The notes below the pieces were generated by a model. It did no database searches. It saw only the letters and a program-made list of their open reading frames with translations, and had not been told where the DNA came from. 64,000 bases of DNA from Bacteroidia bacterium (GTDB lineage: Bacteria; Bacteroidota; Bacteroidia; Chitinophagales; Chitinophagaceae), in NCBI GenBank assembly GCA_030426665.1, contig JAUHYD010000007.1, forward strand, positions 124,001-188,000, given 5' to 3'. How positions within the stretch are numbered: the stretch's first letter is position 1; every line of letters starts with the position of its first letter. A program made the translations under genes and the position numbers. Shown here piece by piece: positions 1 to 64,000 of this stretch.

Positions 1-672
1 TTCATAATTTCTAAGTAGCTCTTCAGGGTTTCCGCGCTGTACCACCCTGCCCGCAGCAATGATTGCCATATCATTGCACAACTCACTCACATCATCCACA
101 ATATGGGTAGACAGTATTATTACGATATTCTCGCCTATTTCGCTCAGCAGATTGTTAAATCGCAATCGCTCCGCCGGGTCAAGACCTGCTGTCGGTTCAT
201 CAACAATTATTAGCTTGGGATTTCCGATCAACGCCTGCGCGATCCCAAAACGTTGCTTCATACCACCCGAGTAGCCACTCAGGAATTTACCCCGATGATT
301 ATAAAGGTTCACCTGCTCCAGAAGTGCTTTTACCAACTCTTTTCTTTCCTTGTCATTCGCTATACCCTTCAGACGAGCGATATAATGCAGCATCTCCTCG
401 GCGGAGATTTTGGGGTATACGCCAAACTCCTGTGGAAGATACCCCAACACCTTTCTCAACTCAGTCTTGTGCTTCATAACGTCCATTCCATCAAACGTTA
501 TGGTACCACTGTCGGCGTCCTGTAATGTAGCTATGGTACGCATCAGCGACGACTTACCGGCACCGTTAGGGCCTAGCAACCCGAACATACCATTACCAAT
601 GTCAAGGGTTACGTCTTTTAACGCCTGTACGCCATTGGGATAAGTCTTTGAAAGGTTGGAAATATGAAGCAT
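1..672 (-). CDS. ABC transporter ATP-binding protein (partial, C-terminus off window)
   Basis: ATPase subunit of an ABC transporter that couples ATP hydrolysis to a membrane partner outside the window. Read on the minus strand from ATG at 670-672, it stays open to base 1. It shows Walker A GPNGAGKS at residues 34-41, the signature YSGGMKQR, Walker B LIIVDEPTAGLDP and the switch His in STHIVDD, in the right order. About 224 residues are visible and the C-terminal tail is missing. The organisation resembles Bacteroidota ABC-2-type exporters of unknown substrate. The next genes downstream (probably the permease) cannot be seen. Confidence 0.93.
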   Translation of the reverse strand, partial: MLHISNLSKTYPNGVQALKDVTLDIGNGMFGLLGPNGAGKSSLMRTIATLQDADSGTITFDGMDVMKHKTELRKVLGYLPQEFGVYPKISAEEMLHYIARLKGIANDKERKELVKALLEQVNLYNHRGKFLSGYSGGMKQRFGIAQALIGNPKLIIVDEPTAGLDPAERLRFNNLLSEIGENIVIILSTHIVDDVSELCNDMAIIAAGRVVQRGNPEELLRNYE

Positions 673-894
673 AGTTTTGTGGTTTTATGACTGTATATCG
701 TCAAAATAGGATTTTTGTTACAGCATTTTCAAGAAAAATTTTCCAGACGGCAGGAATTAACCCTTTTTTTAACACTCTGAAGACCGGACATCAGCTTTGC
801 CTTACACCCCATAGTGTGTAGGACGCTGCATATTTACCGACAAAATGCAGAAATGCACAAAGCACCTGCTTCGGGAAATGGCCATCTAACAAGC

Positions 895-921
895 AAAAAA
901 AAGGCTGCCTAAACGGCAGCC
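895..921 (-). terminator. Rho-independent terminator
   Basis: A perfect stem GGCTGCC/GGCAGCC (903-909 and 915-921) with a five-base loop. Read on the minus strand, a run of eight T follows it. It lies just after the stop of the 946-1422 gene and closes that gene. Confidence 0.85.
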
Positions 922-945
922 TGTATATCTGAAACAAATTTTGTC

Positions 946-1422
946 TTAGTCATTGTAGTTAGGATTAGGCAACACAGTACGCTTGTTACAGTCACACTCG
1001 TCTGCTTCTTGATAAAATCTGCTCAATCGGTCTTTCACAACAAAGTCAACCTTTGTATCATCTTCATACACCAATTCACTAATAGCCCAGTTGCGACCGT
1101 TTGGCAAACATACATCTACCAATGCAACCTGATTGTAATCAATAACATCACCCACAATTCGACCCTGCTTTTCTACTACTTTGTTTTGTGAACGGGAATA
1201 ATATACATAGGATATACTCTTTATTTGCTTCTCCACTCTGTTCTTGATACGCAACGTATACTTTTGCATATTACAATCATAACAGCCGGAGCAATCCAGT
1301 TTAAAGGAGCACAAATAAAACATCTTTTTGTGCCTGAGATAGTCGATACTTTGCGCATCGCTACGCGCAGCAAACAAAACCGAAACTGTCAACAATAAGA
1401 GTATTCTCATTCGGGTTAGCAT
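946..1422 (-). CDS. Secreted cysteine-rich hypothetical protein
   Basis: Unrecognised exported protein. The N-terminus has basic residues, a hydrophobic stretch (ILLLLTVSVLFA) and AxA-like cleavage residues before SIDYL, a Sec signal peptide. The mature part of about 130 residues has seven cysteines, including a CSGCYDC cluster and a C-terminal CDC, so disulphides or metal binding are possible. The open frame extends up to 1458, but methionines at 1422 or 1410 put the signal peptide at the N-terminus. I chose 1422. A TATATTTG element on the minus strand lies upstream at 1498-1505. It is monocistronic, with a strong terminator. Confidence 0.6.
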   Translation of the reverse strand: MLTRMRILLLLTVSVLFAARSDAQSIDYLRHKKMFYLCSFKLDCSGCYDCNMQKYTLRIKNRVEKQIKSISYVYYSRSQNKVVEKQGRIVGDVIDYNQVALVDVCLPNGRNWAISELVYEDDTKVDFVVKDRLSRFYQEADECDCNKRTVLPNPNYND

Positions 1423-1497
1423 AAATAGTCTATATTTTGATGATAAATCAATACCCATCAGGATGCATCGACAAAACTGATGGTGTATGACCTGCTA

Positions 1498-1526
1498 CAA
1501 ATATATAAAATGCGTCGTAAACGCAA
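1498..1526 (-). promoter_or_regulatory. Bacteroidota-type promoter for the cysteine-rich secreted protein
   Basis: On the minus strand TATATTTG (1498-1505) matches the TAnnTTTG -7 element. A TTG at 1524-1526 lies 18 bases upstream as a partial -33 element. It points at the 946-1422 gene. Confidence 0.45.
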
Positions 1527-1653
1527 TGTTTTAGTTTTGGATATTTTTGTAGTCGCTTACAGGCAGACCACTATTCACAATAGATTGGCGAATTAAACCA
1601 ACTAGCGGTTAGATGTTTTCTGTACTTTTATTCGTCTATCAATTCGTTTTGCA

Positions 1654-2289
1654 ATGGTTTCGTATTGGGTAAAAACACCGCAGTGGCTCCACCGCATGTC
1701 GCCGGCCGGTGTGATATGGGAAATGCCACCCGATGAAGATAATTCCGTGTACCTCACTTTTGATGATGGTCCCCACCCTGAAATCACCCGCTATGTGCTA
1801 GACGAATTAGCAAAGTACGATGCAAAAGCTACCTTCTTTTGCGTCGGAAACAACGTTGCAAAACACGCCGAAACATTTAAAGCCGTTAAAGCGGCTGGTC
1901 ATGCAATTGGCAATCATACTTACAACCACCTCAATGGATGGAAAACGGCAAATACGCATTACCTCAAAAACATAGCGCAAGCAGCCCGACATATTAACAG
2001 CCATCTGTTTCGTCCGCCTTATGGTCGTCTAAAGCTATCCCAATACAGAAAACTGTTGAAGCAAACCCCGCAGTCAAAAGTATATATGTGGAGTATACTC
2101 AGTGGCGACTTTGACACTTGTATCTCTGCCGCACAGTGTACGCAAAATGTCCTGAGTCACATATCCCCCGGAGCAATCATTGTATTTCACGACAGTGAGA
2201 AAGCCTTTCCGCGCCTGCAAACTGCACTTCCAGAAGTACTCAAATATTGCTTCGACAATGGCTTACGCATGAAGAGCCTACCCATGTAG
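1654..2289 (+). CDS. Polysaccharide deacetylase (NodB-homology) family protein
   Basis: Metal-dependent de-N-acetylase of carbohydrate-esterase family 4 type. It probably removes acetyl groups from peptidoglycan or another amino-sugar polymer. The motifs appear in order: TFDDGPHP (residues 35-42, catalytic Asp and metal Asp), HTYNH (88-92, metal histidines), RPPYG (120-124) and IVFHD (176-180, catalytic His). At 211 residues it is close to a bare NodB domain, with no clear signal peptide, so location is uncertain. TAGTTTTG and TATTTTTG at 1532-1549 could be -7 elements. The substrate cannot be told from sequence. Confidence 0.88.
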   Translation: MVSYWVKTPQWLHRMSPAGVIWEMPPDEDNSVYLTFDDGPHPEITRYVLDELAKYDAKATFFCVGNNVAKHAETFKAVKAAGHAIGNHTYNHLNGWKTANTHYLKNIAQAARHINSHLFRPPYGRLKLSQYRKLLKQTPQSKVYMWSILSGDFDTCISAAQCTQNVLSHISPGAIIVFHDSEKAFPRLQTALPEVLKYCFDNGLRMKSLPM

Positions 2290-2293
2290 CAGC

Positions 2294-2324
2294 TTGTAGC
2301 GCCACTAATATTGTGCTATTTTTG
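2294..2324 (+). promoter_or_regulatory. Promoter of tatD, nearly leaderless
   Basis: TTG (2294-2296), a 20-base spacer, then TATTTTTG (2317-2324), matching the Bacteroidota -33/-7 form. The tatD ATG begins at 2330, so the predicted transcript start lies almost on the start codon. Confidence 0.55.
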
Positions 2325-2329
2325 CACCA

Positions 2330-3100
2330 ATGATTTATACGGATACGCATACCCACATTTACGACGAGAAGCTAATAGTTGACGAGGAACAGATACCAAG
2401 GGCTATAGAAGCGGGCGTCACAAAATTGTACATGCCGAACTGCAACAGCGAAACGATTGCCGGAATGCTGGAACTCGCTGACAAGTGGCCAAGCAACTGC
2501 TATCCGATGATGGGCTTGCATCCCTGCTATGTGAAAGAAGATTACAAAGAGGAACTGGAAATAGTAGCTACACACCTGAAGAATAGAAAGTATTATGCAG
2601 TCGGGGAAATAGGATTAGACTACTATTGGGACATCACCTGGAAGGCACAACAAATAGAATCTTTTGAAGTACAGATAGAAATGGCCCTGCACTATAACCT
2701 TCCCATTGTTATACATAGCCGAGAGTCAACAAAAGACTGCATAGACATAGTCAGGAATATGCAAAATGGCAAGCTGACAGGTATTTTCCATTGTTTCAGC
2801 GGCAACGCCACCGAAGCAAAAGCAATTACAGACCTGGGACTCTATATCGGGATAGGCGGTGTGGTTACTTACAAAAAAAGCACACTACCCGATGTCCTGA
2901 AAGAGGTTTCCTTAGACAACATTGTGCTGGAAACAGATGCACCCTACCTGGCTCCAGTGCCATTCAGAGGCAAACGAAACGAGAGTAGTTACATTCCTTT
3001 TATCGGTAAGAAAGTTGCGGAGATAAAAGGCGTTTCGGAAGAAGAAGTAGCGAATGCTACTACAAGAAATGCACAAAGAATATTTGAACAACCGGAATAG
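2330..3100 (+). CDS. tatD: TatD family metal-dependent hydrolase/DNase
   Basis: Cytoplasmic TIM-barrel metallohydrolase of the TatD family, members of which show 3'-5' exonuclease or DNase activity. Visible metal ligands are HTH near the N-terminus (residues 7-9), GEIGLDYYW, the His of IHSRES, the His of FHCFSG and ETDAPYL near the C-terminus. The length of 256 residues is typical. The ATG at 2330 gives the family start directly before the DTHTH strand. It stands alone on the plus strand and converges with the lipoprotein gene downstream. The physiological substrate is unknown. Confidence 0.92.
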   Translation: MIYTDTHTHIYDEKLIVDEEQIPRAIEAGVTKLYMPNCNSETIAGMLELADKWPSNCYPMMGLHPCYVKEDYKEELEIVATHLKNRKYYAVGEIGLDYYWDITWKAQQIESFEVQIEMALHYNLPIVIHSRESTKDCIDIVRNMQNGKLTGIFHCFSGNATEAKAITDLGLYIGIGGVVTYKKSTLPDVLKEVSLDNIVLETDAPYLAPVPFRGKRNESSYIPFIGKKVAEIKGVSEEEVANATTRNAQRIFEQPE

Positions 3101-3106
3101 TTACTC

Positions 3107-3214
3107 TTACAAATAGTATTGTGTGAATAGGTAATAAAACACAATCTGGAGCACCAATACCATTATTACGGCAGCATATCGCTTGGGCCAGTAAAGTCGG
3201 TTTTGCTTTGTCAT
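3107..3214 (-). CDS. Small single-pass membrane protein (35 residues)
   Basis: A short frame that starts two bases after the stop of the 3217-3885 lipoprotein gene on the same strand. It encodes a basic N-terminus (KQNRLYWPKR) followed by about 20 hydrophobic residues (YAAVIMVLVLQIVFYYLF) and a short tail. This is the layout of a real small inner-membrane protein, with positive residues predicted to face the cytoplasm. The tight spacing suggests translational coupling with the lipoprotein. No family is recognised. Chance is not excluded for so short a frame. Confidence 0.5.
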   Translation of the reverse strand: MTKQNRLYWPKRYAAVIMVLVLQIVFYYLFTQYYL

Positions 3215-3216
3215 AT

Positions 3217-3885
3217 TTACGGATTTAGACGAAAATATTTTACCTCAACCCATCCGTCGGAAGAACCGCTCCTTTGAATAAAAAAGGAGGTATCCTTTGT
3301 GTATTGAACGGCAGTTGTATTGTACCAACCTACCCTCTTTACAGTACTGTAACAGTTGCTATCCGGCAAATAAGGTAAATCTGCGCCCCAGGTATTAAGC
3401 GTATAATCGTCAACGGCAGTAATAGTGAAAGCAGTATCATTCAGTACATGGTCTGAAAGATCAGGACAGCAATTGCCATGAACGGAAAAATACCCACCGG
3501 TCCAGCTGTACAATCCGGCAGACTTTGAAACGCCCGGCTTAAGCAAAAAAGTACGAATATTTGGTTCGTAGATGTCATTATCAACTATCAACTTCACAGT
3601 GTCTTCAACTATTGCACCGTCTTTACTCGAAATAGAATAGAATACATGTTGAGGACTTTCAATGGTATAAACACTTCCATCGCTAAATTCCCAGCGCAAT
3701 TCACTACCAATAGGTGCTGAAGACTGAAACTTAATAGGGTCACCTATTTCAAGATTACCTGTGTAGGACACTTCATATATCGATTGACGAGGATCAATCA
3801 GACCTTTCTCTCCACAACTTGCCAATAATACCAGCAGGAACAATGCAGGAACAGACCGAAGGATAGAATTACGTGTTGTGTACAT
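3217..3885 (-). CDS. Lipoprotein with PKD-like domain
   Basis: Exported lipoprotein of unknown role. The N-terminus has a hydrophobic segment ending in lipobox LASC (Cys at residue 24), so it is lipid-anchored in the envelope. Residues 35-100 include LRWEFSDGS and PQHVFYS, the pattern of PKD immunoglobulin-like folds. The remaining C-terminal part (YSWTGGYFSVHGNCC onward) is unassigned. A 35-residue membrane protein follows two bases downstream and may be its partner. Bacteroidota often carry such lipoproteins on the cell surface; no substrate-binding feature is visible. Confidence 0.75.
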   Translation of the reverse strand: MYTTRNSILRSVPALFLLVLLASCGEKGLIDPRQSIYEVSYTGNLEIGDPIKFQSSAPIGSELRWEFSDGSVYTIESPQHVFYSISSKDGAIVEDTVKLIVDNDIYEPNIRTFLLKPGVSKSAGLYSWTGGYFSVHGNCCPDLSDHVLNDTAFTITAVDDYTLNTWGADLPYLPDSNCYSTVKRVGWYNTTAVQYTKDTSFFIQRSGSSDGWVEVKYFRLNP

Positions 3886-3922
3886 ACTAAAGGGCGTAAA
3901 GGTAAATATAAACTAGGATATT

Positions 3923-4738
3923 CTAATCAACGGTGAACAAATCTGACATATTGTGACGCTCTAAAGTATACTTAAGCGGAGACGTTCCTGTAATCGCCTT
4001 AAAGTCACGAATAAAGTGTGCCTGATCATAATAACCGTTCTCATGGGCAAGCGACGAAAGTGATTCGTACCTTGACTGCTGCAGACCCGACATCACGTGA
4101 CCAAACCGAGTGATTTTCATGAATAGCTTTGGTGACAGACCTACGCTATTTTTAAATATTCGCTCGAATTGTCTTTCGCTTTGATTATTCAGACTTGCCA
4201 ATTGTGCAACAGAACAATTGCCTTTTTGCGATGAAATGACTTCCACTATATTTCTGATTCCCGCCATATTTTCGGTTATCCTGGTCATTCGCTCTACCAA
4301 AAACGCAACAATGTTATTTACCGCAGTTGCTCCGTCTTCAGCATATAGCAACTTGTCTTCCAATTCACGCACATCCTGACCAAACACATCAACGGCATCC
4401 ACGTACATCTGCGTAAATTGCCAAATTGGGATTTTGGTAAATGCAGAAAGACCATATGGCGAAAACCGTACTGCTATTATACCCGTACGGCCGGTTGGAG
4501 CAACTTCTATATATTCTTTCAGTTGTCCATGGACAAAACTTCGTGGTTGCAATGCGGTACTACCGTCGGCTTTGTACCACATAAACCTATCGCCATAATT
4601 GAATATTAATTCAATACAACCATCAGGAACTATTTTCTCCTTGTGTAGTGCTCCTGTTTGCCCCTCGATATCTAATGTCCAGAAACATCTGACAAAACCA
4701 GAAAGTATTGGCGGTGGTGGGAATTCCCGGTACTTCAT
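3923..4738 (-). CDS. AraC-family transcriptional regulator (DUF6597-type N-terminus)
   Basis: DNA-binding regulator. The N-terminal half begins with the PPPPILSGFVRCFWTLD pattern typical of DUF6597 sensor domains, and the C-terminal 100 residues form the double helix-turn-helix of AraC/XylS proteins, including SLAHENGYYDQAHFIRDFKAITGTSPLKY. The length of 271 residues is normal. It is divergent from the BlaI-M56 module at 4893, and the shared intergenic region carries three phased dyads, so cross-control is possible though not shown. The effector is unknown. A second AraC protein of the same architecture lies at 20450-21277. Confidence 0.88.
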   Translation of the reverse strand: MKYREFPPPPILSGFVRCFWTLDIEGQTGALHKEKIVPDGCIELIFNYGDRFMWYKADGSTALQPRSFVHGQLKEYIEVAPTGRTGIIAVRFSPYGLSAFTKIPIWQFTQMYVDAVDVFGQDVRELEDKLLYAEDGATAVNNIVAFLVERMTRITENMAGIRNIVEVISSQKGNCSVAQLASLNNQSERQFERIFKNSVGLSPKLFMKITRFGHVMSGLQQSRYESLSSLAHENGYYDQAHFIRDFKAITGTSPLKYTLERHNMSDLFTVD

Positions 4739-4826
4739 ACAACGTGTTTACAGGTACAACAAATATAACGATTTGCCATTTTACGAAACAAAATAAAGAG
4801 AAAATGGACATTTTTTTTAAAAATCT

Positions 4827-4880
4827 ACTAACTTTTTAGTTTTGTAACTAATTCTTTAGTACATTTACTAAAAACTTAGT
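4827..4880. promoter_or_regulatory. Three tandem ACTAA-N4-TTAGT operator dyads (BlaI-type)
   Basis: Perfect 5-4-5 inverted repeats start at 4827, 4847 and 4867, exactly 20 bp (about two helical turns) apart, on the same face of the helix. TAGTTTTG at 4837-4844 matches the -7 consensus and overlaps dyad 1. The last dyad ends 12 bases before the blaI-like ATG. Repressors of the BlaI/MecI family bind such short dyads as dimers. Autoregulation of the BlaI-M56 operon is therefore inferred. Confidence 0.75.
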
Positions 4881-4892
4881 TACACAAACGAT

Positions 4893-5267
4893 ATGAACAG
4901 GAATTACAAACCACTCACGAAGGCAGAAGAAGATATAATGCAAATACTATGGCGGCTGGAAAAAGCATTCGTAAAAGACATAGTGGATGAAATGCCCGAT
5001 CCCAAACCGCACTACAACACTGTAAGTACAATTATAAAGATACTGGCAGAAAAAGGTTTTGTTGACAGCGAGTCTTTCGGGAAAGCAAATAGATACTATC
5101 CGCTGGTTGGGAAAGACGAATACAGCAAAAAAACCATGACACAGTTTGTCCGTAAATATTTTGAAGGGTCATATAGTAACATGTTTTCATTCTTTGCCAA
5201 AGAAAAGGATGTCAGCATCAGCGAGCTGGAAGACATTCTTAAGCAATTAAAGAAGGAAGACAAATAA
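4893..5267 (+). CDS. blaI-like: BlaI/MecI/CopY family transcriptional repressor
   Basis: Winged-helix repressor that partners a membrane metallopeptidase. The 124 residues cover the family pattern: LTKAEEDIMQILWRLEKAFVKDIVDEM, then PHYNTVSTIIKILAEKGFV (recognition helix), then a C-terminal dimerisation segment. It is followed 13 bases later by the M56 peptidase gene, and three matching dyads precede it. In known systems the peptidase cleaves the repressor when a cell-wall signal arrives. No beta-lactamase gene is in the window, so resistance is not implied. In this phylum these pairs often control other envelope genes. Confidence 0.93.
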   Translation: MNRNYKPLTKAEEDIMQILWRLEKAFVKDIVDEMPDPKPHYNTVSTIIKILAEKGFVDSESFGKANRYYPLVGKDEYSKKTMTQFVRKYFEGSYSNMFSFFAKEKDVSISELEDILKQLKKEDK

Positions 5268-5280
5268 AAAACCAAGAACT

Positions 5281-6510
5281 ATGCTTTATCTGATTCAATC
5301 TATAATGTATGCCGGTGTCCTGTATGGGATATACCTCGCATTCCTCAGAAACTTAGGGCTCCACAGTTTCAATAGGTTCTATTTGCTGTTGGTGGCGGTA
5401 CTATCACTATTGTTACCACTATTGCGCGTACCGGCAATGGCAACCTATTTGCCATACGATGTCGCATCTATATCTAATATGCTGCCGGAGATAAATATCC
5501 GCTTTGGGAGTAATACCCGGATTACAACCCCTGACACAAGCGGCATATTTGCGGGAATATACCTGTCCGTTTCCATTGTGTTACTACTCATCACCGTAGC
5601 CAGATACTATAAGTTCTATCGGTTTGCCGCCAGGAAACAATACCATAGCCTGCCTGGAAACATCCGACTGATAACAGACTGTGGCTATGGTCCCGGCAGC
5701 ATCGGGAAGTACATATTTTTTCCCGGAAAGGAAACAGACCCGAATATTCTGCAACATGAAACCGCTCATGTACAACACAAGCACAGCTATGACAACATGC
5801 TACTGCAACTGCTTCAATGCATCTTCTGGCCACAGATAATGCTGTACGTCATACAAAAAGAGCTTAAGATTATTCATGAATTTGAAGCGGATGCAAACAT
5901 ACAGACCGACAAAGACCAATACGCACGGTTGTTACTCAATGACGTCTTTGGCACACAACATTTTTCTATTGCTCATACTTTTTTTCATCATCCTTTAAAT
6001 CGTAGAATCAATATGTTACACCAAAAATCAAAAAGCCGCAAAACATTGCGCAACGGAATAGCAAAAGCAGGCCTTGCTACTGCACTATTATTGACCGGCA
6101 TGGTATATCTGCAAAGTTGTGAAAGAAAACCGGATATGCCGGACAAGCAAACCGAGCCCAGCTCCGCTTCTCTTCCAATGAAAGACCTGGCAACAACAGA
6201 ACAATATACATTCAATTATGTGGAGCAAATGCCTGAACCTACCTATAATCTGCTTGAATACATATTCAAAAACATCAAGTACCCGGATGAAGCAAGAGAT
6301 AAAAACATTACAGGCAGAGTAATTGTGAAATTCATCGTCGATGAAGAAGGGAACATTACTGACCCTGTTGTCCTGCGCTCTCCTGACAAATCGCTGTCTG
6401 ACGAGTCTTTGCGGGTAATACGTACGCTGCCAAAGTGGAACCCCGGTAAGAAAGACGGCAAAAATGTACGGGTGTACTTTACGCTTCCTATTAAGTTTTC
6501 GCTTGGCTAA
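5281..6510 (+). CDS. M56-family membrane metallopeptidase (BlaR1-like) with TonB C-terminal domain
   Basis: Predicted inner-membrane zinc peptidase and signal transducer. Hydrophobic segments lie at about residues 3-22, 30-50 and 90-108. The zinc motif HETAH is at 159-163, with a further acidic ligand in HEFEADA (199-205). A later membrane segment (about 265-280, GLATALLLTGMVYL) is followed by a periplasmic region ending in a TonB-C fold (about 310-409, KYPDEARDKNITGRVIVKF...). It lacks a penicillin-binding sensor domain, so it is not a classical BlaR1. The neighbour BlaI-like repressor is its likely target. Fusion to TonB-C is common in Bacteroidota. Confidence 0.9.
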   Translation: MLYLIQSIMYAGVLYGIYLAFLRNLGLHSFNRFYLLLVAVLSLLLPLLRVPAMATYLPYDVASISNMLPEINIRFGSNTRITTPDTSGIFAGIYLSVSIVLLLITVARYYKFYRFAARKQYHSLPGNIRLITDCGYGPGSIGKYIFFPGKETDPNILQHETAHVQHKHSYDNMLLQLLQCIFWPQIMLYVIQKELKIIHEFEADANIQTDKDQYARLLLNDVFGTQHFSIAHTFFHHPLNRRINMLHQKSKSRKTLRNGIAKAGLATALLLTGMVYLQSCERKPDMPDKQTEPSSASLPMKDLATTEQYTFNYVEQMPEPTYNLLEYIFKNIKYPDEARDKNITGRVIVKFIVDEEGNITDPVVLRSPDKSLSDESLRVIRTLPKWNPGKKDGKNVRVYFTLPIKFSLG

Positions 6511-6644
6511 TTATTAACGCACGCATCACGCCACGTCATAAAAATATGCGTTTTATAGCTGGTTCTTGACGAAATATTGAGCAAGCAACGTTTCTTTGTA
6601 ATATCAACAATCATTCTACATCAATTAAATTAAAATACCCATTT

Positions 6645-7109
6645 ATGAAACACCAAAAGTCAAAAGGCAAAGAAATGTCGCTAAGCGGATTTATGAAAGC
6701 AGGGGCTACAAGCATATTGTTAGTCGCAGGTATAATACTTTTGCAAAGTTTTGAAGTACCTCAGAGCATACCGGCAAATAAAACACAAGAAGAGAAGGTG
6801 TCAGAGCCCTTTACTTATGTGCAGCAAATGCCTAAAGCCGACTATAAAGTTTCCGAGTTCACAGGTAAAAACATCAAATACCCGAAAGTCGCCAAGAGAA
6901 AAAAGCAAGAAGGGAAAGTATACGTTAAGTTCATTGTAGATGAGCAAGGCAATATCACTGACCCGGCAATCGAACGTTCTCCACACGAATCCTTGTCAAA
7001 AGAGGCGTTACGAGTAGTACGGTTGATGCCTCCGTGGAAACCAGGAAAACAGAATGGAGAAAATGTTCGGGTATATATTATGGTCCCTGTTGAGTTTAAA
7101 CTCAATTGA
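6645..7109 (+). CDS. TonB C-terminal domain protein, paralogue of the M56 protein tail
   Basis: A 154-residue protein with one membrane segment (about residues 18-35) and a TonB-C domain (about 65-154). It closely repeats the end of the preceding M56 protein: YVQQMPKADY, FIVDEQGNITDPAIERSP and VRVYIMVPVEFKLN correspond to its YVEQMPEPTY, FIVDEEGNITDPVVLRSP and VRVYFTLPIKFSLG. It therefore looks like a partial duplication that kept only the linker and TonB part. It could deliver energy to, or contact, outer-membrane receptors. The 134-bp gap has a near-consensus TTTCTTTG element and could hold its own promoter. Confidence 0.85.
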   Translation: MKHQKSKGKEMSLSGFMKAGATSILLVAGIILLQSFEVPQSIPANKTQEEKVSEPFTYVQQMPKADYKVSEFTGKNIKYPKVAKRKKQEGKVYVKFIVDEQGNITDPAIERSPHESLSKEALRVVRLMPPWKPGKQNGENVRVYIMVPVEFKLN

Positions 7110-7120
7110 CTTTCCAAAAC

Positions 7121-7696
7121 CTATCCTTCAGTCTCCGGCTTATCGTTTATACCGTCCGTAAAATGCCTGACCTGCTTCTCGTTAGCAAATTTAGCGGCGT
7201 TAAATGCTGCGGACTGATTGCGGGGTATCGATAAACTCTGCCAATCTGCTGCACTCCGTAGCTTCGAGATGTACACCAATTGCCCGACATGATAGGCGTA
7301 ATGCCCTATCTGCCGGGTGATTGCTTCCATAACAGTATGCCCCTCGTTTCTGATATACACGATACGCTCCAGGTCGGCATCGGTCAGCCCGCTAAGTGCG
7401 GCAAACAGGCACTGCCACCCTTCTTCCCATTTTGCCATCAGCTCGGCTCTGTCTTTGATGTTGTTCTCAAATTCTGCATCTCTTTGTCGCCAGTCCTTTT
7501 CACCATCTGCCGTCAGGAAGTCCGTCCAGCGACTCAGCATATTGCCCCACAAGTGCTTGACTATAACTGCCACACTATTGCTGTCGTCATTGGCCTGCCA
7601 GCTGATTTGTTCATCATCTATCTGGGCCATTGCCTTCTCTCCCAGTTGTTTGTACATCTTAAAGATACCCTTGGTGCTTTCTATAAATCCGGACAT
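7121..7696 (-). CDS. DinB-like (DUF1572) four-helix protein
   Basis: Probable metal-binding four-helix-bundle protein of the DinB/YfiT superfamily; members include thiol-dependent transferases and many of unknown role. Histidines expected to bind metal are in VKHLWGN and the late RQIGHYAYHVGQL motif, which is characteristic of the superfamily. The open frame runs up to 7738, but the ATG at 7696 (MSGFIESTKG) matches the family start. The upstream stretch is an AATTTG-rich repeat and is unlikely to be translated. It converges with the TonB-C gene with only a short gap. Confidence 0.82.
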   Translation of the reverse strand: MSGFIESTKGIFKMYKQLGEKAMAQIDDEQISWQANDDSNSVAVIVKHLWGNMLSRWTDFLTADGEKDWRQRDAEFENNIKDRAELMAKWEEGWQCLFAALSGLTDADLERIVYIRNEGHTVMEAITRQIGHYAYHVGQLVYISKLRSAADWQSLSIPRNQSAAFNAAKFANEKQVRHFTDGINDKPETEG

Positions 7697-7706
7697 GGTT
7701 TTTAAA

Positions 7707-7770
7707 TTTGACAGTTCGGCAATTCGGCAATTCAGCAATTTGACAATTTGACAATTTGCTAATTGGGAAT
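7707..7770. repeat. AATTTG-rich short tandem repeat
   Basis: About 64 bases of degenerate 8-10 bp units of the form (G/T)(A/G)CAATT(T/C)G. Very similar tracts lie at 57422-57488 and 57951-57985 on either side of the four-helix-bundle gene. The function is unknown; such tracts may arise by slippage. Confidence 0.6.
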
Positions 7771-7813
7771 TTCGAATCGATTTTAATAACTCTTTTAATT
7801 GATTACCATTTAT

Positions 7814-8587
7814 TTACATCATCTTTTTAACTAAGTGCTTTAACATACTATATCCCCACATAACCGGCACTAAAGGCGCAAACAACACATTAAGATTTAC
7901 CAGGCGGGCGTATGCTCTCATTTCTCCTTTTCGCATCAACCACTTGTTGCCGCTTATTCCCCCACGGGTTGTAAATGCTCTGTAAATCTGAGTCAAAGGC
8001 TCATCGGTATAATAGATATTGTGCCGGTAAGCAACCCTCAGGCAGAAGTCAAAATCCTCTGTATATCGCATATCGGGCTGAAATCTGAGCGCATCATCAT
8101 TCTTTACCACAATGCAGGAGGTGGCTATAAAATTACCGGGAAGCAACTCCATAAAAGGCAACTCCTTTACTTTCAATTGTTCCGGCAACCTCTTTCCTTC
8201 CAGCTCTTCCTGAGTAAACCTATTGAAAAACAAAACAATGTTCGGGTTATCACGAAGTGCCCGCGCAATCAACTGCAACTTGTCGGCATGCCAGGTATCA
8301 TCTGCATCTATGAAAGCGATGTAATCTCCTGTTGCTAATTCCATGCCTTCATTACGGGCAGCTGAGCTACCTCCATTTACCTGCAAACTTATCAGCTGCA
8401 CCTTCGACATATACTTACCCTCAACGAGCGAACAGGTGCCATCGGTGCTGGCATCATCTACCACTATCACTTCGTTTGGCGGGTACGACTGTGCCAACAC
8501 CGAATTAATGGTACGTACAATAGTGCGCGCGCCATTATACACGGGTATCACTACGCTAAACCTGATATGTTCGTTTTGGTTGGCCAT
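7814..8587 (-). CDS. Glycosyltransferase family 2
   Basis: GT-A-fold sugar transferase acting at the cytoplasmic face of the membrane, probably in surface polysaccharide or O-antigen synthesis. The N-terminus carries SVVIPVYNGARTI and VIVVDDASTDGT, with the DxD-type metal site in GDYIAFIDADDTW. The 257 residues end in a hydrophobic, basic tail (LFAPLVPVMWGYSMLKHLVKKMM) that may anchor it. It is 18 bases downstream of a family 4 glycosyltransferase on the same strand, so the two probably form a small operon. Donor and acceptor sugars cannot be read from sequence. Confidence 0.92.
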   Translation of the reverse strand: MANQNEHIRFSVVIPVYNGARTIVRTINSVLAQSYPPNEVIVVDDASTDGTCSLVEGKYMSKVQLISLQVNGGSSAARNEGMELATGDYIAFIDADDTWHADKLQLIARALRDNPNIVLFFNRFTQEELEGKRLPEQLKVKELPFMELLPGNFIATSCIVVKNDDALRFQPDMRYTEDFDFCLRVAYRHNIYYTDEPLTQIYRAFTTRGGISGNKWLMRKGEMRAYARLVNLNVLFAPLVPVMWGYSMLKHLVKKMM

Positions 8588-8605
8588 CTTACAGATGCAT
8601 CAATA

Positions 8606-9694
8606 TTATAATTGCTCGTACACCGAGAGTAGTGTTTTGGCTTGCTCCTGCCAGCAATATTGCTCCCGCGCCTTCAGGCAGTTCGCCTGCAACTTAGCAT
8701 AGCACCCTTCATCCGACAGCAGCTTGTTAAGCGCCATTGCAATCAGGTCAGGGTCTGCACGTTCTATCAATGAAGCTACCTCATACTGGTCGTTTATCCG
8801 CTGGTACTCCGGATACCCGATACATAACTGCGGCACGCCATAATGCATATAATCGAAAAAGCGGTTTGCCAATGACAACCGGTTGCTGAGGCTACTATCC
8901 TCAAACAGCGTAATCCCGATATATGCCTGAATGGTATAGTCGCCCAACTGATCCGGAGGCACATACCCCTTAAATACTACCTTATCTTCCACACCATGCT
9001 CCTTTGCCAGAGCTATTGCCTCTTTGTAGAAGTTGCCCTCACCTACTATTATCAGCCTGGCATCCACCTGCTTCATGGCGGGTATCAGCTGCTCAAAACA
9101 ACGCCCTACATTCACCCAACCCTGATACAGTATAAAACGCTCTTTCTTCTCAGGTATTGTTACCGGCTTCAGCACCGTTGCATTCCTGACGACGCCATAC
9201 TTAACACCATACCTTTTTTCAAAGTCGGCAGCATAGCTCTCACCTATGGTGTAACCTACCGGAAAGTGAGGGACAGTATGATTGGCTATCCACAACCACA
9301 TCTTGTGTACCGACGGGCGGGATATGACTTCTTTGAGATCTGTAAATATCTCATGCGCATCATGTACCCGTTTCAGGCCTCTTATTTTCGACGCATAATA
9401 GACTGGCAATATCGTATCTAGGTCTATCGCACACAGTATATCTGCTTTACGAAACAGCAGAAAGAAAAAGAGATTGAACCAATAATGAGCATACATCAGC
9501 TTTCCCTGCTCTACTATTATAGGTAGCCGTACCTGCTTGAATGGCCTTTCGGTAAGTGGTTTGCTTTTTTTTCTTTTGAAGCCGACAAGCGTCACATCAT
9601 AACCTGCATCTGCCAGCGTACTGCAAATCCTGATCATGCGCTGGTCATAGTTCAGGTCGTTGGTAACAGTACAGACGATTCTCTTTGACTTCAT
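8606..9694 (-). CDS. Glycosyltransferase family 4 (GT-B fold)
   Basis: Retaining glycosyltransferase of GT-B type. The N-terminal domain opens with RIVCTVTNDLNYDQRMIRICSTL, and the C-terminal nucleotide-sugar domain includes ILYQGWVNVGRCFEQLI, ARLIIVGEG and the late SLANRFFDYMHYGVPQL stretch. I start at the ATG at 9694 (MKSKRIV), which gives 362 residues, because the in-frame extension to 9763 is not family-like. The gene leads a two-gene unit with the family 2 transferase. The role is probably in exopolysaccharide or lipopolysaccharide decoration. Confidence 0.9.
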   Translation of the reverse strand: MKSKRIVCTVTNDLNYDQRMIRICSTLADAGYDVTLVGFKRKKSKPLTERPFKQVRLPIIVEQGKLMYAHYWFNLFFFLLFRKADILCAIDLDTILPVYYASKIRGLKRVHDAHEIFTDLKEVISRPSVHKMWLWIANHTVPHFPVGYTIGESYAADFEKRYGVKYGVVRNATVLKPVTIPEKKERFILYQGWVNVGRCFEQLIPAMKQVDARLIIVGEGNFYKEAIALAKEHGVEDKVVFKGYVPPDQLGDYTIQAYIGITLFEDSSLSNRLSLANRFFDYMHYGVPQLCIGYPEYQRINDQYEVASLIERADPDLIAMALNKLLSDEGCYAKLQANCLKAREQYCWQEQAKTLLSVYEQL

Positions 9695-9798
9695 AAAGTG
9701 AGTAAAGATAGCAGATTTAGACCCGACAAGTGTTTCCGGTAAATGCAGATAGCTTCCGTACAAGACAGAAACTCAACCACCAACCGGGATATCGGCAA

Positions 9799-10764
9799 TT
9801 AACGCTCGTCGTTGAACTTGGTAGTAACCGAGGTTGTCCTGCGTCTGAGCTTCAGGTCTTCGTCCTTACCGTACTTGATGATGGTCTTATCCAGCCCGAA
9901 GGAATCGTCCCCATAAACGTACACCGTAGTACCTGTCAGTTCAGAGAATGTCTTATCTACAACAAAATCCCTATCCCGTGCGTATTCTATGTTTACACGC
10001 TCCAGTCTGCCTGAAAGCTTGGAATTCACAATATTGAAATACCCTACATATCTCGTCTTGCTACCACCTTCAAAGAAGGTAACGAACGACATTTTAGACA
10101 AAACTGGATCATCAATGTAACTGAACTTACTCAAGAACCCATTGTAATAGTTTATCAAATCGCCGTAATCGCTCTTCTCTATTACGCCAGCTTTTACCGC
10201 CATATAGCTCTTCAGCATAAAGTCGAAATCGCGGGCATTGAACGTATCAATGTATTCTACCAACGTGAATTTCTTTGAAAGCAAATTGCTCATTACCTGC
10301 TGGTGTCTTTCCTCGGGGAAGGTCATTTCCGGCACATTCTTGACCCGCAACTGTACGATTGGTCCTCTGTCGCGGTTGCACTCCCTCGCCCACCAGGTAG
10401 CCTCGGCACCGGTCATAGTTTTGTGCATCACCAGTGCAGCACGTATCGATGCTGTATGATTGAGTGCACCCTTTGTATCCCATCTGTTACTTACCGACGG
10501 CACTTCTACAGTGCGCATCAACAAATACCCCCACTCACTTCCGGACAACTTATCAACCTTGCCTCCGGTAGTCATCAGTTCCAGTTTGTGGTCGCGGGTA
10601 AAGCCGGCAAGGTCGTTGCCGTTATTGTCATAGACAGCGCAACGCCCGCATGGGTATTGGTTTTTGCAAACCTCCATTGTCTGAGCTATTGCCGTATCAG
10701 ATGCAGTTCCCGCCAATAGCATGGCAGCAACTGAAACTACATTGAGACTCCTTAATAATGACAT
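9799..10764 (-). CDS. Secreted hypothetical protein
   Basis: Unrecognised exported protein of 321 residues. A Sec signal peptide is visible (SLNVVSVAAMLLAGTASDTAIAQT, cleavage near residue 28). A short Cys-containing segment follows (VCKNQYPCGRCAVYDNNGN), with four cysteines in the first 50 mature residues including CGRC. The rest is mixed alpha/beta without membrane segments. It lies alone between the glycosyltransferase pair and a long intergenic region. It could be periplasmic or further exported. No enzyme motif was recognised. Confidence 0.65.
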   Translation of the reverse strand: MSLLRSLNVVSVAAMLLAGTASDTAIAQTMEVCKNQYPCGRCAVYDNNGNDLAGFTRDHKLELMTTGGKVDKLSGSEWGYLLMRTVEVPSVSNRWDTKGALNHTASIRAALVMHKTMTGAEATWWARECNRDRGPIVQLRVKNVPEMTFPEERHQQVMSNLLSKKFTLVEYIDTFNARDFDFMLKSYMAVKAGVIEKSDYGDLINYYNGFLSKFSYIDDPVLSKMSFVTFFEGGSKTRYVGYFNIVNSKLSGRLERVNIEYARDRDFVVDKTFSELTGTTVYVYGDDSFGLDKTIIKYGKDEDLKLRRRTTSVTTKFNDER

Positions 10765-11452
10765 AATGTTATGATATTACGGTCAGTAAGCGTTAGGTGA
10801 ATTAAATATGCAGCCAAATTAATAAAAAGTAGCCGAATTCTAAAGACGAATTTCGTAAGGGAGTAAAAAGAGGGGCCGCTCCCCGCCCCTCTCCCCCGAT
10901 TACTTCGCGGGAGGGAGGTGTGCAGTAGCTCCGCATTTGCCGCTTAATCTGCCTACCGACGGAAATGATTGTCCTATAAAGACCGTCAATTGTCATCCCG
11001 AAAATGCGGATAAGGCACCAAACATCTTAACCCTATTATTTGTTGTTTGCTTCCTTAATGCTCATAACAAGTGGGTAGCTAGCATCGCACATATTACTTT
11101 TTGATATCACATACGCTATATGCAGCCCACAACCACTTCAAAAATGACTAAATGAGCAGTTCAGGCAGCCGAACCTGTCACGGTGAGCCGAGCCGAACCG
11201 TGGCAGTGTGCGTTGGCTATCAAATTAAGTGTTCAGCGAATTGCTTGTCATGTCGACGGCAGGAGACATCTGTTACTCATGAAGTGCTATAGATACTTTC
11301 TGTCGTCAGTATGACAAATGAAAAGAACCTAGTTCCGTAATCCACAGATTAACTTCAATTTAGCCGCGACGCGTATCTCCGTTCTGGCTAAGTCGTAAGA
11401 TATCGCCAATAGGAGGTGCAAATTTAGTGCAAAGAATTAAAAAAAAAATTCA
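10765..11452. other. Gene-poor spacer at the left edge of the island
   Basis: No convincing gene on either strand. It holds a GC-rich imperfect inverted repeat of C/G runs (10870-10917) and a block (11125-11235) shared with 17250-17525. The region marks the change from normal composition to the A+T-richer island at 11.45 kb. Confidence 0.6.
11125..11235. repeat. Dispersed repeat, left copy, with CACGGT...ACCGTG hairpin
   Basis: This block shares the segments ACAACCACTT, AGTTCAGGCAGCC, CCTGTCACGGTGAG and GCCGAGCCGAACCGTGGC with the 17250-17600 region. Inside is a hairpin, CACGGT (11179-11184) and ACCGTG (11197-11202), around a conserved GAGCCGAGCCGA loop. It flanks the two-NTPase island on its left. 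Confidence 0.7.
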
Positions 11453-14065
11453 TCAAGAGACAATAAAACATTCCCCTTTACCTAAATCATTCTCTATCTT
11501 CTTAAATTTGCTTTTAACCGTAGTGCCATCTTTATACCTCACAATCACAGTTTCATTTCTACCATACTTTTTTGCTATTCTAATAGTTGTTTGCCTGTCC
11601 TCAATATCTTCCAAAACAGATTCTGCATTTTTTCTCACAGTTTCTAGCCCCGTATCCCCAAGTAAGTTAGAATTCTGCTGTTTAATCATATTGTCGTTGG
11701 CAAATGCAATAATCTCCCTTGCTTTTGCTACCGCCTTTGCCTTTTGGTTCAATAGTATATACAGGTTTAGTTCAAAATTATAAATTACCAAGTAGTTAAT
11801 AATGATTTTCTTAGGGACCGTTGGCCTAAGAGAATTGATCAAATTCACATACTCCAATGCAGTTCCAAGCTCTTTTTTGTCAATGAAATAATAAATTAAA
11901 TTGGCAAATATTTCCATATCAACGTAGTCGACAGCTTCAACTCGTTCTTCCGAAAATAGATATATATATTCAACACAATACACATATGATCCTTGTCTAT
12001 TCAGTAGTAAGTACGACAGTAACTTCAACGTGAAGTACCTAAACTCCTTACTTACGGCGTACTCTTCCGAATTGAAGTTAACATGTATGTCCTTTAAAAG
12101 GGAAATGGCAGCCTCTCTATCCTTATTATCAACTAGTGCATGAATTGCTAAGTCATATAGATGTTGTGCATATGGCTTCTCTCCTAGCAACGAAAAGTGT
12201 GGTTTTAACCGTTCATACAGTGAGTCACGGAAATTCAAAAAGGAGACTACAATTATATTTTTTAATACATCTTGACTGAAGCCTATTGGCTTTTCCGGGT
12301 CTTTTTCAGACAGCTCAATTTTCCCTTTTTCAATTAATTCAATTATTTCATCAAGGAGCTTATATTTAACATCGTTGTCAGTAGTAACCTTCAATAGTGC
12401 CAACATTAGGTGTGGCTTTGTGCTTGCGCTTCCAAGTTCGATTGCTTTCTCATAATTCTCTAACGCAGCGCTGACATTGCTGTCACTATTGAGAACTTCC
12501 GCCAAATTGTAATGAGCAATCGATTTCAACTCTTTTAAAACATTTTCATTGATTTTTTTGCTGTCAAAAACAGCATCTTCTATAACATCCTTAAAAATCG
12601 ATACAGCTTCGTGACTATAATTAGCAACCTCAGACTTTAAAGCAATAATTCCATAATTTAGTAGTGACCGAGCGTAGATTTCATCTTTTCTCCCACTATC
12701 AATAACTTCTCTTAAGCACTTTAAACTTTCTTCTATTTTGTCTGCGTAGTAAAAAGAAAGCCCTTTTAAGTTTAGCACCCGATAATGCCACTTTGCATCT
12801 TCTTCGATGTCAAAATTGGCTTTGTCTAAATATTCAATTGCTTTCTCAAAACTAGAGTTACGATGAGCTGCGTAGCCCATGTAATAATAGCAAAGAGCAC
12901 TGTCCCCCTTTTCAAATTCATTCTGTGAGATATACCTTTCAAACAATTTTAGAGATTCACCATAATTTCCATTTTCATAATTGTCGATAGCCATTCTGAC
13001 TAGCCCTTTATCTTCCTCTTCTATTGATTTAATCCAAGTAATGCTTAAACATTCCTTTATTATCTCATTTTTAATATGTATGTCGTTTTCATTATAGTTT
13101 ATTATACCTGACAGATATAGTTTGCTTTTAATTCTGTCTGGAACTTCTTTGCCTTTCTTATACTCTACTTCAACAATCGCATTTCGAATCTCTCTGTCTT
13201 TTTTAACAAGCTGCCTTATATTATCGATAGGAGGATTATCAAACTTCGTCAAATACAAATCCAAAACAATTTTATCCACATTATCCGGTGTTGTTTGTAC
13301 TTCTCCACTAGTATTTTGCGTCTCGACCGCCGAACATATATCCCACGTCATTCTCGGGTTGCCATTTGTCCAATAAAAAATTCTATCTTGAACATCTTGG
13401 CTAATGTTTAATTTAGATTTATTTAAAAACTGATCAAACTCGGTACGGTTAAAATCATTTAGAAAAATTTTTTGCCCAATGTTAAACGGTGAAATCTTCG
13501 GATCTTTAATAATTTCAGTCGGCTCAACAACACCAGAAAGAATGTATGTCAAATTCTCTAACTCTTTGAAGTTTACCCTCGAAAAGTAAATGCTCCTAAT
13601 TTGAGCAAAAATCTCATCAGAATATGCTGTTTTTGTTAAAGCATCTATTTCATCTAGAATTACAACTAGTTTTCCAGATATAGATTGCAATAATTGCCGT
13701 AGTTCACTTGTATGCTGTTTATGTGGAGGCGTATTAACTAATTCCTTCCTTTTGTCGGCTATTCTGATTGCAAGGTCATGAAATTTTTCCGGATATGTTT
13801 CAAGCGCAGTATCAATAATACTTTCGAAACAACTCCTTGCTTCTGAGAAAGGGTTTGAAAGGTCTACGTAAATAAAAACATCGTTGGAGCGTTCAAGTCT
13901 CCTTTTGGCATTCAAAAGCAAATTGGTTTTACCCATTTGTCTGGAAACAAGTACATATCCTGGGCGCCCCATATCTTCTATAATACTTTCTATTTGCCTA
14001 TCAGCATCACGCTGAACGTAAAGTTCCGATGGGACTATTGTATATGGCTTTAAAATTTTTGACAT
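11453..14065 (-). CDS. AAA-like P-loop ATPase with C-terminal TPR array (STAND-type)
   Basis: A large 870-residue signal-transduction-type ATPase. The N-terminal AAA-like module has Walker A SRQMGKTN at 41-48 and Walker B LVVILDEID at 133-141, resembling the AAA_35 class. A winged-helix region is likely near 270-340. From about residue 365 onward the chain is a long helical TPR superstructure (for example ALCYYYMGYAAHRNSSFEKAIEYLDKA). It starts two bases after the stop of the phosphorylase-like NTPase gene, so they are cotranscribed and probably work together. TPR arrays in STAND proteins often sense ligands. A defence role is inferred, not shown. Confidence 0.8.
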   Translation of the reverse strand: MSKILKPYTIVPSELYVQRDADRQIESIIEDMGRPGYVLVSRQMGKTNLLLNAKRRLERSNDVFIYVDLSNPFSEARSCFESIIDTALETYPEKFHDLAIRIADKRKELVNTPPHKQHTSELRQLLQSISGKLVVILDEIDALTKTAYSDEIFAQIRSIYFSRVNFKELENLTYILSGVVEPTEIIKDPKISPFNIGQKIFLNDFNRTEFDQFLNKSKLNISQDVQDRIFYWTNGNPRMTWDICSAVETQNTSGEVQTTPDNVDKIVLDLYLTKFDNPPIDNIRQLVKKDREIRNAIVEVEYKKGKEVPDRIKSKLYLSGIINYNENDIHIKNEIIKECLSITWIKSIEEEDKGLVRMAIDNYENGNYGESLKLFERYISQNEFEKGDSALCYYYMGYAAHRNSSFEKAIEYLDKANFDIEEDAKWHYRVLNLKGLSFYYADKIEESLKCLREVIDSGRKDEIYARSLLNYGIIALKSEVANYSHEAVSIFKDVIEDAVFDSKKINENVLKELKSIAHYNLAEVLNSDSNVSAALENYEKAIELGSASTKPHLMLALLKVTTDNDVKYKLLDEIIELIEKGKIELSEKDPEKPIGFSQDVLKNIIVVSFLNFRDSLYERLKPHFSLLGEKPYAQHLYDLAIHALVDNKDREAAISLLKDIHVNFNSEEYAVSKEFRYFTLKLLSYLLLNRQGSYVYCVEYIYLFSEERVEAVDYVDMEIFANLIYYFIDKKELGTALEYVNLINSLRPTVPKKIIINYLVIYNFELNLYILLNQKAKAVAKAREIIAFANDNMIKQQNSNLLGDTGLETVRKNAESVLEDIEDRQTTIRIAKKYGRNETVIVRYKDGTTVKSKFKKIENDLGKGECFIVS

Positions 14066-14067
14066 TT

Positions 14068-15738
14068 CTATTTTTGACTTAAATCTCGTGAAGTATCATC
14101 TATAATATATGTTATTGTATCGTCACCCACAACACCAAGCGTACAAAGACTTCTATAAAACTTTTTGATAAACCTTGGTGACCCATTCGCTTTTTCAATT
14201 AATTTAGCTTTTAACCCAGCTGATAACGAAAACTTTATTTCCGTCTCAATAATATTTATCAACTTGTGTATTTCTGTGTTCTCCCAATACTTAAGTTCGA
14301 CAAAGGTTAACTGTTCGTGTATTTTTTGTTGGAATGGTTTAAGGTAAATCGTAGGATTATTAATTGATGAAAGGACGAATCTCACATTTTCAAGGCTCGG
14401 ATTTAGACTTTTAGCAGTTAGAAGTGACGCAACTTTACCAACAAATTCACTATAATCTTCGTTGGTGCTGATTGGAATCTCTTCTATAAATAGAATAAAA
14501 TTTTTGCTCTCATACTTCTTTTTTAACTCCGTCAAAATGGCCCTATGACATTCATTAAATCCTCTTGGCTTTTCAAAGTAAGTAGTACCTTTTGTATTTG
14601 ACACTAAATCAAACAATATTTCTTCAAAAAATTGGTCAACACCTTGTCCGATACAAGCTGCTAAGCTTATCTGATGAAAATTTTGTTCATTAACAATTAG
14701 ATTTCTCAGAATAAGGTTTGACTTTCCACAACCAGTTGCACCATAAACCCAAACTCCCAGCTTATCAACAACGTTGCTAAAACGTTTGTCGTAGGCTCGC
14801 TCAATATAATAACTCTCTTTTCCTAAATCATACACATCAAACAAACAATCATTAACATTAGAATTAAAACATACCAATTGTGAAGGAGGTTTGGTTTCAA
14901 AATGCTCGATGGGATTTACTCCGAGTTTCTTAAATGCAGAATTAGAATTTAGAACTTCCATGCATGCGCTAATTGCTGCAAATATTGCAACCTCCTGCTT
15001 CTGCTTTTTTTCTTCACCTTTTTCTCCATCAGCGAAATCGCAAATTCCCTTTACAATAATCCAATCTGCTTTCCCATCACAGGCGGCGAAAATACCAGCA
15101 CCCTCCATTTCTCCGCCTCTAGAATCTGGATAGCTACGAAGAAGTTGGTCTCTATGCTCTTTGTTATCAATTAACTCCTCACCGGAGAGCATTCTAGTTG
15201 GTATTAGTTTTGCTTTAACATTTCCTGGCAAAAGATGCTCCCACGTAAGGTTAATACTTTTAAAGCGGTTAAATAGCGTTTTGCTCGAGGGGGCTTCCAC
15301 TCCTCTGCTTATCGACTTATCTATTCCAACTCGTTTAGAATTATATGGGATAACAGATTCAGAAACTAAAACGTCTCCAATATTTTGCTTTTGATCATCA
15401 ACACCAAAAGCAATCCCTACCATTATTACAACCGGAGAAGATATTTTATCAATCGCGGCATTTACTGTCATTATTGAACTATCTCGTGCCATAGCCCCCA
15501 TCGATGACTGTACATGAGCAACAACATAATTACCAAGTACCCCGACATAATAAGTTAATTCACCCTCATATATCTTCAATATTTTTCCGTACGCAGATAA
15601 AGGTGTAATCTTTTCATGTAATGCACGCGTTTCAGTATCAGTAGCAGTTACAATTAGGATTGACCTTTTACAAATCAATTCTTTTACGCTTTCGAATTCT
15701 ACTTCATTATAACGTAAGCCGGACGTTTCATTTATCAT
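14068..15738 (-). CDS. Nucleoside phosphorylase-like domain fused to a STAND/AAA-type P-loop NTPase
   Basis: Fusion of 556 residues. Residues 24-263 follow the PNP/MTA-SAH nucleosidase fold: MVGIAFGV at 106-113, GGEMEGAG at 208-215 (the Met-Glu ribose site) and CDFAD at 233-237 (catalytic Asp position). The second half is a P-loop NTPase with Walker A GATGCGKS (333-340) and Walker B FILFIEE (414-420). In known conflict systems, phosphorylase-like domains act as effectors on nucleosides or nucleotides while the NTPase gates them. The next gene, two bases away, is a second NTPase with TPRs. Housekeeping nucleosidase activity is unlikely given the fusion. Confidence 0.82.
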   Translation of the reverse strand: MINETSGLRYNEVEFESVKELICKRSILIVTATDTETRALHEKITPLSAYGKILKIYEGELTYYVGVLGNYVVAHVQSSMGAMARDSSIMTVNAAIDKISSPVVIMVGIAFGVDDQKQNIGDVLVSESVIPYNSKRVGIDKSISRGVEAPSSKTLFNRFKSINLTWEHLLPGNVKAKLIPTRMLSGEELIDNKEHRDQLLRSYPDSRGGEMEGAGIFAACDGKADWIIVKGICDFADGEKGEEKKQKQEVAIFAAISACMEVLNSNSAFKKLGVNPIEHFETKPPSQLVCFNSNVNDCLFDVYDLGKESYYIERAYDKRFSNVVDKLGVWVYGATGCGKSNLILRNLIVNEQNFHQISLAACIGQGVDQFFEEILFDLVSNTKGTTYFEKPRGFNECHRAILTELKKKYESKNFILFIEEIPISTNEDYSEFVGKVASLLTAKSLNPSLENVRFVLSSINNPTIYLKPFQQKIHEQLTFVELKYWENTEIHKLINIIETEIKFSLSAGLKAKLIEKANGSPRFIKKFYRSLCTLGVVGDDTITYIIDDTSRDLSQK

Positions 15739-16186
15739 AATTGTTCGTAAAGCTAAGATAATTGAATTTATTTATTTAACGAGAAACCAAGGGTTATACA
15801 TATTCACTTGCAGTATTTTCATAATACTTGCCCCACTCGTCCGAGTTTGTAACTCGGATGCTTTGGCATGGCGTTTTTAACGCCTGTAAACACCCTCCCC
15901 CTACCACCCACAATCCTGCCATTCCTTTAATCCTGCAAATCAAGGTTCCTATAAAAAAACACTAATTGTAAAATCACCAAAACACAACTACACGAGTCAT
16001 AAGAAATACCACCCTCTCCGCAGCCTGCTCCGATAAAGTCGGAGGGGAGGGCCGGGGGAGAGGCTTTTAATTTACATGATAGACACATAGCATCTTATCA
16101 TAAGTCGAAAATCGCACTATCATAAAAACCCGATTTGCTAATCTCATTACCTATAAAGACTTTTATACCCTAAAACCTCCTATCAC
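15739..16186. other. Gene-free spacer between NTPase pair and HTH gene
   Basis: No gene seen. It includes the double-hairpin element at 15840-15884 and a GC-rich degenerate palindrome near 16025-16062. Promoters for the minus-strand pair and the plus-strand HTH gene should lie here, but I see no strong TAnnTTTG match. Confidence 0.55.
15840..15884. repeat. Double-hairpin REP-like element, copy 1
   Basis: Two hairpins 11 bases apart: TCCGAGTT-TGT-AACTCGGA (15840-15858) and GGCGTT-TTT-AACGCC (15870-15884). A 45-bp counterpart with compensatory changes is at 17736-17780. Confidence 0.75.
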
Positions 16187-17215
16187 ATGAAAACAGAACA
16201 AAAACAACAAGCCAGAAATCTCTTCTTTCAGACAGAACTCACCAAAACACAAATCGCACAACACCTCAATATCAGCCGGCGCACACTCTCATATTGGGTT
16301 AAAGAAGGCAACTGGAACCGACTCAAAAACGCACACAACCACATGCCCGCCATACTCGCCGAAAACTGCTACCACATTTTCGGACACCTTACGGAATACT
16401 TCCTCTCCGAGCGGCGGCTCACCAACCCGGTCTCTTACAAAGATGTCGACACCCTCCACAAACTCACACTCACTATCAAAAACCTAAAGAGCCGTGCTAC
16501 CATCAACGAAAGCATGCAGGTGCTCACTTACATGCTCGATAATATAAAGCAGCACGATGAACCACTTGCACAAAAAATCACACCCTATGTCGATGAGTAC
16601 ATTGCAAAACGTGCCGACATATACACGTCAGACCTCATGCCCGAAAATTTTACTGGTATCGGTGGTCGCATCCCATGGGAACCCGAAGACAATACGGAAG
16701 CAGTAATTGACGGCAGAGAAGACTTCTTTAATGACCCCGAAACCGTCGAAACCTATAAAAAGTTCAATATCCCTTTTCCCGACGAAGACGAAATTAGCTC
16801 CATCCCTTCCGGGGCAACACAACCAACACCCCAAAAAACAAAAGAAGAAAACGACGCAGAGTCACTTAGCCCCTCACAAGAACAAACACCAAACAACGAC
16901 ACTGCTAACAACGACACACCCCTACCCGACAACAACAATCTGAGCATCACCCCCAAACAACCCTACCCCGAACAACCCATGAGCGAAATGAGCAAAGCTG
17001 CAAAATGTGAGCAAGAAAAGAGCAATAATACACTCACCGAATTTTACAAAATATTGAATATCATAGAGTTATCAAAAACCAACCGAAAAACAGAAAAACC
17101 AAACCAAAGTGCGCAAAACCCAAATGAAAAAGAAACACAAGCTGTAGCACACCAAAAAAATCCGCCTATCCCACACTACCACAACAGCCCACTTCGCCCG
17201 CCGCGAATCGGATAG
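16187..17215 (+). CDS. Terminase small-subunit-like HTH protein with disordered Asn/Gln/Pro-rich tail
   Basis: The first 40 residues form a helix-turn-helix (LTKTQIAQHLNISRRTLSYWVKEG, about 18-41), like the gpP-type terminase small-subunit N-terminus (Terminase_5-like). A helical middle (about 55-140) follows. Residues 205-342 are low-complexity and rich in Asn, Gln, Pro, Thr and Lys, probably disordered. The coding strand is strikingly poor in G and rich in A and C, unlike its neighbours. No large terminase or other phage gene is present. It may be a domesticated or orphan phage gene or an unrelated DNA-binding protein. Confidence 0.6.
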   Translation: MKTEQKQQARNLFFQTELTKTQIAQHLNISRRTLSYWVKEGNWNRLKNAHNHMPAILAENCYHIFGHLTEYFLSERRLTNPVSYKDVDTLHKLTLTIKNLKSRATINESMQVLTYMLDNIKQHDEPLAQKITPYVDEYIAKRADIYTSDLMPENFTGIGGRIPWEPEDNTEAVIDGREDFFNDPETVETYKKFNIPFPDEDEISSIPSGATQPTPQKTKEENDAESLSPSQEQTPNNDTANNDTPLPDNNNLSITPKQPYPEQPMSEMSKAAKCEQEKSNNTLTEFYKILNIIELSKTNRKTEKPNQSAQNPNEKETQAVAHQKNPPIPHYHNSPLRPPRIG

Positions 17216-17249
17216 AGGAAACGCTATTGCTATGGTGAGTTCCCAATGT

Positions 17250-17600
17250 GCTGCGCACAACCACTTTGAAAATGACTTAATGGGTAGTTCAGGCAGCCTA
17301 GCCTGTCACGGTGAGTGAACAATTTGCTGCGCACAAACTCTTTGAAAATGACAGAATGTAGTATCTCGGCACCACCCCAAGTGGGTAAATGAGGCGGTGC
17401 GATAGCCTGTCACCTTGAGCCGCGCCGAAAGGGTGGCAGTGTGCGCTGGCTATCGAGTGAGTGTTCAATAGCTCATCTGTCATTGGCAGCCGAGCCGAAC
17501 CGTGGCGGTGTGCGTTGGCTATTATGTAACCCAATTGATGCCTGTCGTTTTTTTTACATACCCTTAATGTCATGGTTCGGCGCGGCTCACCACGACAAAA
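17250..17600. repeat. Dispersed hairpin repeats, right cluster (includes inverted copy)
   Basis: The segment at 17257-17313 matches 11129-11185. CACCTT...AAGGGTG (17411-17435) and the inverted CATGGT...ACCACG (17571-17594) enclose the same GAGCCGCGCCGAA-type loop as the left copy, with changed but still mostly pairing stems. A degenerate copy lies at 17484-17506. Stem covariation suggests selection on the hairpin or insertion of variant family members. Confidence 0.7.
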
Positions 17601-17735
17601 AACAACAACCATGAGTCCCACAACCCACTTGTCAATGGCACTTGTAGACGACTAATGATATAAGAGATGTTTCTGAGCATATGATGGTGCCTTTTTATGT
17701 CGTAGATGTAAGTACAGTTGAATAAAGCCTACTCG

Positions 17736-17780
17736 TCCAAGTTTATAACTTGGATGCTTTAGCAGGGCGTTATTAACCCT
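17736..17780. repeat. Double-hairpin REP-like element, copy 2
   Basis: TCCAAGTT-TAT-AACTTGGA (17736-17754), then an AGGG...CCCT hairpin (17764-17780). It has the same 45-bp length as copy 1 at 15840-15884. The G-C to A-T change in the first stem is compensated on the other side. Confidence 0.72.
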
Positions 17781-17825
17781 ACAAAATATGCACCCAGACT
17801 ATGTATATTTGTAAAAACACACTTT

Positions 17826-18995
17826 ATGAAGCGATTATTATTATTTGTCGTGCTAACGGGGTTGTTCTCTGGTATTTCTCAGGCACAAGAGGTTAAATAT
17901 TTTGACGGCTCGTGGAGCGAGACCAAGGCGAAAGCAAAAGCCGAGAACAAGTACATTTTTGTTGATTGCTATACTGAGTGGTGTGGTTGGTGTAAGGTGA
18001 TGGACAAAAAGACAATGGTGATACCCAAGGTGTATGGCACCCTCAGCCAAAAGTTTATCCCGGTAAAGATAGATATGGAAAAAGGCGAAGGGATAAAGCT
18101 CGCCATGAAATATCATGTTAGCGTTTTCCCATCATTCTTATTCTTTAATCCTGATGGCGAATACGTTTATGCAGCCGAGGGCTATTATGAAGAGCCTGAT
18201 ACATTTGTTGCAGAGCTGAATAAAGCTGTTGATAAAAGAACACAGTTCAGTACGCCGGGCTACAGTTCGTCGCTGGACGTGGCATTCCCCGACTTTTATA
18301 GTCAGGCTTTTGCCGGAAACGGGAAACGAAAATTCCCGGACTCAGCAACGGTTAATGAGTTTCTCGCCAATCAGAAAGACCTGTTCTCAGAGGTGAGCTG
18401 GGGCGTTATTTCCAGGTTTTCGACTGCTGATAAGTACACCCGTTTTTTTCTTGACAATGCCGATAAATACAAACAAAAGTATGGGAGCAAAGGAGTAGAT
18501 GATAAGGTACAGCGAATTGTTTACGCGCGTGTTAAGACTGCCATTGCAAATAATAGCGATGAGGAGTTTAGTGATGCAATGAAAATGGTAGACAAATATT
18601 TATCAGATGACAAAGAGGCGCTAAAATTAAATTTCAAGATTGACTTCTATAAAGCAACGAAGAAGTGGCGTGCGTTCTCAATGGCTCTTGATGAAATGGT
18701 TGCCCGGCACGGTTTTGACAATCCTTCTTATATCAACGCACAATGTTGGGATATTTATGAAAAATGCGACGACAAAAGAGTTGTGGACAAAGCATGTGGT
18801 TTTATGGCAAAAGCCATTAAGTTCGATTCTTCTTATGCCTATCTTGACACTTATGCGTGTTTGTTATTTAAGTCAGGCAAGTATGCAGATGCAGAGAACT
18901 GGGCAGTAAAGGCTATAGCTGCCGGCAAAAAACATGGCGACGATACCAAGTCTACCGAGGAACTGTTGGAACGAATTAAGAACCACGACAAGTAA
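17826..18995 (+). CDS. Secreted thioredoxin-like protein with helical C-terminal domain
   Basis: A periplasmic thiol-disulphide-type protein. A signal peptide (LLLFVVLTGLFSGISQAQ) is followed by a thioredoxin fold whose active site is WCGWC (about residues 52-56), in the YTEWCGWCKVMDKKT context typical of the Thioredoxin_7 group. The cis-Pro loop is in VSVFPSFLFF. From about residue 150 to 389 the chain is helical and TPR-like (ALKLNFKIDFYKATKKW, then SSYAYLDTYACLLFKSGKYADAENWAVKA). CGWC resembles reductants or folding factors. The partner is unknown. A -7 element lies at 17804-17811. Confidence 0.85.
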   Translation: MKRLLLFVVLTGLFSGISQAQEVKYFDGSWSETKAKAKAENKYIFVDCYTEWCGWCKVMDKKTMVIPKVYGTLSQKFIPVKIDMEKGEGIKLAMKYHVSVFPSFLFFNPDGEYVYAAEGYYEEPDTFVAELNKAVDKRTQFSTPGYSSSLDVAFPDFYSQAFAGNGKRKFPDSATVNEFLANQKDLFSEVSWGVISRFSTADKYTRFFLDNADKYKQKYGSKGVDDKVQRIVYARVKTAIANNSDEEFSDAMKMVDKYLSDDKEALKLNFKIDFYKATKKWRAFSMALDEMVARHGFDNPSYINAQCWDIYEKCDDKRVVDKACGFMAKAIKFDSSYAYLDTYACLLFKSGKYADAENWAVKAIAAGKKHGDDTKSTEELLERIKNHDK

Positions 18996-19038
18996 CAATA
19001 CAATTTGACATCATAAAAAAATCAGAATAGATACCCGA

Positions 19039-19602
19039 TTGGTTTTGAAAAAAGAAGTAAAAATTATAGCCAACTTGCTACTTACAGTAAGTATATTTCT
19101 TTGCTCGTGCGAGGCGGTAGTGCATATGAGTGGTCATATATATGATGCCCAAACAGGGAAGCCGATTGAAGGAGTACATGTGGGATGGGGAAATATAGAA
19201 GATCCGGATTGGAAAGTTAGGCTCGCGTACGATTCGCTAACTAAAGAGGAAAGAGACTCAGTAAGAAAAGCTACAAGAAAAAGGAAAGATGGTCTGGGTT
19301 TTTATGCCGGTGTGCCACTCGACGACAGTTTATATTATGCTCCTGCAAACCGAGGATATCGCAGCACGGTAGAAGGTGGATATGAATATTATGGAAAGTA
19401 TTGCTACAAATACTACACAGACAGCTATTCCGACGCCAATGGATATTTCGCTACGGGTCCCAGATTAGTGGGTGCATCACCAACGATATTCAATATTCGG
19501 GCCGTATTTTTGAAGGATGGTTACAAACCAACGATGATTCACCTGAAAGACAAACCCGGTTCTGCCCGAGATAGTTTTGTAGTGTACATGCATCGGGAAT
19601 AA
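19039..19602 (+). CDS. Lipoprotein with carboxypeptidase-like regulatory domain
   Basis: A 187-residue lipoprotein: the hydrophobic segment ends in FLCSC, a lipobox, followed by a segment of the CarboxypepD_reg type (GHIYDAQTGKPIEGVHVGWGN). The C-terminal part is Tyr-rich (YYGKYCYKYYTDSYSDANGYF) and unassigned. The only in-frame start that keeps the signal peptide is TTG at 19039 (or TTG at 19045); no ATG is available. It follows the thioredoxin-like gene by 43 bases and may be cotranscribed. The function is unknown; surface exposure is plausible. Confidence 0.65.
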   Translation: MVLKKEVKIIANLLLTVSIFLCSCEAVVHMSGHIYDAQTGKPIEGVHVGWGNIEDPDWKVRLAYDSLTKEERDSVRKATRKRKDGLGFYAGVPLDDSLYYAPANRGYRSTVEGGYEYYGKYCYKYYTDSYSDANGYFATGPRLVGASPTIFNIRAVFLKDGYKPTMIHLKDKPGSARDSFVVYMHRE

Positions 19603-19757
19603 AGACTGAACAATCGCAAAAAATGATTTTCTGTAATTAGTTGGTAATGCAAATGTTTTGCGGAGACGATTACTACTCAAATAAACAAATAACCATGGTC
19701 TATAATCAACCACTCACATTAGCAAAATAATCGTCGCTTTTTTTAGGGTTGTTTTTC

Positions 19758-19765
19758 TACCTTTG
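19758..19765 (+). promoter_or_regulatory. -7 element of the tRNA-Arg promoter
   Basis: TACCTTTG fits TAnnTTTG and lies 33 bases before the tRNA 5' end. No clear -33 TTTG is seen. Confidence 0.45.
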
Positions 19766-19798
19766 CGCTCCGGTGAAAGTCATTATTGATACAAACCC

Positions 19799-19870
19799 GG
19801 CCTCGTAGTACAATGGATAGTATAAGAGTTTCCGAAGCTCCAGATTCAGGTTCGATTCCTGACGAGGCCA
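19799..19870 (+). tRNA. tRNA-Arg (anticodon CCG)
   Basis: Folds as a cloverleaf: acceptor GGCCTCG (19799-19805) pairs with CGAGGCC (19863-19869), discriminator A at 19870. The D stem GTAC/GTAT, the seven-base anticodon loop TTCCGAA (anticodon CCG, reading CGG) and the T arm TCAGG-TTCGATT-CCTGA are all present. CCA is not fully encoded. It is a single isolated tRNA gene. Confidence 0.93.
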
Positions 19871-19981
19871 CTACCAGAACACTCAACCCAAACAAAAAAG
19901 GTCTGACGCTTACGGTCAAACCTTTCTCTCGAAATTAATTGTACATTACGAATAGCACTAACTGAAACCAGACTGCTGCGC

Positions 19982-20389
19982 TTATCTCCAGGCACCGAGA
20001 ATAAAACCTATAAGTGTGTAGTAGATAGTTATATACCCGCCGTTAATAAGAATGTACTTCATAGAGCGTTGCTCAAACAAAGCAATTACCGTAAAAATCA
20101 ACGCAGAAAATCCAAATCCTGTCAGGAAGCCGGCGGCAGTACCCCATGCCATATCTGTCTTTTCATCTCCGAGAAAAAAGGCAAGATTGTAGCTCATGAT
20201 TAGCGATAGGAGTAACGTAAGGCCGTAAACCTTTGCGGGATTTATCTTTTTGATGTCTTCATCGGTGAGGTTGTTTTCTTTTGCCCACCCTTTGTAAAAG
20301 AGCAACGGAGAATACCAAATGGCACCCAACAGGAGATTAGAAACGGCGCATGTCAGTACTGCCCAATGATTGATGTGAAAGCTATTCAT
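19982..20389 (-). CDS. DUF1761 family membrane protein
   Basis: Small integral membrane protein with four predicted membrane helices. The N-terminus (INHWAVLTCAVSNLLLGAIWYSPLLFYKGWAKENNL) is the hallmark of DUF1761, a family of unknown function. The start at 20389 (MNSFHINHW) is chosen over the longer frame to 20416 because it fits the family. At 135 residues it is typical. It is 60 bases downstream of the AraC-type gene on the same strand, so it may be cotranscribed with or controlled by it. Confidence 0.85.
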   Translation of the reverse strand: MNSFHINHWAVLTCAVSNLLLGAIWYSPLLFYKGWAKENNLTDEDIKKINPAKVYGLTLLLSLIMSYNLAFFLGDEKTDMAWGTAAGFLTGFGFSALIFTVIALFEQRSMKYILINGGYITIYYTLIGFILGAWR

Positions 20390-20449
20390 ATATCTATTTT
20401 TATTACAAAGAAACAATATGCAGACGCCAGAGTATTGGAAAAAATTTAC

Positions 20450-21277
20450 CTACCCTACTGCAACGTAGTTTACGCTATCGCTGTGCCGGGTAAGGTATTG
20501 CGACGGAGTAAAGCCGGAAAAGGTTTTGAAATCGTTGATAAAATGTGCCTGATCATAGTATCCGCTTTCATAAGCAATACGCGCCCATGTCACTTGTCTG
20601 TTTTGCTCGATCTCCCGGATAGCTTTCTGGAATCGCATCACCTTCAGAAAGGATTTGGGTGTCATTCCCACATGCTGACGGAACATGTCTATCATGTGTT
20701 TTTGAGAGAAGCCCACTTTATTGGTTATGTCTTTTATTACGGCACTATGTGGACTTTGTAATATCTGCCCGACAGCATAGTCCACGAACGGATTGACTTG
20801 CAACCTATTGCGGAACATGTTCAGTAGAAACTCCTCTACACAGAGGAATTTCTGATTTATGTCGACCATCTCCTGCAACTGCTCTCGCATTCTGAGTATT
20901 TCGGGAGTCAACACCTGCTCTCCATCAACAACATGATCGGTAAACGCTGAAACGGGTGCGTTTGCAAAAGGATAAGACTTGCCCTTACGAAAATAGATGA
21001 GCAACATCTCGCTATCGCGTCCGGAGGGAATGGTGATAAACTTATTTCGGATACCGGAGAACCACACTCGCCGACACGATTGGATTTCTGTGAGGGTGTG
21101 ATTGTCATATATGTATTTAGGGTAGTCGGTCAGATCTATTACCAGATTAACATTACCATCGGGCAAAAACCTGTCAATAGAATGTACCGGATTATAATCG
21201 CGATAATATATAAAACACGCTATAAACTCATTAAGAGGAGCTTTCGGTATGTAGTGCCGGTGAATCATTGCGGACAC
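20450..21277 (-). CDS. AraC-family transcriptional regulator
   Basis: DNA-binding regulator of 275 residues. The N-terminal ligand domain begins HRHYIPKAPLNEFIACFIYYRDY and includes RFLPDGNVNLVIDL, the DUF6597-like pattern also seen in the 3923-4738 protein. The C-terminal domain has both helix-turn-helices (ITNKVGFSQKHMIDMFRQHVGMTPKSF and RIAYESGYYDQAHFINDFKTFSGFTPSQY). The DUF1761 membrane protein follows it and could be its target. The signal is unknown. Confidence 0.88.
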   Translation of the reverse strand: MSAMIHRHYIPKAPLNEFIACFIYYRDYNPVHSIDRFLPDGNVNLVIDLTDYPKYIYDNHTLTEIQSCRRVWFSGIRNKFITIPSGRDSEMLLIYFRKGKSYPFANAPVSAFTDHVVDGEQVLTPEILRMREQLQEMVDINQKFLCVEEFLLNMFRNRLQVNPFVDYAVGQILQSPHSAVIKDITNKVGFSQKHMIDMFRQHVGMTPKSFLKVMRFQKAIREIEQNRQVTWARIAYESGYYDQAHFINDFKTFSGFTPSQYLTRHSDSVNYVAVG

Positions 21278-21441
21278 TAATATATAAAAACAGAAGTTGA
21301 ATATTGCTCAGAAACAAAAGAATTGGCAAAAAAAACTGTTTCTATTACGGATTTTTCCACTTCTTGGAAGATTTGTCCCAAAAATGGATAAAATATTAGC
21401 ATGCCAAAATTCAATTAATTGATTTTCAATTAGTTACAATG

Positions 21442-21456
21442 TTGGCACGTCGTTGG
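21442..21456 (+). promoter_or_regulatory. Possible sigma-54-like -24 box upstream of the DUF4402 gene
   Basis: TTGGCACG (21442-21449) is a perfect -24 half, but the -12 half reads TTGG with a one-base-short spacer (or TGGT at normal spacing) rather than TTGC. It lies about 65 bases before the DUF4402 ATG. It is weak evidence because no sigma-54 gene or activator is in the window. Confidence 0.25.
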
Positions 21457-21512
21457 TATTATACCTAGCAAATAACGAAATCAAAAACTTAAACAAACTA
21501 AAACTTAAAAAA

Positions 21513-22037
21513 ATGAAAAACATCTTCAAGTCAATCGCAATCGCTTCTATCGCTGTAATAGGACTTTCTAACAGCTCTTTCGCTCAGGCTACTGCAACTG
21601 CTTCTGCCTCTGCCAACATCATCACTCCTATCTCTATCGCTAAGACTGTAGATATGAACTTCGGTAACGTAGCCGTTTCTGCTACAATAGCAGGTACTGC
21701 AGTTCTCGCTCCGGCTGGCACTCGTACCACAGGCGGTGCAGGTGGTGTAACACTTCCAGCAACTACAGGAACTGTTTCTGCTGCCAGCTTTGATGTAACA
21801 GGACAAGCGAGCTATACTTACGCAATCACTTTGCCATCTTCCACTACTATTACTGATGGTAGCTCTCATACAATGACAGTTGACAACTTCACAAGTGTTC
21901 CGGCTACTACAGGTACACTGAGCGGTTCAGGTACTCAAACTTTGAATGTAGGTGCTACCCTTAACGTATCAGCTGGTCAGGCTTCCGGAACTTATACTAA
22001 CGCGACTGGTGTTCCGGTAACTGTTAACTACAACTAA
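21513..22037 (+). CDS. DUF4402 domain secreted protein
   Basis: Exported all-beta protein of the DUF4402 family, found in Bacteroidota and Proteobacteria and probably surface or pilus-like; its role is unproven. A signal peptide (MKNIFKSIAIASIAVIGLSN...FAQA) precedes ATASASANIITPISIAKTVDMNFGNVAVS, the family's opening strands. The mature chain is rich in Thr, Gly, Ala and Ser. The ATG at 21513 is used rather than the 21453 frame start, which would bury the signal peptide. Clean C/G-ending codons suggest strong expression. It is monocistronic, with a strong terminator. Confidence 0.85.
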   Translation: MKNIFKSIAIASIAVIGLSNSSFAQATATASASANIITPISIAKTVDMNFGNVAVSATIAGTAVLAPAGTRTTGGAGGVTLPATTGTVSAASFDVTGQASYTYAITLPSSTTITDGSSHTMTVDNFTSVPATTGTLSGSGTQTLNVGATLNVSAGQASGTYTNATGVPVTVNYN

Positions 22038-22067
22038 TTATTACCCCTCAATAAACGATTCATACTT

Positions 22068-22096
22068 AACGCCTCCGGAAACGGGGGCGTTTTTGT
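22068..22096 (+). terminator. Rho-independent terminator of the DUF4402 gene
   Basis: AACGCCTCCG-GAAA-CGGGGGCGTT, a ten-base-pair stem with one T-G pair and a stable GAAA tetraloop, followed by a T run. Confidence 0.92.
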
Positions 22097-22249
22097 ATGA
22101 GGAGCTATCGTACACAGTTCGCCAAAAGCTACATCCATCATTAAATAAATGCGCTTCATCAAATCCAACGCAAATGGCATTTAGCAAAAATCTACCTCGG
22201 CCGCGGCACCGCCATTATTATTAGTACTGATTTTTCGCATAATTTATCT

Positions 22250-22257
22250 TAATTTTG
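22250..22257 (+). promoter_or_regulatory. -7 element of the sucD promoter
   Basis: TAATTTTG matches TAnnTTTG and lies 21 bases before the sucD ATG. No convincing -33 TTTG at proper spacing. Confidence 0.5.
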
Positions 22258-22278
22258 CAACTTCTTAAAATCAAGGAA

Positions 22279-23157
22279 ATGGCTGTTTTAGTAAACAAAG
22301 ATTCGAAAGTAATAGTTCAGGGCTTCACAGGTACGGAAGGAACATTCCACGCCAGCCAGATGATAGAGTACGGCACCAATGTGGTTGGCGGTGTAACACC
22401 GGGCAAAGGTGGTTCTACCCACCTTGAGCGACCTGTATTCAATACCGTAAAAGATGCTGTTGATAAAGCAGGTGCTAATGTATCCATCATTTTTGTACCG
22501 CCGGCTTTTGCTGCAGATGCAATTATGGAAGCTGCAGATGCAGGTATTAAAGTTGTCATCTGTATTACTGAGGGCATACCGGTACAGGACATGGTGCGCG
22601 CCCGCGAATTTTTGAAAGGAAGAGACTGCCGCCTTGTGGGTCCTAACTGCCCGGGTGTAATCACTGCCGATGAAGCAAAGGTGGGCATCATGCCGGGTTT
22701 TGTATTTAAGAAAGGTCGCATCGGTATTGTATCTAAGTCAGGTACACTTACTTATGAGGCTGCAGACCAGGCTGTAAAAGCAGGCATGGGAATATCTACC
22801 GCAATAGGTATTGGTGGCGATCCGATAATCGGCACCACGACGAAAGAAGCAGTAGAACTATTGATGAATGACCCTGAAACAGACGGCATCATCATGATTG
22901 GTGAGATAGGCGGAAACATGGAAGCTGAGGCAGCTTATTGGTTAAAAGACAATATGCGTAAGCCTGTAGTTGGTTTCATCGCAGGACAGACAGCCCCTCC
23001 CGGTCGCCGTATGGGTCACGCAGGTGCTATAGTAGGCGGTGCAGAAGACACTGCCGCTGCTAAAATGAAGACGATGGAAGAGTGTGGCATTCATGTAGTT
23101 GCCAGCCCTGCAAACATCGGCAAAACAATGGCTGAAGTAATTTCTGTAAAAGCTTAA
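22279..23157 (+). CDS. sucD: Succinyl-CoA synthetase alpha subunit
   Basis: Alpha subunit of ADP/GDP-forming succinate-CoA ligase (TCA cycle): succinyl-CoA + NDP + Pi to succinate + NTP + CoA, in the cytoplasm with SucC. The CoA-binding Rossmann start ([26 protein letters not shown]) and the ligase domain are present. The phosphohistidine is H247 in RRMGHAGA. The length of 292 residues is standard. I start at MAVLVNKD (22279); the frame opens eight codons earlier. sucC is not next to it, so the two subunits are encoded apart here. Confidence 0.97.
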
Positions 23158-23202
23158 TAGTCATCGTCAGCACCACATTAAAAGTTTATTACTAAATATA
23201 TT

Positions 23203-23235
23203 AATCCCCGATGATAAATGCGTCGGGGATTTTTC
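23203..23235 (+). terminator. Rho-independent terminator of sucD
   Basis: AATCCCCGA (23203-23211) pairs with TCGGGGATT (23222-23230), followed by T residues. Confidence 0.88.
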
Positions 23236-23463
23236 ATATATTACCTTTGAGTCGACCAACGGGATACATTCGGCACCCACCCTATCTTAATAAAATGGAA
23301 CGTTTTACAATCAGAAATCCGTTTTAACATTTTACAGAAACAAGCTGTTTCAGGCGGTAAAAAACGCCGAAAAGCTCAGATTAACAATGCTTTAGCAGTT
23401 TTTGGAGTGCATATTGAATATACCTGAGTATAGTTGAATAGTCAACCCATTAAAACATACGAT
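23236..23463. other. Spacer upstream of the DUF6600-like gene
   Basis: No gene and no clear promoter consensus. Contains short GTTTTA/AAAACG-rich stretches only. Confidence 0.5.
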
Positions 23464-24765
23464 ATGAAAAACCACATGCAAAAAATTTTAGGTATCGCCA
23501 TACTGAGTGTACTGTTGATGCTGGGTAATAATACAAAAACCAGCGCACAGAATATGAGCGTTTCTTTTCAGGTCTTCTATGACAATCTAGCCCCTTACGG
23601 TCAATGGATATATGATCCTCAGTACGGCAACGTATGGGTCCCTAACGAAGATGGCAACTTCCGCCCATACGGAAGTCGCGGACATTGGTTAATGACAGAA
23701 TACGGAAATACCTGGGTATCTAATGACCCATGGGGATGGGCTGTATACCACTACGGAAGATGGACGTACAACTCTTACTATGGCTGGATTTGGATACCCG
23801 GCTATGATTGGGCTCCTGCATGGGTAAGCTGGCGCTATGGCGGCGGCTACAGCGGATGGGCTCCGCTCGGTCCCGGTATGAACGTGGGTATGAATTACTC
23901 AGTACCATTGAGCTGGTGGATTTTTGTTGGCCCACAATATATGTATCAGCCAAACTGCATGCGCTATTGGTACGGACCGTCTTATAATAATAGATATATT
24001 TACAACACTACAATTGTCAATAACTACTACAGAGACAACCGAACCAGAGTTCAATATAACTATGGTCCTCGTGCAGAAGTGATACAACAGACTACACACA
24101 GACCGGTGCAAGTGTATAGGCTGTCTCATATGAACAGACCCGGAGCAGCCAGCGTTGGGCGGGGAACGGTGAATATTTACCGCCCTACAGTAAATCGTGA
24201 GAGCGTAAGAACCGCACACCCATCAAGGGTTACGCGTGCTCCGCGTTCCATAGGTCGGGAGCAACCGGCACCGCGTCGTTCACCTACAAGGTCAAGTTTC
24301 CATAGCCAGACAAGAACACAGCAACCACAACATCAAATAAATAGAGGTAATGGAAATAACAACCCGCGTGTTGCTCCTCGCTCAGGCACCAATTCTACGC
24401 CAAACCCAAGAAGTAACATGCGAACTGTGAGTCCTACACCAAGAACGAACACCGGCACGCAACGTCCTGTGACTCCATCCAGAACAACGAAGCCACAGCC
24501 AAACCGGGTTCGTGAGCAACCACGTTCTTATGACAGACGGATGGACAACAGAAGTACGCCGCAAAGAAATGTTGCCCCTGCCAGGAACGCTACCCCACAA
24601 CGCCAGGCTGCACCTTCGAGGACGCGAACTCCGCAAAGAGCCTCAACGCCTCAACGTGCTCCGGCACCACAAAGGCAAGCAACACCTCGCAGAGCTCCTA
24701 ACCCATCAAGAGGAAGCGCACCACAACGAAACAGCAACAATAACCAACCTTCGAGAAGAAGGTAA
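23464..24765 (+). CDS. DUF6600-like exported protein with Arg/Pro/Asn-rich tail
   Basis: Exported protein of 433 residues. The signal peptide (ILGIAILSVLLMLGNNTKTSAQ) is followed by a Trp/Tyr-rich domain with repeated motifs (YGQWIYDPQYGNVWVP, NPWGWAVYHYGRW-like, GWIWIPGYDWAPAWVSWRYGGGYSGWAPLGP), the DUF6600 signature in Bacteroidota. From about residue 225 the chain is low complexity: Arg, Pro, Thr, Gln, Asn repeats (PQR, TPQR), very basic and probably disordered. The tail could bind polyanions or the cell wall. The start at 23464 leads straight into the signal peptide. Confidence 0.75.
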   Translation: MKNHMQKILGIAILSVLLMLGNNTKTSAQNMSVSFQVFYDNLAPYGQWIYDPQYGNVWVPNEDGNFRPYGSRGHWLMTEYGNTWVSNDPWGWAVYHYGRWTYNSYYGWIWIPGYDWAPAWVSWRYGGGYSGWAPLGPGMNVGMNYSVPLSWWIFVGPQYMYQPNCMRYWYGPSYNNRYIYNTTIVNNYYRDNRTRVQYNYGPRAEVIQQTTHRPVQVYRLSHMNRPGAASVGRGTVNIYRPTVNRESVRTAHPSRVTRAPRSIGREQPAPRRSPTRSSFHSQTRTQQPQHQINRGNGNNNPRVAPRSGTNSTPNPRSNMRTVSPTPRTNTGTQRPVTPSRTTKPQPNRVREQPRSYDRRMDNRSTPQRNVAPARNATPQRQAAPSRTRTPQRASTPQRAPAPQRQATPRRAPNPSRGSAPQRNSNNNQPSRRR

Positions 24766-24782
24766 TAAAAACATTTCCAGAC

Positions 24783-24815
24783 AATAGAGATGCTCCTTAA
24801 CGGAGCATTTCTATT
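24783..24815. terminator. Terminator-like hairpin
   Basis: A 14-bp stem AATAGAGATGCTCC/GGAGCATTTCTATT with a TTAAC loop, just after the DUF6600-like gene. The downstream T run is weak. Confidence 0.7.
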
Positions 24816-24874
24816 GTTATGTACTTTCTGCATTGTAACTTCGATGTTAAATAGACAACAAATAGATTAAGATT

Positions 24875-25579
24875 ATGCCAAATGCTGTCATTACCGGTGC
24901 ATCTCAAGGAATAGGAAAAGCAATTGCGGAAAAACTAATCGGACACGGCTTTACTGTTGTCGTTTGCGCCAGGAGCAAAGAAAACCTGCACAAAGCAGCG
25001 GAGGAATGGTTGTTACAACAGCCAGATGCGAAAATAGTAGTCGTGAGTGCTGATCTAAGTACAGAGGCGGGCGTAGCCCAACTTTCAGAAGTTGTTAAAA
25101 AGACACTTCCCACAGTTGATATACTGGTTAATAATGCAGGCACCTACCAACCGGGTACATTAAGAGAAGAGCCCGAAGGAATACTCGAAGGCATGATTGC
25201 TACCAACCTGTATAGTGCTTACCGGCTGACTCGCAAACTGCTACCAATGATGGAGGCAGCCAAATGCGGACACATCTTCAATATGTGTTCTGTAGCCAGC
25301 CTTAAGGCGTACCCGAACGGCGGCTCATACAGTATATCGAAATACGCTTTGTTAGGGTTTTCGGACAACTTACGAGAAGAACTGCGGGAGCACAACATAA
25401 AAGTCACGTCTATCTGCCCCGGTGCCACTTACTCCCCTTCGTGGGAAAATTCCGGAGTATCGCCGGAAAGGATAATGGAAGTGAATGACATAGCCGATGT
25501 GCTTTGGAATGCATATTCGTTATCGCGACAGGCTTTAGTAGAAACAATTGTGATGCGCCCGGCACTTGGCGACTTATAA
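24875..25579 (+). CDS. Short-chain dehydrogenase/reductase
   Basis: NAD(P)-dependent oxidoreductase of the classical SDR type. Cofactor motif TGASQGIG (residues 7-14), NNAG in ILVNNAGTY, and the catalytic Tyr-Lys in YSISKYA are present. The 234-residue length is typical. It ends eight bases before the ATG of the metal-receptor-like gene, so they form an operon with xerD probably following. Residues cannot tell the substrate. The protein resembles YciK/3-ketoacyl reductase relatives. Confidence 0.92.
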   Translation: MPNAVITGASQGIGKAIAEKLIGHGFTVVVCARSKENLHKAAEEWLLQQPDAKIVVVSADLSTEAGVAQLSEVVKKTLPTVDILVNNAGTYQPGTLREEPEGILEGMIATNLYSAYRLTRKLLPMMEAAKCGHIFNMCSVASLKAYPNGGSYSISKYALLGFSDNLREELREHNIKVTSICPGATYSPSWENSGVSPERIMEVNDIADVLWNAYSLSRQALVETIVMRPALGDL

Positions 25580-25587
25580 CAGATAGT

Positions 25588-26385
25588 ATGGAAAAAGTGT
25601 TCACTGACATGACGGGAAGAACGATTACTATTCCGCACCCTCCGCAGCGGATTGTATCGTTAGTGCCATCTCAGACAGAGTTGTTGTTTGAGTTGGGGTT
25701 AGAAGATGAGGTTTGTGGCATCACTAAATTTTGCATACACCCCAACGAATGGTTTCGGAACAAAAAAAGGGTTGGAGGGACTAAAAAAGTCCACCTCGAC
25801 GTGGTAGAGTCTCTACGCCCTGACCTTATCATCGCTAATAAAGAAGAGAATACCAAGGAAGAAATAGAAGCATTGATGCAAAAATACCAAGTCTGGGTGA
25901 GTGACATAAAAACTGTGGACGACGGACTGCAAATGATAAAACAGGTTGGAGCCATAACCGGAACTGCCGAAAAAGCTAAAGCGCTTGCCGACGACATAGC
26001 GAATGGATTTGGCGAGCTGTCTCGACCAAAACGAGGTAAAAAAGTCGCTTACTATATATGGAAAAACCCGTGGATGTGTGCAGGTAACGACACCTTTATT
26101 CATGACGTCATAGAAAGGTGCGGGTGGCAGAATGCGATAGCAGATAGTCCGCGCTATCCGGAAATTGAACCGATAATGCTTCAGTCGTTGGGTGTGGAGA
26201 TAGTTTTGCTTTCTTCCGAGCCCTACCCTTTTAAGGAAAAGCATATTGAAGAAATAGAGGCATTACTTCCCCGTGTGCGGGTAATGCTTGTTGACGGTGA
26301 AATGTTTAGTTGGTATGGTAGTAGAATGAAACATGCTTTACCCTACCTGAAACAAATGATAAGTGCAGTAGCGGCAAATCAATAA
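25588..26385 (+). CDS. Helical-backbone metal receptor (BtuF/FhuD-like periplasmic-binding fold)
   Basis: Class III substrate-binding-protein fold of 265 residues. It opens with DMTGRTITIPHPPQRIVSLVPSQTELLFELGLEDEVCGITKFC and contains RVGGTKKVHLDVVESLRPDLIIANKEEN, the layout of BtuF/FhuD/FepB-type receptors for corrinoid or iron chelates. No signal peptide is visible from the ATG at 25588, and an upstream start at 25504 would overlap the SDR gene. It may therefore be cytoplasmic, as in several Bacteroidota relatives. No permease or ATPase is adjacent. Confidence 0.8.
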   Translation: MEKVFTDMTGRTITIPHPPQRIVSLVPSQTELLFELGLEDEVCGITKFCIHPNEWFRNKKRVGGTKKVHLDVVESLRPDLIIANKEENTKEEIEALMQKYQVWVSDIKTVDDGLQMIKQVGAITGTAEKAKALADDIANGFGELSRPKRGKKVAYYIWKNPWMCAGNDTFIHDVIERCGWQNAIADSPRYPEIEPIMLQSLGVEIVLLSSEPYPFKEKHIEEIEALLPRVRVMLVDGEMFSWYGSRMKHALPYLKQMISAVAANQ

Positions 26386-26412
26386 AAAGCAAAAGTATCT
26401 GACAATCTATTT

Positions 26413-27312
26413 ATGTGGGAAGCGTATATCAAAGGGTTTAAAGCGTATCTCCAGTTAGAGCGATCGATGGCTGACAATACTGTCTCTGCGTATCTTCATG
26501 ACATTGATATGCTACGCCGCCATATGGAACGGGAATACCCTTCGATATCGGTTGAAAGGATAAAAATTGAGCACCTGCAATCATTGCTGCTAACCATCCA
26601 TGAGCTTGAATTATCGGCTGCCACACAGGCAAGAGTATTGAGTGGCATCAAGTCCTTCTTCGGGTTTCTGATATTGGAAGAGGTGATACAAACTGACCCG
26701 TCGGAGCTGTTAGAAGCACCAAAACTGAAACGAACACTCCCTTATGTGCTTACTGTGTCGGATATAGAAAGACTCTTTTCTGTTATTGACCACAGCAAGC
26801 CGGAGGGACAGCGTAACAGAGCCATGCTGGAAGTTATGTATAGCTGTGGGCTGCGCGTGAGCGAGCTTACGCAATTGCGCTTGTCCGGATTATACTTAGA
26901 TGTGGGCTTTATACGGGTAACGGGTAAAGGCAACAAAGAGCGATTGGTACCCATAGGCTCTACAGCTATCAAACAAGTGGAATTGTATAAAAGGCACACG
27001 AGGGTTCATGTTCCGATAAAACCAGGGCAGGAAGACTTTGTTTTTCTCAACAGAAGGGGCTCGTCACTGTCAAGAATTATGGTATTCTTAATTCTAAAAG
27101 ACCTTGCTCAGAAAGCCGGACTCCCCTCAAACATTCACCCGCACACTCTGCGTCACTCGTTTGCCACGCACCTTGTGGAAGGCGGTGCAGACCTGAGAGC
27201 CGTACAGGAAATGATGGGACATAAAAGCATTACGACAACAGAAATTTACACGCACTTAGACCGAAAATATCTACGGCAAACATTGGAGAAATATCACCCA
27301 CGGTATAAGTAG
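26413..27312 (+). CDS. xerD: Tyrosine recombinase XerD
   Basis: Site-specific recombinase that resolves chromosome dimers at dif with XerC. The N-terminal SAM-like domain begins YIKGFKAYLQLERSMADNTVSAYLHDI. The catalytic residues are visible: Arg in SCGLRVSELTQL, Lys in VTGKGNKERLVPIG, HxxR in HTLRHSFATHL, and His...Tyr in GHKSITTTEIYTH. The length of 299 residues matches XerD. XerC versus XerD cannot be separated with certainty by eye; a chromosomal Xer is clear. It ends six bases before the convergent GNAT gene. Confidence 0.92.
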   Translation: MWEAYIKGFKAYLQLERSMADNTVSAYLHDIDMLRRHMEREYPSISVERIKIEHLQSLLLTIHELELSAATQARVLSGIKSFFGFLILEEVIQTDPSELLEAPKLKRTLPYVLTVSDIERLFSVIDHSKPEGQRNRAMLEVMYSCGLRVSELTQLRLSGLYLDVGFIRVTGKGNKERLVPIGSTAIKQVELYKRHTRVHVPIKPGQEDFVFLNRRGSSLSRIMVFLILKDLAQKAGLPSNIHPHTLRHSFATHLVEGGADLRAVQEMMGHKSITTTEIYTHLDRKYLRQTLEKYHPRYK

Positions 27313-27317
27313 TCTGT

Positions 27318-27803
27318 TTACAAATCTTTGAGCATCCACAAATCGCAACCAAAATGTCCGGTATTTCCCAAAGGCGCATTGAGGTATCTGAAGCCACAGC
27401 TTTCGTACAAGCCAACGGCATTGCTCAATTCAGGTAAGGTTTCTAAATATACCTGTTTGTAACCCGCACTTTTTGCCATTGCAAAACACTCCTCTATCAG
27501 CTTGCGTCCGATACCTTTGCCTCTGGCTTCCGGTAATAAGTATAGTTTTACTATTTCTGTGCAACCTTCCGGCAAGCCCGTGGTCGGGTAAATACCACTT
27601 CCTCCTACTAATTTACCGTCCAGTTCAACCACCAGATACTCAGCGTGAGCGACTGCAAACAATGAATACAAATCATCGGTTGTCGGATCAAAATAAACAG
27701 TACCCGGTTTATCTGCTTTAAACTCAGCAAGGACGGAACGAATAATAGTTGCCAATGCAACATTGTCGCCGGGAGCGATGGTTCTGATTTTATAGTGTAT
27801 CAT
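27318..27803 (-). CDS. GNAT-family N-acetyltransferase
   Basis: Acetyl-CoA-dependent acetyltransferase of 161 residues. The acetyl-CoA pyrophosphate loop is in LPEARGKGIGRKLIEECF (R/QxxGxG/A motif). The fold starts with IRTIAPGDNVALATIIRSVL and ends with the beta-bulge region VGLYESCGFRYL. It shares the minus strand with pyrB and pyrR, ending a three-gene run; only 11 bases separate it from pyrB, so it may be cotranscribed. The target amine is unknown. Confidence 0.9.
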   Translation of the reverse strand: MIHYKIRTIAPGDNVALATIIRSVLAEFKADKPGTVYFDPTTDDLYSLFAVAHAEYLVVELDGKLVGGSGIYPTTGLPEGCTEIVKLYLLPEARGKGIGRKLIEECFAMAKSAGYKQVYLETLPELSNAVGLYESCGFRYLNAPLGNTGHFGCDLWMLKDL

Positions 27804-27814
27804 TGTCAGCCGAT

Positions 27815-28741
27815 TTACTCTATCTCTCTTTTCCCGGAAAGGAGATAAATCACAGCCATCCTTATGGCCACTCCATTTTCTACCTGTTCCAGAATAATGG
27901 ACTGCTTAGAGTCGGCAACATCTGAATTCACTTCCACACCACGATTGATGGGACCGGGATGCATGATGACAATGTCTTTTGCAATACTATCCAGCATTGT
28001 TTTGTTGACACCATAATATAGTGCGTATTCTCTGAGTGTGGAGAATAGTGGTTTGTTCTGACGCTCAAGTTGTATGCGTAAGATATTTGCAACGTCGCAC
28101 CATTCCAGTGCTTTCCTGAGATTGTACTCTACCCTAACACCCAATGATTCTATATGCTTGGGAATCAAAGTAGGAGGACCAGCTACTGTGACTTTCGCAC
28201 CAAGCTTTGTGAGACAATATATATTGCTCAGAGCAACCCTTGAATGCATTATATCACCTATCAGCGTAACGTGCTTACCTTTAAGACTTCCCACCTGTTC
28301 CTGCATAGAGTAAGCGTCTAACAATGCCTGTGTAGGGTGCTCGTTCGTGCCGTCTCCTGCGTTAACGATACTGGCATCAATATGATTGGCAAGAAACCAG
28401 GGTGCGCCACTTGCACTATGCCTCATCACAACCATGTCTACCTTCATAGCGAGAATGTTCTTGACGGTATCTACCAACGTTTCTCCTTTAGACACAGATG
28501 AGCCGGACGCAGAAAAGTTGACCACGTCTGCACCCAACCTCTTTTCGGCGAGTTCAAAGGAAAGCCTCGTTCGTGTCGAATTTTCGAAAAAGACATTGGC
28601 TACCGTAGTGTCTCTGAGCGACGGCACCTTTTTAATAGGGCGTTGTAACACCTGTTTGAAGTTGTCTGCAGTTTTAAAAATCAACGCTATGTCTGCAGCA
28701 TTCAGTTCTTTTATTCCCAGCAAGTGTTTTACTGATAGCAT
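27815..28741 (-). CDS. pyrB: Aspartate carbamoyltransferase catalytic subunit
   Basis: Catalyses carbamoyl phosphate + L-aspartate to carbamoyl aspartate in pyrimidine synthesis. Motifs FFENSTRTRLSFELAEKRLG (carbamoyl phosphate site), HPTQALLDAYS and HPGPINRGVE are present in order. From ATG 28741 (MLSVKHLLGI) it has 308 residues; the frame opens at 28759. It is downstream of pyrR on the same strand, in the usual pyrR-pyrB pairing. No pyrI is adjacent, which fits ATCases not regulated by a separate subunit. Confidence 0.97.
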   Translation of the reverse strand: MLSVKHLLGIKELNAADIALIFKTADNFKQVLQRPIKKVPSLRDTTVANVFFENSTRTRLSFELAEKRLGADVVNFSASGSSVSKGETLVDTVKNILAMKVDMVVMRHSASGAPWFLANHIDASIVNAGDGTNEHPTQALLDAYSMQEQVGSLKGKHVTLIGDIMHSRVALSNIYCLTKLGAKVTVAGPPTLIPKHIESLGVRVEYNLRKALEWCDVANILRIQLERQNKPLFSTLREYALYYGVNKTMLDSIAKDIVIMHPGPINRGVEVNSDVADSKQSIILEQVENGVAIRMAVIYLLSGKREIE

Positions 28742-28802
28742 ATTATCGATTGCCCACAAATGGACGCTAATGTTACAAAATAATTATTCTTCTACGGACA
28801 GG

Positions 28803-29336
28803 TTATACCTTATCCAACAACACTACTTCGTCTTTTTTATCGTTCTCCGTCCAGCGGACCTTAACCCGCTGTGTAAGAATGGTATCTACTGTATACCCGG
28901 TATAGTCCGGATGAATGGGCACCTCTCTGCTAAAGCGTCTGTCGACAAGCACCAACAACTCTACTTTTTCCGGCCTGCCAAAATCCAGTAATGCATCCAT
29001 TGCAGAACGAATGGTTCTGCCGGTATGTAAGACATCATCTATAAGTATCACCCGCTTACCCTGAACGCTAAATGGAATGTCGGTTACAGAAGGCACATGA
29101 ATCTCAGTAGAGTGCACATCATCGCGATAAAAGGTAATATCTAATTTTCCGTATTTGATTTTTTCGTTTCCGGTAATCGATGTCAACTTATCGACAATAC
29201 GATCAGATAAAAACACCCCCCTTGGTTGAATACCGATAATCACCGAGTTTTTGAAGTCGATATGATTTTCGACCAACTGATGGGCGAGCCTTAGCAGCGT
29301 TAAATCAAGTTGTTTACTATTAAGCAGTATCTTCAA
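28803..29336 (-). CDS. pyrR: PyrR bifunctional pyrimidine regulator/uracil phosphoribosyltransferase
   Basis: Uracil + PRPP to UMP, and in many bacteria an RNA-binding regulator of pyr genes. The PRPP motif is VILIDDVLHTGRTIRSAMDAL, and RGVFLSDRIVDKL and FYRDDVH match the family. The 177-residue length is standard. It leads the pyrR-pyrB-(GNAT) unit with a 61-bp gap to pyrB. In the leader or gap I see no convincing anti-antiterminator structure, so RNA-mediated attenuation here is unproven. Confidence 0.95.
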   Translation of the reverse strand: MKILLNSKQLDLTLLRLAHQLVENHIDFKNSVIIGIQPRGVFLSDRIVDKLTSITGNEKIKYGKLDITFYRDDVHSTEIHVPSVTDIPFSVQGKRVILIDDVLHTGRTIRSAMDALLDFGRPEKVELLVLVDRRFSREVPIHPDYTGYTVDTILTQRVKVRWTENDKKDEVVLLDKV

Positions 29337-29515
29337 TTGGCTGATTATTTAATGGTAAAATTAAACATACCCGACCTAATTTACGAATTAGTAAGGGAAA
29401 AATGTTTTTTACGTCTGAATTGTCATTTAGTAATGTGTAAATTTGCAAAGCTCTGACGTGGCAATACAATGCTGTATGCCTGATAGTGATTCCAGCAACC
29501 TCTCAACCGTGAATA

Positions 29516-29935
29516 ATGAATAGTGTGAACGCTTTTTTCGAAAGTTATACCAGAGCGTTAGAAAACTTCGACGCTAAAGGGCTATCCTTTTTATATAATA
29601 TCCCCTGTACCATGCTGTCTGACGATGCTACTTCTGCATTTAACGATGCCGGCAAACTGGAAGGGTTTTTCAACCAGGGAACTGTATATTATCGACAATT
29701 CGGCATTGCTCATGCAGAACATGAGATTTGGATGAAGCGAGAAATATCTGAAAGAATTACATTAGTTAAAGTTAACTGGAAATACTTTGACAAGGATCGC
29801 AAACCAATGTATAATTGCGACTATCATTATACCCTGCGACTTGACCGAAATAATCACTGGAAGATAATACTTTCCGTTTCGGTGAATGAAAAAGAGCGTT
29901 TAAAAGCCTGGCAAGACAGCAAGAGTCGGCGATAA
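29516..29935 (+). CDS. NTF2/SnoaL-like small protein
   Basis: A 139-residue protein with the cone-shaped NTF2-like pattern: an N-terminal helix (NAFFESYTRALENFDAKGLSFLYNIPCTML), a middle sheet, and late strands YHYTLRLDRNNHWKIILSVSVNEK. Such folds act as enzymes (SnoaL), binding proteins or immunity proteins. No catalytic dyad is convincing. No signal peptide. It is isolated between the pyr operon (divergent) and the TonB receptor operon. A hypothetical assignment only. Confidence 0.7.
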   Translation: MNSVNAFFESYTRALENFDAKGLSFLYNIPCTMLSDDATSAFNDAGKLEGFFNQGTVYYRQFGIAHAEHEIWMKREISERITLVKVNWKYFDKDRKPMYNCDYHYTLRLDRNNHWKIILSVSVNEKERLKAWQDSKSRR

Positions 29936-30010
29936 ATCCACACTAAATTACCGACATGAACAGGTACCATTCCTCTACCTGCCAGCAGAAACTTTCACAA
30001 AATTATAGCA

Positions 30011-30041
30011 TTTGTATGCGGTACTGTTATTCCTATCTTTG
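30011..30041 (+). promoter_or_regulatory. Promoter of the envelope operon (TonB receptor)
   Basis: TTTG (30011-30014), 19-base spacer, TATCTTTG (30034-30041): a full match to the Bacteroidota -33/-7 consensus, 68 bases before the receptor ATG. Confidence 0.82.
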
Positions 30042-30109
30042 TGACACTGCGTGCATTGCCCCTTTGACGATGTAGGTGGATTATTTTTTACAACCAAAAA
30101 GTTTAATAC

Positions 30110-32446
30110 ATGCAGAGAAGCATACGTCTGGCAATTTCATTTATTTTATTCCTACCCTTTCTTGCAGGCGCTCAAAACGGCAATGGCGTAATAAAAGGTT
30201 TTGTATATGATAAGAAAACCGGTGAGCCGATGATTTACACGAATGTGTCTGTCATAAACGCTAAAACCGGGGTACAAACTGATGTAAACGGATACTATTC
30301 TATATCGTTACCCTCCGGTAGTTACCAATTGATGGTAACAGCTATCGGGTATGACAGCAGTATTACCAACGTAAACCTTCTTCCTGACGCCATTGTAACC
30401 AGAAAAATATTATTGGAAAGCCGGGATCTGGAACTGGAAACCGTTGAGGTATCTGGTAGAAAAACAGAAAAGATGACGCGTATCAACACAGGCGTTACGA
30501 CCGTTACTCCGCAGCAATTGAAAATGCTACCAAGTTCCGGCGGCGAACCGGATATTGCACAATACCTTCAGGTTATACCCGGTGTTGTTTTTACCGGAGA
30601 TCAGGGTGGTCAATTGTATATTCGAGGCGGTTCACCATCGCAGGTAGGTATCTATCTGGATGGGGTCACCATATATAACCCATTTCACTCCATCGGGCTT
30701 TTTTCTGTTTTTGAAACAGAAGCAATACGTAACGTTGACGTATACACAGCAGGTTTTAACGCAAAATATGGCAACAGGACAGCGGCGATAGTAGACATCC
30801 ACACAAAGGATGGAAACAAAAACAAGCTATCCGGATTGGTTTCAACGTCGCCAATTATGACGAGAGCTTTGCTGGAAGGTCCGCTTATCAAATCTAAAAA
30901 AGGAAATGGTTCGGGAATTACCTTTCTGGTAACCAGCAAGCAGAGTTATCTGGATAAGACGTCAAAATCATTATACGGAGGTTTCGGCGACCAATTTAAA
31001 AGAGGGCTTCCGTTTCAATTTCATGACACGTATGGTAAAATAACAGTAAACGGTGATAACGGTAGCAAGCTTAACTTGTTCGGGTTCAGCTTTGATGACC
31101 GTGCCAATCTGCTAAATGATACTACCGGTGATAAAATTGCAGACTATAAATGGAAAACAAAGGGTGGCGGTGCCACATTCGTTGTTTCGCCATCAAGTAC
31201 CTCTGCATTGATAGACGGTAAATTTGCTTACTCAAAATACAATATAGAGTTAGACCGATTGGGTACCGGAGGTGATACATTGCCGCGAACAAGCGAAATT
31301 GGTGGATTTGAAGCGGCTATTAACTTCACCTACTTTTTACCTAACTACAGTCAGTTGAAATACGGTGTAGAAATAACCGGATTGAATACAGCGCTTAGCT
31401 ACTACAGTAGTGCGGGGATATCAACCTCTCAGGACAGGCAAAGCACCATAGCGGCCTTATACTTTATGTTCCGCCAAAATGTAAGTAGTAAGTTCATATT
31501 TGAACCTAGCCTTCGTTTGCAATACTATTCTGAAATAAACAAATTCTCTCCGGAACCTCGGCTGGGTTTAAAGTATAATGTCTCAAACAATGTAAGATTG
31601 AAGGCGGCAGCTGGTGTGTATTCACAGAATATAGTAAGCTCTAAATCTGACATAGATATCGTGAATCTGTTTGCGGGCTTCATGCTTAGTCCTAGTCAGC
31701 AAATTAAAAACCCGGACGGTGAAACCGTTAAGTCGTCGCTTCAGAAAGCATACCATGCAGTAACCGGAGTGGAGGTTGATATACAACGGGTCGAGTTAAA
31801 TGTTGAGCCATGGATAAAATACTTCGGGCAGGTAAATGAACTGAACCGTAACAAAAGTAAAGTGGCAGATCCTGATTTCGTTGCATCTACAGGGTTGGCA
31901 CATGGTCTGGACTTGTCGGCGAAGTACCAAAGGGACAGAATATACCTTTGGGCGGCAGTTGGCTACCAGCGCGTAATGTACACTGGTATTGACTCAAAAG
32001 GAGAAAAGCAAACCTACCCTACTCCATTTGACACACGATTTAACACCAATCTTGTAGCCTCGTATACGGCCGGAAAAAGAAAAGACTGGAGCCTATCGGC
32101 AAGATACAACCTGCGTGCACCATTTCCTTTTACCCAAACACAGGGTTACTACGAGAACGTCACACCAACTAACGGCGGAATTGGTAGCGGAACGCTACAA
32201 ACAAACGGTACTGTCGCTACATTGTATGCAGATAAAATCAATGGTGGTCGACTGTCTTATTTCCATAGATTGGACTTAGCAGTAAAGAAGACCTTTAAAT
32301 TGAATAAGCGCTCAAAACTGGATGCTACATTTGCTCTTACAAATGCATATAATCGTAAGAATATATTTTATGTTGACCGCCTGACGAATGCGAAGAAATA
32401 TCAATTACCATTATTTCCGAGCGCGAATCTGACGTGGAACTTTTAA
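30110..32446 (+). CDS. TonB-dependent outer-membrane receptor with carboxypeptidase-like N-terminal domain
   Basis: Outer-membrane beta-barrel of 778 residues driven by TonB. A signal peptide (LAISFILFLPFLAGAQ) is followed by a CarboxypepD_reg-like domain (IKGFVYDKKTGEPMIYTNVSVINAKTG, about 25-110), the plug (about 130-235, with QYLQVIPGVVFTGDQGGQLYIRGGSPSQVGIYLDG) and the barrel, ending in an aromatic terminal residue (LTWNF). The next three envelope genes follow with 9-34-bp gaps, so this starts an operon. The ligand is unknown. No SusD partner is present, so it is not a classic polysaccharide utilisation locus. Confidence 0.95.
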   Translation: MQRSIRLAISFILFLPFLAGAQNGNGVIKGFVYDKKTGEPMIYTNVSVINAKTGVQTDVNGYYSISLPSGSYQLMVTAIGYDSSITNVNLLPDAIVTRKILLESRDLELETVEVSGRKTEKMTRINTGVTTVTPQQLKMLPSSGGEPDIAQYLQVIPGVVFTGDQGGQLYIRGGSPSQVGIYLDGVTIYNPFHSIGLFSVFETEAIRNVDVYTAGFNAKYGNRTAAIVDIHTKDGNKNKLSGLVSTSPIMTRALLEGPLIKSKKGNGSGITFLVTSKQSYLDKTSKSLYGGFGDQFKRGLPFQFHDTYGKITVNGDNGSKLNLFGFSFDDRANLLNDTTGDKIADYKWKTKGGGATFVVSPSSTSALIDGKFAYSKYNIELDRLGTGGDTLPRTSEIGGFEAAINFTYFLPNYSQLKYGVEITGLNTALSYYSSAGISTSQDRQSTIAALYFMFRQNVSSKFIFEPSLRLQYYSEINKFSPEPRLGLKYNVSNNVRLKAAAGVYSQNIVSSKSDIDIVNLFAGFMLSPSQQIKNPDGETVKSSLQKAYHAVTGVEVDIQRVELNVEPWIKYFGQVNELNRNKSKVADPDFVASTGLAHGLDLSAKYQRDRIYLWAAVGYQRVMYTGIDSKGEKQTYPTPFDTRFNTNLVASYTAGKRKDWSLSARYNLRAPFPFTQTQGYYENVTPTNGGIGSGTLQTNGTVATLYADKINGGRLSYFHRLDLAVKKTFKLNKRSKLDATFALTNAYNRKNIFYVDRLTNAKKYQLPLFPSANLTWNF

Positions 32447-32455
32447 CCAAACTGG

Positions 32456-35400
32456 ATGATTTTGCAAAACCAACACAGCAGAAAAGGATTCTTAGTATGC
32501 CTGACCGGCTTATTACTATCGGCAGCAGGAGGTTACGGACAGTCGTCGATATCGGTGTTGCCGGAGAACAACAAACCGGCACTCTCTTCGGAGCAACGGA
32601 GGCAAGGTCACTTTGCTCAGTCGGAGCAATCTGCGAATGAATTTCTGGCCACATCGCCGAAAAACACTGCTCTCGGCAATAATAGTGACGAAGAAAAAGC
32701 AATCTATAATATTGCGATTGGGAAATTAAGAACTAATTCTCCGGATGCGGAAGATTATGCAAAGTCCACTATAAACACTACATCTAACCCGGTTTATTCT
32801 CAACGTATTGCTTACGGCCTCGCGAATAGCTACTTCAGAAAGGACCGATATACTGACGCCATAAAATATTACGAAGAAGCGGGCATCGACAATCTGAGTA
32901 ATGACGAAATTGGTGATCAGAAATTTGAGTTGGCTTATTGCTATTTCAATAGTAAACAATTCAATAAAGCCCGCCCGTTGTTCCTCGCGATAAAAGATGT
33001 GAAAGACAGCAAATACTATATAGCAGCCAACTATTACTACGGCTTACTGTCCTACAACGAGAACAAGTATAATACCGCGCTACATAGCTTTGAAATAGTA
33101 AAAGACGAAAAAGCATACAGCAAGATTGTACCCTATTACATTGCCGAAATCTATTACTTCACCGGTAATAGAGCGAAGGCTCTGTCGCTGGCTCAGGAAT
33201 TGCTGGCCAGACCGGAAAAGTCTTTTTATTATAAAGAATTACACCTTCTGGCTGCACAATGTCTTTTTGAAGAACAGGAATATGCAAAAGCAAGGCCCTT
33301 ATTTGATTACTATTACAAACATTCAAAAAAAATAAGGAAAGAAGAACTGTATGAAATTGCGTACTGCGATTACAAGATGAGCGAATGGGAAAGCGCAATA
33401 GAAAAGTTCAAAATGTTGAGTGATACGAGAGATTCTCTCGGTCAAACATCTATGTACTTGCTAGGCGACTGCTACCTGAAAACGGGAAGTAAACAAAGCG
33501 CCCGTAACGCGTTTGGCATATGTGCAGATATGAGTTTTAATAAAGGACAGCAAGAAGCAGCAATGATGCTTTTTGCACGGCTTAGTTATGAAAGTGGCAA
33601 TAACGGAGATGCGTTACGTTCACTTAAATCGCTTTTGCATACCTACCCTAAAACGAAGTACCACGATGAAGCAAATACGCTGACTTCAGACCTATTAATT
33701 AAAACCAATAAATACGAAGAAGCACTTGACCTGCTTCGGGACGTTAGGACAAAAGACCTTGAGTACAAAACAGTATACCAGAAGGCAACATATGGGTTTG
33801 CTGTTCAGAAATTCAGAAAAGGGGAACTCAAAAAAGCAGACGAATACTTTGCCTATTCCTTGTTGTACCCTATAAGTGCCGAGTATGAAAAAGCGACCTA
33901 TTTCTGGAGAGGGGAGATCGCCTATAATCAAGGGAAATACGGTGATGCGATCAGCCTGTCACAAAACTTTATCAGCAGAAAGGGAGACTTAGCGACAGTA
34001 GAAAAAATTAGCCCTCAGGCAACTTTGCAACATGCTTGCCTAAATATGGGCTATTCTGCTATGGAGTTAGGAAACTATGTAGCAGCTCAGGACTATTTCG
34101 GACAGGCAAAAGAGGCCAGGGCCGGTGATAGAAGTTCGAAGCAAGTAGCCTCAGTGCTTGAAGCCGATGCTGTTTTTCTTCAGAAAAACTACCCCAAGGC
34201 TATCGGTCTTTATGACAAAATAATAGATGCAGGCGGCACCGATGTACCATATGCCACTTACCAAAAATCTATATTGCTTGGTCTGGAAGGAAAAAACACG
34301 GAAAAGATTGCATTGCTTAAAACACTAACAAATGAAATACCTGCTTCTGTGTATTCAAGTACTGCGCTTTATGAAATAGCACTGACCTATATAGAGATGG
34401 ATAACTATCCGGAGGCTCTTAAGGCCCTTGATCAAATCATAGAAAGTGGATCAGATAAAAGCCTGCTGCCAAAAGCATGGGTCAAAACAGGTTTTCTACA
34501 TCAACAGCTGGGGGATGACATTCTGGCTATAGCAGCCTATAGGAGAGTGGTAGTTGACTATCCGGGTGCCGAGGAAAGATATGCTGCATTAGAAGCTTTG
34601 AAAAGCCTCTACATACAAACGAACCAGCCCGGGCAATATACGCGGCTGTTGAGTGAATCGAACTTACCTTCTGCAGACAGTAGTTCCTTAGACTCTACTT
34701 ATTATGCGGCAGCGGAAACTCAATTTGCAGCAAATAAATGGGAAAAAGCAAGGCAAGGGTTTACAGACTACCTAAGACACTTCCCCAATGGTATCTTCTC
34801 TGTAAAAGCACACTATTATCTTGGTGAGAGTGCATTCAGGCTAAAGAAGTACTCTGAAGCTGGCAGCCAGTATGATGTGGTTCTGAGTAATCCCTGGAAT
34901 GACTTCTCTGAGAACAGTGCTAAACGAGGTGCGACCATCGCAATGGAGTTAAAAAATTACGATAACGCCTATTCACACTATACCAGTCTGCTCAACCACT
35001 TGTCCGACTATAATTCGGTAGAAATGATATATACCGGATTAATGAAGAGCGGTTTTCAGGCGGGCAAATATGCCGAAGCAGGCAAATATGCTGATACCCT
35101 ACTTACGATTAGCAGTCTTCCGCTTGAAACGACTAACGAAGCCAGATTCATCAAAGCCAGGACACTGCAATTATCCTCACAGCTAAACGAGGCTAAAACA
35201 GCCTACGAAGTACTTACCGGCAACAAGAACGGCGAGTTAGCTGCCGAATCAAGGTATCATATAAGTGAAATACTCCTGCAGCAAGACAGTTTGAAAGCGG
35301 CGGAAAAAGCAGCTAACAAGACTATTGAACTATCTGCGGGATTTGACTATTGGGTGGTAAAGTCTTACGTATTGCTGGCGGATATCCTCACCAGACAAAA

Positions 35401-35539
35401 AGACTACTTCAATGCTAAGGCGCTGCTGCAGAGTATTGTAAAAAACACAAAAATAGAGGAAGTAAAAAAGGAAGCTGCTGAAAAGCTGGAAGCTGTGAAA
35501 AAAGCTGAAAAAAGCAATAGTAAATTGTCTGAGGAGTAA
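32456..35539 (+). CDS. Large periplasmic TPR protein
   Basis: Exported protein of 1027 residues made almost wholly of tetratricopeptide-like repeats. Examples are RKDRYTDAIKYYEEAGIDNLSNDEIGDQKFELAYCYFNSKQFNKARPLFLAI and ALYEIALTYIEMDNYPEALKALDQIIESG. The first residues (FLVCLTGLLLSAAGGYGQ) form a signal peptide. The C-terminus is charged (KKEAAEKLEAVKKAEKS). It starts nine bases after the TonB receptor stop. TPR solenoids scaffold protein complexes, so this may link the receptor and the following barrel in the envelope. It resembles conserved Bacteroidota TPR proteins in similar clusters. Confidence 0.85.
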   Translation: MILQNQHSRKGFLVCLTGLLLSAAGGYGQSSISVLPENNKPALSSEQRRQGHFAQSEQSANEFLATSPKNTALGNNSDEEKAIYNIAIGKLRTNSPDAEDYAKSTINTTSNPVYSQRIAYGLANSYFRKDRYTDAIKYYEEAGIDNLSNDEIGDQKFELAYCYFNSKQFNKARPLFLAIKDVKDSKYYIAANYYYGLLSYNENKYNTALHSFEIVKDEKAYSKIVPYYIAEIYYFTGNRAKALSLAQELLARPEKSFYYKELHLLAAQCLFEEQEYAKARPLFDYYYKHSKKIRKEELYEIAYCDYKMSEWESAIEKFKMLSDTRDSLGQTSMYLLGDCYLKTGSKQSARNAFGICADMSFNKGQQEAAMMLFARLSYESGNNGDALRSLKSLLHTYPKTKYHDEANTLTSDLLIKTNKYEEALDLLRDVRTKDLEYKTVYQKATYGFAVQKFRKGELKKADEYFAYSLLYPISAEYEKATYFWRGEIAYNQGKYGDAISLSQNFISRKGDLATVEKISPQATLQHACLNMGYSAMELGNYVAAQDYFGQAKEARAGDRSSKQVASVLEADAVFLQKNYPKAIGLYDKIIDAGGTDVPYATYQKSILLGLEGKNTEKIALLKTLTNEIPASVYSSTALYEIALTYIEMDNYPEALKALDQIIESGSDKSLLPKAWVKTGFLHQQLGDDILAIAAYRRVVVDYPGAEERYAALEALKSLYIQTNQPGQYTRLLSESNLPSADSSSLDSTYYAAAETQFAANKWEKARQGFTDYLRHFPNGIFSVKAHYYLGESAFRLKKYSEAGSQYDVVLSNPWNDFSENSAKRGATIAMELKNYDNAYSHYTSLLNHLSDYNSVEMIYTGLMKSGFQAGKYAEAGKYADTLLTISSLPLETTNEARFIKARTLQLSSQLNEAKTAYEVLTGNKNGELAAESRYHISEILLQQDSLKAAEKAANKTIELSAGFDYWVVKSYVLLADILTRQKDYFNAKALLQSIVKNTKIEEVKKEAAEKLEAVKKAEKSNSKLSEE

Positions 35540-35549
35540 AATTTTATTC

Positions 35550-37175
35550 ATGAAGAAACACTGCTCATTATTACTGGTATTTTTAACTTTTGGCATTTCG
35601 GCGTCTGCCCAACGGTCGGGAAAAGACACCGTGCTAAAAGGTTCAACGATTGAAGTGACGCAAACGTATAAGCCACGGGTGAAACAATCGCCGAAACCGC
35701 AATGGAAGCCGCAACTTCCGCCGGTCGACACGACGCATTCATCTGTAAAAATAGAGGTACCACAACAAACGTTGTATTATTCCTACAATTCACTTCCTTT
35801 ACGTCCACTTGCCTTGGGAAAGTCTCCCCTGACACTGCCGTACGAGAACTACCTGAAGGTAGGAGCCGGAAACATTTCGACTGCCTACGTCGATGCCGGA
35901 ATCGGCAGCCTGAAAGGTGAGGACTTTGAGACGGGCATACATGTCCACCATTTGTCCCAAAAAGGCACAATAAAGAATCAACAAACGTCATTTAGCGGAA
36001 TAGAAGCAGAGGCGACAACTCATGGTTTATTGGGTGATTGGCATGCTACATTGGCTGGATCGAGAAACAGATATTCCTATTTCGGTTACAACCATGCATT
36101 GCACGACTACAGTAACGAATTCGTAAAGCAGGTTTATACGGCTGTGAAAGCAGCTGCAGATTTAAAAAGTCCGGAAGATGCAAATACCAAACTCACCTAC
36201 CATCCCGGGGTATACGCTTCGTACATGACTGCCGTTAATAACATATCAGAAGTTACCGCAGGTTTTGATGCCCCTATAACCTATAATGTTAGTAAACTTC
36301 TTGATTTACATGTCGATTTATCGGGGGCATTTACAAACTATATTCCTGATACCACAACCATAAGTAACAATTTTATCCTTGCGGCACCGGGTATAAAGTT
36401 GCATCACAAAAGCGGTTACAGTGGTCATCTGCTTGCCGGTGTGGCACTTGGTCGTGGAGGCAGCACCTATTTTTTGCCAGATATGGAGGTAGCATTTTCA
36501 ATGCCGGAATACAACTTCAGATTGGCGCTGGGATGGAAAGCCGGACTGAGGCAAAACACGTACGAACAACTAACAAACTACAATCCGTTTATGATGAGCA
36601 CCTATCAGGTAATACAGACAAAAACGGACGAGATTTTTGCTGATGTACACGGTGCTCTTGGTACACATTTTTCTTATTCCGGTCGCGCGAGTTGGTGGAA
36701 CTATTTTGACTTACCTACTTTCCTCAACGACAGTGGCGATCAGCGACAGTTTTATGTATCCTATCAAAATGTAAAGGCACTGTCTTTCCAAGCTGCAGCT
36801 CGCTACCATATCGCTGAAAAGTGGTCCGCAGGAATTACCGGTGAGTATTATAGTTTCTACAAATCGACAGAGCAATTCGTCTGGCATGCGCCAACAACCA
36901 GAATAAAGGCTGACGTAGTGTTTCGCCCCATCCCGGAGCTTGACTTAGGTGCCTATGTTTACGTATTGGGGGGAATACATGCGAGAGACGCAACATATAC
37001 CGCAAAAACGCTGGGAGCGATTGCAGATATGGGTATTAATGCAGAATACAGCTTCGGACGACGGATTTCTGCATTTGTACAGTTTAACAATCTGCTGAAT
37101 AGCAAATATGAGCGTTGGCAGGGGTATCAGGCATACGGTTTCAACATATATGGAGGTTTAAGGTTGAAATTTTAA
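35550..37175 (+). CDS. Outer-membrane beta-barrel protein (TonB-receptor-like, no plug)
   Basis: Exported protein of 541 residues. A signal peptide (LLLVFLTFGISASAQ) is followed by GSTIEVTQTYKPRVKQSPKPQWKPQLPPVDT, a Pro-rich linker, then a long run of amphipathic beta strands (for example AKWSAGITGEYYSFYKS-like). It ends FNIYGGLRLKF, with the terminal Phe of a barrel insertion signal. It lacks a plug motif. It follows the TPR gene by 10 bases. A structural or assembly partner role is likely; substrate transport is possible but unsupported. Confidence 0.82.
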   Translation: MKKHCSLLLVFLTFGISASAQRSGKDTVLKGSTIEVTQTYKPRVKQSPKPQWKPQLPPVDTTHSSVKIEVPQQTLYYSYNSLPLRPLALGKSPLTLPYENYLKVGAGNISTAYVDAGIGSLKGEDFETGIHVHHLSQKGTIKNQQTSFSGIEAEATTHGLLGDWHATLAGSRNRYSYFGYNHALHDYSNEFVKQVYTAVKAAADLKSPEDANTKLTYHPGVYASYMTAVNNISEVTAGFDAPITYNVSKLLDLHVDLSGAFTNYIPDTTTISNNFILAAPGIKLHHKSGYSGHLLAGVALGRGGSTYFLPDMEVAFSMPEYNFRLALGWKAGLRQNTYEQLTNYNPFMMSTYQVIQTKTDEIFADVHGALGTHFSYSGRASWWNYFDLPTFLNDSGDQRQFYVSYQNVKALSFQAAARYHIAEKWSAGITGEYYSFYKSTEQFVWHAPTTRIKADVVFRPIPELDLGAYVYVLGGIHARDATYTAKTLGAIADMGINAEYSFGRRISAFVQFNNLLNSKYERWQGYQAYGFNIYGGLRLKF

Positions 37176-37209
37176 ATAAAAGCAGTAATTTGAGGGGGTA
37201 ATTATCACA

Positions 37210-38136
37210 ATGGATATAGCAAAGTATATAGGGTTATACCTTCTTAAAAACCGGTACTGTTACGTACATGGATTTGGCAACATGGAGCTTAAGAAGGCTC
37301 CTGCGACCTACGATGGTGACAACTTACAAGCTCCTTCTTATGAAGTAAAAGTGACACCCGGAGGATCGATTGACGATAATCTTGCCAACTTTATTGCGAC
37401 CAACGAACAAATAAGTATATCGAAAGCAGCGAACATTCTACGAGAGTTCAGCATGCAATCCCGTCGAACATTGGCCGAAGGTGGTGATGTGGAAATTCCC
37501 AATATTGGCAAATTTGTAGAATCAAATGGCAAGGTAGATTTCATAACCGACGAAAACTTCAGCTATACTCCTGCAGGTATTCCAACTATTAAAAACAGTA
37601 AACAGTTAGACGAACAAATAATAAAGCTTTCACATAAACCCTCATACCCTGCACCTGCAAAAGCCGACTCCGTGAACTGGAGTATGGTTATTCTGGTCGT
37701 TGTGTTGATTTTAGTGCTGGCGGGTGGTGGTTATTTTATTTACAATCAATACGAAAGTACAGATACGGTAACAGAAACGACTACGCCTGAAGTTACTACT
37801 CAACCGGTAGAAGAATTTACAGACCCTAATATAGAAGAAGCGACATTACCCGCAGAAGACACAGTTGTCCCGGAACCGATTCCTGAGCCAATAGTTATTG
37901 ACAGTAACACAACTATGGAGTTCCGATTTGTAATAGGGAACTATCCAAACAAACCCAGAGCCGAGAGACGCGTAAATATGCTAACTGAAAATGGAAATGT
38001 TGTGTCGCTACAGGAGCTTGACTCTACTAACTTTATGGTTGTGACACCGATTACCTGCAAAGTGGTAGACACAGCACACGTTAAGGATTCGCTTAAAGTA
38101 ATGTTCGGCTATAGGGAAGTACGCATTATTGAATAA
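37210..38136 (+). CDS. HU-CCDC81-like/SPOR membrane protein
   Basis: A 308-residue protein. Residues 1-145 resemble the prokaryotic HU-CCDC81 repeats (AKYIGLYLLKNRYCYVHGFGNMELKKAPATY, then SKAANILREFSMQSRRTLAEGGDVEIPNIGKF). A single membrane helix follows (about 158-177, MVILVVVLILVLAGGGYFIY). After an acidic Pro/Thr linker, the C-terminus has a SPOR-like domain (EFRFVIGNYPNKPRAERRVNMLTENGNVVS). SPOR domains bind denuded peptidoglycan at division sites, so it may tie the cytoplasm to the cell wall. It ends the envelope operon. Confidence 0.85.
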   Translation: MDIAKYIGLYLLKNRYCYVHGFGNMELKKAPATYDGDNLQAPSYEVKVTPGGSIDDNLANFIATNEQISISKAANILREFSMQSRRTLAEGGDVEIPNIGKFVESNGKVDFITDENFSYTPAGIPTIKNSKQLDEQIIKLSHKPSYPAPAKADSVNWSMVILVVVLILVLAGGGYFIYNQYESTDTVTETTTPEVTTQPVEEFTDPNIEEATLPAEDTVVPEPIPEPIVIDSNTTMEFRFVIGNYPNKPRAERRVNMLTENGNVVSLQELDSTNFMVVTPITCKVVDTAHVKDSLKVMFGYREVRIIE

Positions 38137-38167
38137 TTCCCCGTTCAAATAAAAAGCGGCGCTCTGC

Positions 38168-38824
38168 TTAGCCTTGTGCATTCACCAAAAAGCAAAAAAC
38201 TTCTTCAGGGCCGTGCACGCCTACAACTAACGTTTTCTCTATGTCTGCGGTTCGGCTGGGACCGGTAGTTATGTTAATCATAGAAGGCATATTGGCGCCA
38301 TACTTCTCTTTAAGTAAAGCCAGACCATCTTCAATATCGTACATCACCTGGTCTATATAAGCGACAACGATATGTACCGGATAGTATACAGACGCACTGC
38401 GCCCCATGTGTTGCTTGCTGCTCAATAATATAGAGCCGGTGCGGGCAATAAGCGCTTCGCACATAGTAATGCATGCTTCGGCGGTCGGAGGGACTGTGTC
38501 TGCAGTACCGGCTATGCCCTTTTCGCTAAGAATGTTAAGCAACCCGGGATCGGCACAGAGCAACTGTTTCCAATCTCTGTCAGCCGAAAGGACACTAATA
38601 TTTCGAATAAGCTCTTCAACATTATCACAAAAAACAAACTTACCACCAAACCCTATAAACGTTTCTGCAAACAGCTCTTCCTTTGAGTTTTCTGACTTTG
38701 CGTATAGCGAATCTTTTTGTTTGTCCGCCGCGGGATAGGGCAATGGCAAACTCCCCTCGCCCAGTCCCTTACGAATTCTGGCAAGGATGTTTTCTTTTGC
38801 TTTCGAAGTCTTCAGTGTACTCAT
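38168..38824 (-). CDS. LUD domain protein (LutC/YkgG family)
   Basis: A 218-residue LUD-domain protein. It begins KAKENILARIRKGL, typical of LutC, and has the late GPSRTADIEKTLVVGVHGPEEVFCFLV motif characteristic of the family. LutC acts with LutA and LutB in L-lactate oxidation, but those are not adjacent. Here it follows ftsH, 60 bases away on the same strand. In Bacteroidota a LUD gene next to ftsH is common, and its role there is unclear. It probably belongs to the rsfS-ftsH-LUD unit. Confidence 0.88.
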   Translation of the reverse strand: MSTLKTSKAKENILARIRKGLGEGSLPLPYPAADKQKDSLYAKSENSKEELFAETFIGFGGKFVFCDNVEELIRNISVLSADRDWKQLLCADPGLLNILSEKGIAGTADTVPPTAEACITMCEALIARTGSILLSSKQHMGRSASVYYPVHIVVAYIDQVMYDIEDGLALLKEKYGANMPSMINITTGPSRTADIEKTLVVGVHGPEEVFCFLVNAQG

Positions 38825-38884
38825 TGCTACGAATTTGTATACCCGGCAAACAGCAAGGCAACAGTCTAAAACCGGAAGTATCTA

Positions 38885-40909
38885 TCAAACGATTGGTGTA
38901 GCTTCTACGCTCTCTGTGTCTTCCTTAATGTCATCATCGTCTGACGCGGTAGCATCATCATCATAAGTTCTCTTACCAAGTAAGCGCTCCATGTCGTCTT
39001 TAAACAACACTTCTTTCTTCAGAAGCTCTTCGGCAATAACTTTTACAGATTCTATTTTTTCGCTCAGCAAAGCTTTCACCCTGTTGTAGGCACCGTCTAC
39101 AAGCGACCGCACCTCATTGTCAATCATTTTTCCTGTTTCCTCAGAATAAGGCTTAGAAAAATTATTATCATTCTGAGGGTCATAGAACGAAATGTTACCG
39201 ATAGCTTCATTCATACCGTACATGGAGACCATTGCATATGCCATACGTGTAACATGCTGCAAATCACTTAATGCACCTGTAGATATTTTCCCAAACACCA
39301 ATTCTTCTACTGCTCTACCTCCCAAAGACATACACATATCGTCCAACAGGTGATCAGTAGTGCGTATGTACACTTCTTTAGGCAAGTACTGGGCATACCC
39401 CAATGCTGCGACTCCTCTTGGTACAATCGTCACTTTCACCAATGGATGCGCATGTTCTAAAAACCAGCCGGACACCGCGTGACCTGCCTCGTGATAGGCA
39501 ATGATGCGTTTTTCTTCAGGCAGGATGATTTTATTCTTTTTCTCCAGACCGCCAATAACACGATCAATGGCGTCATTGAAGTCGCTCATATCCACTTCAC
39601 TCTTACCCTTTCTGGCGGCAATAAGTGCCGCTTCGTTACAAATGTTCGCAATGTCGGCACCGGCAAAACCAGGTGTCTGAACAGCAAGTTTTTTGATATT
39701 CAGGTCTTTTGAACGCTTGATAGGCTGTAAGTGAACATCAAATATTTTTTCTCTTCCTTTTACATCTGGAATATCGATAGATATCTGGCGATCGAAACGA
39801 CCGGGACGTAGCAAGGCAGTGTCCAATACATCCGGCCTGTTGGTAGCAGCCAACACGATAATACCACTGTCGCCACCAAAACCGTCCATTTCAACAAGCA
39901 TCTGATTAAGTGTGTTTTCACGCTCATCATTACTCATTACCATGTTTTTGCCACGCGCTCTACCGATAGCGTCAATCTCATCGATAAATACGATACACGG
40001 CGCCTTTTCTCTGGCCTGCTTAAACAAATCTCTTACGCGGCTCGCTCCTACCCCAACGAACATTTCCACAAAATCAGAACCGGAGATAGAAAAGAATGGC
40101 ACCTGCGCCTCACCGGCTACCGCTTTCGCCAAAAGTGTTTTACCAGTTCCCGGAGGGCCTACAAGTAACGCTCCTTTGGGAATTTTACCGCCCAATGCTG
40201 TGTATTTTTTGGGGTTTTTAAGGAAATCTACAATTTCCATTACCTCTACTTTGGCTTCATCCAAACCAGCCACATCGTTAAATGTTATGTTGACGCGAGT
40301 TCCTTTTTCAAATAATTGCGCTTTTGACTTTCCAATATTGAAGATGCCACCGGCACCACCGGCACCACCACCGGAACCCATCTTGCGAAATACCAGAAAA
40401 TACAATGCAACAAAGAAGATTATCGGCAAGAGGAACGTCTGCAGAAACGCATGCATCAAATCGCCACGCTGTTCGTAAACAACCATAGCATGTGCAGCCT
40501 CCGGCAAATCCTTTTCTGCAGCCTCCAAATCCTTGTTAAACTGCTCTACCGTACCAATCTTAAAGGTAAATGCAGGTGTTTTCTCGTCACCATTTGCATA
40601 CTTCTGAACTTTACCGGGCTTTGTTTCCGGAACAGAGCCGGGCTTCAGGAATACTTCTACATGGTCATTGTTTACAACGACCACTTTAGCTACTTGTTCC
40701 TTCACCAGATAGTTCCTGAACTCCCTGAAAGTCAATTCAGTAACGGAAGCGCCAAGACTACCGCCGAAAAACTGAGCTCCCAGCACCACTAAAACAATGA
40801 CACCGTAAATCCAATAGACGTTGAATTTAGGCCCTTTCTTATTGTTCTTGTTTTTGTCACCTTCCGGTTTCTGGTCCCCGGGTTTAAAATTTCTATTTTT
40901 ATCTTCCAT
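38885..40909 (-). CDS. ftsH: ATP-dependent zinc metalloprotease FtsH
   Basis: Membrane-anchored AAA+ protease that degrades misfolded membrane proteins. Membrane helices lie at about 33-50 and 155-174. Walker A GPPGTGKT is at 251-258, Walker B IVFIDEID at 306-313, the second region of homology includes LLRPGRFDR (about 367-374), and the zinc motif HEAGH is at 473-477. The periplasmic loop lies between the two helices, with a Gly-rich linker ([11 protein letters not shown]). 674 residues is typical. It is cotranscribed with rsfS upstream. Confidence 0.98.
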
Positions 40910-40960
40910 TTTACTTATTAATCGTAAAAAATACTTTTAGTAAAAAATATACACCTCCTA

Positions 40961-41353
40961 TCAATGCTCTGCACGCGGTGCATCCTCCCACAAACTCTCC
41001 AAATTATAAAACAAGCGCTGCTCCTTCTGAAAAATGTGCACCACTATATTTACGTAGTCTACAAGCGTCCAGGTTTCACCAAATTCGACATGATATGGTT
41101 TTTCGCCACATTCTTTTTCCACTTCATCAACAAGATTGTCTGCTATGGCTTTTAATTGGATATTGGAATTTGCTTCGCAAAGGACAAAATAATCGGCAAC
41201 TGCTTCATCTATTTTCTTTAAATCGAGCGAGACAATTCCTTCACCTTTTTTTTCCTTGATTGCTTTGATAGTTGTCTTGAACAGCTTAGTGTTCCTGGTG
41301 AGACGGGAGGGCGACTTTGTGCGATCCTGTAACACGTTTATTATTTTCTCCAA
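40961..41353 (-). CDS. rsfS: Ribosomal silencing factor RsfS
   Basis: Binds L14 (uL14) on the large subunit and prevents subunit joining when nutrients run out. The 130 residues carry the family features DLKKIDEAVADYFVLCEANSNIQLKAIADNLVDEVEKE and VEFGETWTLVDYVNIVVHIFQKEQRLFYNLESLW, which is the DUF143 fold. It lies 51 bases upstream of ftsH on the same strand, the common Bacteroidota order. It is divergent from birA. Confidence 0.95.
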   Translation of the reverse strand: MEKIINVLQDRTKSPSRLTRNTKLFKTTIKAIKEKKGEGIVSLDLKKIDEAVADYFVLCEANSNIQLKAIADNLVDEVEKECGEKPYHVEFGETWTLVDYVNIVVHIFQKEQRLFYNLESLWEDAPRAEH

Positions 41354-41429
41354 ATTTGTGTATTAATTTTGTTTGACGAGTACTATCGAGTATTTTATCA
41401 AAATTATAAATCTTTTTGCATTAAACCTC

Positions 41430-42182
41430 ATGGCAAATCAGGATTTCGAGCTAATACAACTTGCACAAGTAGATAGTACCAATAACTATGCCATGGACCT
41501 TATTAATGACGATAAGGCGCATGAAGGCATGACAATAGTAGCCGAAAGCCAAAACAATGGCAGGGGACAACGAGGTAGATTATGGGCTGACGAACCCGGC
41601 AACAGCCTATTAATGAGCATAATTGTCAATCCACGGCACTTATTGTCAGAACAATTTGTGTTCAGCGCATCGATTGCGGTATCAATTGTCAATGTTTTGC
41701 AAAATTTCCTCCCGGAAACAGCTATATACATTAAATGGCCAAACGACATAATTATCGGTGACAAAAAGGCAGGCGGCATACTCATAGAGAACGTCATACG
41801 TGGCAGCAAGTGGTCGCATAGTGTTATCGGTTTAGGACTAAATGTCTTACAAGAGCATTTTCCGGACACGCTACCCAATGCCACATCTATAAAAATGGCT
41901 ACCGGAAAACTTGTATCGATGTATCAACTGCGAGAGCGGATACGAGAACACATTATGTCTGCTGTAATGTACCCGGCGCCGGCGAATCAAACGATGACAT
42001 CCTATAACGACTGTTTATTCAGGAAAGACCAAAATCAGCTTTTTAGCGAGAAGGGAAACAATTGGCAAGCAAAAATCGTCCGTGTGTCCGGTGACGGCGA
42101 ACTGATTCTCTGCAAAAATGACAAAGATATATTCCGCATATATCACGGTCAAGCTGAGTGGATATGGAATGGCAATCAATAA
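41430..42182 (+). CDS. birA: Biotin--[acetyl-CoA carboxylase] ligase (monofunctional)
   Basis: Activates biotin with ATP to biotinyl-AMP and transfers it to the carboxylase carrier protein. Motifs: DSTNNYAMDLI, GRGQRGRLW (biotinyl-AMP loop), KWPNDIIIGDKKAGGILIE and GLGLNV. The start at ATG 41430 (MANQDFEL) gives 250 residues; the frame opens at 41373. There is no N-terminal DNA-binding domain, so it is not also a repressor. It converges closely with the next minus-strand gene. Confidence 0.95.
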   Translation: MANQDFELIQLAQVDSTNNYAMDLINDDKAHEGMTIVAESQNNGRGQRGRLWADEPGNSLLMSIIVNPRHLLSEQFVFSASIAVSIVNVLQNFLPETAIYIKWPNDIIIGDKKAGGILIENVIRGSKWSHSVIGLGLNVLQEHFPDTLPNATSIKMATGKLVSMYQLRERIREHIMSAVMYPAPANQTMTSYNDCLFRKDQNQLFSEKGNNWQAKIVRVSGDGELILCKNDKDIFRIYHGQAEWIWNGNQ

Positions 42183-42189
42183 TATTAGC

Positions 42190-42600
42190 TCACTTCTTCT
42201 CTTTGGCGAGCACATAACCCAGCATAGTAAAGGGGAAGTAAATAATTAAACTTGCTATAGAAAACCACACAGGCTGCTCCGGAATCATTGCAACGTTAAA
42301 TATTCCTGCAAGCGTAATTAAACAACCGGCCACAATAGCGGGAACGGCCGTTTGGCGTCCGATAATCAATGTTGCCACACCACCTGAAATAAGTGAGGAA
42401 ACAGCATAATTGGCAAGCAAAAGCACAAAGGCAGCTATAGGCAAATGTGCAATGAAGGTTTTTAGCTGTTCTGTGTTGTCAAGGCTAATGTCTGACGGAG
42501 GTGGATACAACGAATGAATACCCTTTTCTCCAAATGCCTGCACCATCATGCCGGACATCACTCCGGCAACAATCGGCAATATGTACTTTGTTTTCTTCAT
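42190..42600 (-). CDS. Small integral membrane protein, unknown
   Basis: A 136-residue protein with four predicted membrane segments (about 9-25, 50-68, 70-100, 112-130: IAAFVLLLANYAVSSLISGGVATLII and so on). No family is recognised; the pattern suggests a DUF of the small inner-membrane class. It converges with birA with a seven-base gap. It starts with MKKTKYILPIVAGVMSGM, which is a membrane anchor rather than a cleaved signal peptide. Confidence 0.72.
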   Translation of the reverse strand: MKKTKYILPIVAGVMSGMMVQAFGEKGIHSLYPPPSDISLDNTEQLKTFIAHLPIAAFVLLLANYAVSSLISGGVATLIIGRQTAVPAIVAGCLITLAGIFNVAMIPEQPVWFSIASLIIYFPFTMLGYVLAKEKK

Positions 42601-42693
42601 TCTGTTTTGCGTACTATAAAGGTAATAAATATGACAATACGGGATTATCTATTAACCTGTAAACATATTTCAGGACGACACATTGTATATTAC

Positions 42694-42746
42694 GCAAGTC
42701 GAAAAGACTGGCATTAGGTTAGATACAAGTCGAAAAAGACTTGCGC
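42694..42746. repeat. Double-hairpin REP-like element (AAGTC/GACTT type)
   Basis: Two hairpins: AGTC-loop-GACT near 42697-42709 and CAAGTC-GAAAAA-GACTTG at 42726-42743, separated by a short linker. It has the same layout as the elements at 15840 and 17736, with different stems. Confidence 0.5.
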
Positions 42747-42857
42747 TAAATGGGGAACAGGAGGCATAAAATTATGGTTTCCTAGGACAGTCAGGAAATC
42801 TTCACTTTAATCACAGGATACGGAATATTAGTGTTATTCAATTAAAAAATAATTAGT

Positions 42858-43415
42858 ATGAAGGACATTTTTTTTGATATAAAAAATGACGAATCAGGTC
42901 TGAAAAAAGAAATTAAAGAGTATATCCTAAATAACCCTGAGGAGGCACTACTTCAGGTAGATAAAAAAATAAATTTGGCAGAAACGACATTAGACAACAA
43001 CCATATAGTTGAATTATATAAATTTTCAGTCAAAGTGTTTGATATTAGAACTGTTGCTGAAAGTGTTTTAGATAAGCTTTTGCTGTTTTACATAAAAAGA
43101 GCCAACTACTTAATAAATGAAGACAATTATTCGTTATGTCTTCTTTTGGATTTGTTCGTTCACAACCCAGTAATATTTAATAAAAATATTACTATTGAAA
43201 CTTTTGTCAACGCCAGCTATCCCATGCTATTTAATATCGGGGCAGACAAATACTCGAATTTAGATCTAGCAATTGATATGTTTCTTTCCATGCTTGCTTT
43301 TGACAAAAGATTCAAAAAAGGACACAACATACTCAGTAAATTTATATTTGAAAATCCAGACAATCCCTATGTGGGTGACGCTAGACAGAAATTGTCGGAA
43401 GGGGCTCATGAGTAA
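42858..43415 (+). CDS. Orphan A+T-rich hypothetical protein
   Basis: A 185-residue acidic protein of unknown role, mostly helical (for example ITIETFVNASYPMLFNIGADKYSNLDLAIDMFLSMLAFDKRFKKGHNIL). No signal peptide or motif. The DNA is clearly A+T-richer than the birA side, which suggests recent acquisition. A putative 37-codon frame overlaps its stop (ATGAGTAA at 43408-43415). It sits at the left edge of the GIY-YIG cassette region. A toxin, immunity or phage-type product is possible but cannot be supported further. Confidence 0.6.
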   Translation: MKDIFFDIKNDESGLKKEIKEYILNNPEEALLQVDKKINLAETTLDNNHIVELYKFSVKVFDIRTVAESVLDKLLLFYIKRANYLINEDNYSLCLLLDLFVHNPVIFNKNITIETFVNASYPMLFNIGADKYSNLDLAIDMFLSMLAFDKRFKKGHNILSKFIFENPDNPYVGDARQKLSEGAHE

Positions 43416-43521
43416 AGAAGTAGAGCAAAACAATGGATGGCGACAGCCGGGTAGCGGTGATAGATACACCACTATAGACACCCTGAGTACCGGGGTGTTT
43501 TTGTTGTCATACGTGCAATAA
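43408..43521 (+). CDS. Possible small overlapping ORF (37 residues)
   Basis: The ATG overlaps the stop of the 42858-43415 gene (ATGAGTAA), the arrangement of a coupled small gene. It encodes SKEVEQNNGWRQPGSGDRYT and onward. However, the last 14 codons run through a hairpin that looks like a terminator (43478-43498), so it may be spurious. Weak evidence. Confidence 0.25.
   Translation: MSKEVEQNNGWRQPGSGDRYTTIDTLSTGVFLLSYVQ
43478..43505 (+). terminator. Terminator-like hairpin after the orphan gene
   Basis: ACACCC (43478-43483) and GGGTGT (43493-43498) form a stem followed by a T run. It ends the 42858-43415 transcript. Confidence 0.6.
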
Positions 43522-43534
43522 AGGGAGGCTATTT

Positions 43535-43580
43535 GTCGGTCGGAAACCGACAGCCGCTTATGCTAGTAGGTAAAACCTAC
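43535..43580. repeat. Double-hairpin REP-like element (cassette 1)
   Basis: GTCGGT-CGGAA-ACCGAC (43535-43551), then GTAGGT-AAA-ACCTAC (43566-43580). It precedes the first GIY-YIG cassette. Nearly identical elements start at 44144 and 44738 before the other two cassettes. Confidence 0.7.
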
Positions 43581-43611
43581 GGCAAACGCGATATTTAAAC
43601 AAAAAATGAGT

Positions 43612-43999
43612 GTCTTTGCGAGGAACGAAGCAACCTCACACAATATCAGCCGCCACACACCTGTTCCCAGAGATCTATATATTCTGGGTTCATGCTATTA
43701 ATGTGGTCGTCCTCCTGTTTCCTGCTACCTCCTTTAAGCCGCTTTTCCTCACCAATAGCGTCTTCAATCCGTTGGAATGACTGGTAATAAACCAGCATTA
43801 CACAATTATACTTTGCGGTGAAACTTTCGGGATAGATTTTAGTTCTGTGTTTCCATACCCTGCCGCACAAATCAGATGTTACGCCAACATATACCGTTGT
43901 TCTGTTGGGTGAAGACATAATATATACGGTACCACTCTTATCCATTTTCTGTGTTTTGTGCTTTGTGTTACGTGAGGTTGCTTCGTTCCTCGCAATGAC
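43612..43999. mobile_element. GIY-YIG inverted-repeat cassette 1 (388 bp)
   Basis: Bounded by 28-bp terminal inverted repeats (43612-43639 and 43972-43999, one mismatch) with core TGCGAGGAACGAAGC. It encloses one GIY-YIG gene on the minus strand. The same unit is repeated at 44221 and 44815. Three copies of the 15-bp unit AGACCGTGTTTTTTT lie just outside the right end. Mobility is inferred from shape, not shown. Confidence 0.6.
43646..43945 (-). CDS. GIY-YIG nuclease domain protein, copy 1
   Basis: A 99-residue single-domain GIY-YIG protein, YhbQ-like in size. The two conserved strands are TVYIMSS and VYVGVTSDL. The catalytic Arg is in RVWKHR, and the Glu is in GEEKRLKGGSRK. The C-terminus is NSMNPEYIDLWEQVCGG. 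It differs from copies 2 and 3 by Gly for Asp and Ile for Phe. It sits between 28-bp inverted repeats. The family includes homing-type and repair nucleases; the target here is unknown. Confidence 0.85.
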   Translation of the reverse strand: MDKSGTVYIMSSPNRTTVYVGVTSDLCGRVWKHRTKIYPESFTAKYNCVMLVYYQSFQRIEDAIGEEKRLKGGSRKQEDDHINSMNPEYIDLWEQVCGG

Positions 44000-44143
44000 C
44001 CGTGTTTTTTTAGACCGTGTTTTTTTAGACCGTGTTTTTTTGTTTTCTGTTTAATTTTCTTCTTTCTTATTTTCTCCGCCAACCCTTACCTGCTCTGGAA
44101 AGTACGCCAAGCTGCGGACCAGTAAAAAACTACGCACTCTTTC

Positions 44144-44188
44144 GTCGGTCAGAAACCGATAGCCGCTTATGAAAGTAGGTACAACCTA
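44144..44188. repeat. Double-hairpin REP-like element (cassette 2)
   Basis: Same double-hairpin element as at 43535, shifted by the 609-bp unit: GTCGGT-CAGAA-ACCGAT, then GTAGGT...ACCTAC. Confidence 0.65.
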
Positions 44189-44220
44189 CGGCAAACGCGA
44201 TATTTAAACAAAAAATGAGT

Positions 44221-44608
44221 GTCTTTGCGAGGAACGAAGCAACCTCACACAATATCAGCCGCCACAAACCTGTTCCCATAGGTCTATATATTCTGGGTTC
44301 ATGCTATTAATGTGGTCGTCCTCCTGTTTCCTGCTACCTCCTTTAAGCCGCTTTTCCTCACCAATAGCGTCTTCAATCCGTTGGAATGACTGGTAGTAAA
44401 CCAGCATTACACAATTATACTTTGCGGTGAAACTTTCGGGATAGAATTTAGTTCTGTGTTTCCATACCCTGTCGCACAAATCAGATGTTACGCCAACATA
44501 TACCGTTGTTCTGTTGGGTGAAGACATAATATATACAGTACCGCTCTTATCCATTTTCTGTGTTTTGTGCCTTGTGCTACGTGAGGTTGCTTCGTTCCTC
44601 GCAATGAC
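44221..44608. mobile_element. GIY-YIG inverted-repeat cassette 2 (388 bp)
   Basis: The same element as cassette 1: inverted repeats at 44221-44248 and 44581-44608. It is nearly identical to cassette 3 (594-bp period), indicating recent tandem duplication. Confidence 0.6.
44255..44554 (-). CDS. GIY-YIG nuclease domain protein, copy 2
   Basis: Identical to copy 3 at the protein level: 99 residues, same GIY-YIG strands, Arg in DRVWKHR and EEKRLKGGSRK. Single domain, no linker region. It sits in its own inverted-repeat cassette between tandem 594-bp repeats. Whether all three are expressed cannot be seen. Confidence 0.85.
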   Translation of the reverse strand: MDKSGTVYIMSSPNRTTVYVGVTSDLCDRVWKHRTKFYPESFTAKYNCVMLVYYQSFQRIEDAIGEEKRLKGGSRKQEDDHINSMNPEYIDLWEQVCGG

Positions 44609-44737
44609 CCGTGTTTTTTTAGACCGTGTTTTTTTGTTTTCTGTTTAATTTTCTTCTTTCTTATTTTCTCCGCCAACCCTTACCTGCTCTGGAAAATACG
44701 CCAAGCTGCGGACCAGTAAAAAACTACGCACTCTTTC

Positions 44738-44782
44738 GTCGGTCAGAAACCGATAGCCGCTTATGAAAGTAGGTACAACCTA
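44738..44782. repeat. Double-hairpin REP-like element (cassette 3)
   Basis: Third copy of the double-hairpin element, 594 bp after the second. Confidence 0.65.
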
Positions 44783-44814
44783 CGGCAAACGCGATATTTA
44801 AACAAAAAATGAGT

Positions 44815-45202
44815 GTCTTTGCGAGGAACGAAGCAACCTCACACAATATCAGCCGCCACAAACCTGTTCCCATAGGTCTATATATTCTGGGTTCATGCTA
44901 TTAATGTGGTCGTCCTCCTGTTTCCTGCTACCTCCTTTAAGCCGCTTTTCCTCACCAATAGCGTCTTCAATCCGTTGGAATGACTGGTAGTAAACCAGCA
45001 TTACACAATTATACTTTGCGGTGAAACTTTCGGGATAGAATTTAGTTCTGTGTTTCCATACCCTGTCGCACAAATCAGATGTTACGCCAACATATACCGT
45101 TGTTCTGTTGGGTGAAGACATAATATATACAGTACCGCTCTTATCCATTTTCTATGTTTTGTGCCTTGTGCTACGTGAGGTTGCTTCGTTCCTCGCAATG
45201 AC
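44815..45202. mobile_element. GIY-YIG inverted-repeat cassette 3 (388 bp)
   Basis: Inverted repeats at 44815-44842 and 45175-45202. The right flank diverges from the other copies after CCGTG plus a T run and joins an Rhs remnant. Confidence 0.6.
44849..45148 (-). CDS. GIY-YIG nuclease domain protein, copy 3
   Basis: Same 99-residue sequence as copy 2 with all catalytic positions intact. It is the right-most member of the tandem array, next to the Rhs remnant. Its cassette differs from cassette 2 only at a few bases, for example TCTATG for TCTGTG just upstream of the gene. Confidence 0.85.
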   Translation of the reverse strand: MDKSGTVYIMSSPNRTTVYVGVTSDLCDRVWKHRTKFYPESFTAKYNCVMLVYYQSFQRIEDAIGEEKRLKGGSRKQEDDHINSMNPEYIDLWEQVCGG

Positions 45203-45274
45203 CCGTGTTTTTTTTCGTCCTAGGCGGGTCTTCGCCATTCGCGAGACTCGCTGACTTCAGGGCTATAATGCTGA

Positions 45275-45454
45275 ATTTTTATCGGGAGCAGTACCAGCTA
45301 CCAGGAAGGCAGAAGCGCAGCAGAATGCTCACTGAAGCGATACCGCTACGTAGGCAAAGAGCGGGATGTAGAAAGCGGACTCTACTATATAGGTGCCCGG
45401 TACTACTTGCTCGCCGTTGGCAGGATGGCTAGAGCCTGCCGCCATAAATATTGA
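45275..45454 (+). pseudogene. Rhs-repeat core C-terminal remnant
   Basis: The frame ending at TGA 45452-45454 reads GSSTSYQEGRSAAECSLKRY, then RYVGKERDVESGLYYIGARYYL. This is the conserved end of the Rhs/YD-repeat core, normally followed by a polymorphic toxin tip. The upstream frame closes at a stop at 45272 and there is no start codon, so only this end survives. Rhs proteins export toxins in competition. It is non-functional now and marks decay in a variable region. Confidence 0.8.
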
Positions 45455-45526
45455 GTGGTAAAACATTTCACAGAAAGCCTGACCAACTTAAAAACTATTT
45501 GCCCCTATATTTGTCAACCGAATCGT

Positions 45527-46654
45527 ATGAACCTTCGCCATTTAATATCGCTATCAATTTTATTGTTCACCGGAAGAACATATGCACAGGAGTATGCCCC
45601 CGGAGCGGGGTTTTGTATTGATGCGAACTCGTTTGTCGGGAAAGTAATCAAGCACACACCTAAGTTCAATCTTCCGATCCCAGATATTTCTACAGGAGTT
45701 GACATCAACCTGCAGTGGAAAAAGTATGGGAAACGAGAATGGGAGCAACGAAGAAGATATCCCACCGTCGGCATTGGATTTGCTTACACTAACTATGGGA
45801 TAGACTCTGTATACGGCAGGTGCTTCAGCATCTACCCGAATATTGAGATTCCTTTGATTATGGGCAGGAAAGTGCAGTGGACAATCAGAGTGGGTGATGG
45901 AGCGGGCTTTGTCACGAGAAAATACTCCCGACTCAAATATGTGGACACATTAAACAATGCCATTGGCAGTACACTGAATGATTACGCATCATTTATGATG
46001 GACTTCCGCTACCTCATCAACGACCATTGGCACGTACAAACAGGCGTCAATTTTTCACACATATCCAATGCAGCATTTCATCAGCCCAACCTGGGCATTA
46101 ATATGTACGGGGCACACATCGGGGTGAAGTACTTTCCTGTTACCTCCAGCCCAACTAGAATTGTCCGTGACTTGAAGCCACTAAAAAACAGGTGGCTGGG
46201 GCAATTCAGGCTTACTATGGCGTTTAATGAGTCGAATGCACCGTCAGGGCCTACCTACCCTATTTACCTGGCCACCGCTTTTGCCAGCAAAAGGTGGATC
46301 AGCAAAAACAAATTCATCGCAGGGATAGACTACTCCTACCATGCACAGACTTATTCCTATCTAAAGAACAACAACTTTGTGCCAAGCGGCACTGAAAAAC
46401 GAGCAGCTACCAACATAGCCTGCTTTATAGGAAATGAATTCTTATTGGGAAGGGTTGGTTTCGTGCTACAAGCGGGCTACTACCTGCGGCAATCTTTTCT
46501 GACTCAAAGTAAGGTTTATCAGAAGTTAGGTGGCAATCTTTATCTACTTCAACGTGAGCACGGGTGCGTAAAAGAAGCCTATATATGCGCCTTTCTAAAA
46601 ACACATACATCAGTCGCAGAACTTACAGAATTTGGTTTCGGAATGAGTTTTTAG
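45527..46654 (+). CDS. PagL-like lipid A deacylase (acyloxyacyl hydrolase) family protein
   Basis: Probable outer-membrane eight-stranded barrel with a lipid A 3-O-deacylase-like region. A signal peptide (LISLSILLFTGRTYAQ) is present. The conserved PagL segment is VNFSHISNAAFHQPNLGINMYGAHIGVKYF (about 195-225), with the catalytic His-Ser dyad in HIS. At 375 residues it is longer than classical PagL, with an extra C-terminal region. The start at 45527 (MNLRHLI) is chosen over the upstream frame. It converges with the PAP2 gene with a four-base overlap. Confidence 0.78.
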   Translation: MNLRHLISLSILLFTGRTYAQEYAPGAGFCIDANSFVGKVIKHTPKFNLPIPDISTGVDINLQWKKYGKREWEQRRRYPTVGIGFAYTNYGIDSVYGRCFSIYPNIEIPLIMGRKVQWTIRVGDGAGFVTRKYSRLKYVDTLNNAIGSTLNDYASFMMDFRYLINDHWHVQTGVNFSHISNAAFHQPNLGINMYGAHIGVKYFPVTSSPTRIVRDLKPLKNRWLGQFRLTMAFNESNAPSGPTYPIYLATAFASKRWISKNKFIAGIDYSYHAQTYSYLKNNNFVPSGTEKRAATNIACFIGNEFLLGRVGFVLQAGYYLRQSFLTQSKVYQKLGGNLYLLQREHGCVKEAYICAFLKTHTSVAELTEFGFGMSF

Positions 46655-47304
46655 GGAGCAGAAAAAACAGCCGCAATCTGCTTAGAATACCTGTTGAGCA
46701 ACATAAAAACCAATGTCGAAATTGCAACACCAACAATACTGCCAACGTAGACATCTTCGAAAAAGTGAGCTGCGAGGTACACTCTGGAGTAGCAAACAGA
46801 CAATGCCAGCAGGAAAAACACAACTCCAAACCATTTATACTTTTTCGGCAACAAGAACGACAAAAAAGTAAAAAACGCGAACGCACCTTCACTATGCCCC
46901 GAAGGAAAACTGTTATGAAACAATTCGTCCCAATTTGGCAAATGATGAATCCAGTCAGCCTTGTTGTAATACTTCAATGGTCTAAATGCTTCGAACCAAG
47001 CTTTCAATGATTGCTGTACTGCCATTGGCACAATGTTACACAATGTAGCAACTGTAAAGTATTGCCAGTTTCGGCATCCCGGCATCAGGCCGACAAGCAA
47101 TAGTACCGGTACGATGACTTCTGCCTGCCCCAGCATTGTCAGATAATACATCGACTCATCCAGGAAACCATTGTAGTTGGTATTGATGGCACGAAACAAA
47201 TCATCTTTACTAAAAACCCACAACAGGGCACCGCCGGCAAGGCACCAAAGCAGGAAAGGTGCAAAAAAGTATTTATTGTATTTCAGCGCCGGGTTACCTT
47301 GCAA
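46651..47304 (-). CDS. PAP2-family lipid phosphatase
   Basis: Integral-membrane acid phosphatase of 217 residues. The three motifs are visible: KAWFEAFRPLK (KX6RP), FPSGHSEG (PSGH) and CYSRVYLAAHFFEDV (SRX5HX3D). Six hydrophobic segments are likely. It may remove phosphate from lipid A, undecaprenyl pyrophosphate or another lipid. Its start overlaps the end of the LptF/G-type gene by 11 bases on the same strand. It overlaps the stop of the PagL-like gene on the other strand by four bases. Confidence 0.92.
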   Translation of the reverse strand: MQGNPALKYNKYFFAPFLLWCLAGGALLWVFSKDDLFRAINTNYNGFLDESMYYLTMLGQAEVIVPVLLLVGLMPGCRNWQYFTVATLCNIVPMAVQQSLKAWFEAFRPLKYYNKADWIHHLPNWDELFHNSFPSGHSEGAFAFFTFLSFLLPKKYKWFGVVFFLLALSVCYSRVYLAAHFFEDVYVGSIVGVAISTLVFMLLNRYSKQIAAVFSAP

Positions 47305-48757
47305 TGTCGGGCTTTTTAAAACTCAAAATTGATTTTAATACCCGCCATATTCTCAGGTACCACTCCTTGGCAAAAATTCGCGAGTCGTTTCTGGCTGCCA
47401 CAATCAACCAAAATGCCAATGGCAGCAACGCAAATGTAGACATCCACATACCCAGCCAAGGTGCTACCGTTGCCGATTTTGCTAATTTCTCACCAGTGAT
47501 ATTCAGTATATGGAACATCACGAAGAAAACAACCGCAATAACGAGTGGCATTCCAAGCCCACCCTTTCGAATTATAGCACCAAGTGGCGCACCAATCAGG
47601 AAGAGCAACATACACGCAAACGACAATGTAAATTTCCGTTGCAGCTCAATGTCATACTTTGTATAATTTTCGGTTTGTATTCTGGTATCCAGCGCTGTTA
47701 CATCCATCAAAGACTTAAAATTCCTGACGTTTGAAGATGCTGTCTGAAGCAATTTTGCACGTGCATCATCGGGGACCAACTCGAGAAAGGTTGAATCGTA
47801 CGTTCTCGCGATATAGTTTCCTGTACTTAGTCGTTTCAGCAATGTGTCTGTACGCTTTCCCTGTGTCTCCAAAGTCATATAGGGAGCCATGTATGAATTA
47901 ATATGACCGACAGTCCTCAATTTACTTCTTTTGAGACTATCAATTGCTTCAACCAATTGAGATACGTTCATCATCTGATTGGCATTCTTAAACATATCCT
48001 CGTTGGAACGAGTAAAATTGAAACCCGACAAATCGAAGACCTTATTCCATTCGTCGAAATGCATTCGAACTTGTGTATAATCGTGTCTTCCATTTTCATA
48101 CCCTTCGATGTACTGCCAACCATCTTTTAGCATAAAAATGAGCGACTGCTTATCTTCTGACGCAACCATTTTGCCTTCCTTAGCCAGCACAACGCGATTA
48201 TTCCCAACCATGTCGGTGTGGTCATAAATAACCACATCCCTAATTGTGCCTCCATCTTTGTCTTTGCTACCTACCCTGATGGAAAAACCCTGAATATCAT
48301 TATTGAACTGATCCGGACGAATGTTCAATGTTGGTTTTGAATTTCGCACGTCGTATAAAAGCGATAGTGCTTTCAGGTTGGCAACAGGTATAACATTGTT
48401 ACTAAAAACAAATGCAAGGCCGGAAATAAGTAAAATAAACAAAAACAAAGGTTGCATAAACCTAAGCAGCGAAATTCCGGAGGACTTGATAGCTACCAGC
48501 TCAAAGTTCTCCCCCATGTTTCCAAATGTCATTATTGAAGACAACAATATAGCCAATGGCAATGCCAGCGGAACCAGTACTGTAGACATATACATTAATA
48601 GTTCCAACAACAATAGCACCCCGACGCCCTTGCCAATCATCTCGTCCATATAAAGCCAGAAGAACTGCATAACAAGCACGAATAGTGCCACAAAAAATGT
48701 GACAATAAACGGTCCGATAAAACTCCGGATCAGCAATACATCTAACTTCTTAATCAA
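47294..48757 (-). CDS. LptF/LptG family permease
   Basis: Inner-membrane component of the LPS transporter, which works with LptB to extract LPS. The 487-residue protein has N-terminal helices (FIGPFIVTFFVALFVLVMQFFWLYMDEMIGKGVGVLLLLELL), a large periplasmic domain (about 115-360) and three C-terminal helices (LSFACMLLFLIGAPLGAIIRKGGLGMPLVIAVVFFVMFHIL and onward). F and G cannot be told apart by eye, and the second partner is not here. It is followed by PAP2 in one unit. Confidence 0.92.
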   Translation of the reverse strand: MIKKLDVLLIRSFIGPFIVTFFVALFVLVMQFFWLYMDEMIGKGVGVLLLLELLMYMSTVLVPLALPLAILLSSIMTFGNMGENFELVAIKSSGISLLRFMQPLFLFILLISGLAFVFSNNVIPVANLKALSLLYDVRNSKPTLNIRPDQFNNDIQGFSIRVGSKDKDGGTIRDVVIYDHTDMVGNNRVVLAKEGKMVASEDKQSLIFMLKDGWQYIEGYENGRHDYTQVRMHFDEWNKVFDLSGFNFTRSNEDMFKNANQMMNVSQLVEAIDSLKRSKLRTVGHINSYMAPYMTLETQGKRTDTLLKRLSTGNYIARTYDSTFLELVPDDARAKLLQTASSNVRNFKSLMDVTALDTRIQTENYTKYDIELQRKFTLSFACMLLFLIGAPLGAIIRKGGLGMPLVIAVVFFVMFHILNITGEKLAKSATVAPWLGMWMSTFALLPLAFWLIVAARNDSRIFAKEWYLRIWRVLKSILSFKKPDIAR

Positions 48758-48836
48758 TATCCAAGTATTTCAATTGCAAACCTACACAAAACATTGTCTT
48801 TTAGCCCTGCATGAATTATATCATTATCATAAAAAT

Positions 48837-48867
48837 AAGCCTGCAACTCATTAAAAGTTACAGGCTT
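48837..48867 (-). terminator. Terminator of the START-like gene
   Basis: On the minus strand AAGCCTGTAACT and AGTTGCAGGCTT form a stem (one wobble pair), followed by ATTTTTAT. Confidence 0.82.
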
Positions 48868-48928
48868 ACAATGCTATTATTGACAAATAAGTATATGGAG
48901 CAGCTTACACCAACTCCTTTGTCTTTAT

Positions 48929-49312
48929 TTAAGCGCCAATTCTATGTTTCAGGTCGTGAATCTGCGAGGCCCACAGTCGCTCCTGATCTTTAATATCTGC
49001 TTTATCAGCAAAATCTATAATTCTCAATATCGTTTCATTGGTAACGGGGCTCTGCTCGATACTGAATTCAAAGAATTCATCGTTGTCGGCATAATCCCAA
49101 CGATATCTGATAAATTCGTTGTCAACGTGTTCCAATACTTCGGCGACGTCCGTTGCGCCATTCCACGTAAAATAATAAGTAGTATCTCGTTGGTCAACCT
49201 TGTCTGCAAACCATTCCTGTAGTCCAACAGGGGTCGACAAAAATTCGTATAATATGGTTGGCGAGCAACGTATCGGGAACTCCACGGAGTACATTATCTT
49301 CTTTTTACTCAT
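48929..49312 (-). CDS. START-like/SRPBCC domain protein
   Basis: A 127-residue protein with a helix-grip fold of the AHSA1/START type: SVEFPIRCSPTILYEFLSTPVGLQEWFADKVDQRDTTYYFTWNG and the C-terminal LWASQIHDLKHRIGA helix. These proteins bind hydrophobic ligands or act as small regulators; the exact role is unknown. The ATG at 49312 (MSKKKIMY) is preferred to the frame start at 49348. It is divergent from rpoD, which is common in this phylum. Confidence 0.85.
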   Translation of the reverse strand: MSKKKIMYSVEFPIRCSPTILYEFLSTPVGLQEWFADKVDQRDTTYYFTWNGATDVAEVLEHVDNEFIRYRWDYADNDEFFEFSIEQSPVTNETILRIIDFADKADIKDQERLWASQIHDLKHRIGA

Positions 49313-49456
49313 TTTAGTGCTGTTCTTGTTTATCTTGTTCAACTGCAATAATAAAAAAATGCAGCTACATTCAAAATTTTATTCTTAAAACTTTCGCATA
49401 TTTTATTCCTATATTTTCAACGTATTATAGTTGAGTGTCTGTACACTCATATTTTT

Positions 49457-49488
49457 TTTGGGACTGATTGCCAGTTCCCTTAGTTTTG
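49457..49488 (+). promoter_or_regulatory. Promoter of rpoD
   Basis: TTTG (49457-49460), 20-base spacer, TAGTTTTG (49481-49488), a near-perfect -33/-7 consensus 78 bases before the ATG. A second TAGTTTTG at 49518-49525 has no -33 partner. Confidence 0.82.
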
Positions 49489-49565
49489 TGTAACAATGTC
49501 AGCTCACATGATGATGTTAGTTTTGAGTTAATTTTTTCAAACCATTCAATTCATTGCCTATGTCT

Positions 49566-50435
49566 ATGCGTCAGCTAAAAATCACGAAATCGATTACGAA
49601 TCGTGAGAGCCAGTCTCTTGAAAAGTATCTTCAAGAAATCGGGAAAGTTGATTTAATCACCCCAGAAGAGGAAGTTAGTCTTGCCATCAGAATTAAGCAG
49701 GGTGACCAATATGCTCTTGAAAAGCTAACAAAAGCGAACCTACGATTTGTAGTTTCCGTTGCCAAACAATACCAGAACCAAGGACTTTCTTTAAGTGACC
49801 TTATAAATGAAGGTAACCTTGGCCTGATAAAAGCCGCACAGCGTTTCGACGAAACAAGAGGATTTAAGTTTATCTCCTATGCTGTATGGTGGATTCGTCA
49901 ATCTATACTGCAAGCGCTTGCAGAGCAGTCTCGTATTGTTCGACTCCCGCTAAATAAGGTTGGTCTATCAAACAAGATAAGCAAAGCATACTCTCAGCTT
50001 GAGCAGGAATTTGAGCGTGAGCCATCTACAGAAGAATTGGCAGAATTGCTGGAAATAGGTACCGATGAAGTGGAAACCACGCTTGGTGTTGCAGCAAGGC
50101 ACGTATCTGTGGATGCACCTTTTGTTGACAGTGAAGACAATACTTTGCTGGACATACTGGAAAACCCCAATTCAGACTCTGCAGATGCAGAACTGAATCA
50201 TGGTGAGTCATTGCGCTGTGAAATTGAGCGTTCGCTCGGTACGCTTACTGACCGCCAGCGCGATGTAATTAAATTATACTTTGGAATAGGTGTTGCTAAC
50301 CCTATGAGTCTTGAAGATATCGGTGAGAAATTTTCTCTGACTCGTGAGCGTGTACGCCAAATAAAAGATAAGGCAATTACCAAACTGCGCACGGCCAGCC
50401 GCTGTCAGTTGCTGAAGACGTATTTAGGTAATTAA
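49566..50435 (+). CDS. rpoD: RNA polymerase primary sigma factor (RpoD/SigA type)
   Basis: The housekeeping sigma factor that recognises TTTG/TAnnTTTG. It is short (289 residues) and lacks region 1.1, as in Bacteroidota. Visible regions are 1.2 ([21 protein letters not shown]), 2 ([56 protein letters not shown]), 3 ([17 protein letters not shown]) and 4.2 ([27 protein letters not shown]). I use ATG 49566 (MRQLKIT), which matches homologue starts. A TTG (49554) and ATG (49560) upstream are alternatives. Confidence 0.96.
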
Positions 50436-50451
50436 GTTAATACAAATAAAC

Positions 50452-50483
50452 AAAGCGGGCATGTTGTAGCACATGCCCGCTTT
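50452..50483. terminator. Bidirectional terminator between rpoD and rtcB
   Basis: A 13-bp perfect stem AAAGCGGGCATGT/ACATGCCCGCTTT with a six-base loop. It serves both convergent genes. Confidence 0.92.
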
Positions 50484-50503
50484 GTGTTTTATGCAAAGCG
50501 ACG

Positions 50504-51898
50504 TTAGTTCCCGTCCATCTTAACAATCTTCGGCGTAAAAGAGGCGACGACATTTATAAGTGTCGATTGTGCGTCGATTACTTGATGTATGTTTTTATAG
50601 GCATGTGGCGCTTCATCCAACCCTCCGCCTATAAGCGTGACACCATTATCTGCCAGAATTTTAGTCAACTCGTTTTTGGTAATACTATTCTTTGCCATTG
50701 TACGAGACAATAGTCTACCAGCTCCGTGAGACGCAGAGTTAAGTGCAGCTCGTTCGGCCTTTCCACTTACTATGAAACCGGGTGCCGTCATGGAGCCGGG
50801 AATGATTCCCAATTCTCCCTTACCAGCGGGCGTTGCTCCCTTTCGGTGAACGATTACATCTTTACCATCCAGCGTTTCTTTCCACGCAAAGTTGTGGTGA
50901 TTCTCGACCATCTTCAATGGCTGAATTTTAAAGTAGTCGGCTATCTTTTTGTGAATAGTATGGTGACAGGCGGAGGCATAGTCGCCGGCTAAATTCATAG
51001 ACAACCAATACTCCATCCCCTCCTGCGTATCCAGATCGAGCCAGGCAAGGTGCTTTGCTTCCTGAGGCAGCTTGCATTTCTCCATTGCAAGTTTAGTGTA
51101 GTGGCCTGCAATAGTTGCCCCCAATCCTCGTGACCCTGAGTGCGTGAGTAATGACATATACTTCCCGACAGGCAGCCCAAGCTCACTATCCGGTGATGCA
51201 ATATCAACCACACCAAACTCAGCAAAGTGATTGCCGGAGCCGGAAGTACCCAACTGTTTTACTGCTTTCTGTTTCAGCCGTTGCAGGAACGGCACCTCAT
51301 CGAATTCTTTACGATCCAGCACCTCGTGGTCAGTTGTGTCCTTAAACTCCTTACCAGCACCAAATAAAGTCTTTTCGTTGAGCAGCCGCATTAGCGACTT
51401 ATCGTTATCGGCAATGTAACGGGCAGGCATATCAAATACACTAAGACACATACGGCACCCAATGTCGACACCTACCGCATAGGGAATGACAGAATTAGCG
51501 GTAGCTAATACGCCACCAATAGGCAGACCATATCCCTTATGGGCGTCCGGCATTAACGCACCTGCAAGTGTGACGGGCAGCCTCATAGCAACATTCATTT
51601 GCTCCAATGCTCCGTCATCTATTTTGTCTTTACCGTATACTTCATATGGCTTTGCCTCGGGATTCAACGAAATTGTTGTGTCCGGCTTTTCGACCAGCTC
51701 CGCAGCAATTTTTCCTAAAATGGCATCATCAATATACTCCTCAGGGTTTGCTATCAGCTTGCCAAGTATGTATAACACCTCCTGCTCCGTGCTGTGCTTG
51801 TAGTTTTTCTGCATTACTTCCATGGCGATGGCTATCGCCTTAGACTGCGGGAACCCCAGCTTACGAAGGTCTTTTCCGTTTAATTTCAATTTAGACAT
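50504..51898 (-). CDS. rtcB: RNA ligase RtcB
   Basis: GTP- and manganese-dependent ligase joining 2',3'-cyclic phosphate or 3'-phosphate to 5'-OH RNA ends, used in RNA repair. It has GVDIGCRMCL (Cys/Asp metal site), ENHHNFAWKE and VHRKGATPAGKGELGIIPGSM, where the His is the guanylated residue. It ends VGGGLDEAPHAYKNI. From ATG 51898 it has 464 residues, the usual length. The frame continues to 52033, but that part is a Y-RNA-like element, so a longer start is wrong. It is the distal member of a module with a TROVE protein and four tRNA-like RNAs. Confidence 0.97.
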   Translation of the reverse strand: MSKLKLNGKDLRKLGFPQSKAIAIAMEVMQKNYKHSTEQEVLYILGKLIANPEEYIDDAILGKIAAELVEKPDTTISLNPEAKPYEVYGKDKIDDGALEQMNVAMRLPVTLAGALMPDAHKGYGLPIGGVLATANSVIPYAVGVDIGCRMCLSVFDMPARYIADNDKSLMRLLNEKTLFGAGKEFKDTTDHEVLDRKEFDEVPFLQRLKQKAVKQLGTSGSGNHFAEFGVVDIASPDSELGLPVGKYMSLLTHSGSRGLGATIAGHYTKLAMEKCKLPQEAKHLAWLDLDTQEGMEYWLSMNLAGDYASACHHTIHKKIADYFKIQPLKMVENHHNFAWKETLDGKDVIVHRKGATPAGKGELGIIPGSMTAPGFIVSGKAERAALNSASHGAGRLLSRTMAKNSITKNELTKILADNGVTLIGGGLDEAPHAYKNIHQVIDAQSTLINVVASFTPKIVKMDGN

Positions 51899-51913
51899 TT
51901 TATCAATTTTTTG

Positions 51914-52035
51914 AAATGAATGAGTAACAAGCGACAAGAGTATATGCTGCTCTACCACTGAGCTACGGGCAAAGCCCGACAGGATTCGAACCTGTGTCAC
52001 GCCGAAGAACCTCTTGTCTACGACATCATTCATTT
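51914..52035 (-). ncRNA. Y-RNA-like RNA D (YrlA type, permuted tRNA-like)
   Basis: A 122-nt element ending 15 bases before the rtcB ATG. A ten-base-pair terminal stem AAATGAATGA/TCATTCATTT closes it, then a second perfect stem GACAAGAG/CTCTTGTC. Inside, in order: the CUUCG motif, T arm ACAGG-TTCGAAT-CCTGT (51979-51995 on the plus strand), a closed acceptor-like hairpin CGGGC-TTT-GCCCG (51966-51978), and a D arm GCTC...GAGC. This is a circularly permuted tRNA in which the double stem replaces the anticodon arm, as in bacterial Y RNAs. AUGUCGUAG-N8 precedes the CUUCG box. Confidence 0.85.
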
Positions 52036-52076
52036 TCTTTAAAAGTATTAATATAATTTTTTACAAAAAGTAGCAT

Positions 52077-52203
52077 CGCCGGAGTAACATTCGGTAAGCA
52101 AACGTGTAAACCCGGTATATTCCGGAGCAGGACTCGAACCTGCACTTACTTCCTTCCGGAAGCTTTCAACCAACGAAGTATTGCTTAACTACGACATCCG
52201 ACG
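52077..52203 (-). ncRNA. Y-RNA-like RNA C
   Basis: A 127-nt element closed by CGTCGG/CCGGCG (one wobble), extendable by GTAG/CTAC to 52070-52211 and followed by a T run. It has AUGUCGUAG-N8-UACUUCG, an inner AAGCAA/TTTGCTT stem, T arm GCAGG-TTCGAGT-CCTGC (52127-52143) and a closed acceptor-like hairpin CCGG-AATATA-CCGG. The D arm is reduced. It lies between RNA D and RNA B. Confidence 0.75.
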
Positions 52204-52225
52204 AAAACTACAAAACCAATAACTA

Positions 52226-52333
52226 ACTATGAATAAAGCAATGATAGACATGAGTGTAGCAGGATTCGAACCTGCGACCCCGTTTCCGGGTTAGTCCACG
52301 AAGTAACACATGCCTACGGCATTTATTCATAGT
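52226..52333 (-). ncRNA. Y-RNA-like RNA B
   Basis: A 108-nt element with a perfect 12-bp terminal stem (TTTATTCATAGT at 52322-52333 against ACTATGAATAAA at 52226-52237 on the plus strand). It carries AUGCCGUAG-N8-UACUUCG, a CCCGG-AAA-CGGGG hairpin and T arm GCAGG-TTCGAAT-CCTGC (52259-52275). No clear acceptor-like closed hairpin follows the T arm. It abuts RNA A directly (52333/52334). Confidence 0.75.
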
Positions 52334-52476
52334 AAATTCTGAAGCAACAGTCAAAATGAGCATGGGGACTCGCGTTGAGGATTTGCACCTCTCCCCTGCT
52401 TTACGCAGCGGCCCTACCCCCTTTAATTTGAGCGAAGTAGCCCATTTCTACGGCATTCGGAATATTATCAGTATTT
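52334..52476 (-). ncRNA. Y-RNA-like RNA A
   Basis: A 143-nt element nearest the TROVE gene. Its terminal pairing AAATACTGA/TCAGAATTT has one mismatch. It has AUGCCGUAG-N8-UACUUCG and a T-arm-like hairpin GAGG-TGCAAAT-CCTC (52377-52391) whose loop departs from TTCGAAT, so it is the most degenerate copy. A GGGGA...TCCCC pairing flanks it. The transcript is read with the TROVE gene. Confidence 0.65.
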
Positions 52477-52542
52477 ATTCAAAGAACATATTTTTAAAAA
52501 GCCGCCCTGCGAACCTCCCCCGGAATTGGGGGAGGGGCAGCT

Positions 52543-54060
52543 TTACAATTCCATTTCTCTAATTTGCTCTACAACAGTTGCTCCCTCATCGAGTGCGGCC
52601 AGCATATCAAATACCTTGTCGCTCCAGCCCGAAATAAGAAAGACATCATCTGCCTGTATGCTTATGGGCGTATTTCCATATCCGGCCAGGTCAAAGAGGT
52701 ATAGTTTAGCCCCCGGCGCAACCATCTTATATTTCCGCCATTCCTCTTGCAACCCTGTACCTCCGGCCCTGGCTTCATGAAGCTGACAGTCTGTGAACAA
52801 CATTACTTTGTCCATTACTATTCTCTTTTTACGCAAGTATTCAATTGCCAGGTATCCGTTCGTTGCATATCCCACTTCTCCCTCTCTACGATAAAATTCC
52901 TGCACATTTACCAATATCGAACGAGAGGGCATGTTAATCACTTTCCATTTGCTCCCAAACATACCGGTTATAGCTCTGCTGCATCTTGACTTCAATAACA
53001 TTGCCAATACCAGTCCTATATCGTACAACAGCACTTTGCTTTTTGGCGAAACAGGCTGTTGCATAGAAGCCGAAACATCGCATGCTATCAACACTCGGCT
53101 ATCATCGTTGAAGCCTTTAATGTTGGCTGCACTGGCGGCCAATGCTCGCTCTAATGCGTCAAGGATATATGGCACCGCCTCAGATTGTATCGATTTCACT
53201 TCTCTGAACGCTGCAACAAACCGAAATGGTAACTGACGGCTCCTTGCTACTTCCTCTGCACTTCCGATACGACTATTGACCCTGGTGATGCTATCCCATG
53301 ATACTCCGGCCTGAATAATATTTCTTAGGTTGCGCAGCAATGCCATGTACCCCAGCTTTCCACTATTTATCAGTTCCTCCCACTTTATGCGTACGGCTAT
53401 TGCTCTTTCTTCTTTTGTTTCAAAATTGTTTTGTCCAAGCCCTGACAACTCTGTCTCCCAAGTATATGCAGTTGACAATTTTCCGGCAGCAATCTTATTG
53501 AATACCGCCTGCTGCGCATCATCTTTTGCTTTCGGGTGTACCAGAAACAATGCGTCCTTTAAAGTGACGTCTGTCGCTCGGTTGTACTTTGAGAACTGAT
53601 ATTCGTCAAACCTGTTAAACGCATCGCCAAGGCCTTTCTGCACTTGTTTCGAAAGTCTGCCAAGTTTCTTGGTACCCTCCCGCTTGTTTGCCATTTGGTA
53701 ATATGCCAGCAACTCGGCGATTTCATCAGCTCTTTGAACAACGCTGCCCACTGTTTTCCTGACAATATTAGTTCCCGATGTTTGTTTTGCTAACTCAACA
53801 GAAAGCACCAACGGTATACTCCTCATGTGCATTTCAGAGCGGGCATATACCGCAAGGCGTGCAATAAACTCAGGATTATTCGTTTCCATCAGTTGCCTAA
53901 TCCGGTCAATACGCTCCGGAGATTTTTCATAAAAGTTATCGCTAAGACCCGCTGTAACAACAGCAGCATACAACTCCATTTCAGGGGTCAGTTTAGCGGC
54001 TTTTGCACCTTCATAATTAGTTATGGTTGTTGCGTTCCTTTTTAATAAATTGAATCTCAT
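52543..54060 (-). CDS. rsr: TROVE-domain Ro60-type RNA-binding protein (Rsr)
   Basis: Ring-shaped RNA-binding protein orthologous in architecture to Ro60/Rsr, which binds misfolded RNAs and Y RNAs. The HEAT-like TROVE domain covers about residues 10-310 (LYAAVVTAGLSDNFYEKSPERIDRIRQLMETNNPEFIARLAVYARSEMHMRSIPLVLSVELAK), and a vWA domain follows with MIDAS DVSAS at 328-332 (LIACDVSASMQQP). At 505 residues it is normal. It leads the unit rsr-Y RNAs-rtcB and is divergent from a WYL regulator. Two CGCAA dyads lie upstream, so induced expression is likely. Confidence 0.93.
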   Translation of the reverse strand: MRFNLLKRNATTITNYEGAKAAKLTPEMELYAAVVTAGLSDNFYEKSPERIDRIRQLMETNNPEFIARLAVYARSEMHMRSIPLVLSVELAKQTSGTNIVRKTVGSVVQRADEIAELLAYYQMANKREGTKKLGRLSKQVQKGLGDAFNRFDEYQFSKYNRATDVTLKDALFLVHPKAKDDAQQAVFNKIAAGKLSTAYTWETELSGLGQNNFETKEERAIAVRIKWEELINSGKLGYMALLRNLRNIIQAGVSWDSITRVNSRIGSAEEVARSRQLPFRFVAAFREVKSIQSEAVPYILDALERALAASAANIKGFNDDSRVLIACDVSASMQQPVSPKSKVLLYDIGLVLAMLLKSRCSRAITGMFGSKWKVINMPSRSILVNVQEFYRREGEVGYATNGYLAIEYLRKKRIVMDKVMLFTDCQLHEARAGGTGLQEEWRKYKMVAPGAKLYLFDLAGYGNTPISIQADDVFLISGWSDKVFDMLAALDEGATVVEQIREMEL

Positions 54061-54111
54061 GTCGTACTGTTTTTATTGTTTCCCTTGATGATGATGCAAA
54101 GCTCCTACAGC

Positions 54112-54134
54112 ACTGCGCAACACAATTGCGCAGT
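54112..54134. promoter_or_regulatory. Operator-like dyad proximal to rsr
   Basis: Perfect inverted repeat ACTGCGCAA-CACAA-TTGCGCAGT, 52 bases from the rsr start. It matches the second dyad at 54233-54255. Confidence 0.72.
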
Positions 54135-54232
54135 AAAATATTTTTTCAAATAATTTTATTTACATTTCATATAGCGTTATTTATCAACAAATTACAAAGC
54201 GGCATTTTCAAAAAAAATTTCATCGAAAACCA

Positions 54233-54255
54233 ACTACGCAAATACATTGCGCAGA
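54233..54255. promoter_or_regulatory. Operator-like dyad proximal to the WYL gene
   Basis: ACTACGCAA-ATACA-TTGCGCAGA, the same 9-5-9 layout as the 54112 site with two stem positions changed, 40 bases before the WYL gene ATG. Together they are candidate sites for the WYL regulator. Confidence 0.7.
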
Positions 54256-54295
54256 TGAGCATTTCCTTTACCTTTATAATTCAAACAATTAAAGT

Positions 54296-55369
54296 ATGTC
54301 GCTGAATAAACTTGCCCTTATCCGATACAAAGTCATAGACACATGCCTGCAAAACAGACGCAGAAAATGGACACTTGAAGGTCTGGTAGATGCATGCTCT
54401 TATGCACTGGAAGAGTATGAAGGAATAAAAAAAGGTGTCAGCAAGCGAACGGTACAGCTGGACATACAGAATATGCGTAGCGACAAACTAGGCTATAACG
54501 CGCCAATAATCGTACAGGACAAACGTTACTATACCTATGAAGACAAGAACTATAGCATAACTAACATTCCGCTTACCGGACAAGATATGAAGACACTGGG
54601 AGAGGTAGTGGAGGTACTTAAGCAATTTAAAGGTTTTGACTATTTCCAAGAGCTAACTATGATGGTCAGTAAACTGGAAGATAAAATACACAGGCAGCAA
54701 AATAAAGGGCGCTCCTACATCAACTTCGAGAAAAACGATCTTTTAAAAGGATTGGAGTACATAACGCCGATACATAAGGCTATTGCGAACAAACAAGTGT
54801 TATCAATCAACTACCAATCATTTAAAGCCCGGTCTCCATCACCAATTACGTTCCACCCCTATCTACTCAAAGAGTACCGTAACAGATGGTTTGTTCTGGG
54901 CAATAAAGCTAAGCGGACGAAGTTTGAAATTATTACAATTGCGTTAGACAGGATAGCCGGTATTGAAGAAATGCCAATTGAAGACTACCATGAGAATACA
55001 GAAATAGACCTTGACACCTATTATGATGACGCTCTTGGCGTCACGAAAAATCCTGGACAGAGACCAACGAATGTAGTTTTCAAAATGGATCACTCTATGG
55101 CCCCCTATATACTTACAAAGCCCATCCATTCTTCACAGGTTCTACTAAGGAGTGATGAAGAAGGAGTGCTCTTCAGTATAAAGGTTATCTGGAATTTTGA
55201 ACTGGAACGGGAATTAATGGGATTTGCAGAAGCAATAACTGTGCTTGCTCCAAGGAACCTGGTAAAAAGGCTTAAGCATAAAATTGTTCAAATGTATTGG
55301 AAGTATGAGTCGCCTGAAGCAAAGGATAACAACAAGGCCGCATTACAAAACCGCAATGGTCAAGGTTAG
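54296..55369 (+). CDS. WYL-domain transcriptional regulator
   Basis: A 357-residue regulator: N-terminal winged-helix/HTH region (KWTLEGLVDACSYALEEYEGIKKGVSKRTVQLDIQNMRSDKLGY), then the WYL domain (PYLLKEYRNRWFVLGNKAKRTKFEIITIALDRIAGIE), and a WCX-like C-terminal domain. WYL domains sense nucleic acids or nucleotide ligands. It is divergent from the rsr-Y RNA-rtcB unit, with two dyads in between, suggesting it controls that unit and itself. In enterobacteria the equivalent control is by the sigma-54 activator RtcR, so the regulator type here differs. Confidence 0.92.
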   Translation: MSLNKLALIRYKVIDTCLQNRRRKWTLEGLVDACSYALEEYEGIKKGVSKRTVQLDIQNMRSDKLGYNAPIIVQDKRYYTYEDKNYSITNIPLTGQDMKTLGEVVEVLKQFKGFDYFQELTMMVSKLEDKIHRQQNKGRSYINFEKNDLLKGLEYITPIHKAIANKQVLSINYQSFKARSPSPITFHPYLLKEYRNRWFVLGNKAKRTKFEIITIALDRIAGIEEMPIEDYHENTEIDLDTYYDDALGVTKNPGQRPTNVVFKMDHSMAPYILTKPIHSSQVLLRSDEEGVLFSIKVIWNFELERELMGFAEAITVLAPRNLVKRLKHKIVQMYWKYESPEAKDNNKAALQNRNGQG

Positions 55370-55409
55370 TATATAATTCGGTATTTTCGCAACCACTTTT
55401 TCTATACAA

Positions 55410-56540
55410 ATGCAATTCGATATACAAGCCACCGACGATAAGTCTTCTGCCCGTGCAGGTACACTGTCAACCGGACACGGTGATATACAAACACCTATTT
55501 TTATGCCGGTAGGCACTGTGGGTAGTGTAAAAGGTGTCACTCAGCAACAATTGAAAGAGCAGGTAAATGCTCAGATAATCCTCGGCAATACTTACCACCT
55601 GTACCTTCGTCCCGGAACAGACATCATAGAGCAGGCGGGTGGCTTGCATCAGTTCATTGGTTGGGACAGACCTATACTCACCGATAGTGGTGGCTATCAG
55701 GTGTTTTCTCTGGCTGCTAATAGAAAGATTAAGGAAGAAGGAGTTGTTTTTCAATCGCATATAGATGGTTCCCGACATTTGTTTACGCCCGAAAATGTCA
55801 TTGACACGCAACGTAGTATTGGCGCAGACATTATTATGGCATTTGATGAATGTCCGCCCTACCCTTCTGAATATGCGTACGCCAAAACATCAATGGAGTT
55901 GACGCACCGTTGGTTAGCCAGATGTGTGCAGCAAATGAGCAACACAGAACCTAAGTATGGATACGAACAATCTTTGTTCCCCATCATTCAGGGCAGCACT
56001 TATAAAGACTTACGCAAAGCATCGGCACAGTTTGTTGCAGATATGGACTGCGATGGCAACGCCATCGGTGGTTTGTCAGTGGGAGAGCCGGAGGAGATGA
56101 TGTACGAAATGTGTGCGCTATGCTGTGAGAACCTCCCTATAGACAAACCCCGCTATCTGATGGGCGTAGGTACGCCCTGGAATATCCTGGAAAATATTGC
56201 CCTTGGCATAGACATGTTTGACTGCGTTATGCCTACGAGAAACGGCAGAAACGGCATGCTGTTTACCTGGAATGGTGTAATAAACATTAAGAATAAAAAA
56301 TGGGCCACAGACTTCTCACCAATAGATAGTGAACTTAATTGCTTAACCAGCCAACACTACTCTAAAGCCTATCTCCGACACCTTTTCGCAGGGCATGAGC
56401 TATTGGGCCTTACCATTGCCAGCATACACAATCTGACGTTCTACCTTGACCTTGTAAATGTGGCAAGACAACATATTGTTGCAGGAGACTTCTCATCGTG
56501 GAAGACCGAAATGATACCTATCCTAAAAAACAGACTATAG
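55410..56540 (+). CDS. tgt: tRNA-guanine transglycosylase (queuine tRNA-ribosyltransferase)
   Basis: Exchanges G34 in GUN-anticodon tRNAs for preQ1 on the path to queuosine. Motifs: MPVGTVGSVKGVT, ILGNTYHLYLRPG, LTDSGGYQVFSL (nucleophile region), GGLSVGEPEEMM, YLMGVG and MFDCVMPTRNGRNG. 376 residues is standard. The C-terminal zinc-ligand pattern of bacterial Tgt (CxCxxC) is not obvious here and is replaced by LNCLTSQHYSKAYLRHLF, with a retained His in SQHYSKAYLRHLF. Gene start at 55410 is clean. It is downstream of the WYL gene but probably separate. Confidence 0.95.
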   Translation: MQFDIQATDDKSSARAGTLSTGHGDIQTPIFMPVGTVGSVKGVTQQQLKEQVNAQIILGNTYHLYLRPGTDIIEQAGGLHQFIGWDRPILTDSGGYQVFSLAANRKIKEEGVVFQSHIDGSRHLFTPENVIDTQRSIGADIIMAFDECPPYPSEYAYAKTSMELTHRWLARCVQQMSNTEPKYGYEQSLFPIIQGSTYKDLRKASAQFVADMDCDGNAIGGLSVGEPEEMMYEMCALCCENLPIDKPRYLMGVGTPWNILENIALGIDMFDCVMPTRNGRNGMLFTWNGVINIKNKKWATDFSPIDSELNCLTSQHYSKAYLRHLFAGHELLGLTIASIHNLTFYLDLVNVARQHIVAGDFSSWKTEMIPILKNRL

Positions 56541-56576
56541 TAGAATTGCGGCAACGGCACAATTCTGAAAATGAAC

Positions 56577-56620
56577 AACGCCACCCGACCTGCTGCAATT
56601 GCAAGTAATCGAGTGGCGTT
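56577..56620. terminator. Bidirectional terminator between tgt and sdhB
   Basis: AACGCCACCCGA (56577-56588) pairs with TCGAGTGGCGTT (56609-56620) with one mismatch. Confidence 0.75.
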
Positions 56621-56645
56621 TATAAATAAATTTCAATATTGCTAA

Positions 56646-57416
56646 CTACCCTTCTGCGCTTCCTGAGAATACCGCGCTTACGTACTCTCTGTTAAGGCGT
56701 GCTATGTTTTCAAGCGATATACCTTTAGGACATTCCGCCTCGCATGCACCGATGTTGGTGCAACTACCAAACCCTTCTGTATCCATCTGCTTCACCATAT
56801 CCACTGCCCTGTTTTTGCGCTCAGGATCGCCCTGTGGCAACAATGCCAAATGCGACACCTTTGCAGACACAAACAACATTGCAGAAGTGTTTGGACATGC
56901 AGCAACACAAGCACCGCAACCAATACAAGAAGCCGCAGCAAAAGCTTCGTCAGCTTTTTGCTTTTCTATTGGCAATGAATTGGCGTCCTGCGCATTGCCG
57001 GTATTTACCGATACGTAACCACCGGCTGCAATAATTCGGTCAAATCCGGTACGGTCTACCACCAAATCACGAATTACAGGGAATGAGTCTGCACGCCAAG
57101 GCTCTACAACAATTGTGTCACCGTCTTTGTACTCACGCATGTGCAACTGACAAGTAGTAGTCTGCTCCCACGGACCATGGGCGCGACCATTAATATACAT
57201 ACTGCACATACCACAAATACCCTCACGGCAGTCATGGTCGAAAGCAATAGGATCCTTCCCATCTGCCACCAGCTGCTCGTTAAGCACATCAAACATCTCC
57301 AGAAAAGACATCTCTGAAGAAATATCCTTTACCTGAAAAGTCTCAAAATGACCTTTCATTTTATTGTTTCTCTGCCGCCACACTTTAAGTGTGAGATTCA
57401 TATTGTAGTGCTGCAT
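56646..57416 (-). CDS. sdhB: Succinate dehydrogenase/fumarate reductase iron-sulfur subunit
   Basis: Carries electrons from the flavoprotein to the membrane quinone site. Cluster motifs: CREGICGMC ([2Fe-2S]), [12 protein letters not shown] ([4Fe-4S]) and [12 protein letters not shown] ([3Fe-4S]), with a terminal [15 protein letters not shown]. Length 256. A shorter start ([10 protein letters not shown]) is possible. It is the third gene of an sdhC-sdhA-sdhB run but is separated from sdhA by an inserted four-helix-bundle gene. Fumarate reduction versus succinate oxidation cannot be told from this subunit. Confidence 0.97.
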
Positions 57417-57421
57417 ATCTT

Positions 57422-57488
57422 GTTAATTTGCCAATTTTGCAATGGGACAATGGGACAATTTGATAATTTGTCAATTGTTCAATTGGTG
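57422..57488. repeat. AATTTG-type short repeats left of the S23-type gene
   Basis: Degenerate tandem units of the forms GGGACAAT and TGTCAATTG, resembling 7707-7770. They lie between sdhB and the four-helix-bundle gene. Confidence 0.55.
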
Positions 57489-57577
57489 TTATTTTTTTTA
57501 ATATTCTCTTAAGTAATATCCTTTTTTTAAAATCCAAGTCAAAAATCACAAAACAATCATTCTATCTGCGCTATTTG

Positions 57578-57922
57578 TCAAATCACCCTCGTCTTGCTCG
57601 TTGCGATTATTTTTGTAACAATCTTTTCTATTTCAAACAATTGTATTTTCAATTTTTCACATCCCGGATATTCCTCCGAATTTTCGCACAGTACTAACCA
57701 ATACTTCGTTTCCTCAATCTCTTTTGCAGCAACTTTAAACTTATGTATGAAGTCGTTCTTGCTCTCTGCATTTTGCGCTTCATGAACATTTGCCCCAATA
57801 GACGTCCCACTCTTCATTAACTGATTAGCGATAACATATTTTCGCTTCCCTTCCAGCAATTCTACATACTTTATAACTTCAAGAGAAAACTCAATTGTCT
57901 TCCTAAGAATAACGTTGTCCAT
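57578..57922 (-). CDS. Four-helix-bundle protein (23S rRNA intervening-sequence type)
   Basis: A 114-residue protein of the S23/avd-like four-helix-bundle family, found as 23S rRNA intervening-sequence ORFs and as stand-alone genes. Characteristic segments are SLEVIKYVELLEGKRKYVIANQLMKSGTSIGANVHEAQNAESKNDFIHKFKVAAKEIEETKYWLVL. It lies inside the sdh operon between sdhA and sdhB, flanked by AATTTG-type repeats, so it looks inserted. It is on the same strand as the operon, so sdhB can still be transcribed. Function unknown. Confidence 0.88.
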   Translation of the reverse strand: MDNVILRKTIEFSLEVIKYVELLEGKRKYVIANQLMKSGTSIGANVHEAQNAESKNDFIHKFKVAAKEIEETKYWLVLCENSEEYPGCEKLKIQLFEIEKIVTKIIATSKTRVI

Positions 57923-57950
57923 TACAAAATATATTCAATCACCTTCCCAC

Positions 57951-57985
57951 TCAATTATCGAATTACCAAATTGTCAAATTGCTAC
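57951..57985. repeat. AATTTG-type short repeats right of the S23-type gene
   Basis: TCAATTATCGAATTACC and AAATTGTCAAATTG-like units between the four-helix-bundle gene and sdhA; related to 57422-57488 and 7707-7770. Confidence 0.5.
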
Positions 57986-57986
57986 A

Positions 57987-59963
57987 TTATTTATAACTTC
58001 TCTGTGTAGGATGAACGACCTCATATTCCAGCGGCTCCTTATGCAGTTCGAAATTACTATCGCCCTTATATTCCCAAGCTGCTACATACATAAACTCATC
58101 GTCATTACGCTTTGCTTCTCCTTCTTCTGTCTGCGACTCTTCACGGAAGTGACCACCACAACTCTCGTTACGGTTCAGCGCATCCATACACATCAACTCT
58201 CCTAACTCCAGGAAGTCTGCTACCCTGCCCGCTTTGTCTAACTCCGGATTGTATTCATTAATTTCTCCAGGGATACGGACATTTGCCCAAAACTCTTTCC
58301 TTAAAGCTTGAATCTCAGTAATTGCCTCTTTTAACCCTTTTTCGTTCCTTGCCATACCGCACTTCTCCCACATGATTTTACCCAAACGCTTATGGAAGCT
58401 CTCTACACTTTCCTTACCCTTTATGTTCATCATACGCTCTATCCTGTCTCTTACAGCTTTTTCAGCAGCTACAAACTCTGGATGATCGGTAGGTATTGAT
58501 TTCGTACGAATGTCGTCGGCCAGGTTGTTTCCCAATGTGTAAGGAATCACAAAGTATCCATCTGCCAATCCTTGCATCAATGCAGATGCTCCTAAGCGGT
58601 TAGCACCATGGTCACTGAAGTTAGCCTCTCCGAGTGCATACAAATTCGGAACGGTAGTCATCAACTCATAATCAACCCAAAGGCCACCCATAGTATAGTG
58701 AACTGCGGGATATATACGCATTGGCACTTCGTACGGGTTTTCACCTGTAATCTTTGCATACATATCAAACAGATTGCCGTATTTAGCTTTTACAACTTCT
58801 TTACCAAGAGCAATAATCGAAGCCTTATCTAAATCAGGTGTACCCTGCTTATTTGCTTCTACTTTTCCGTAACGCTCTATTGCTGATGCAAAATCCAGGA
58901 ACACCGCCATCTTAGACGACCCTACTCCATATCCGGCATCGCAACGCTCTTTTGCCGCACGGCTGGCAACGTCACGTGGTACCAGGTTACCAAATGCAGG
59001 ATATCTACGTTCCAGATAATAATCTCTTTCTTCTTCAGGAATATCAATAGCCTTACGGGTATCTCCCTGTTTCTTCGGCACCCATATACGTCCGTCGTTT
59101 CTCAGCGACTCTGACATCAGCGTGAGCTTTGACTGGTGGTCGCCACTTACGGGAATACATGTCGGGTGAATCTGAGTAAAACATGGGTTACCGAAATTGG
59201 CTCCGGCTTTATGTGCCTTCCAAGCTGCAGTCACATTGCTACCCATGGCGTTTGTTGACAGATAGAAGACGTTTCCGTATCCACCGGTACACAATAACAC
59301 CGCATGACCAAAGTGACGCTCCAACTCTCCTGACACCAAATCACGGGCAATGATACCTCGTGCTTTGCCATCTATCTTCACGACCTCGAGCATTTCATGA
59401 CGTGAGTACATTGTGACGTTACCCAAAGCCACCTGACGCTCCAATGCCTGATAAGCACCTATCAGCAATTGCTGGCCAGTCTGACCTGCCGCATAAAAAG
59501 TACGCTGTACCTGCACCCCCCCAAATGAACGGTTGCTTAATAATCCTCCATACTCTCTGGCGAACGGAACACCCTGCGCTACACACTGGTCAATAATATT
59601 GGCACTTACCTCGGCGAGCCTGTATACATTCCCCTCACGAGAGCGATAGTCACCCCCCTTAACGGTATCGTAAAACAAACGGTAAGTACTGTCACCGTCG
59701 TTCTGATAATTTTTGGCAGCATTAATACCACCCTGCGCAGCGATAGAGTGCGCACGACGGGGACTATCCTGAAAACAAAATGCTTTGACTTTATAGCCCA
59801 TTTCGCCGAGTGATGCAGCTGCTGATGCGCCGGCAAGTCCGGTACCTACAACTATTATTTCCAGATGACGTTTGTTAGCAGGATTTACCAGCTTACACGT
59901 AGACTTATATGTCGTCCATTTAGCGTCTAACGGTCCGGTAGGTATCTTAGAATTTAGTGCCAT
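57987..59963 (-). CDS. sdhA: Succinate dehydrogenase/fumarate reductase flavoprotein subunit
   Basis: FAD-carrying catalytic subunit. It has [19 protein letters not shown] (dinucleotide fold), [15 protein letters not shown], where the His is the covalent FAD position, HPTCIP and [42 protein letters not shown]. 658 residues fits the Bacteroidota type. It follows sdhC (76-bp gap) and precedes the four-helix-bundle insertion. With SdhC and SdhB it forms a succinate:quinone oxidoreductase. Confidence 0.98.
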
Positions 59964-60039
59964 ATTATTATTTATTCAAAATATCAATGTAAAAGTATAA
60001 AGTAGGGCAAATGTGCCAACCTTTCAAAGAATGAACGGC

Positions 60040-60723
60040 CTATTGACTACAACAGCTGCCAATCAGGTACAGGTATATCGGCATGCTTGCAAAAATCAAA
60101 GGAACAAGAATCGCAAATGCTACTCCAAATGATTTGATCATCCCTTTGTACTTGTGTGTTGCCAAACCGAAAGTTTGAAAACTGCTTGATACGCCATGCA
60201 TTAAGTGCCACGCCAAAGAAAAGCAACCCAACACATAAACTACTACTACCCACATCTGGCTAAAGACAATCAACATTTTATCGTACAAGTCTCTTTCTCT
60301 CCAGCCGGAATCGAAAGCCTGACCATAACGGTTAGGCGCCCAGAAATGATACAAGTGAAGTATCAGGAACATTAGAATAAGTGTCCCCAACAACCCCATT
60401 GAACGGCTGTACCATTTACTTGTTTTGTTGCCTGCGCTCACCTCGTAACGCACTTTTCTACGCTTAGCGTTTTGACTCCAGAGCATCAATCCCTGAACAA
60501 TGTGAAGTATCAAACCGGCAAAAAGGCCGATTTCTAATATTCTGACAGCAACATTACCCCCCATGAATGCAGCGGCTTCGGTGAAATGCTCTCCATTATC
60601 CGGCCAGAAAATCATTGCGTTCACGTAACAATGCACCACCAGAAACAGTACGAGGAACAACCCTGTTCCACCTACCAAAATCTTCTTACCTATAGACGTG
60701 CTGAAATAGTTTTTCCAGTTCAT
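60040..60723 (-). CDS. sdhC: Succinate dehydrogenase cytochrome b subunit
   Basis: Di-haem b-type membrane anchor of 227 residues. Five hydrophobic segments are visible. Histidines suited to haem binding are in LFLVVHCYVNAM, LILHIVQGLML, LILHLYHFW and SLAWHLMHGVSSSFQTFG. The family begins GKKILVGGTGLFLVLFLVVH. It leads the sdhCAB unit and is preceded by a TATCTTTG element on the minus strand (60768-60775). Confidence 0.95.
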   Translation of the reverse strand: MNWKNYFSTSIGKKILVGGTGLFLVLFLVVHCYVNAMIFWPDNGEHFTEAAAFMGGNVAVRILEIGLFAGLILHIVQGLMLWSQNAKRRKVRYEVSAGNKTSKWYSRSMGLLGTLILMFLILHLYHFWAPNRYGQAFDSGWRERDLYDKMLIVFSQMWVVVVYVLGCFSLAWHLMHGVSSSFQTFGLATHKYKGMIKSFGVAFAILVPLIFASMPIYLYLIGSCCSQ

Positions 60724-60767
60724 TTTTTCCGGATGTATTTAGTGTGTATTTTGAGAATTTGACGCTA

Positions 60768-60798
60768 CAAAGATAATACGCAGATTATTAAAAGCCAA
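60768..60798 (-). promoter_or_regulatory. Promoter of the sdh operon
   Basis: On the minus strand TATCTTTG (60768-60775) matches the -7 element. A TTG at 60796-60798 is 20 bases upstream. Confidence 0.6.
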
Positions 60799-61004
60799 TT
60801 AAATGCTTTTTAGTCGTCGCTTTATGCATACATATTATTTTTATAAAACAAAAATTCAAAGGAATTATTGACAGCCAAATTGCAATAAACGTTGATAATC
60901 AATGAAAGTTCCGATTAGCAATCACAAAAAACATAGGCACAGCACCTAAACATGATCGAACATAAAATACTATTATTGAAGACACAGCAAACAGTATATG
61001 GCAC

Positions 61005-61267
61005 ATGTTCTCTGTTTTTCCATCGGCATATAGACATTATATAATATACGGGTTGTCATTGGCAGCGCTGTTAGTATTGATGAAATGGCTGCAAAAAAGC
61101 TCTTAATCATAGATCGTGGTACCGATGTTTACGTGGGTGTCATTGCCGTGAATTTCACCTCGCTCGGAATATGGTTAGCACTCAGGCTTTCGAAACCAAA
61201 AAACAAGATTGTCTTCGTTGAAAAAGAAAGAATAGTTAGTACTCCGGCAACTAATCCTTTTCAATAA
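61005..61267 (+). pseudogene. Frameshifted, truncated LuxR-type membrane regulator N-terminus
   Basis: Frame 1 from ATG 61005 encodes AYRHYIIYGLSLAALLVLMKWLQ and stops soon after. A second frame continues KLLIIDRGTDVYVGVIAVNF, a second membrane helix (TSLGIWLALRLS) and KPKNKIVFVEKERIV. Joined by restoring one A at the A6 run (61093-61098), they read as the two-helix N-terminus of a Chitinophagaceae-type LuxR regulator. The HTH that should follow is missing: the frame ends at 61265-61267. This is consistent with a decayed gene. Confidence 0.65.
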
Positions 61268-61363
61268 ACAGCTGCGACCAATTCACAATAAACCAAAAAC
61301 AATTTTGGCAGCCTAATAATCAACCGGTAATAAAACCCGATACAAAACGACTTAACAAAAGAT

Positions 61364-61393
61364 AAGGGTTGTACAAATTACTGTACAACCCTT
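61364..61393. terminator. Terminator-like hairpin downstream of purC
   Basis: A 12-bp perfect stem AAGGGTTGTACA/TGTACAACCCTT with a six-base loop, flanked by A/T-rich sequence. Confidence 0.75.
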
Positions 61394-61418
61394 AATTAAT
61401 TACATAGACAATAATACC

Positions 61419-62336
61419 TTACGGCAACTTAGCCAGTTCTTCCTCTAATTTTCTTTGTTGCTCGCTGTAGTTCATGTCGTGCTTGCGGAAAGTCTTACCG
61501 GTTACAGCTTCATATAGCTCGATATACCGCTCAGACACCTGACCAATAACTTCCTCAGACATTTCAGGTGGGGTCTGTCCATCTTTACCCTGAAAACCGT
61601 TTTCCATCAGCCATTCTCTAACAAATTCTTTTGAAAGCTGCTTTTGTTGTTCCCCATTCTTCTGACGCTCTGCATACCCCTCCATATAGAAGTATCTTGA
61701 AGAGTCGGGCGTATGAATTTCGTCGATAAGATAAATATCATCTCCTAACTTTCCGAACTCATATTTGGTGTCAACCAAAATCAACCCTCTATCTTTGGCT
61801 ATTTCTTTTCCACGCTCAAATAAAGCAAGTGTGTAATTTTCTAACTTAGTGTAGTCCTCTTCTGAAACCAGACCACTGCTGATTATTTCGGCTCTTGAAA
61901 TATCTTCATCGTGGCCGACCAATGCTTTTGTTGTTGGGGTAAGTATTGGCTTCTCGAAGAAATCATTTTCCTTCATCCCCTCCGGCAAAGGCACTCCACA
62001 CAACTCCCGCTTACCACTTTTATAAGTACGCCATGCATGTCCGGTCAGGTTGCCACGAACTACCATTTCAATTGGAAATGTCTCGCACTTATACCCTACT
62101 GTCACGTTTGGCAATGGTGTACTCAGCTTCCAGTTTGGTACGATATCGCTGGTAGCGTCCAGAAACTGTGCAGCTATTTGATTCAACACCTGACCCTTAT
62201 ATGGTATTGGTTGTGGTAGCACAACATCAAATGCAGATATTCTGTCGCTTACCAACATCACCAGGTACTTATCATTGATAGTATAAACGTCTCTTACTTT
62301 TCCTTTATAAAAATTTGTCTGACCGGTTAGTTGCAT
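61419..62336 (-). CDS. purC: Phosphoribosylaminoimidazole-succinocarboxamide synthase
   Basis: SAICAR synthetase of purine synthesis (CAIR + aspartate + ATP). Motifs: [71 protein letters not shown] and [13 protein letters not shown]. 305 residues. A -7 element TATATTTG lies at 62381-62388 on the minus strand. It ends before a terminator-like hairpin. The C-terminal region ([15 protein letters not shown]) is a helical tail. Confidence 0.97.
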
Positions 62337-62484
62337 AGTTTTACAATTATTTTTACATGGTTAAAAACTAAAAAGGAGTGCAAATATAATGTAAAGGAGT
62401 GTTCCATATATTTCGGCCGGGAAATTTCAAAAAAACTTATGATATTATGACAATTATATTTTCAGATATTGGGCGGTAATTGTT

Positions 62485-62515
62485 TTTGACATTTCGATAG
62501 AACTATCTATATTTG
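62485..62515 (+). promoter_or_regulatory. Promoter of rpsP
   Basis: TTTG (62485-62488), 19-base spacer, TATATTTG (62508-62515): a full consensus 49 bases before the rpsP ATG. Confidence 0.85.
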
Positions 62516-62563
62516 CAGTCCGAAAAAAAATTTATTGTTAACCCAAAATAATTTCTATTATTT

Positions 62564-63100
62564 ATGTCGGTAAAAATTCGTCTGCAAAGACACGGGTCAA
62601 AGAAGCGCCCATTTTATTTCATCGTTGCTGCCAGCACTACTGCTCCCCGCGATGGAAAATTCATTGAGAAACTTGGTACTTACAATCCATTGACTATTCC
62701 GGCTACTATCCGTATTAACCGCGAACGTTCTTTGTATTGGCTTGACAAAGGTGCACAACCTACCAATACCTGTCGTAGAATACTATCCTTTAAAGGAGTA
62801 TTGTATATGAAGCATCTGATGCGTGGTGTATCTCTTGGTCTATTTGACGAAGCTGCAGCAATGGAGAAGTTTGAAAACTGGAACGGAGCTCACGAAGAGT
62901 TGGTTGCACGTCGCGAAGAAGCGCATCGTAAGCACAAAGCTGACAAGCGTAACGAAACTGTGAAAGAATCAGTTCGTAAAATTGAAGAAAAAAATATGGC
63001 AAGGGCTGCCGAAGCTGAAACACAAGATCAGGCAGAAAGTGATGCGGACGTTGCGGAAGGTGCAGAAAGCACTGAAAGTAATGACAGCGCAGAAGCTTAA
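62564..63100 (+). CDS. rpsP: 30S ribosomal protein S16 with long charged C-terminal extension
   Basis: Small-subunit assembly protein S16. The conserved core is residues 1-85 ([42 protein letters not shown]). A further 90 residues form a charged, Ala/Glu/Asp-rich tail ([31 protein letters not shown]) that is predicted helical then disordered. Long S16 tails occur in Bacteroidota. Usually rimM follows, but here a symporter gene follows instead. Confidence 0.97.
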
Positions 63101-63126
63101 ATACAAATTGTCAATTGCAAATACTT

Positions 63127-63158
63127 AGCTACGGTTTATAAAACCGTAGCTTTTTTTT
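63127..63158 (+). terminator. Rho-independent terminator of rpsP
   Basis: AGCTACGGTTT-ATA-AAACCGTAGCT (11-bp perfect stem), followed by eight T. Confidence 0.95.
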
Positions 63159-63287
63159 GTTCTCAAATTGACAAATAGCCATTTCAGGTTACTGCCACCG
63201 GAAACAAAATGTTAAAGAACATGTCTGCTCTACGCCCAAAACGGTGACATTATACTATATTACACAGCCTCATCCAAGAGCCAATAA

Positions 63288-64000
63288 ATGAGCCTGACCG
63301 ACTGGATTGTACTTTTAATTACACTCGCCACAATGATTGGCTATGGTATGTATAAAGGCCGTGGGCAAAGTGGAGCGAAATCCTACCTGCTGGCGGACAA
63401 TCAGATGCCGTGGTACGTGGTGCTGCTTGGGATAATGGCAACACAGGCTAGTGCAATAACATTCATTTCGGCACCCGGACTGGCATATAATGACGGCATC
63501 AGATTCGTACAAAACTACTTCGGGCTGCCGATTGCGATGGTGGTTATATGTGTTACGTTTATTCCTGTCTTCAGCAAACTCAACGTATATACCGCTTATG
63601 AGTACCTAGAGCAGCGATTTGACAAGAGGGCGAGATTATTAACGTCGTTTCTTTTCCTGCTTTCCCGTGGACTGTCCACAGGGGTAAGCATTTATGCCCC
63701 GTCTATAATCCTGTCGTCAGTACTTGGGTGGAATATATACCTAACAAATCTGATTGTTGGTGGCTTACTCATAATATATACATACTCCGGCGGCGCCAAA
63801 GCGGTCGCGCATACGCAAAAACTGCAGTTCTTAATCATCCTTTCATCTATGGGGCTTGCCGGCTACCTCGTTGTTCACCAACTGCCACATGGAGTAGGAA
63901 TGAAAGACGCAATGTTCCTGGCAGGTAAAAGTGGAAAACTAAATGCAATTACTACCGACTTCAGCTGGACTGACAAATACAATATATGGAGCGGCGTCAT
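63288..64000 (+). CDS. Sodium:solute symporter family protein (partial, C-terminus off window)
   Basis: N-terminal part of an SSS-family secondary transporter, about 237 residues before the window ends. It begins SLTDWIVLLITLATMIGYGMY, and includes MATQASAITFISAPGLAYNDGIRFVQNYFGLPIAMV and AYEYLEQRFDKRARLLTSFLFLLSRGLSTGVSIYAPSII, which match SGLT-type helices. The conserved TxSxxxF-like segment is in ASAITFISAPG. The substrate is unknown. It starts 188 bases after the rpsP stop. Confidence 0.92.
   Translation, partial: MSLTDWIVLLITLATMIGYGMYKGRGQSGAKSYLLADNQMPWYVVLLGIMATQASAITFISAPGLAYNDGIRFVQNYFGLPIAMVVICVTFIPVFSKLNVYTAYEYLEQRFDKRARLLTSFLFLLSRGLSTGVSIYAPSIILSSVLGWNIYLTNLIVGGLLIIYTYSGGAKAVAHTQKLQFLIILSSMGLAGYLVVHQLPHGVGMKDAMFLAGKSGKLNAITTDFSWTDKYNIWSGV

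Follow-up and report, generated by a model that had tools for sequence, protein, structure and literature searches.

A Ro60/TROVE gene, four Y-RNA-like elements and rtcB beside a divergent WYL regulator in a Bacteroidota genome

The Salmonella rsr-yrlBA-rtcBA operon contains two Y RNAs, yrlB and yrlA, and the only bacterial Rsr-Y RNA function described as studied is that in D. radiodurans, with PNPase (both from the available part of PMC7790460). In Anabaena, the TrcR regulon comprises a trn operon of 26 tRNAs plus rtcB, which is silent and is induced by translational stress (available text of PMC10272220, in which the words "wyl" and "rsr" do not occur). WYL regulators are predicted nucleotide sensors and RtcR has a CARF domain, according to the available text of PMC4012209, which contains neither "trove" nor "ro60". 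A jumbo-phage survey lists TROVE and RtcB as RNA-repair parts (PMC7824862, available part). The locus bears on the question of why Ro60 and Y RNAs are maintained next to RtcB in bacteria. A role in triggering lupus autoimmunity has been proposed for the Ro60 orthologues of gut Bacteroidota, which makes the natural RNA partners of these proteins of wider interest.

The window is the whole stretch of DNA analysed, 64,000 nt from Bacteroidia bacterium GCA_030426665.1 (contig JAUHYD010000007.1, positions 124,001-188,000 of the forward strand). Its minus strand carries a TROVE/Ro60 gene, followed by four structured RNAs in a 644-nt spacer and then by rtcB; a WYL gene is divergent. Pfam domains and coordinates confirm this arrangement, which the original prediction had read from the sequence; as in the rsr-yrl-rtcBA type, rtcB and rsr share one strand. 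The features are as follows, with R1 denoting the covariance model described below.

54296..55369 (+), WYL-WCX transcription regulator, divergent from TROVE (Pfam PF13280, 43.3 bits; PF25583, 36.7 bits; PADLOC WYL models)
54234..54254, putative operator, WYL-proximal (1 mismatch; 41 nt before the WYL ATG)
54113..54133, putative operator, TROVE-proximal (exact arms, the right one overlapping what is likely the -33 element of the TROVE promoter)
52543..54060 (-), TROVE/Ro60-type protein (Rsr-like), 505 aa, vWA MIDAS motif DVSAS (Pfam, alignment, PDB profiles)
51899-52542, spacer between TROVE and rtcB
52336..52463 (-), Y RNA E1 (R1 45.7 bits, E 6.6e-9; folding z 0.27)
52229..52330 (-), Y RNA E2 (R1 43.9 bits, E 1.9e-8; folding z -3.6)
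52076..52204 (-), Y RNA E3 (R1 42.5 bits, E 4.7e-8; folding z -2.5)
51915..52034 (-), Y RNA E4 (R1 51.1 bits, E 2.2e-10; folding z -2.2; Rfam YrlA sub-threshold)
50504..51898 (-), RtcB RNA ligase, 464 aa (Pfam PF01139, 272 bits)
50450..50485, strong terminator-like inverted repeat between rtcB and a convergent sigma-70 gene

The list of open reading frames extends rtcB upstream to 52033, running through E4; an ATG start beginning at 51898 fits better. A sigma-70 promoter scan was uninformative (1 site vs 7.7 expected). By eye, the genes around the locus appear chromosomal.

The TROVE protein combines the TROVE ring with a vWA domain bearing a MIDAS motif, as expected of Ro60/Rsr. It matches Pfam PF05731 (104 bits, above the cut-off) and falls below the cut-off of the Ro60 vWA model (23.8 vs 27.7 bits), and the DxSxS motif is present in 10 of 10 rows of TROVE alignment A1. 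Its PDB profile matches are 9l5y/9kop and 1yvp, with 2nvo weak, and a score of 38.8 bits against the NCBI Rsr equivalog (cut-off 900) makes it a very distant relative. Aligned to PH1602, RtcB keeps the metal-binding Asp/Cys/His and the guanylylated His, the residues that we take to form the active site. No other RtcB gene was found in the window's own genome. RtcB occurs in all six TROVE-positive genomes tested vs three of eight TROVE-negative ones, and lies within the fetched stretch in only 28 of 49 related loci. Neither RtcA (PF01137) nor the sigma-54 activator RtcR (PF06956) was matched in any of 10 genomes, with E. coli controls positive for both.

The original prediction took the spacer elements for Y-RNA-like RNAs. 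Rather than failing any covariance model, all four are matched by R1 (E 2e-10 to 5e-8; search space 572,693 bases), a model trained on 26 elements from other genomes only, and they are conserved in relatives. These matches, covariation and co-occurrence with TROVE support the Y-RNA-like assignment, and the elements are encoded beside a Ro60/TROVE gene, as Y RNAs are. Folding energies point the same way for E2-E4, which are more stable than shuffles; E1 is no more stable than its shuffles. All four have a bulged Y-RNA-type stem, with the consensus R-(bulged U)-G-Y paired with covarying R-C-Y, corresponding to the long bulged terminal stem of Y RNAs. By analogy with eukaryotic Y RNAs, we assume this bulged helix to be the Ro-binding site. 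Across 26 minimal elements, the stem has 154 two-sided changed cells vs 45.8 after shuffling, and 25 of 26 keep a C-G/U-A pair that lies outside the detector's scoring. The detector selected elements partly on stem pairing, which makes this unscored pair and R1 the cleaner evidence.

Beyond the stem, the four RNAs, which would follow one another as E1, E2, E3, E4 in a transcript, are unlike one another. E1 joins the bulged stem to a GGGG...CCCC-closed domain bearing a T-arm-like hairpin with the unusual loop TGCAAAT. E2 has the stem, a hairpin and a T-arm (GCAGGTTCGAATCCTGC), and E3 the stem, a hairpin, a T-arm and one more hairpin. E4 consists of the stem, a T-arm, a closed acceptor-like stem and a D-arm, the form of a circularly permuted tRNA without the anticodon arm. 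ARAGORN calls no tRNA at the locus. The description of all four as tRNA-like thus holds for the T-arm of E2, E3 and E4 and the T-arm-like hairpin of E1, but T-arm plus D-arm is confined to E4. Against Rfam YrlA (RF02553), E4 scores 43.7 bits (E 3.3e-7), below the gathering threshold of 69, and covers model positions 1-114 (outer stem, AUGC-like loop, T-arm, acceptor-like stem, D-arm); E1-E3 are unmatched, and none of 16 related loci has a match at gathering. By its sequence, E4 is YrlA-like and, scoring below the threshold, is not classed as YrlA.

Relatives carry similar arrays. A first detector, which demanded C after the variable base (TG[CTA]CG), found 154 sense and 1 antisense elements and missed TGYTG loci; a wider one found 170 sense and 8 antisense over 62 loci, with a mean of 1.4 in mononucleotide shuffles, and the antisense strand suggests that about 8 of its matches are false. 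The 49 related loci have a median of 4 detector elements each and a maximum of 7; 43 of them have at least 2, and every locus has at least one by detector or R1. Across 60 genomes, including the window's own, R1 matched all six with TROVE and none of the 54 without, under stricter filters that recovered three of the window's four RNAs. The word "expanded" in the original prediction needs qualifying: two or more elements are usual here, the Salmonella operon already has two (PMC7790460, available part), and only one of the four has the complete permuted-tRNA form. In six relatives, Y RNAs are interleaved with 6 to 14 tRNA genes, counts that leave out some Y RNAs miscalled by ARAGORN as odd tRNAs (in L107, for instance, Ala(tgc) and Ile(tat)).

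Position excluded 5 of the 170 detector elements (two upstream of TROVE, one in TROVE, one in rtcB and one at a divergent-TROVE locus). The remaining 165 fall into classes A (54), T (53), D (31), C (21) and N (6), under rules rough enough that near-alike elements in L111 and L125 are labelled differently. The permuted order of T-arm, acceptor-like stem and D-arm is found in E4 and the 53 other class A elements, and in none of E1, E2 and E3. In class A, eight acceptor-stem pairs form in 27/35 to 54/54 sequences, with 11-26 two-sided changes each, in an RNAalifold structure without shuffle control for which the acceptor stem was not a selection criterion. Minimal elements (31/165, ≤84 nt) are too short for a tRNA-like domain. 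Isoacceptor-specific mimicry is not claimed: when elements were aligned to the doubled tRNAs of two genomes, best partners were scattered over many tRNAs, often by small margins.

The WYL-TROVE intergenic region contains the palindrome CTGCGCAA-N5-TTGCGCAG twice, and the window as a whole has 2 matches at ≤2 mismatches vs 0.01 expected from dinucleotide shuffles. The -33 element of the TROVE promoter was placed by eye on what we take to be the Bacteroidota consensus. A site precedes TROVE in 24 of 26 loci with an adjacent WYL gene and in 9 of 20 without (≤3 mismatches, 420 nt before TROVE; mononucleotide-shuffled upstream sequence gives 0.0008 each). Seventeen genomes have no WYL gene within the fetched stretch; among these, a WYL homologue of at least 47% identity is present in 8/8 with a site (one with 4 mismatches) vs 1/9 without, the nine coming mostly from two lineages (five from family f8, three from genus g49) and so not being independent cases. 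The sole exception among the nine is G574, which has a WYL homologue. The palindrome also precedes some Y arrays, and in two relatives it lies 38 nt ahead of an rtcB gene that is on a different contig from TROVE; the rtcB of G003 is full-length and 69% identical, and that of G024 is represented by its first 105 residues before the contig ends. This placement ties the parts by regulation, beyond position. The predicted difference in control from enterobacteria is supported, with a WYL gene and a conserved palindrome in place of RtcR. Such control is not universal, because, of the 46 loci for which upstream sequence was available, 10 lack both an adjacent WYL gene and a TROVE-proximal site (≤4 mismatches). 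One of these, L004, carries a site before its Y array. In a scan of 16 genomes, the palindrome occurs in one more place in the window's own genome (2 mismatches). Of the copies away from TROVE at ≤1 mismatch, four were read; two of these, in G556 and G598, fall by eye within metabolic genes and look like chance. G003 C82 and G029 C11 also carry a copy, and many more places match at 2 mismatches.

The conserved unit read from these sequences, with its genes, four RNAs on a common covarying bulged stem, and palindrome, is probably best explained as a WYL-controlled RNA-damage operon analogous to rsr-yrlBA-rtcBA. Damaged RNA, probably tRNA, would cause Rsr, the four Y RNAs and RtcB to be made together. 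The WYL protein may bind the palindrome, most likely as a repressor, because the palindrome spans what is likely the -33 region of the TROVE promoter and probably also that of the WYL promoter. It would release the DNA upon binding an RNA-derived ligand, similarly to RtcR of Salmonella, whose CARF domain detects tRNA fragments. That ligand is a guess, because no PDB relative of the WYL protein appears at E 0.01. The bulged stem would seat the Y RNAs on Rsr, and several Y RNAs would supply it with different heads. The tRNA-like heads (a T-arm; in E4 a T-arm, acceptor and D-arm) may attract tRNA-binding enzymes or occupy tRNA-cutting nucleases, and RtcB would rejoin 2',3'-cyclic-phosphate/5'-OH ends.

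It is conceivable, if doubtful, that the locus serves RNA turnover and not repair, with each Y RNA tethering Rsr to PNPase as in Deinococcus and gating structured RNA for decay, and RtcB a mere neighbour under the same stress control. The one bacterial function described for such a pair fits this reading (available part of PMC7790460), as do the 21 of 49 loci that lack RtcB in the fetched stretch yet have at least one Y element. However, the palindrome before the off-contig rtcB genes of G003 and G024, and the presence of rtcB in every TROVE-positive genome tested, indicate that the link between rtcB and Rsr is more than position.

Selfish or defensive cargo is an unlikely account, in which a phage-derived tRNA-protection cassette (decoy tRNA-like RNAs, spare tRNAs and a ligase) is kept in chromosomes against tRNA-cutting toxins or phage defence. 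Among 50,697 phage records 89 contain TROVE, as do 30 IMG/VR contigs, 23 of which have an R1 match at E ≤0.1 and some of which are near-duplicates; its distribution is patchy (6/60 genomes, own included), six related loci contain tRNA arrays, and the jumbo-phage survey counts TROVE and RtcB among RNA-repair parts (PMC7824862, available part). Nevertheless, the flanking genes look chromosomal by eye, phage TROVE proteins are at most 35.1% identical among the 15 records listed of 89, and the IMG/VR contigs are only putative phage. It is very improbable that the array consists of decayed or permuted tRNA genes with no function linked to Rsr. The T-arms and D-arms resemble those of tRNA, but a common, strongly covarying non-tRNA stem, co-occurrence with TROVE and minimal forms that have no room for a tRNA-like domain speak against it.

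The RNA-damage operon could, more speculatively, be an inducible tRNA-defence array, a reading we hold only tentatively. A WYL sensor of damaged RNA would free Rsr-bound tRNA look-alikes, joined in some lineages by a second, divergent tRNA set (one or two per amino acid served), to absorb or outlast anticodon nucleases while RtcB mends cut tRNAs. The look-alikes would be cut open variously, with the Ro stem in place of the anticodon arm, or with the D-arm replaced and the anticodon arm kept, and each Y RNA might meet a different attack. Because the Y RNAs of an array differ from one another, and tRNA genes are intermixed with them in some relatives, the idea that Y RNAs act by mimicking tRNA becomes directly testable in cultivable Bacteroidota.

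The locus is a Ro60/Y RNA/RtcB unit with a different switch, whose putative operator is visible also before off-contig rtcB. Its parts are of known kinds, but regulator, DNA switch and varied RNA array together look like a version not yet described. Literature searches, mostly over titles and abstract openings and so not establishing absence in print, found neither a WYL-controlled TROVE/RtcB unit nor Bacteroidota Y-RNA arrays; PMC13174449, in its available part, concerns another subject.

Among known systems, the WYL gene resembles the CARF/WYL regulators of defence systems (PMC4012209, available text). Deinococcus radiodurans likewise has a TROVE-vWA protein with a Y RNA, reflected in the weak 2nvo profile match, but its Rsr role involves PNPase (PMC7790460, available part). 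Anabaena TrcR also places a dedicated repressor over an extra tRNA array and rtcB, which recalls the relatives with tRNA arrays, but TrcR is an RHH repressor with another operator (available text of PMC10272220). Enterobacterial rsr-yrlBA-rtcBA, as far as the available part of PMC7790460 describes it, has in common with the locus a Ro60 orthologue, Y RNAs including one with a tRNA-like domain, RtcB and a divergent regulator. Unlike that operon, the Bacteroidota unit has WYL and a palindrome, with no RtcA and no RtcR match in 10 genomes, and carries four Y RNAs with dissimilar heads where the enterobacterial operon has two.

The unit consists of a gene for TROVE (a Ro60/Rsr-like protein), a spacer and rtcB, with a divergent gene for a WYL regulator:

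50504-51898, minus strand: rtcB, encoding the RNA ligase RtcB
Spacer between TROVE and rtcB, 644 nt, minus strand, with four Y-RNA-like elements
51915-52034, minus strand: element E4
52076-52204, minus strand: element E3
52229-52330, minus strand: element E2
52336-52463, minus strand: element E1
52543-54060, minus strand: TROVE protein
54113-54133: palindrome copy, exact
54234-54254: palindrome copy, one mismatch
54296-55369, divergent from TROVE: WYL-WCX gene

The genome encodes one TROVE and one RtcB according to a genome search, and in an alignment to PH1602, RtcB retains what we take to be the catalytic residues. Between rtcB and a convergent sigma-70 gene lies a strong inverted repeat, which probably marks the end of the unit. 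Directly 3' of the TROVE stop codon lies a GC-rich hairpin with five T (52496-52537, minus strand), which is absent from the terminator scan output and may be a terminator or attenuator ahead of the Y RNAs. Comparable hairpins without the T run lie 3' of TROVE in two other loci (L003 and L014). The gene after WYL (55410-56540, plus strand) resembles a tRNA-guanine transglycosylase by eye.

The original prediction placed four Y-RNA-like RNAs in the spacer, and by eye one frame recurs there four times. Its order is outer stem, UGYCGUA, inner stem, UACUUCG (UUCUUCG in E4), variable head, inner-stem partner, UURCY and outer-stem partner. Across 62 TROVE loci, a detector for this frame finds 170 places in sense and 8 in antisense; mononucleotide shuffles give 1.4 on average. 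Because the detector scores stems, independent evidence was sought outside its criteria. Among 26 minimal elements, one pair left unscored by the detector is C-G in 13 cases and U-A in 12, and one element has lost it. Their whole structure has 154 cells changed on both sides versus 45.8 in shuffles, and the covariation signal vanishes when the partner strand is slid out of register. A covariance model (R1) trained on these 26 elements, none of which comes from the window, matches all four spacer elements (E 2.2e-10 to 4.7e-8 in 572,693 bases), in agreement with the prediction. Searched over 60 genomes, the window's own included, R1 matches all six with TROVE and none of the 54 without it; this search used stricter filters and recovered three of the four window places. 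Energy folding supports E2, E3 and E4 (z of -3.6, -2.5 and -2.2, respectively) and gives no support for E1 (z of 0.27).

Five of the 170 places were removed before classing, and rough script rules assigned the 165 remaining elements by head shape:

Head classes of the Y-RNA-like elements
Class A, permuted tRNA: 54 elements
Class T, other heads with a T-arm: 53 elements
Class D, minimal, at most 84 nt: 31 elements
Class C, GGGG/CCCC-closed form: 21 elements
Class N, none of the other classes: 6 elements

The class A fold (n = 54), as proposed by RNAalifold, runs through outer stem, bulge, inner stem, T-arm, acceptor-like stem with a short closing loop, and D-arm. In this model, a class A element is a tRNA that has been opened at its anticodon arm and joined to the Y stem at that point. 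Selection for the class used the T- and D-arms, not the acceptor stem. Each of the eight acceptor pairs is present in between 27 of 35 and 54 of 54 sequences and shows 11 to 26 two-sided changes, counted without a shuffle control. Within the window, only E4 has the permuted-tRNA head. E4 matches the Rfam YrlA model at 43.7 bits, below the gathering score of 69, and is the only element that matches. E1 falls into class T by script and is nearest to class C of relatives by eye. By eye, the anticodon arm is retained in a few relatives, such as L107 at 3845 and L101 at 4103, where the Y stem seems to replace the D-arm. Y RNAs are already known as tRNA mimics, as occurring several to a genome and as linked with RtcB.

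Of 392 genomes sampled across the phylum, 33 have a TROVE match, as do 35 of 298 sampled across the order; both counts include the window's genome. Stretches were fetched from 23 of the 32 other phylum genomes, 27 of the 34 other order genomes and four further relatives; the genomes left out (nine and seven, respectively) have partial or distant TROVE matches. These stretches, seven earlier loci and the window make up the 62 loci, 49 of which have a TROVE close to the window's (45-65% identity, or its own). In these 49 loci, the detector finds a median of four elements (range 0-7) and at least two in 43. It finds none in L007 and L008, and R1 matches upstream of TROVE in both. The 13 loci with TROVE at 27-33% identity have no detector elements once one was dropped, and three (L114, L116 and L126) have weak R1 matches (E 1e-4 to 6e-4). 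RtcB lies within the fetched stretch in 28 of the 49 close loci and is distant (29-32% identity) in six of the 28. L083-L086, L089 and L090 keep the WYL-TROVE-Y array layout, with such a distant RtcB downstream, and the order in L087 is WYL, palindrome, rtcB, second palindrome, TROVE, Y RNAs. Thirty IMG/VR contigs (L254-L283), labelled viral and including some near-duplicates, also encode TROVE, and R1 finds Y RNAs in 23 of them at E up to 0.1.

The palindrome, CTGCGCAA-N5-TTGCGCAG, has two copies between WYL and TROVE and a chance expectation of 0.01 in the window. Among 46 clade-1 loci having upstream sequence, a site with up to three mismatches lies no more than 420 nt from the start of TROVE in 24 of the 26 that have an adjacent WYL and in 9 of the 20 that lack one; 0.0008 are expected per mononucleotide-shuffled upstream. 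Sites also stand ahead of Y arrays (L004, L074, L076, L078 and L080) and of rtcB (L009, L080 and L083). In genomes G003 and G024, an rtcB on a different contig from TROVE has a site 38 nt ahead of it; the RtcB of G003 is full length and 69% identical to the window's, and that of G024 covers the first 105 residues up to the contig end (49% identical). Among 17 genomes without WYL in the fetched stretch, a WYL homologue (47-60% identity) occurs in all eight with a site, G323 being counted at four mismatches, and in one of the nine without, which are not independent because they come mostly from two lineages. G180, with an adjacent WYL, served as the control. The homologue lies some 3 kb (G159) or 6 kb (G260) upstream of TROVE, and farther away in the others.

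By eye, the right arm of the site occupies the expected position of the Bacteroidota -33 element in the TROVE promoter, and TTTG follows about 20 nt further on; the WYL promoter is less clear. From sequence, the site is read as one of repression that a ligand would relieve, although the regulator acting there may be an activator. RtcR and RtcA, which belong to the enterobacterial system, were not found in any of the 10 genomes tested, and the E. coli control was positive. In L120 (1281), L121 (1361) and L122 (1149; oriented coordinates), the palindrome read as a repression site also occurs, several hundred bases ahead of a TROVE gene of a distant clade. No Y RNAs were detected in this distant clade, and the operator may therefore serve another operon type.

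Genes for tRNA were sought with ARAGORN in 21 of the 62 loci and in 11 longer stretches. Six loci have mixed Y RNA/tRNA arrays:

tRNA genes in mixed arrays (raw ARAGORN genes; count minus calls over Y RNAs)
L098, genome G570: 9; 9
L101, genome G561: 12; 11
L103, genome G565: 14; 13
L105, genome G493: 15; 14
L107, genome G507: 14; 12
L109, genome G574: 6; 6

These arrays lie between TROVE and rtcB and resemble each other between species by eye; their tRNAs interleave with or come after the Y RNAs, ahead of rtcB. No TROVE-proximal site was found at up to four mismatches in the six loci, which are thus cousins with an arrangement different from the window's. Of the 47 tRNA matches in G507, 12 fall within the locus, including one that overlies a Y RNA, so the remaining tRNAs look like a normal set. 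In this genome, the only one compared, 11 array tRNAs are 59-74% identical to the same-anticodon housekeeping partner, among partners recovered. Between G507 and the window's genome, same-anticodon housekeeping tRNAs have a median identity of 84% (range 68-97%, 27 pairs). In five of the six loci, tRNA-Leu(tag) of the array has no long variable arm and hence may not serve translation normally.

G260, Flavobacterium-like as judged from its site-bearing locus, has a further exact palindrome 13 kb away. It precedes calcineurin-like phosphoesterase and exonuclease genes, beside an RNA ligase (RLIG1 domain), and tRNA genes and DUF434/DUF5616 lie in between. An RNA-repair island with several palindromes is seen in L143 (3326-19044, G260) and also in L151; its parts are an RLIG1-type ligase, an RNase_T exonuclease, a calcineurin-like phosphoesterase, DUF434/DUF5616, tRNA genes, RtcB, Y RNAs and TROVE. 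Among the openly licensed papers searched, none was found that describes the palindrome linked to WYL, the Bacteroidota arrays seen here or mixed Y RNA/tRNA arrays.

The window unit most likely serves a tRNA damage response, because it resembles the Salmonella operon and its array-bearing cousins resemble an Anabaena system; we infer its expression, binding and signal. The main rival is decay together with PNPase. In Salmonella, RtcR is reported to activate rsr-yrlBA-rtcBA on tRNA fragments with 2',3'-cyclic phosphate ends, and the authors propose that an anticodon nuclease might be inhibited by the tRNA-like domain of YrlA (PMC7790460). An Anabaena report describes a silent tRNA array and rtcB under a common repressor (PMC10272220). 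The window unit is like rsr-yrlBA-rtcBA but controlled by a third regulator; the array-bearing cousins are like the repressor-controlled tRNA array and rtcB of Anabaena.
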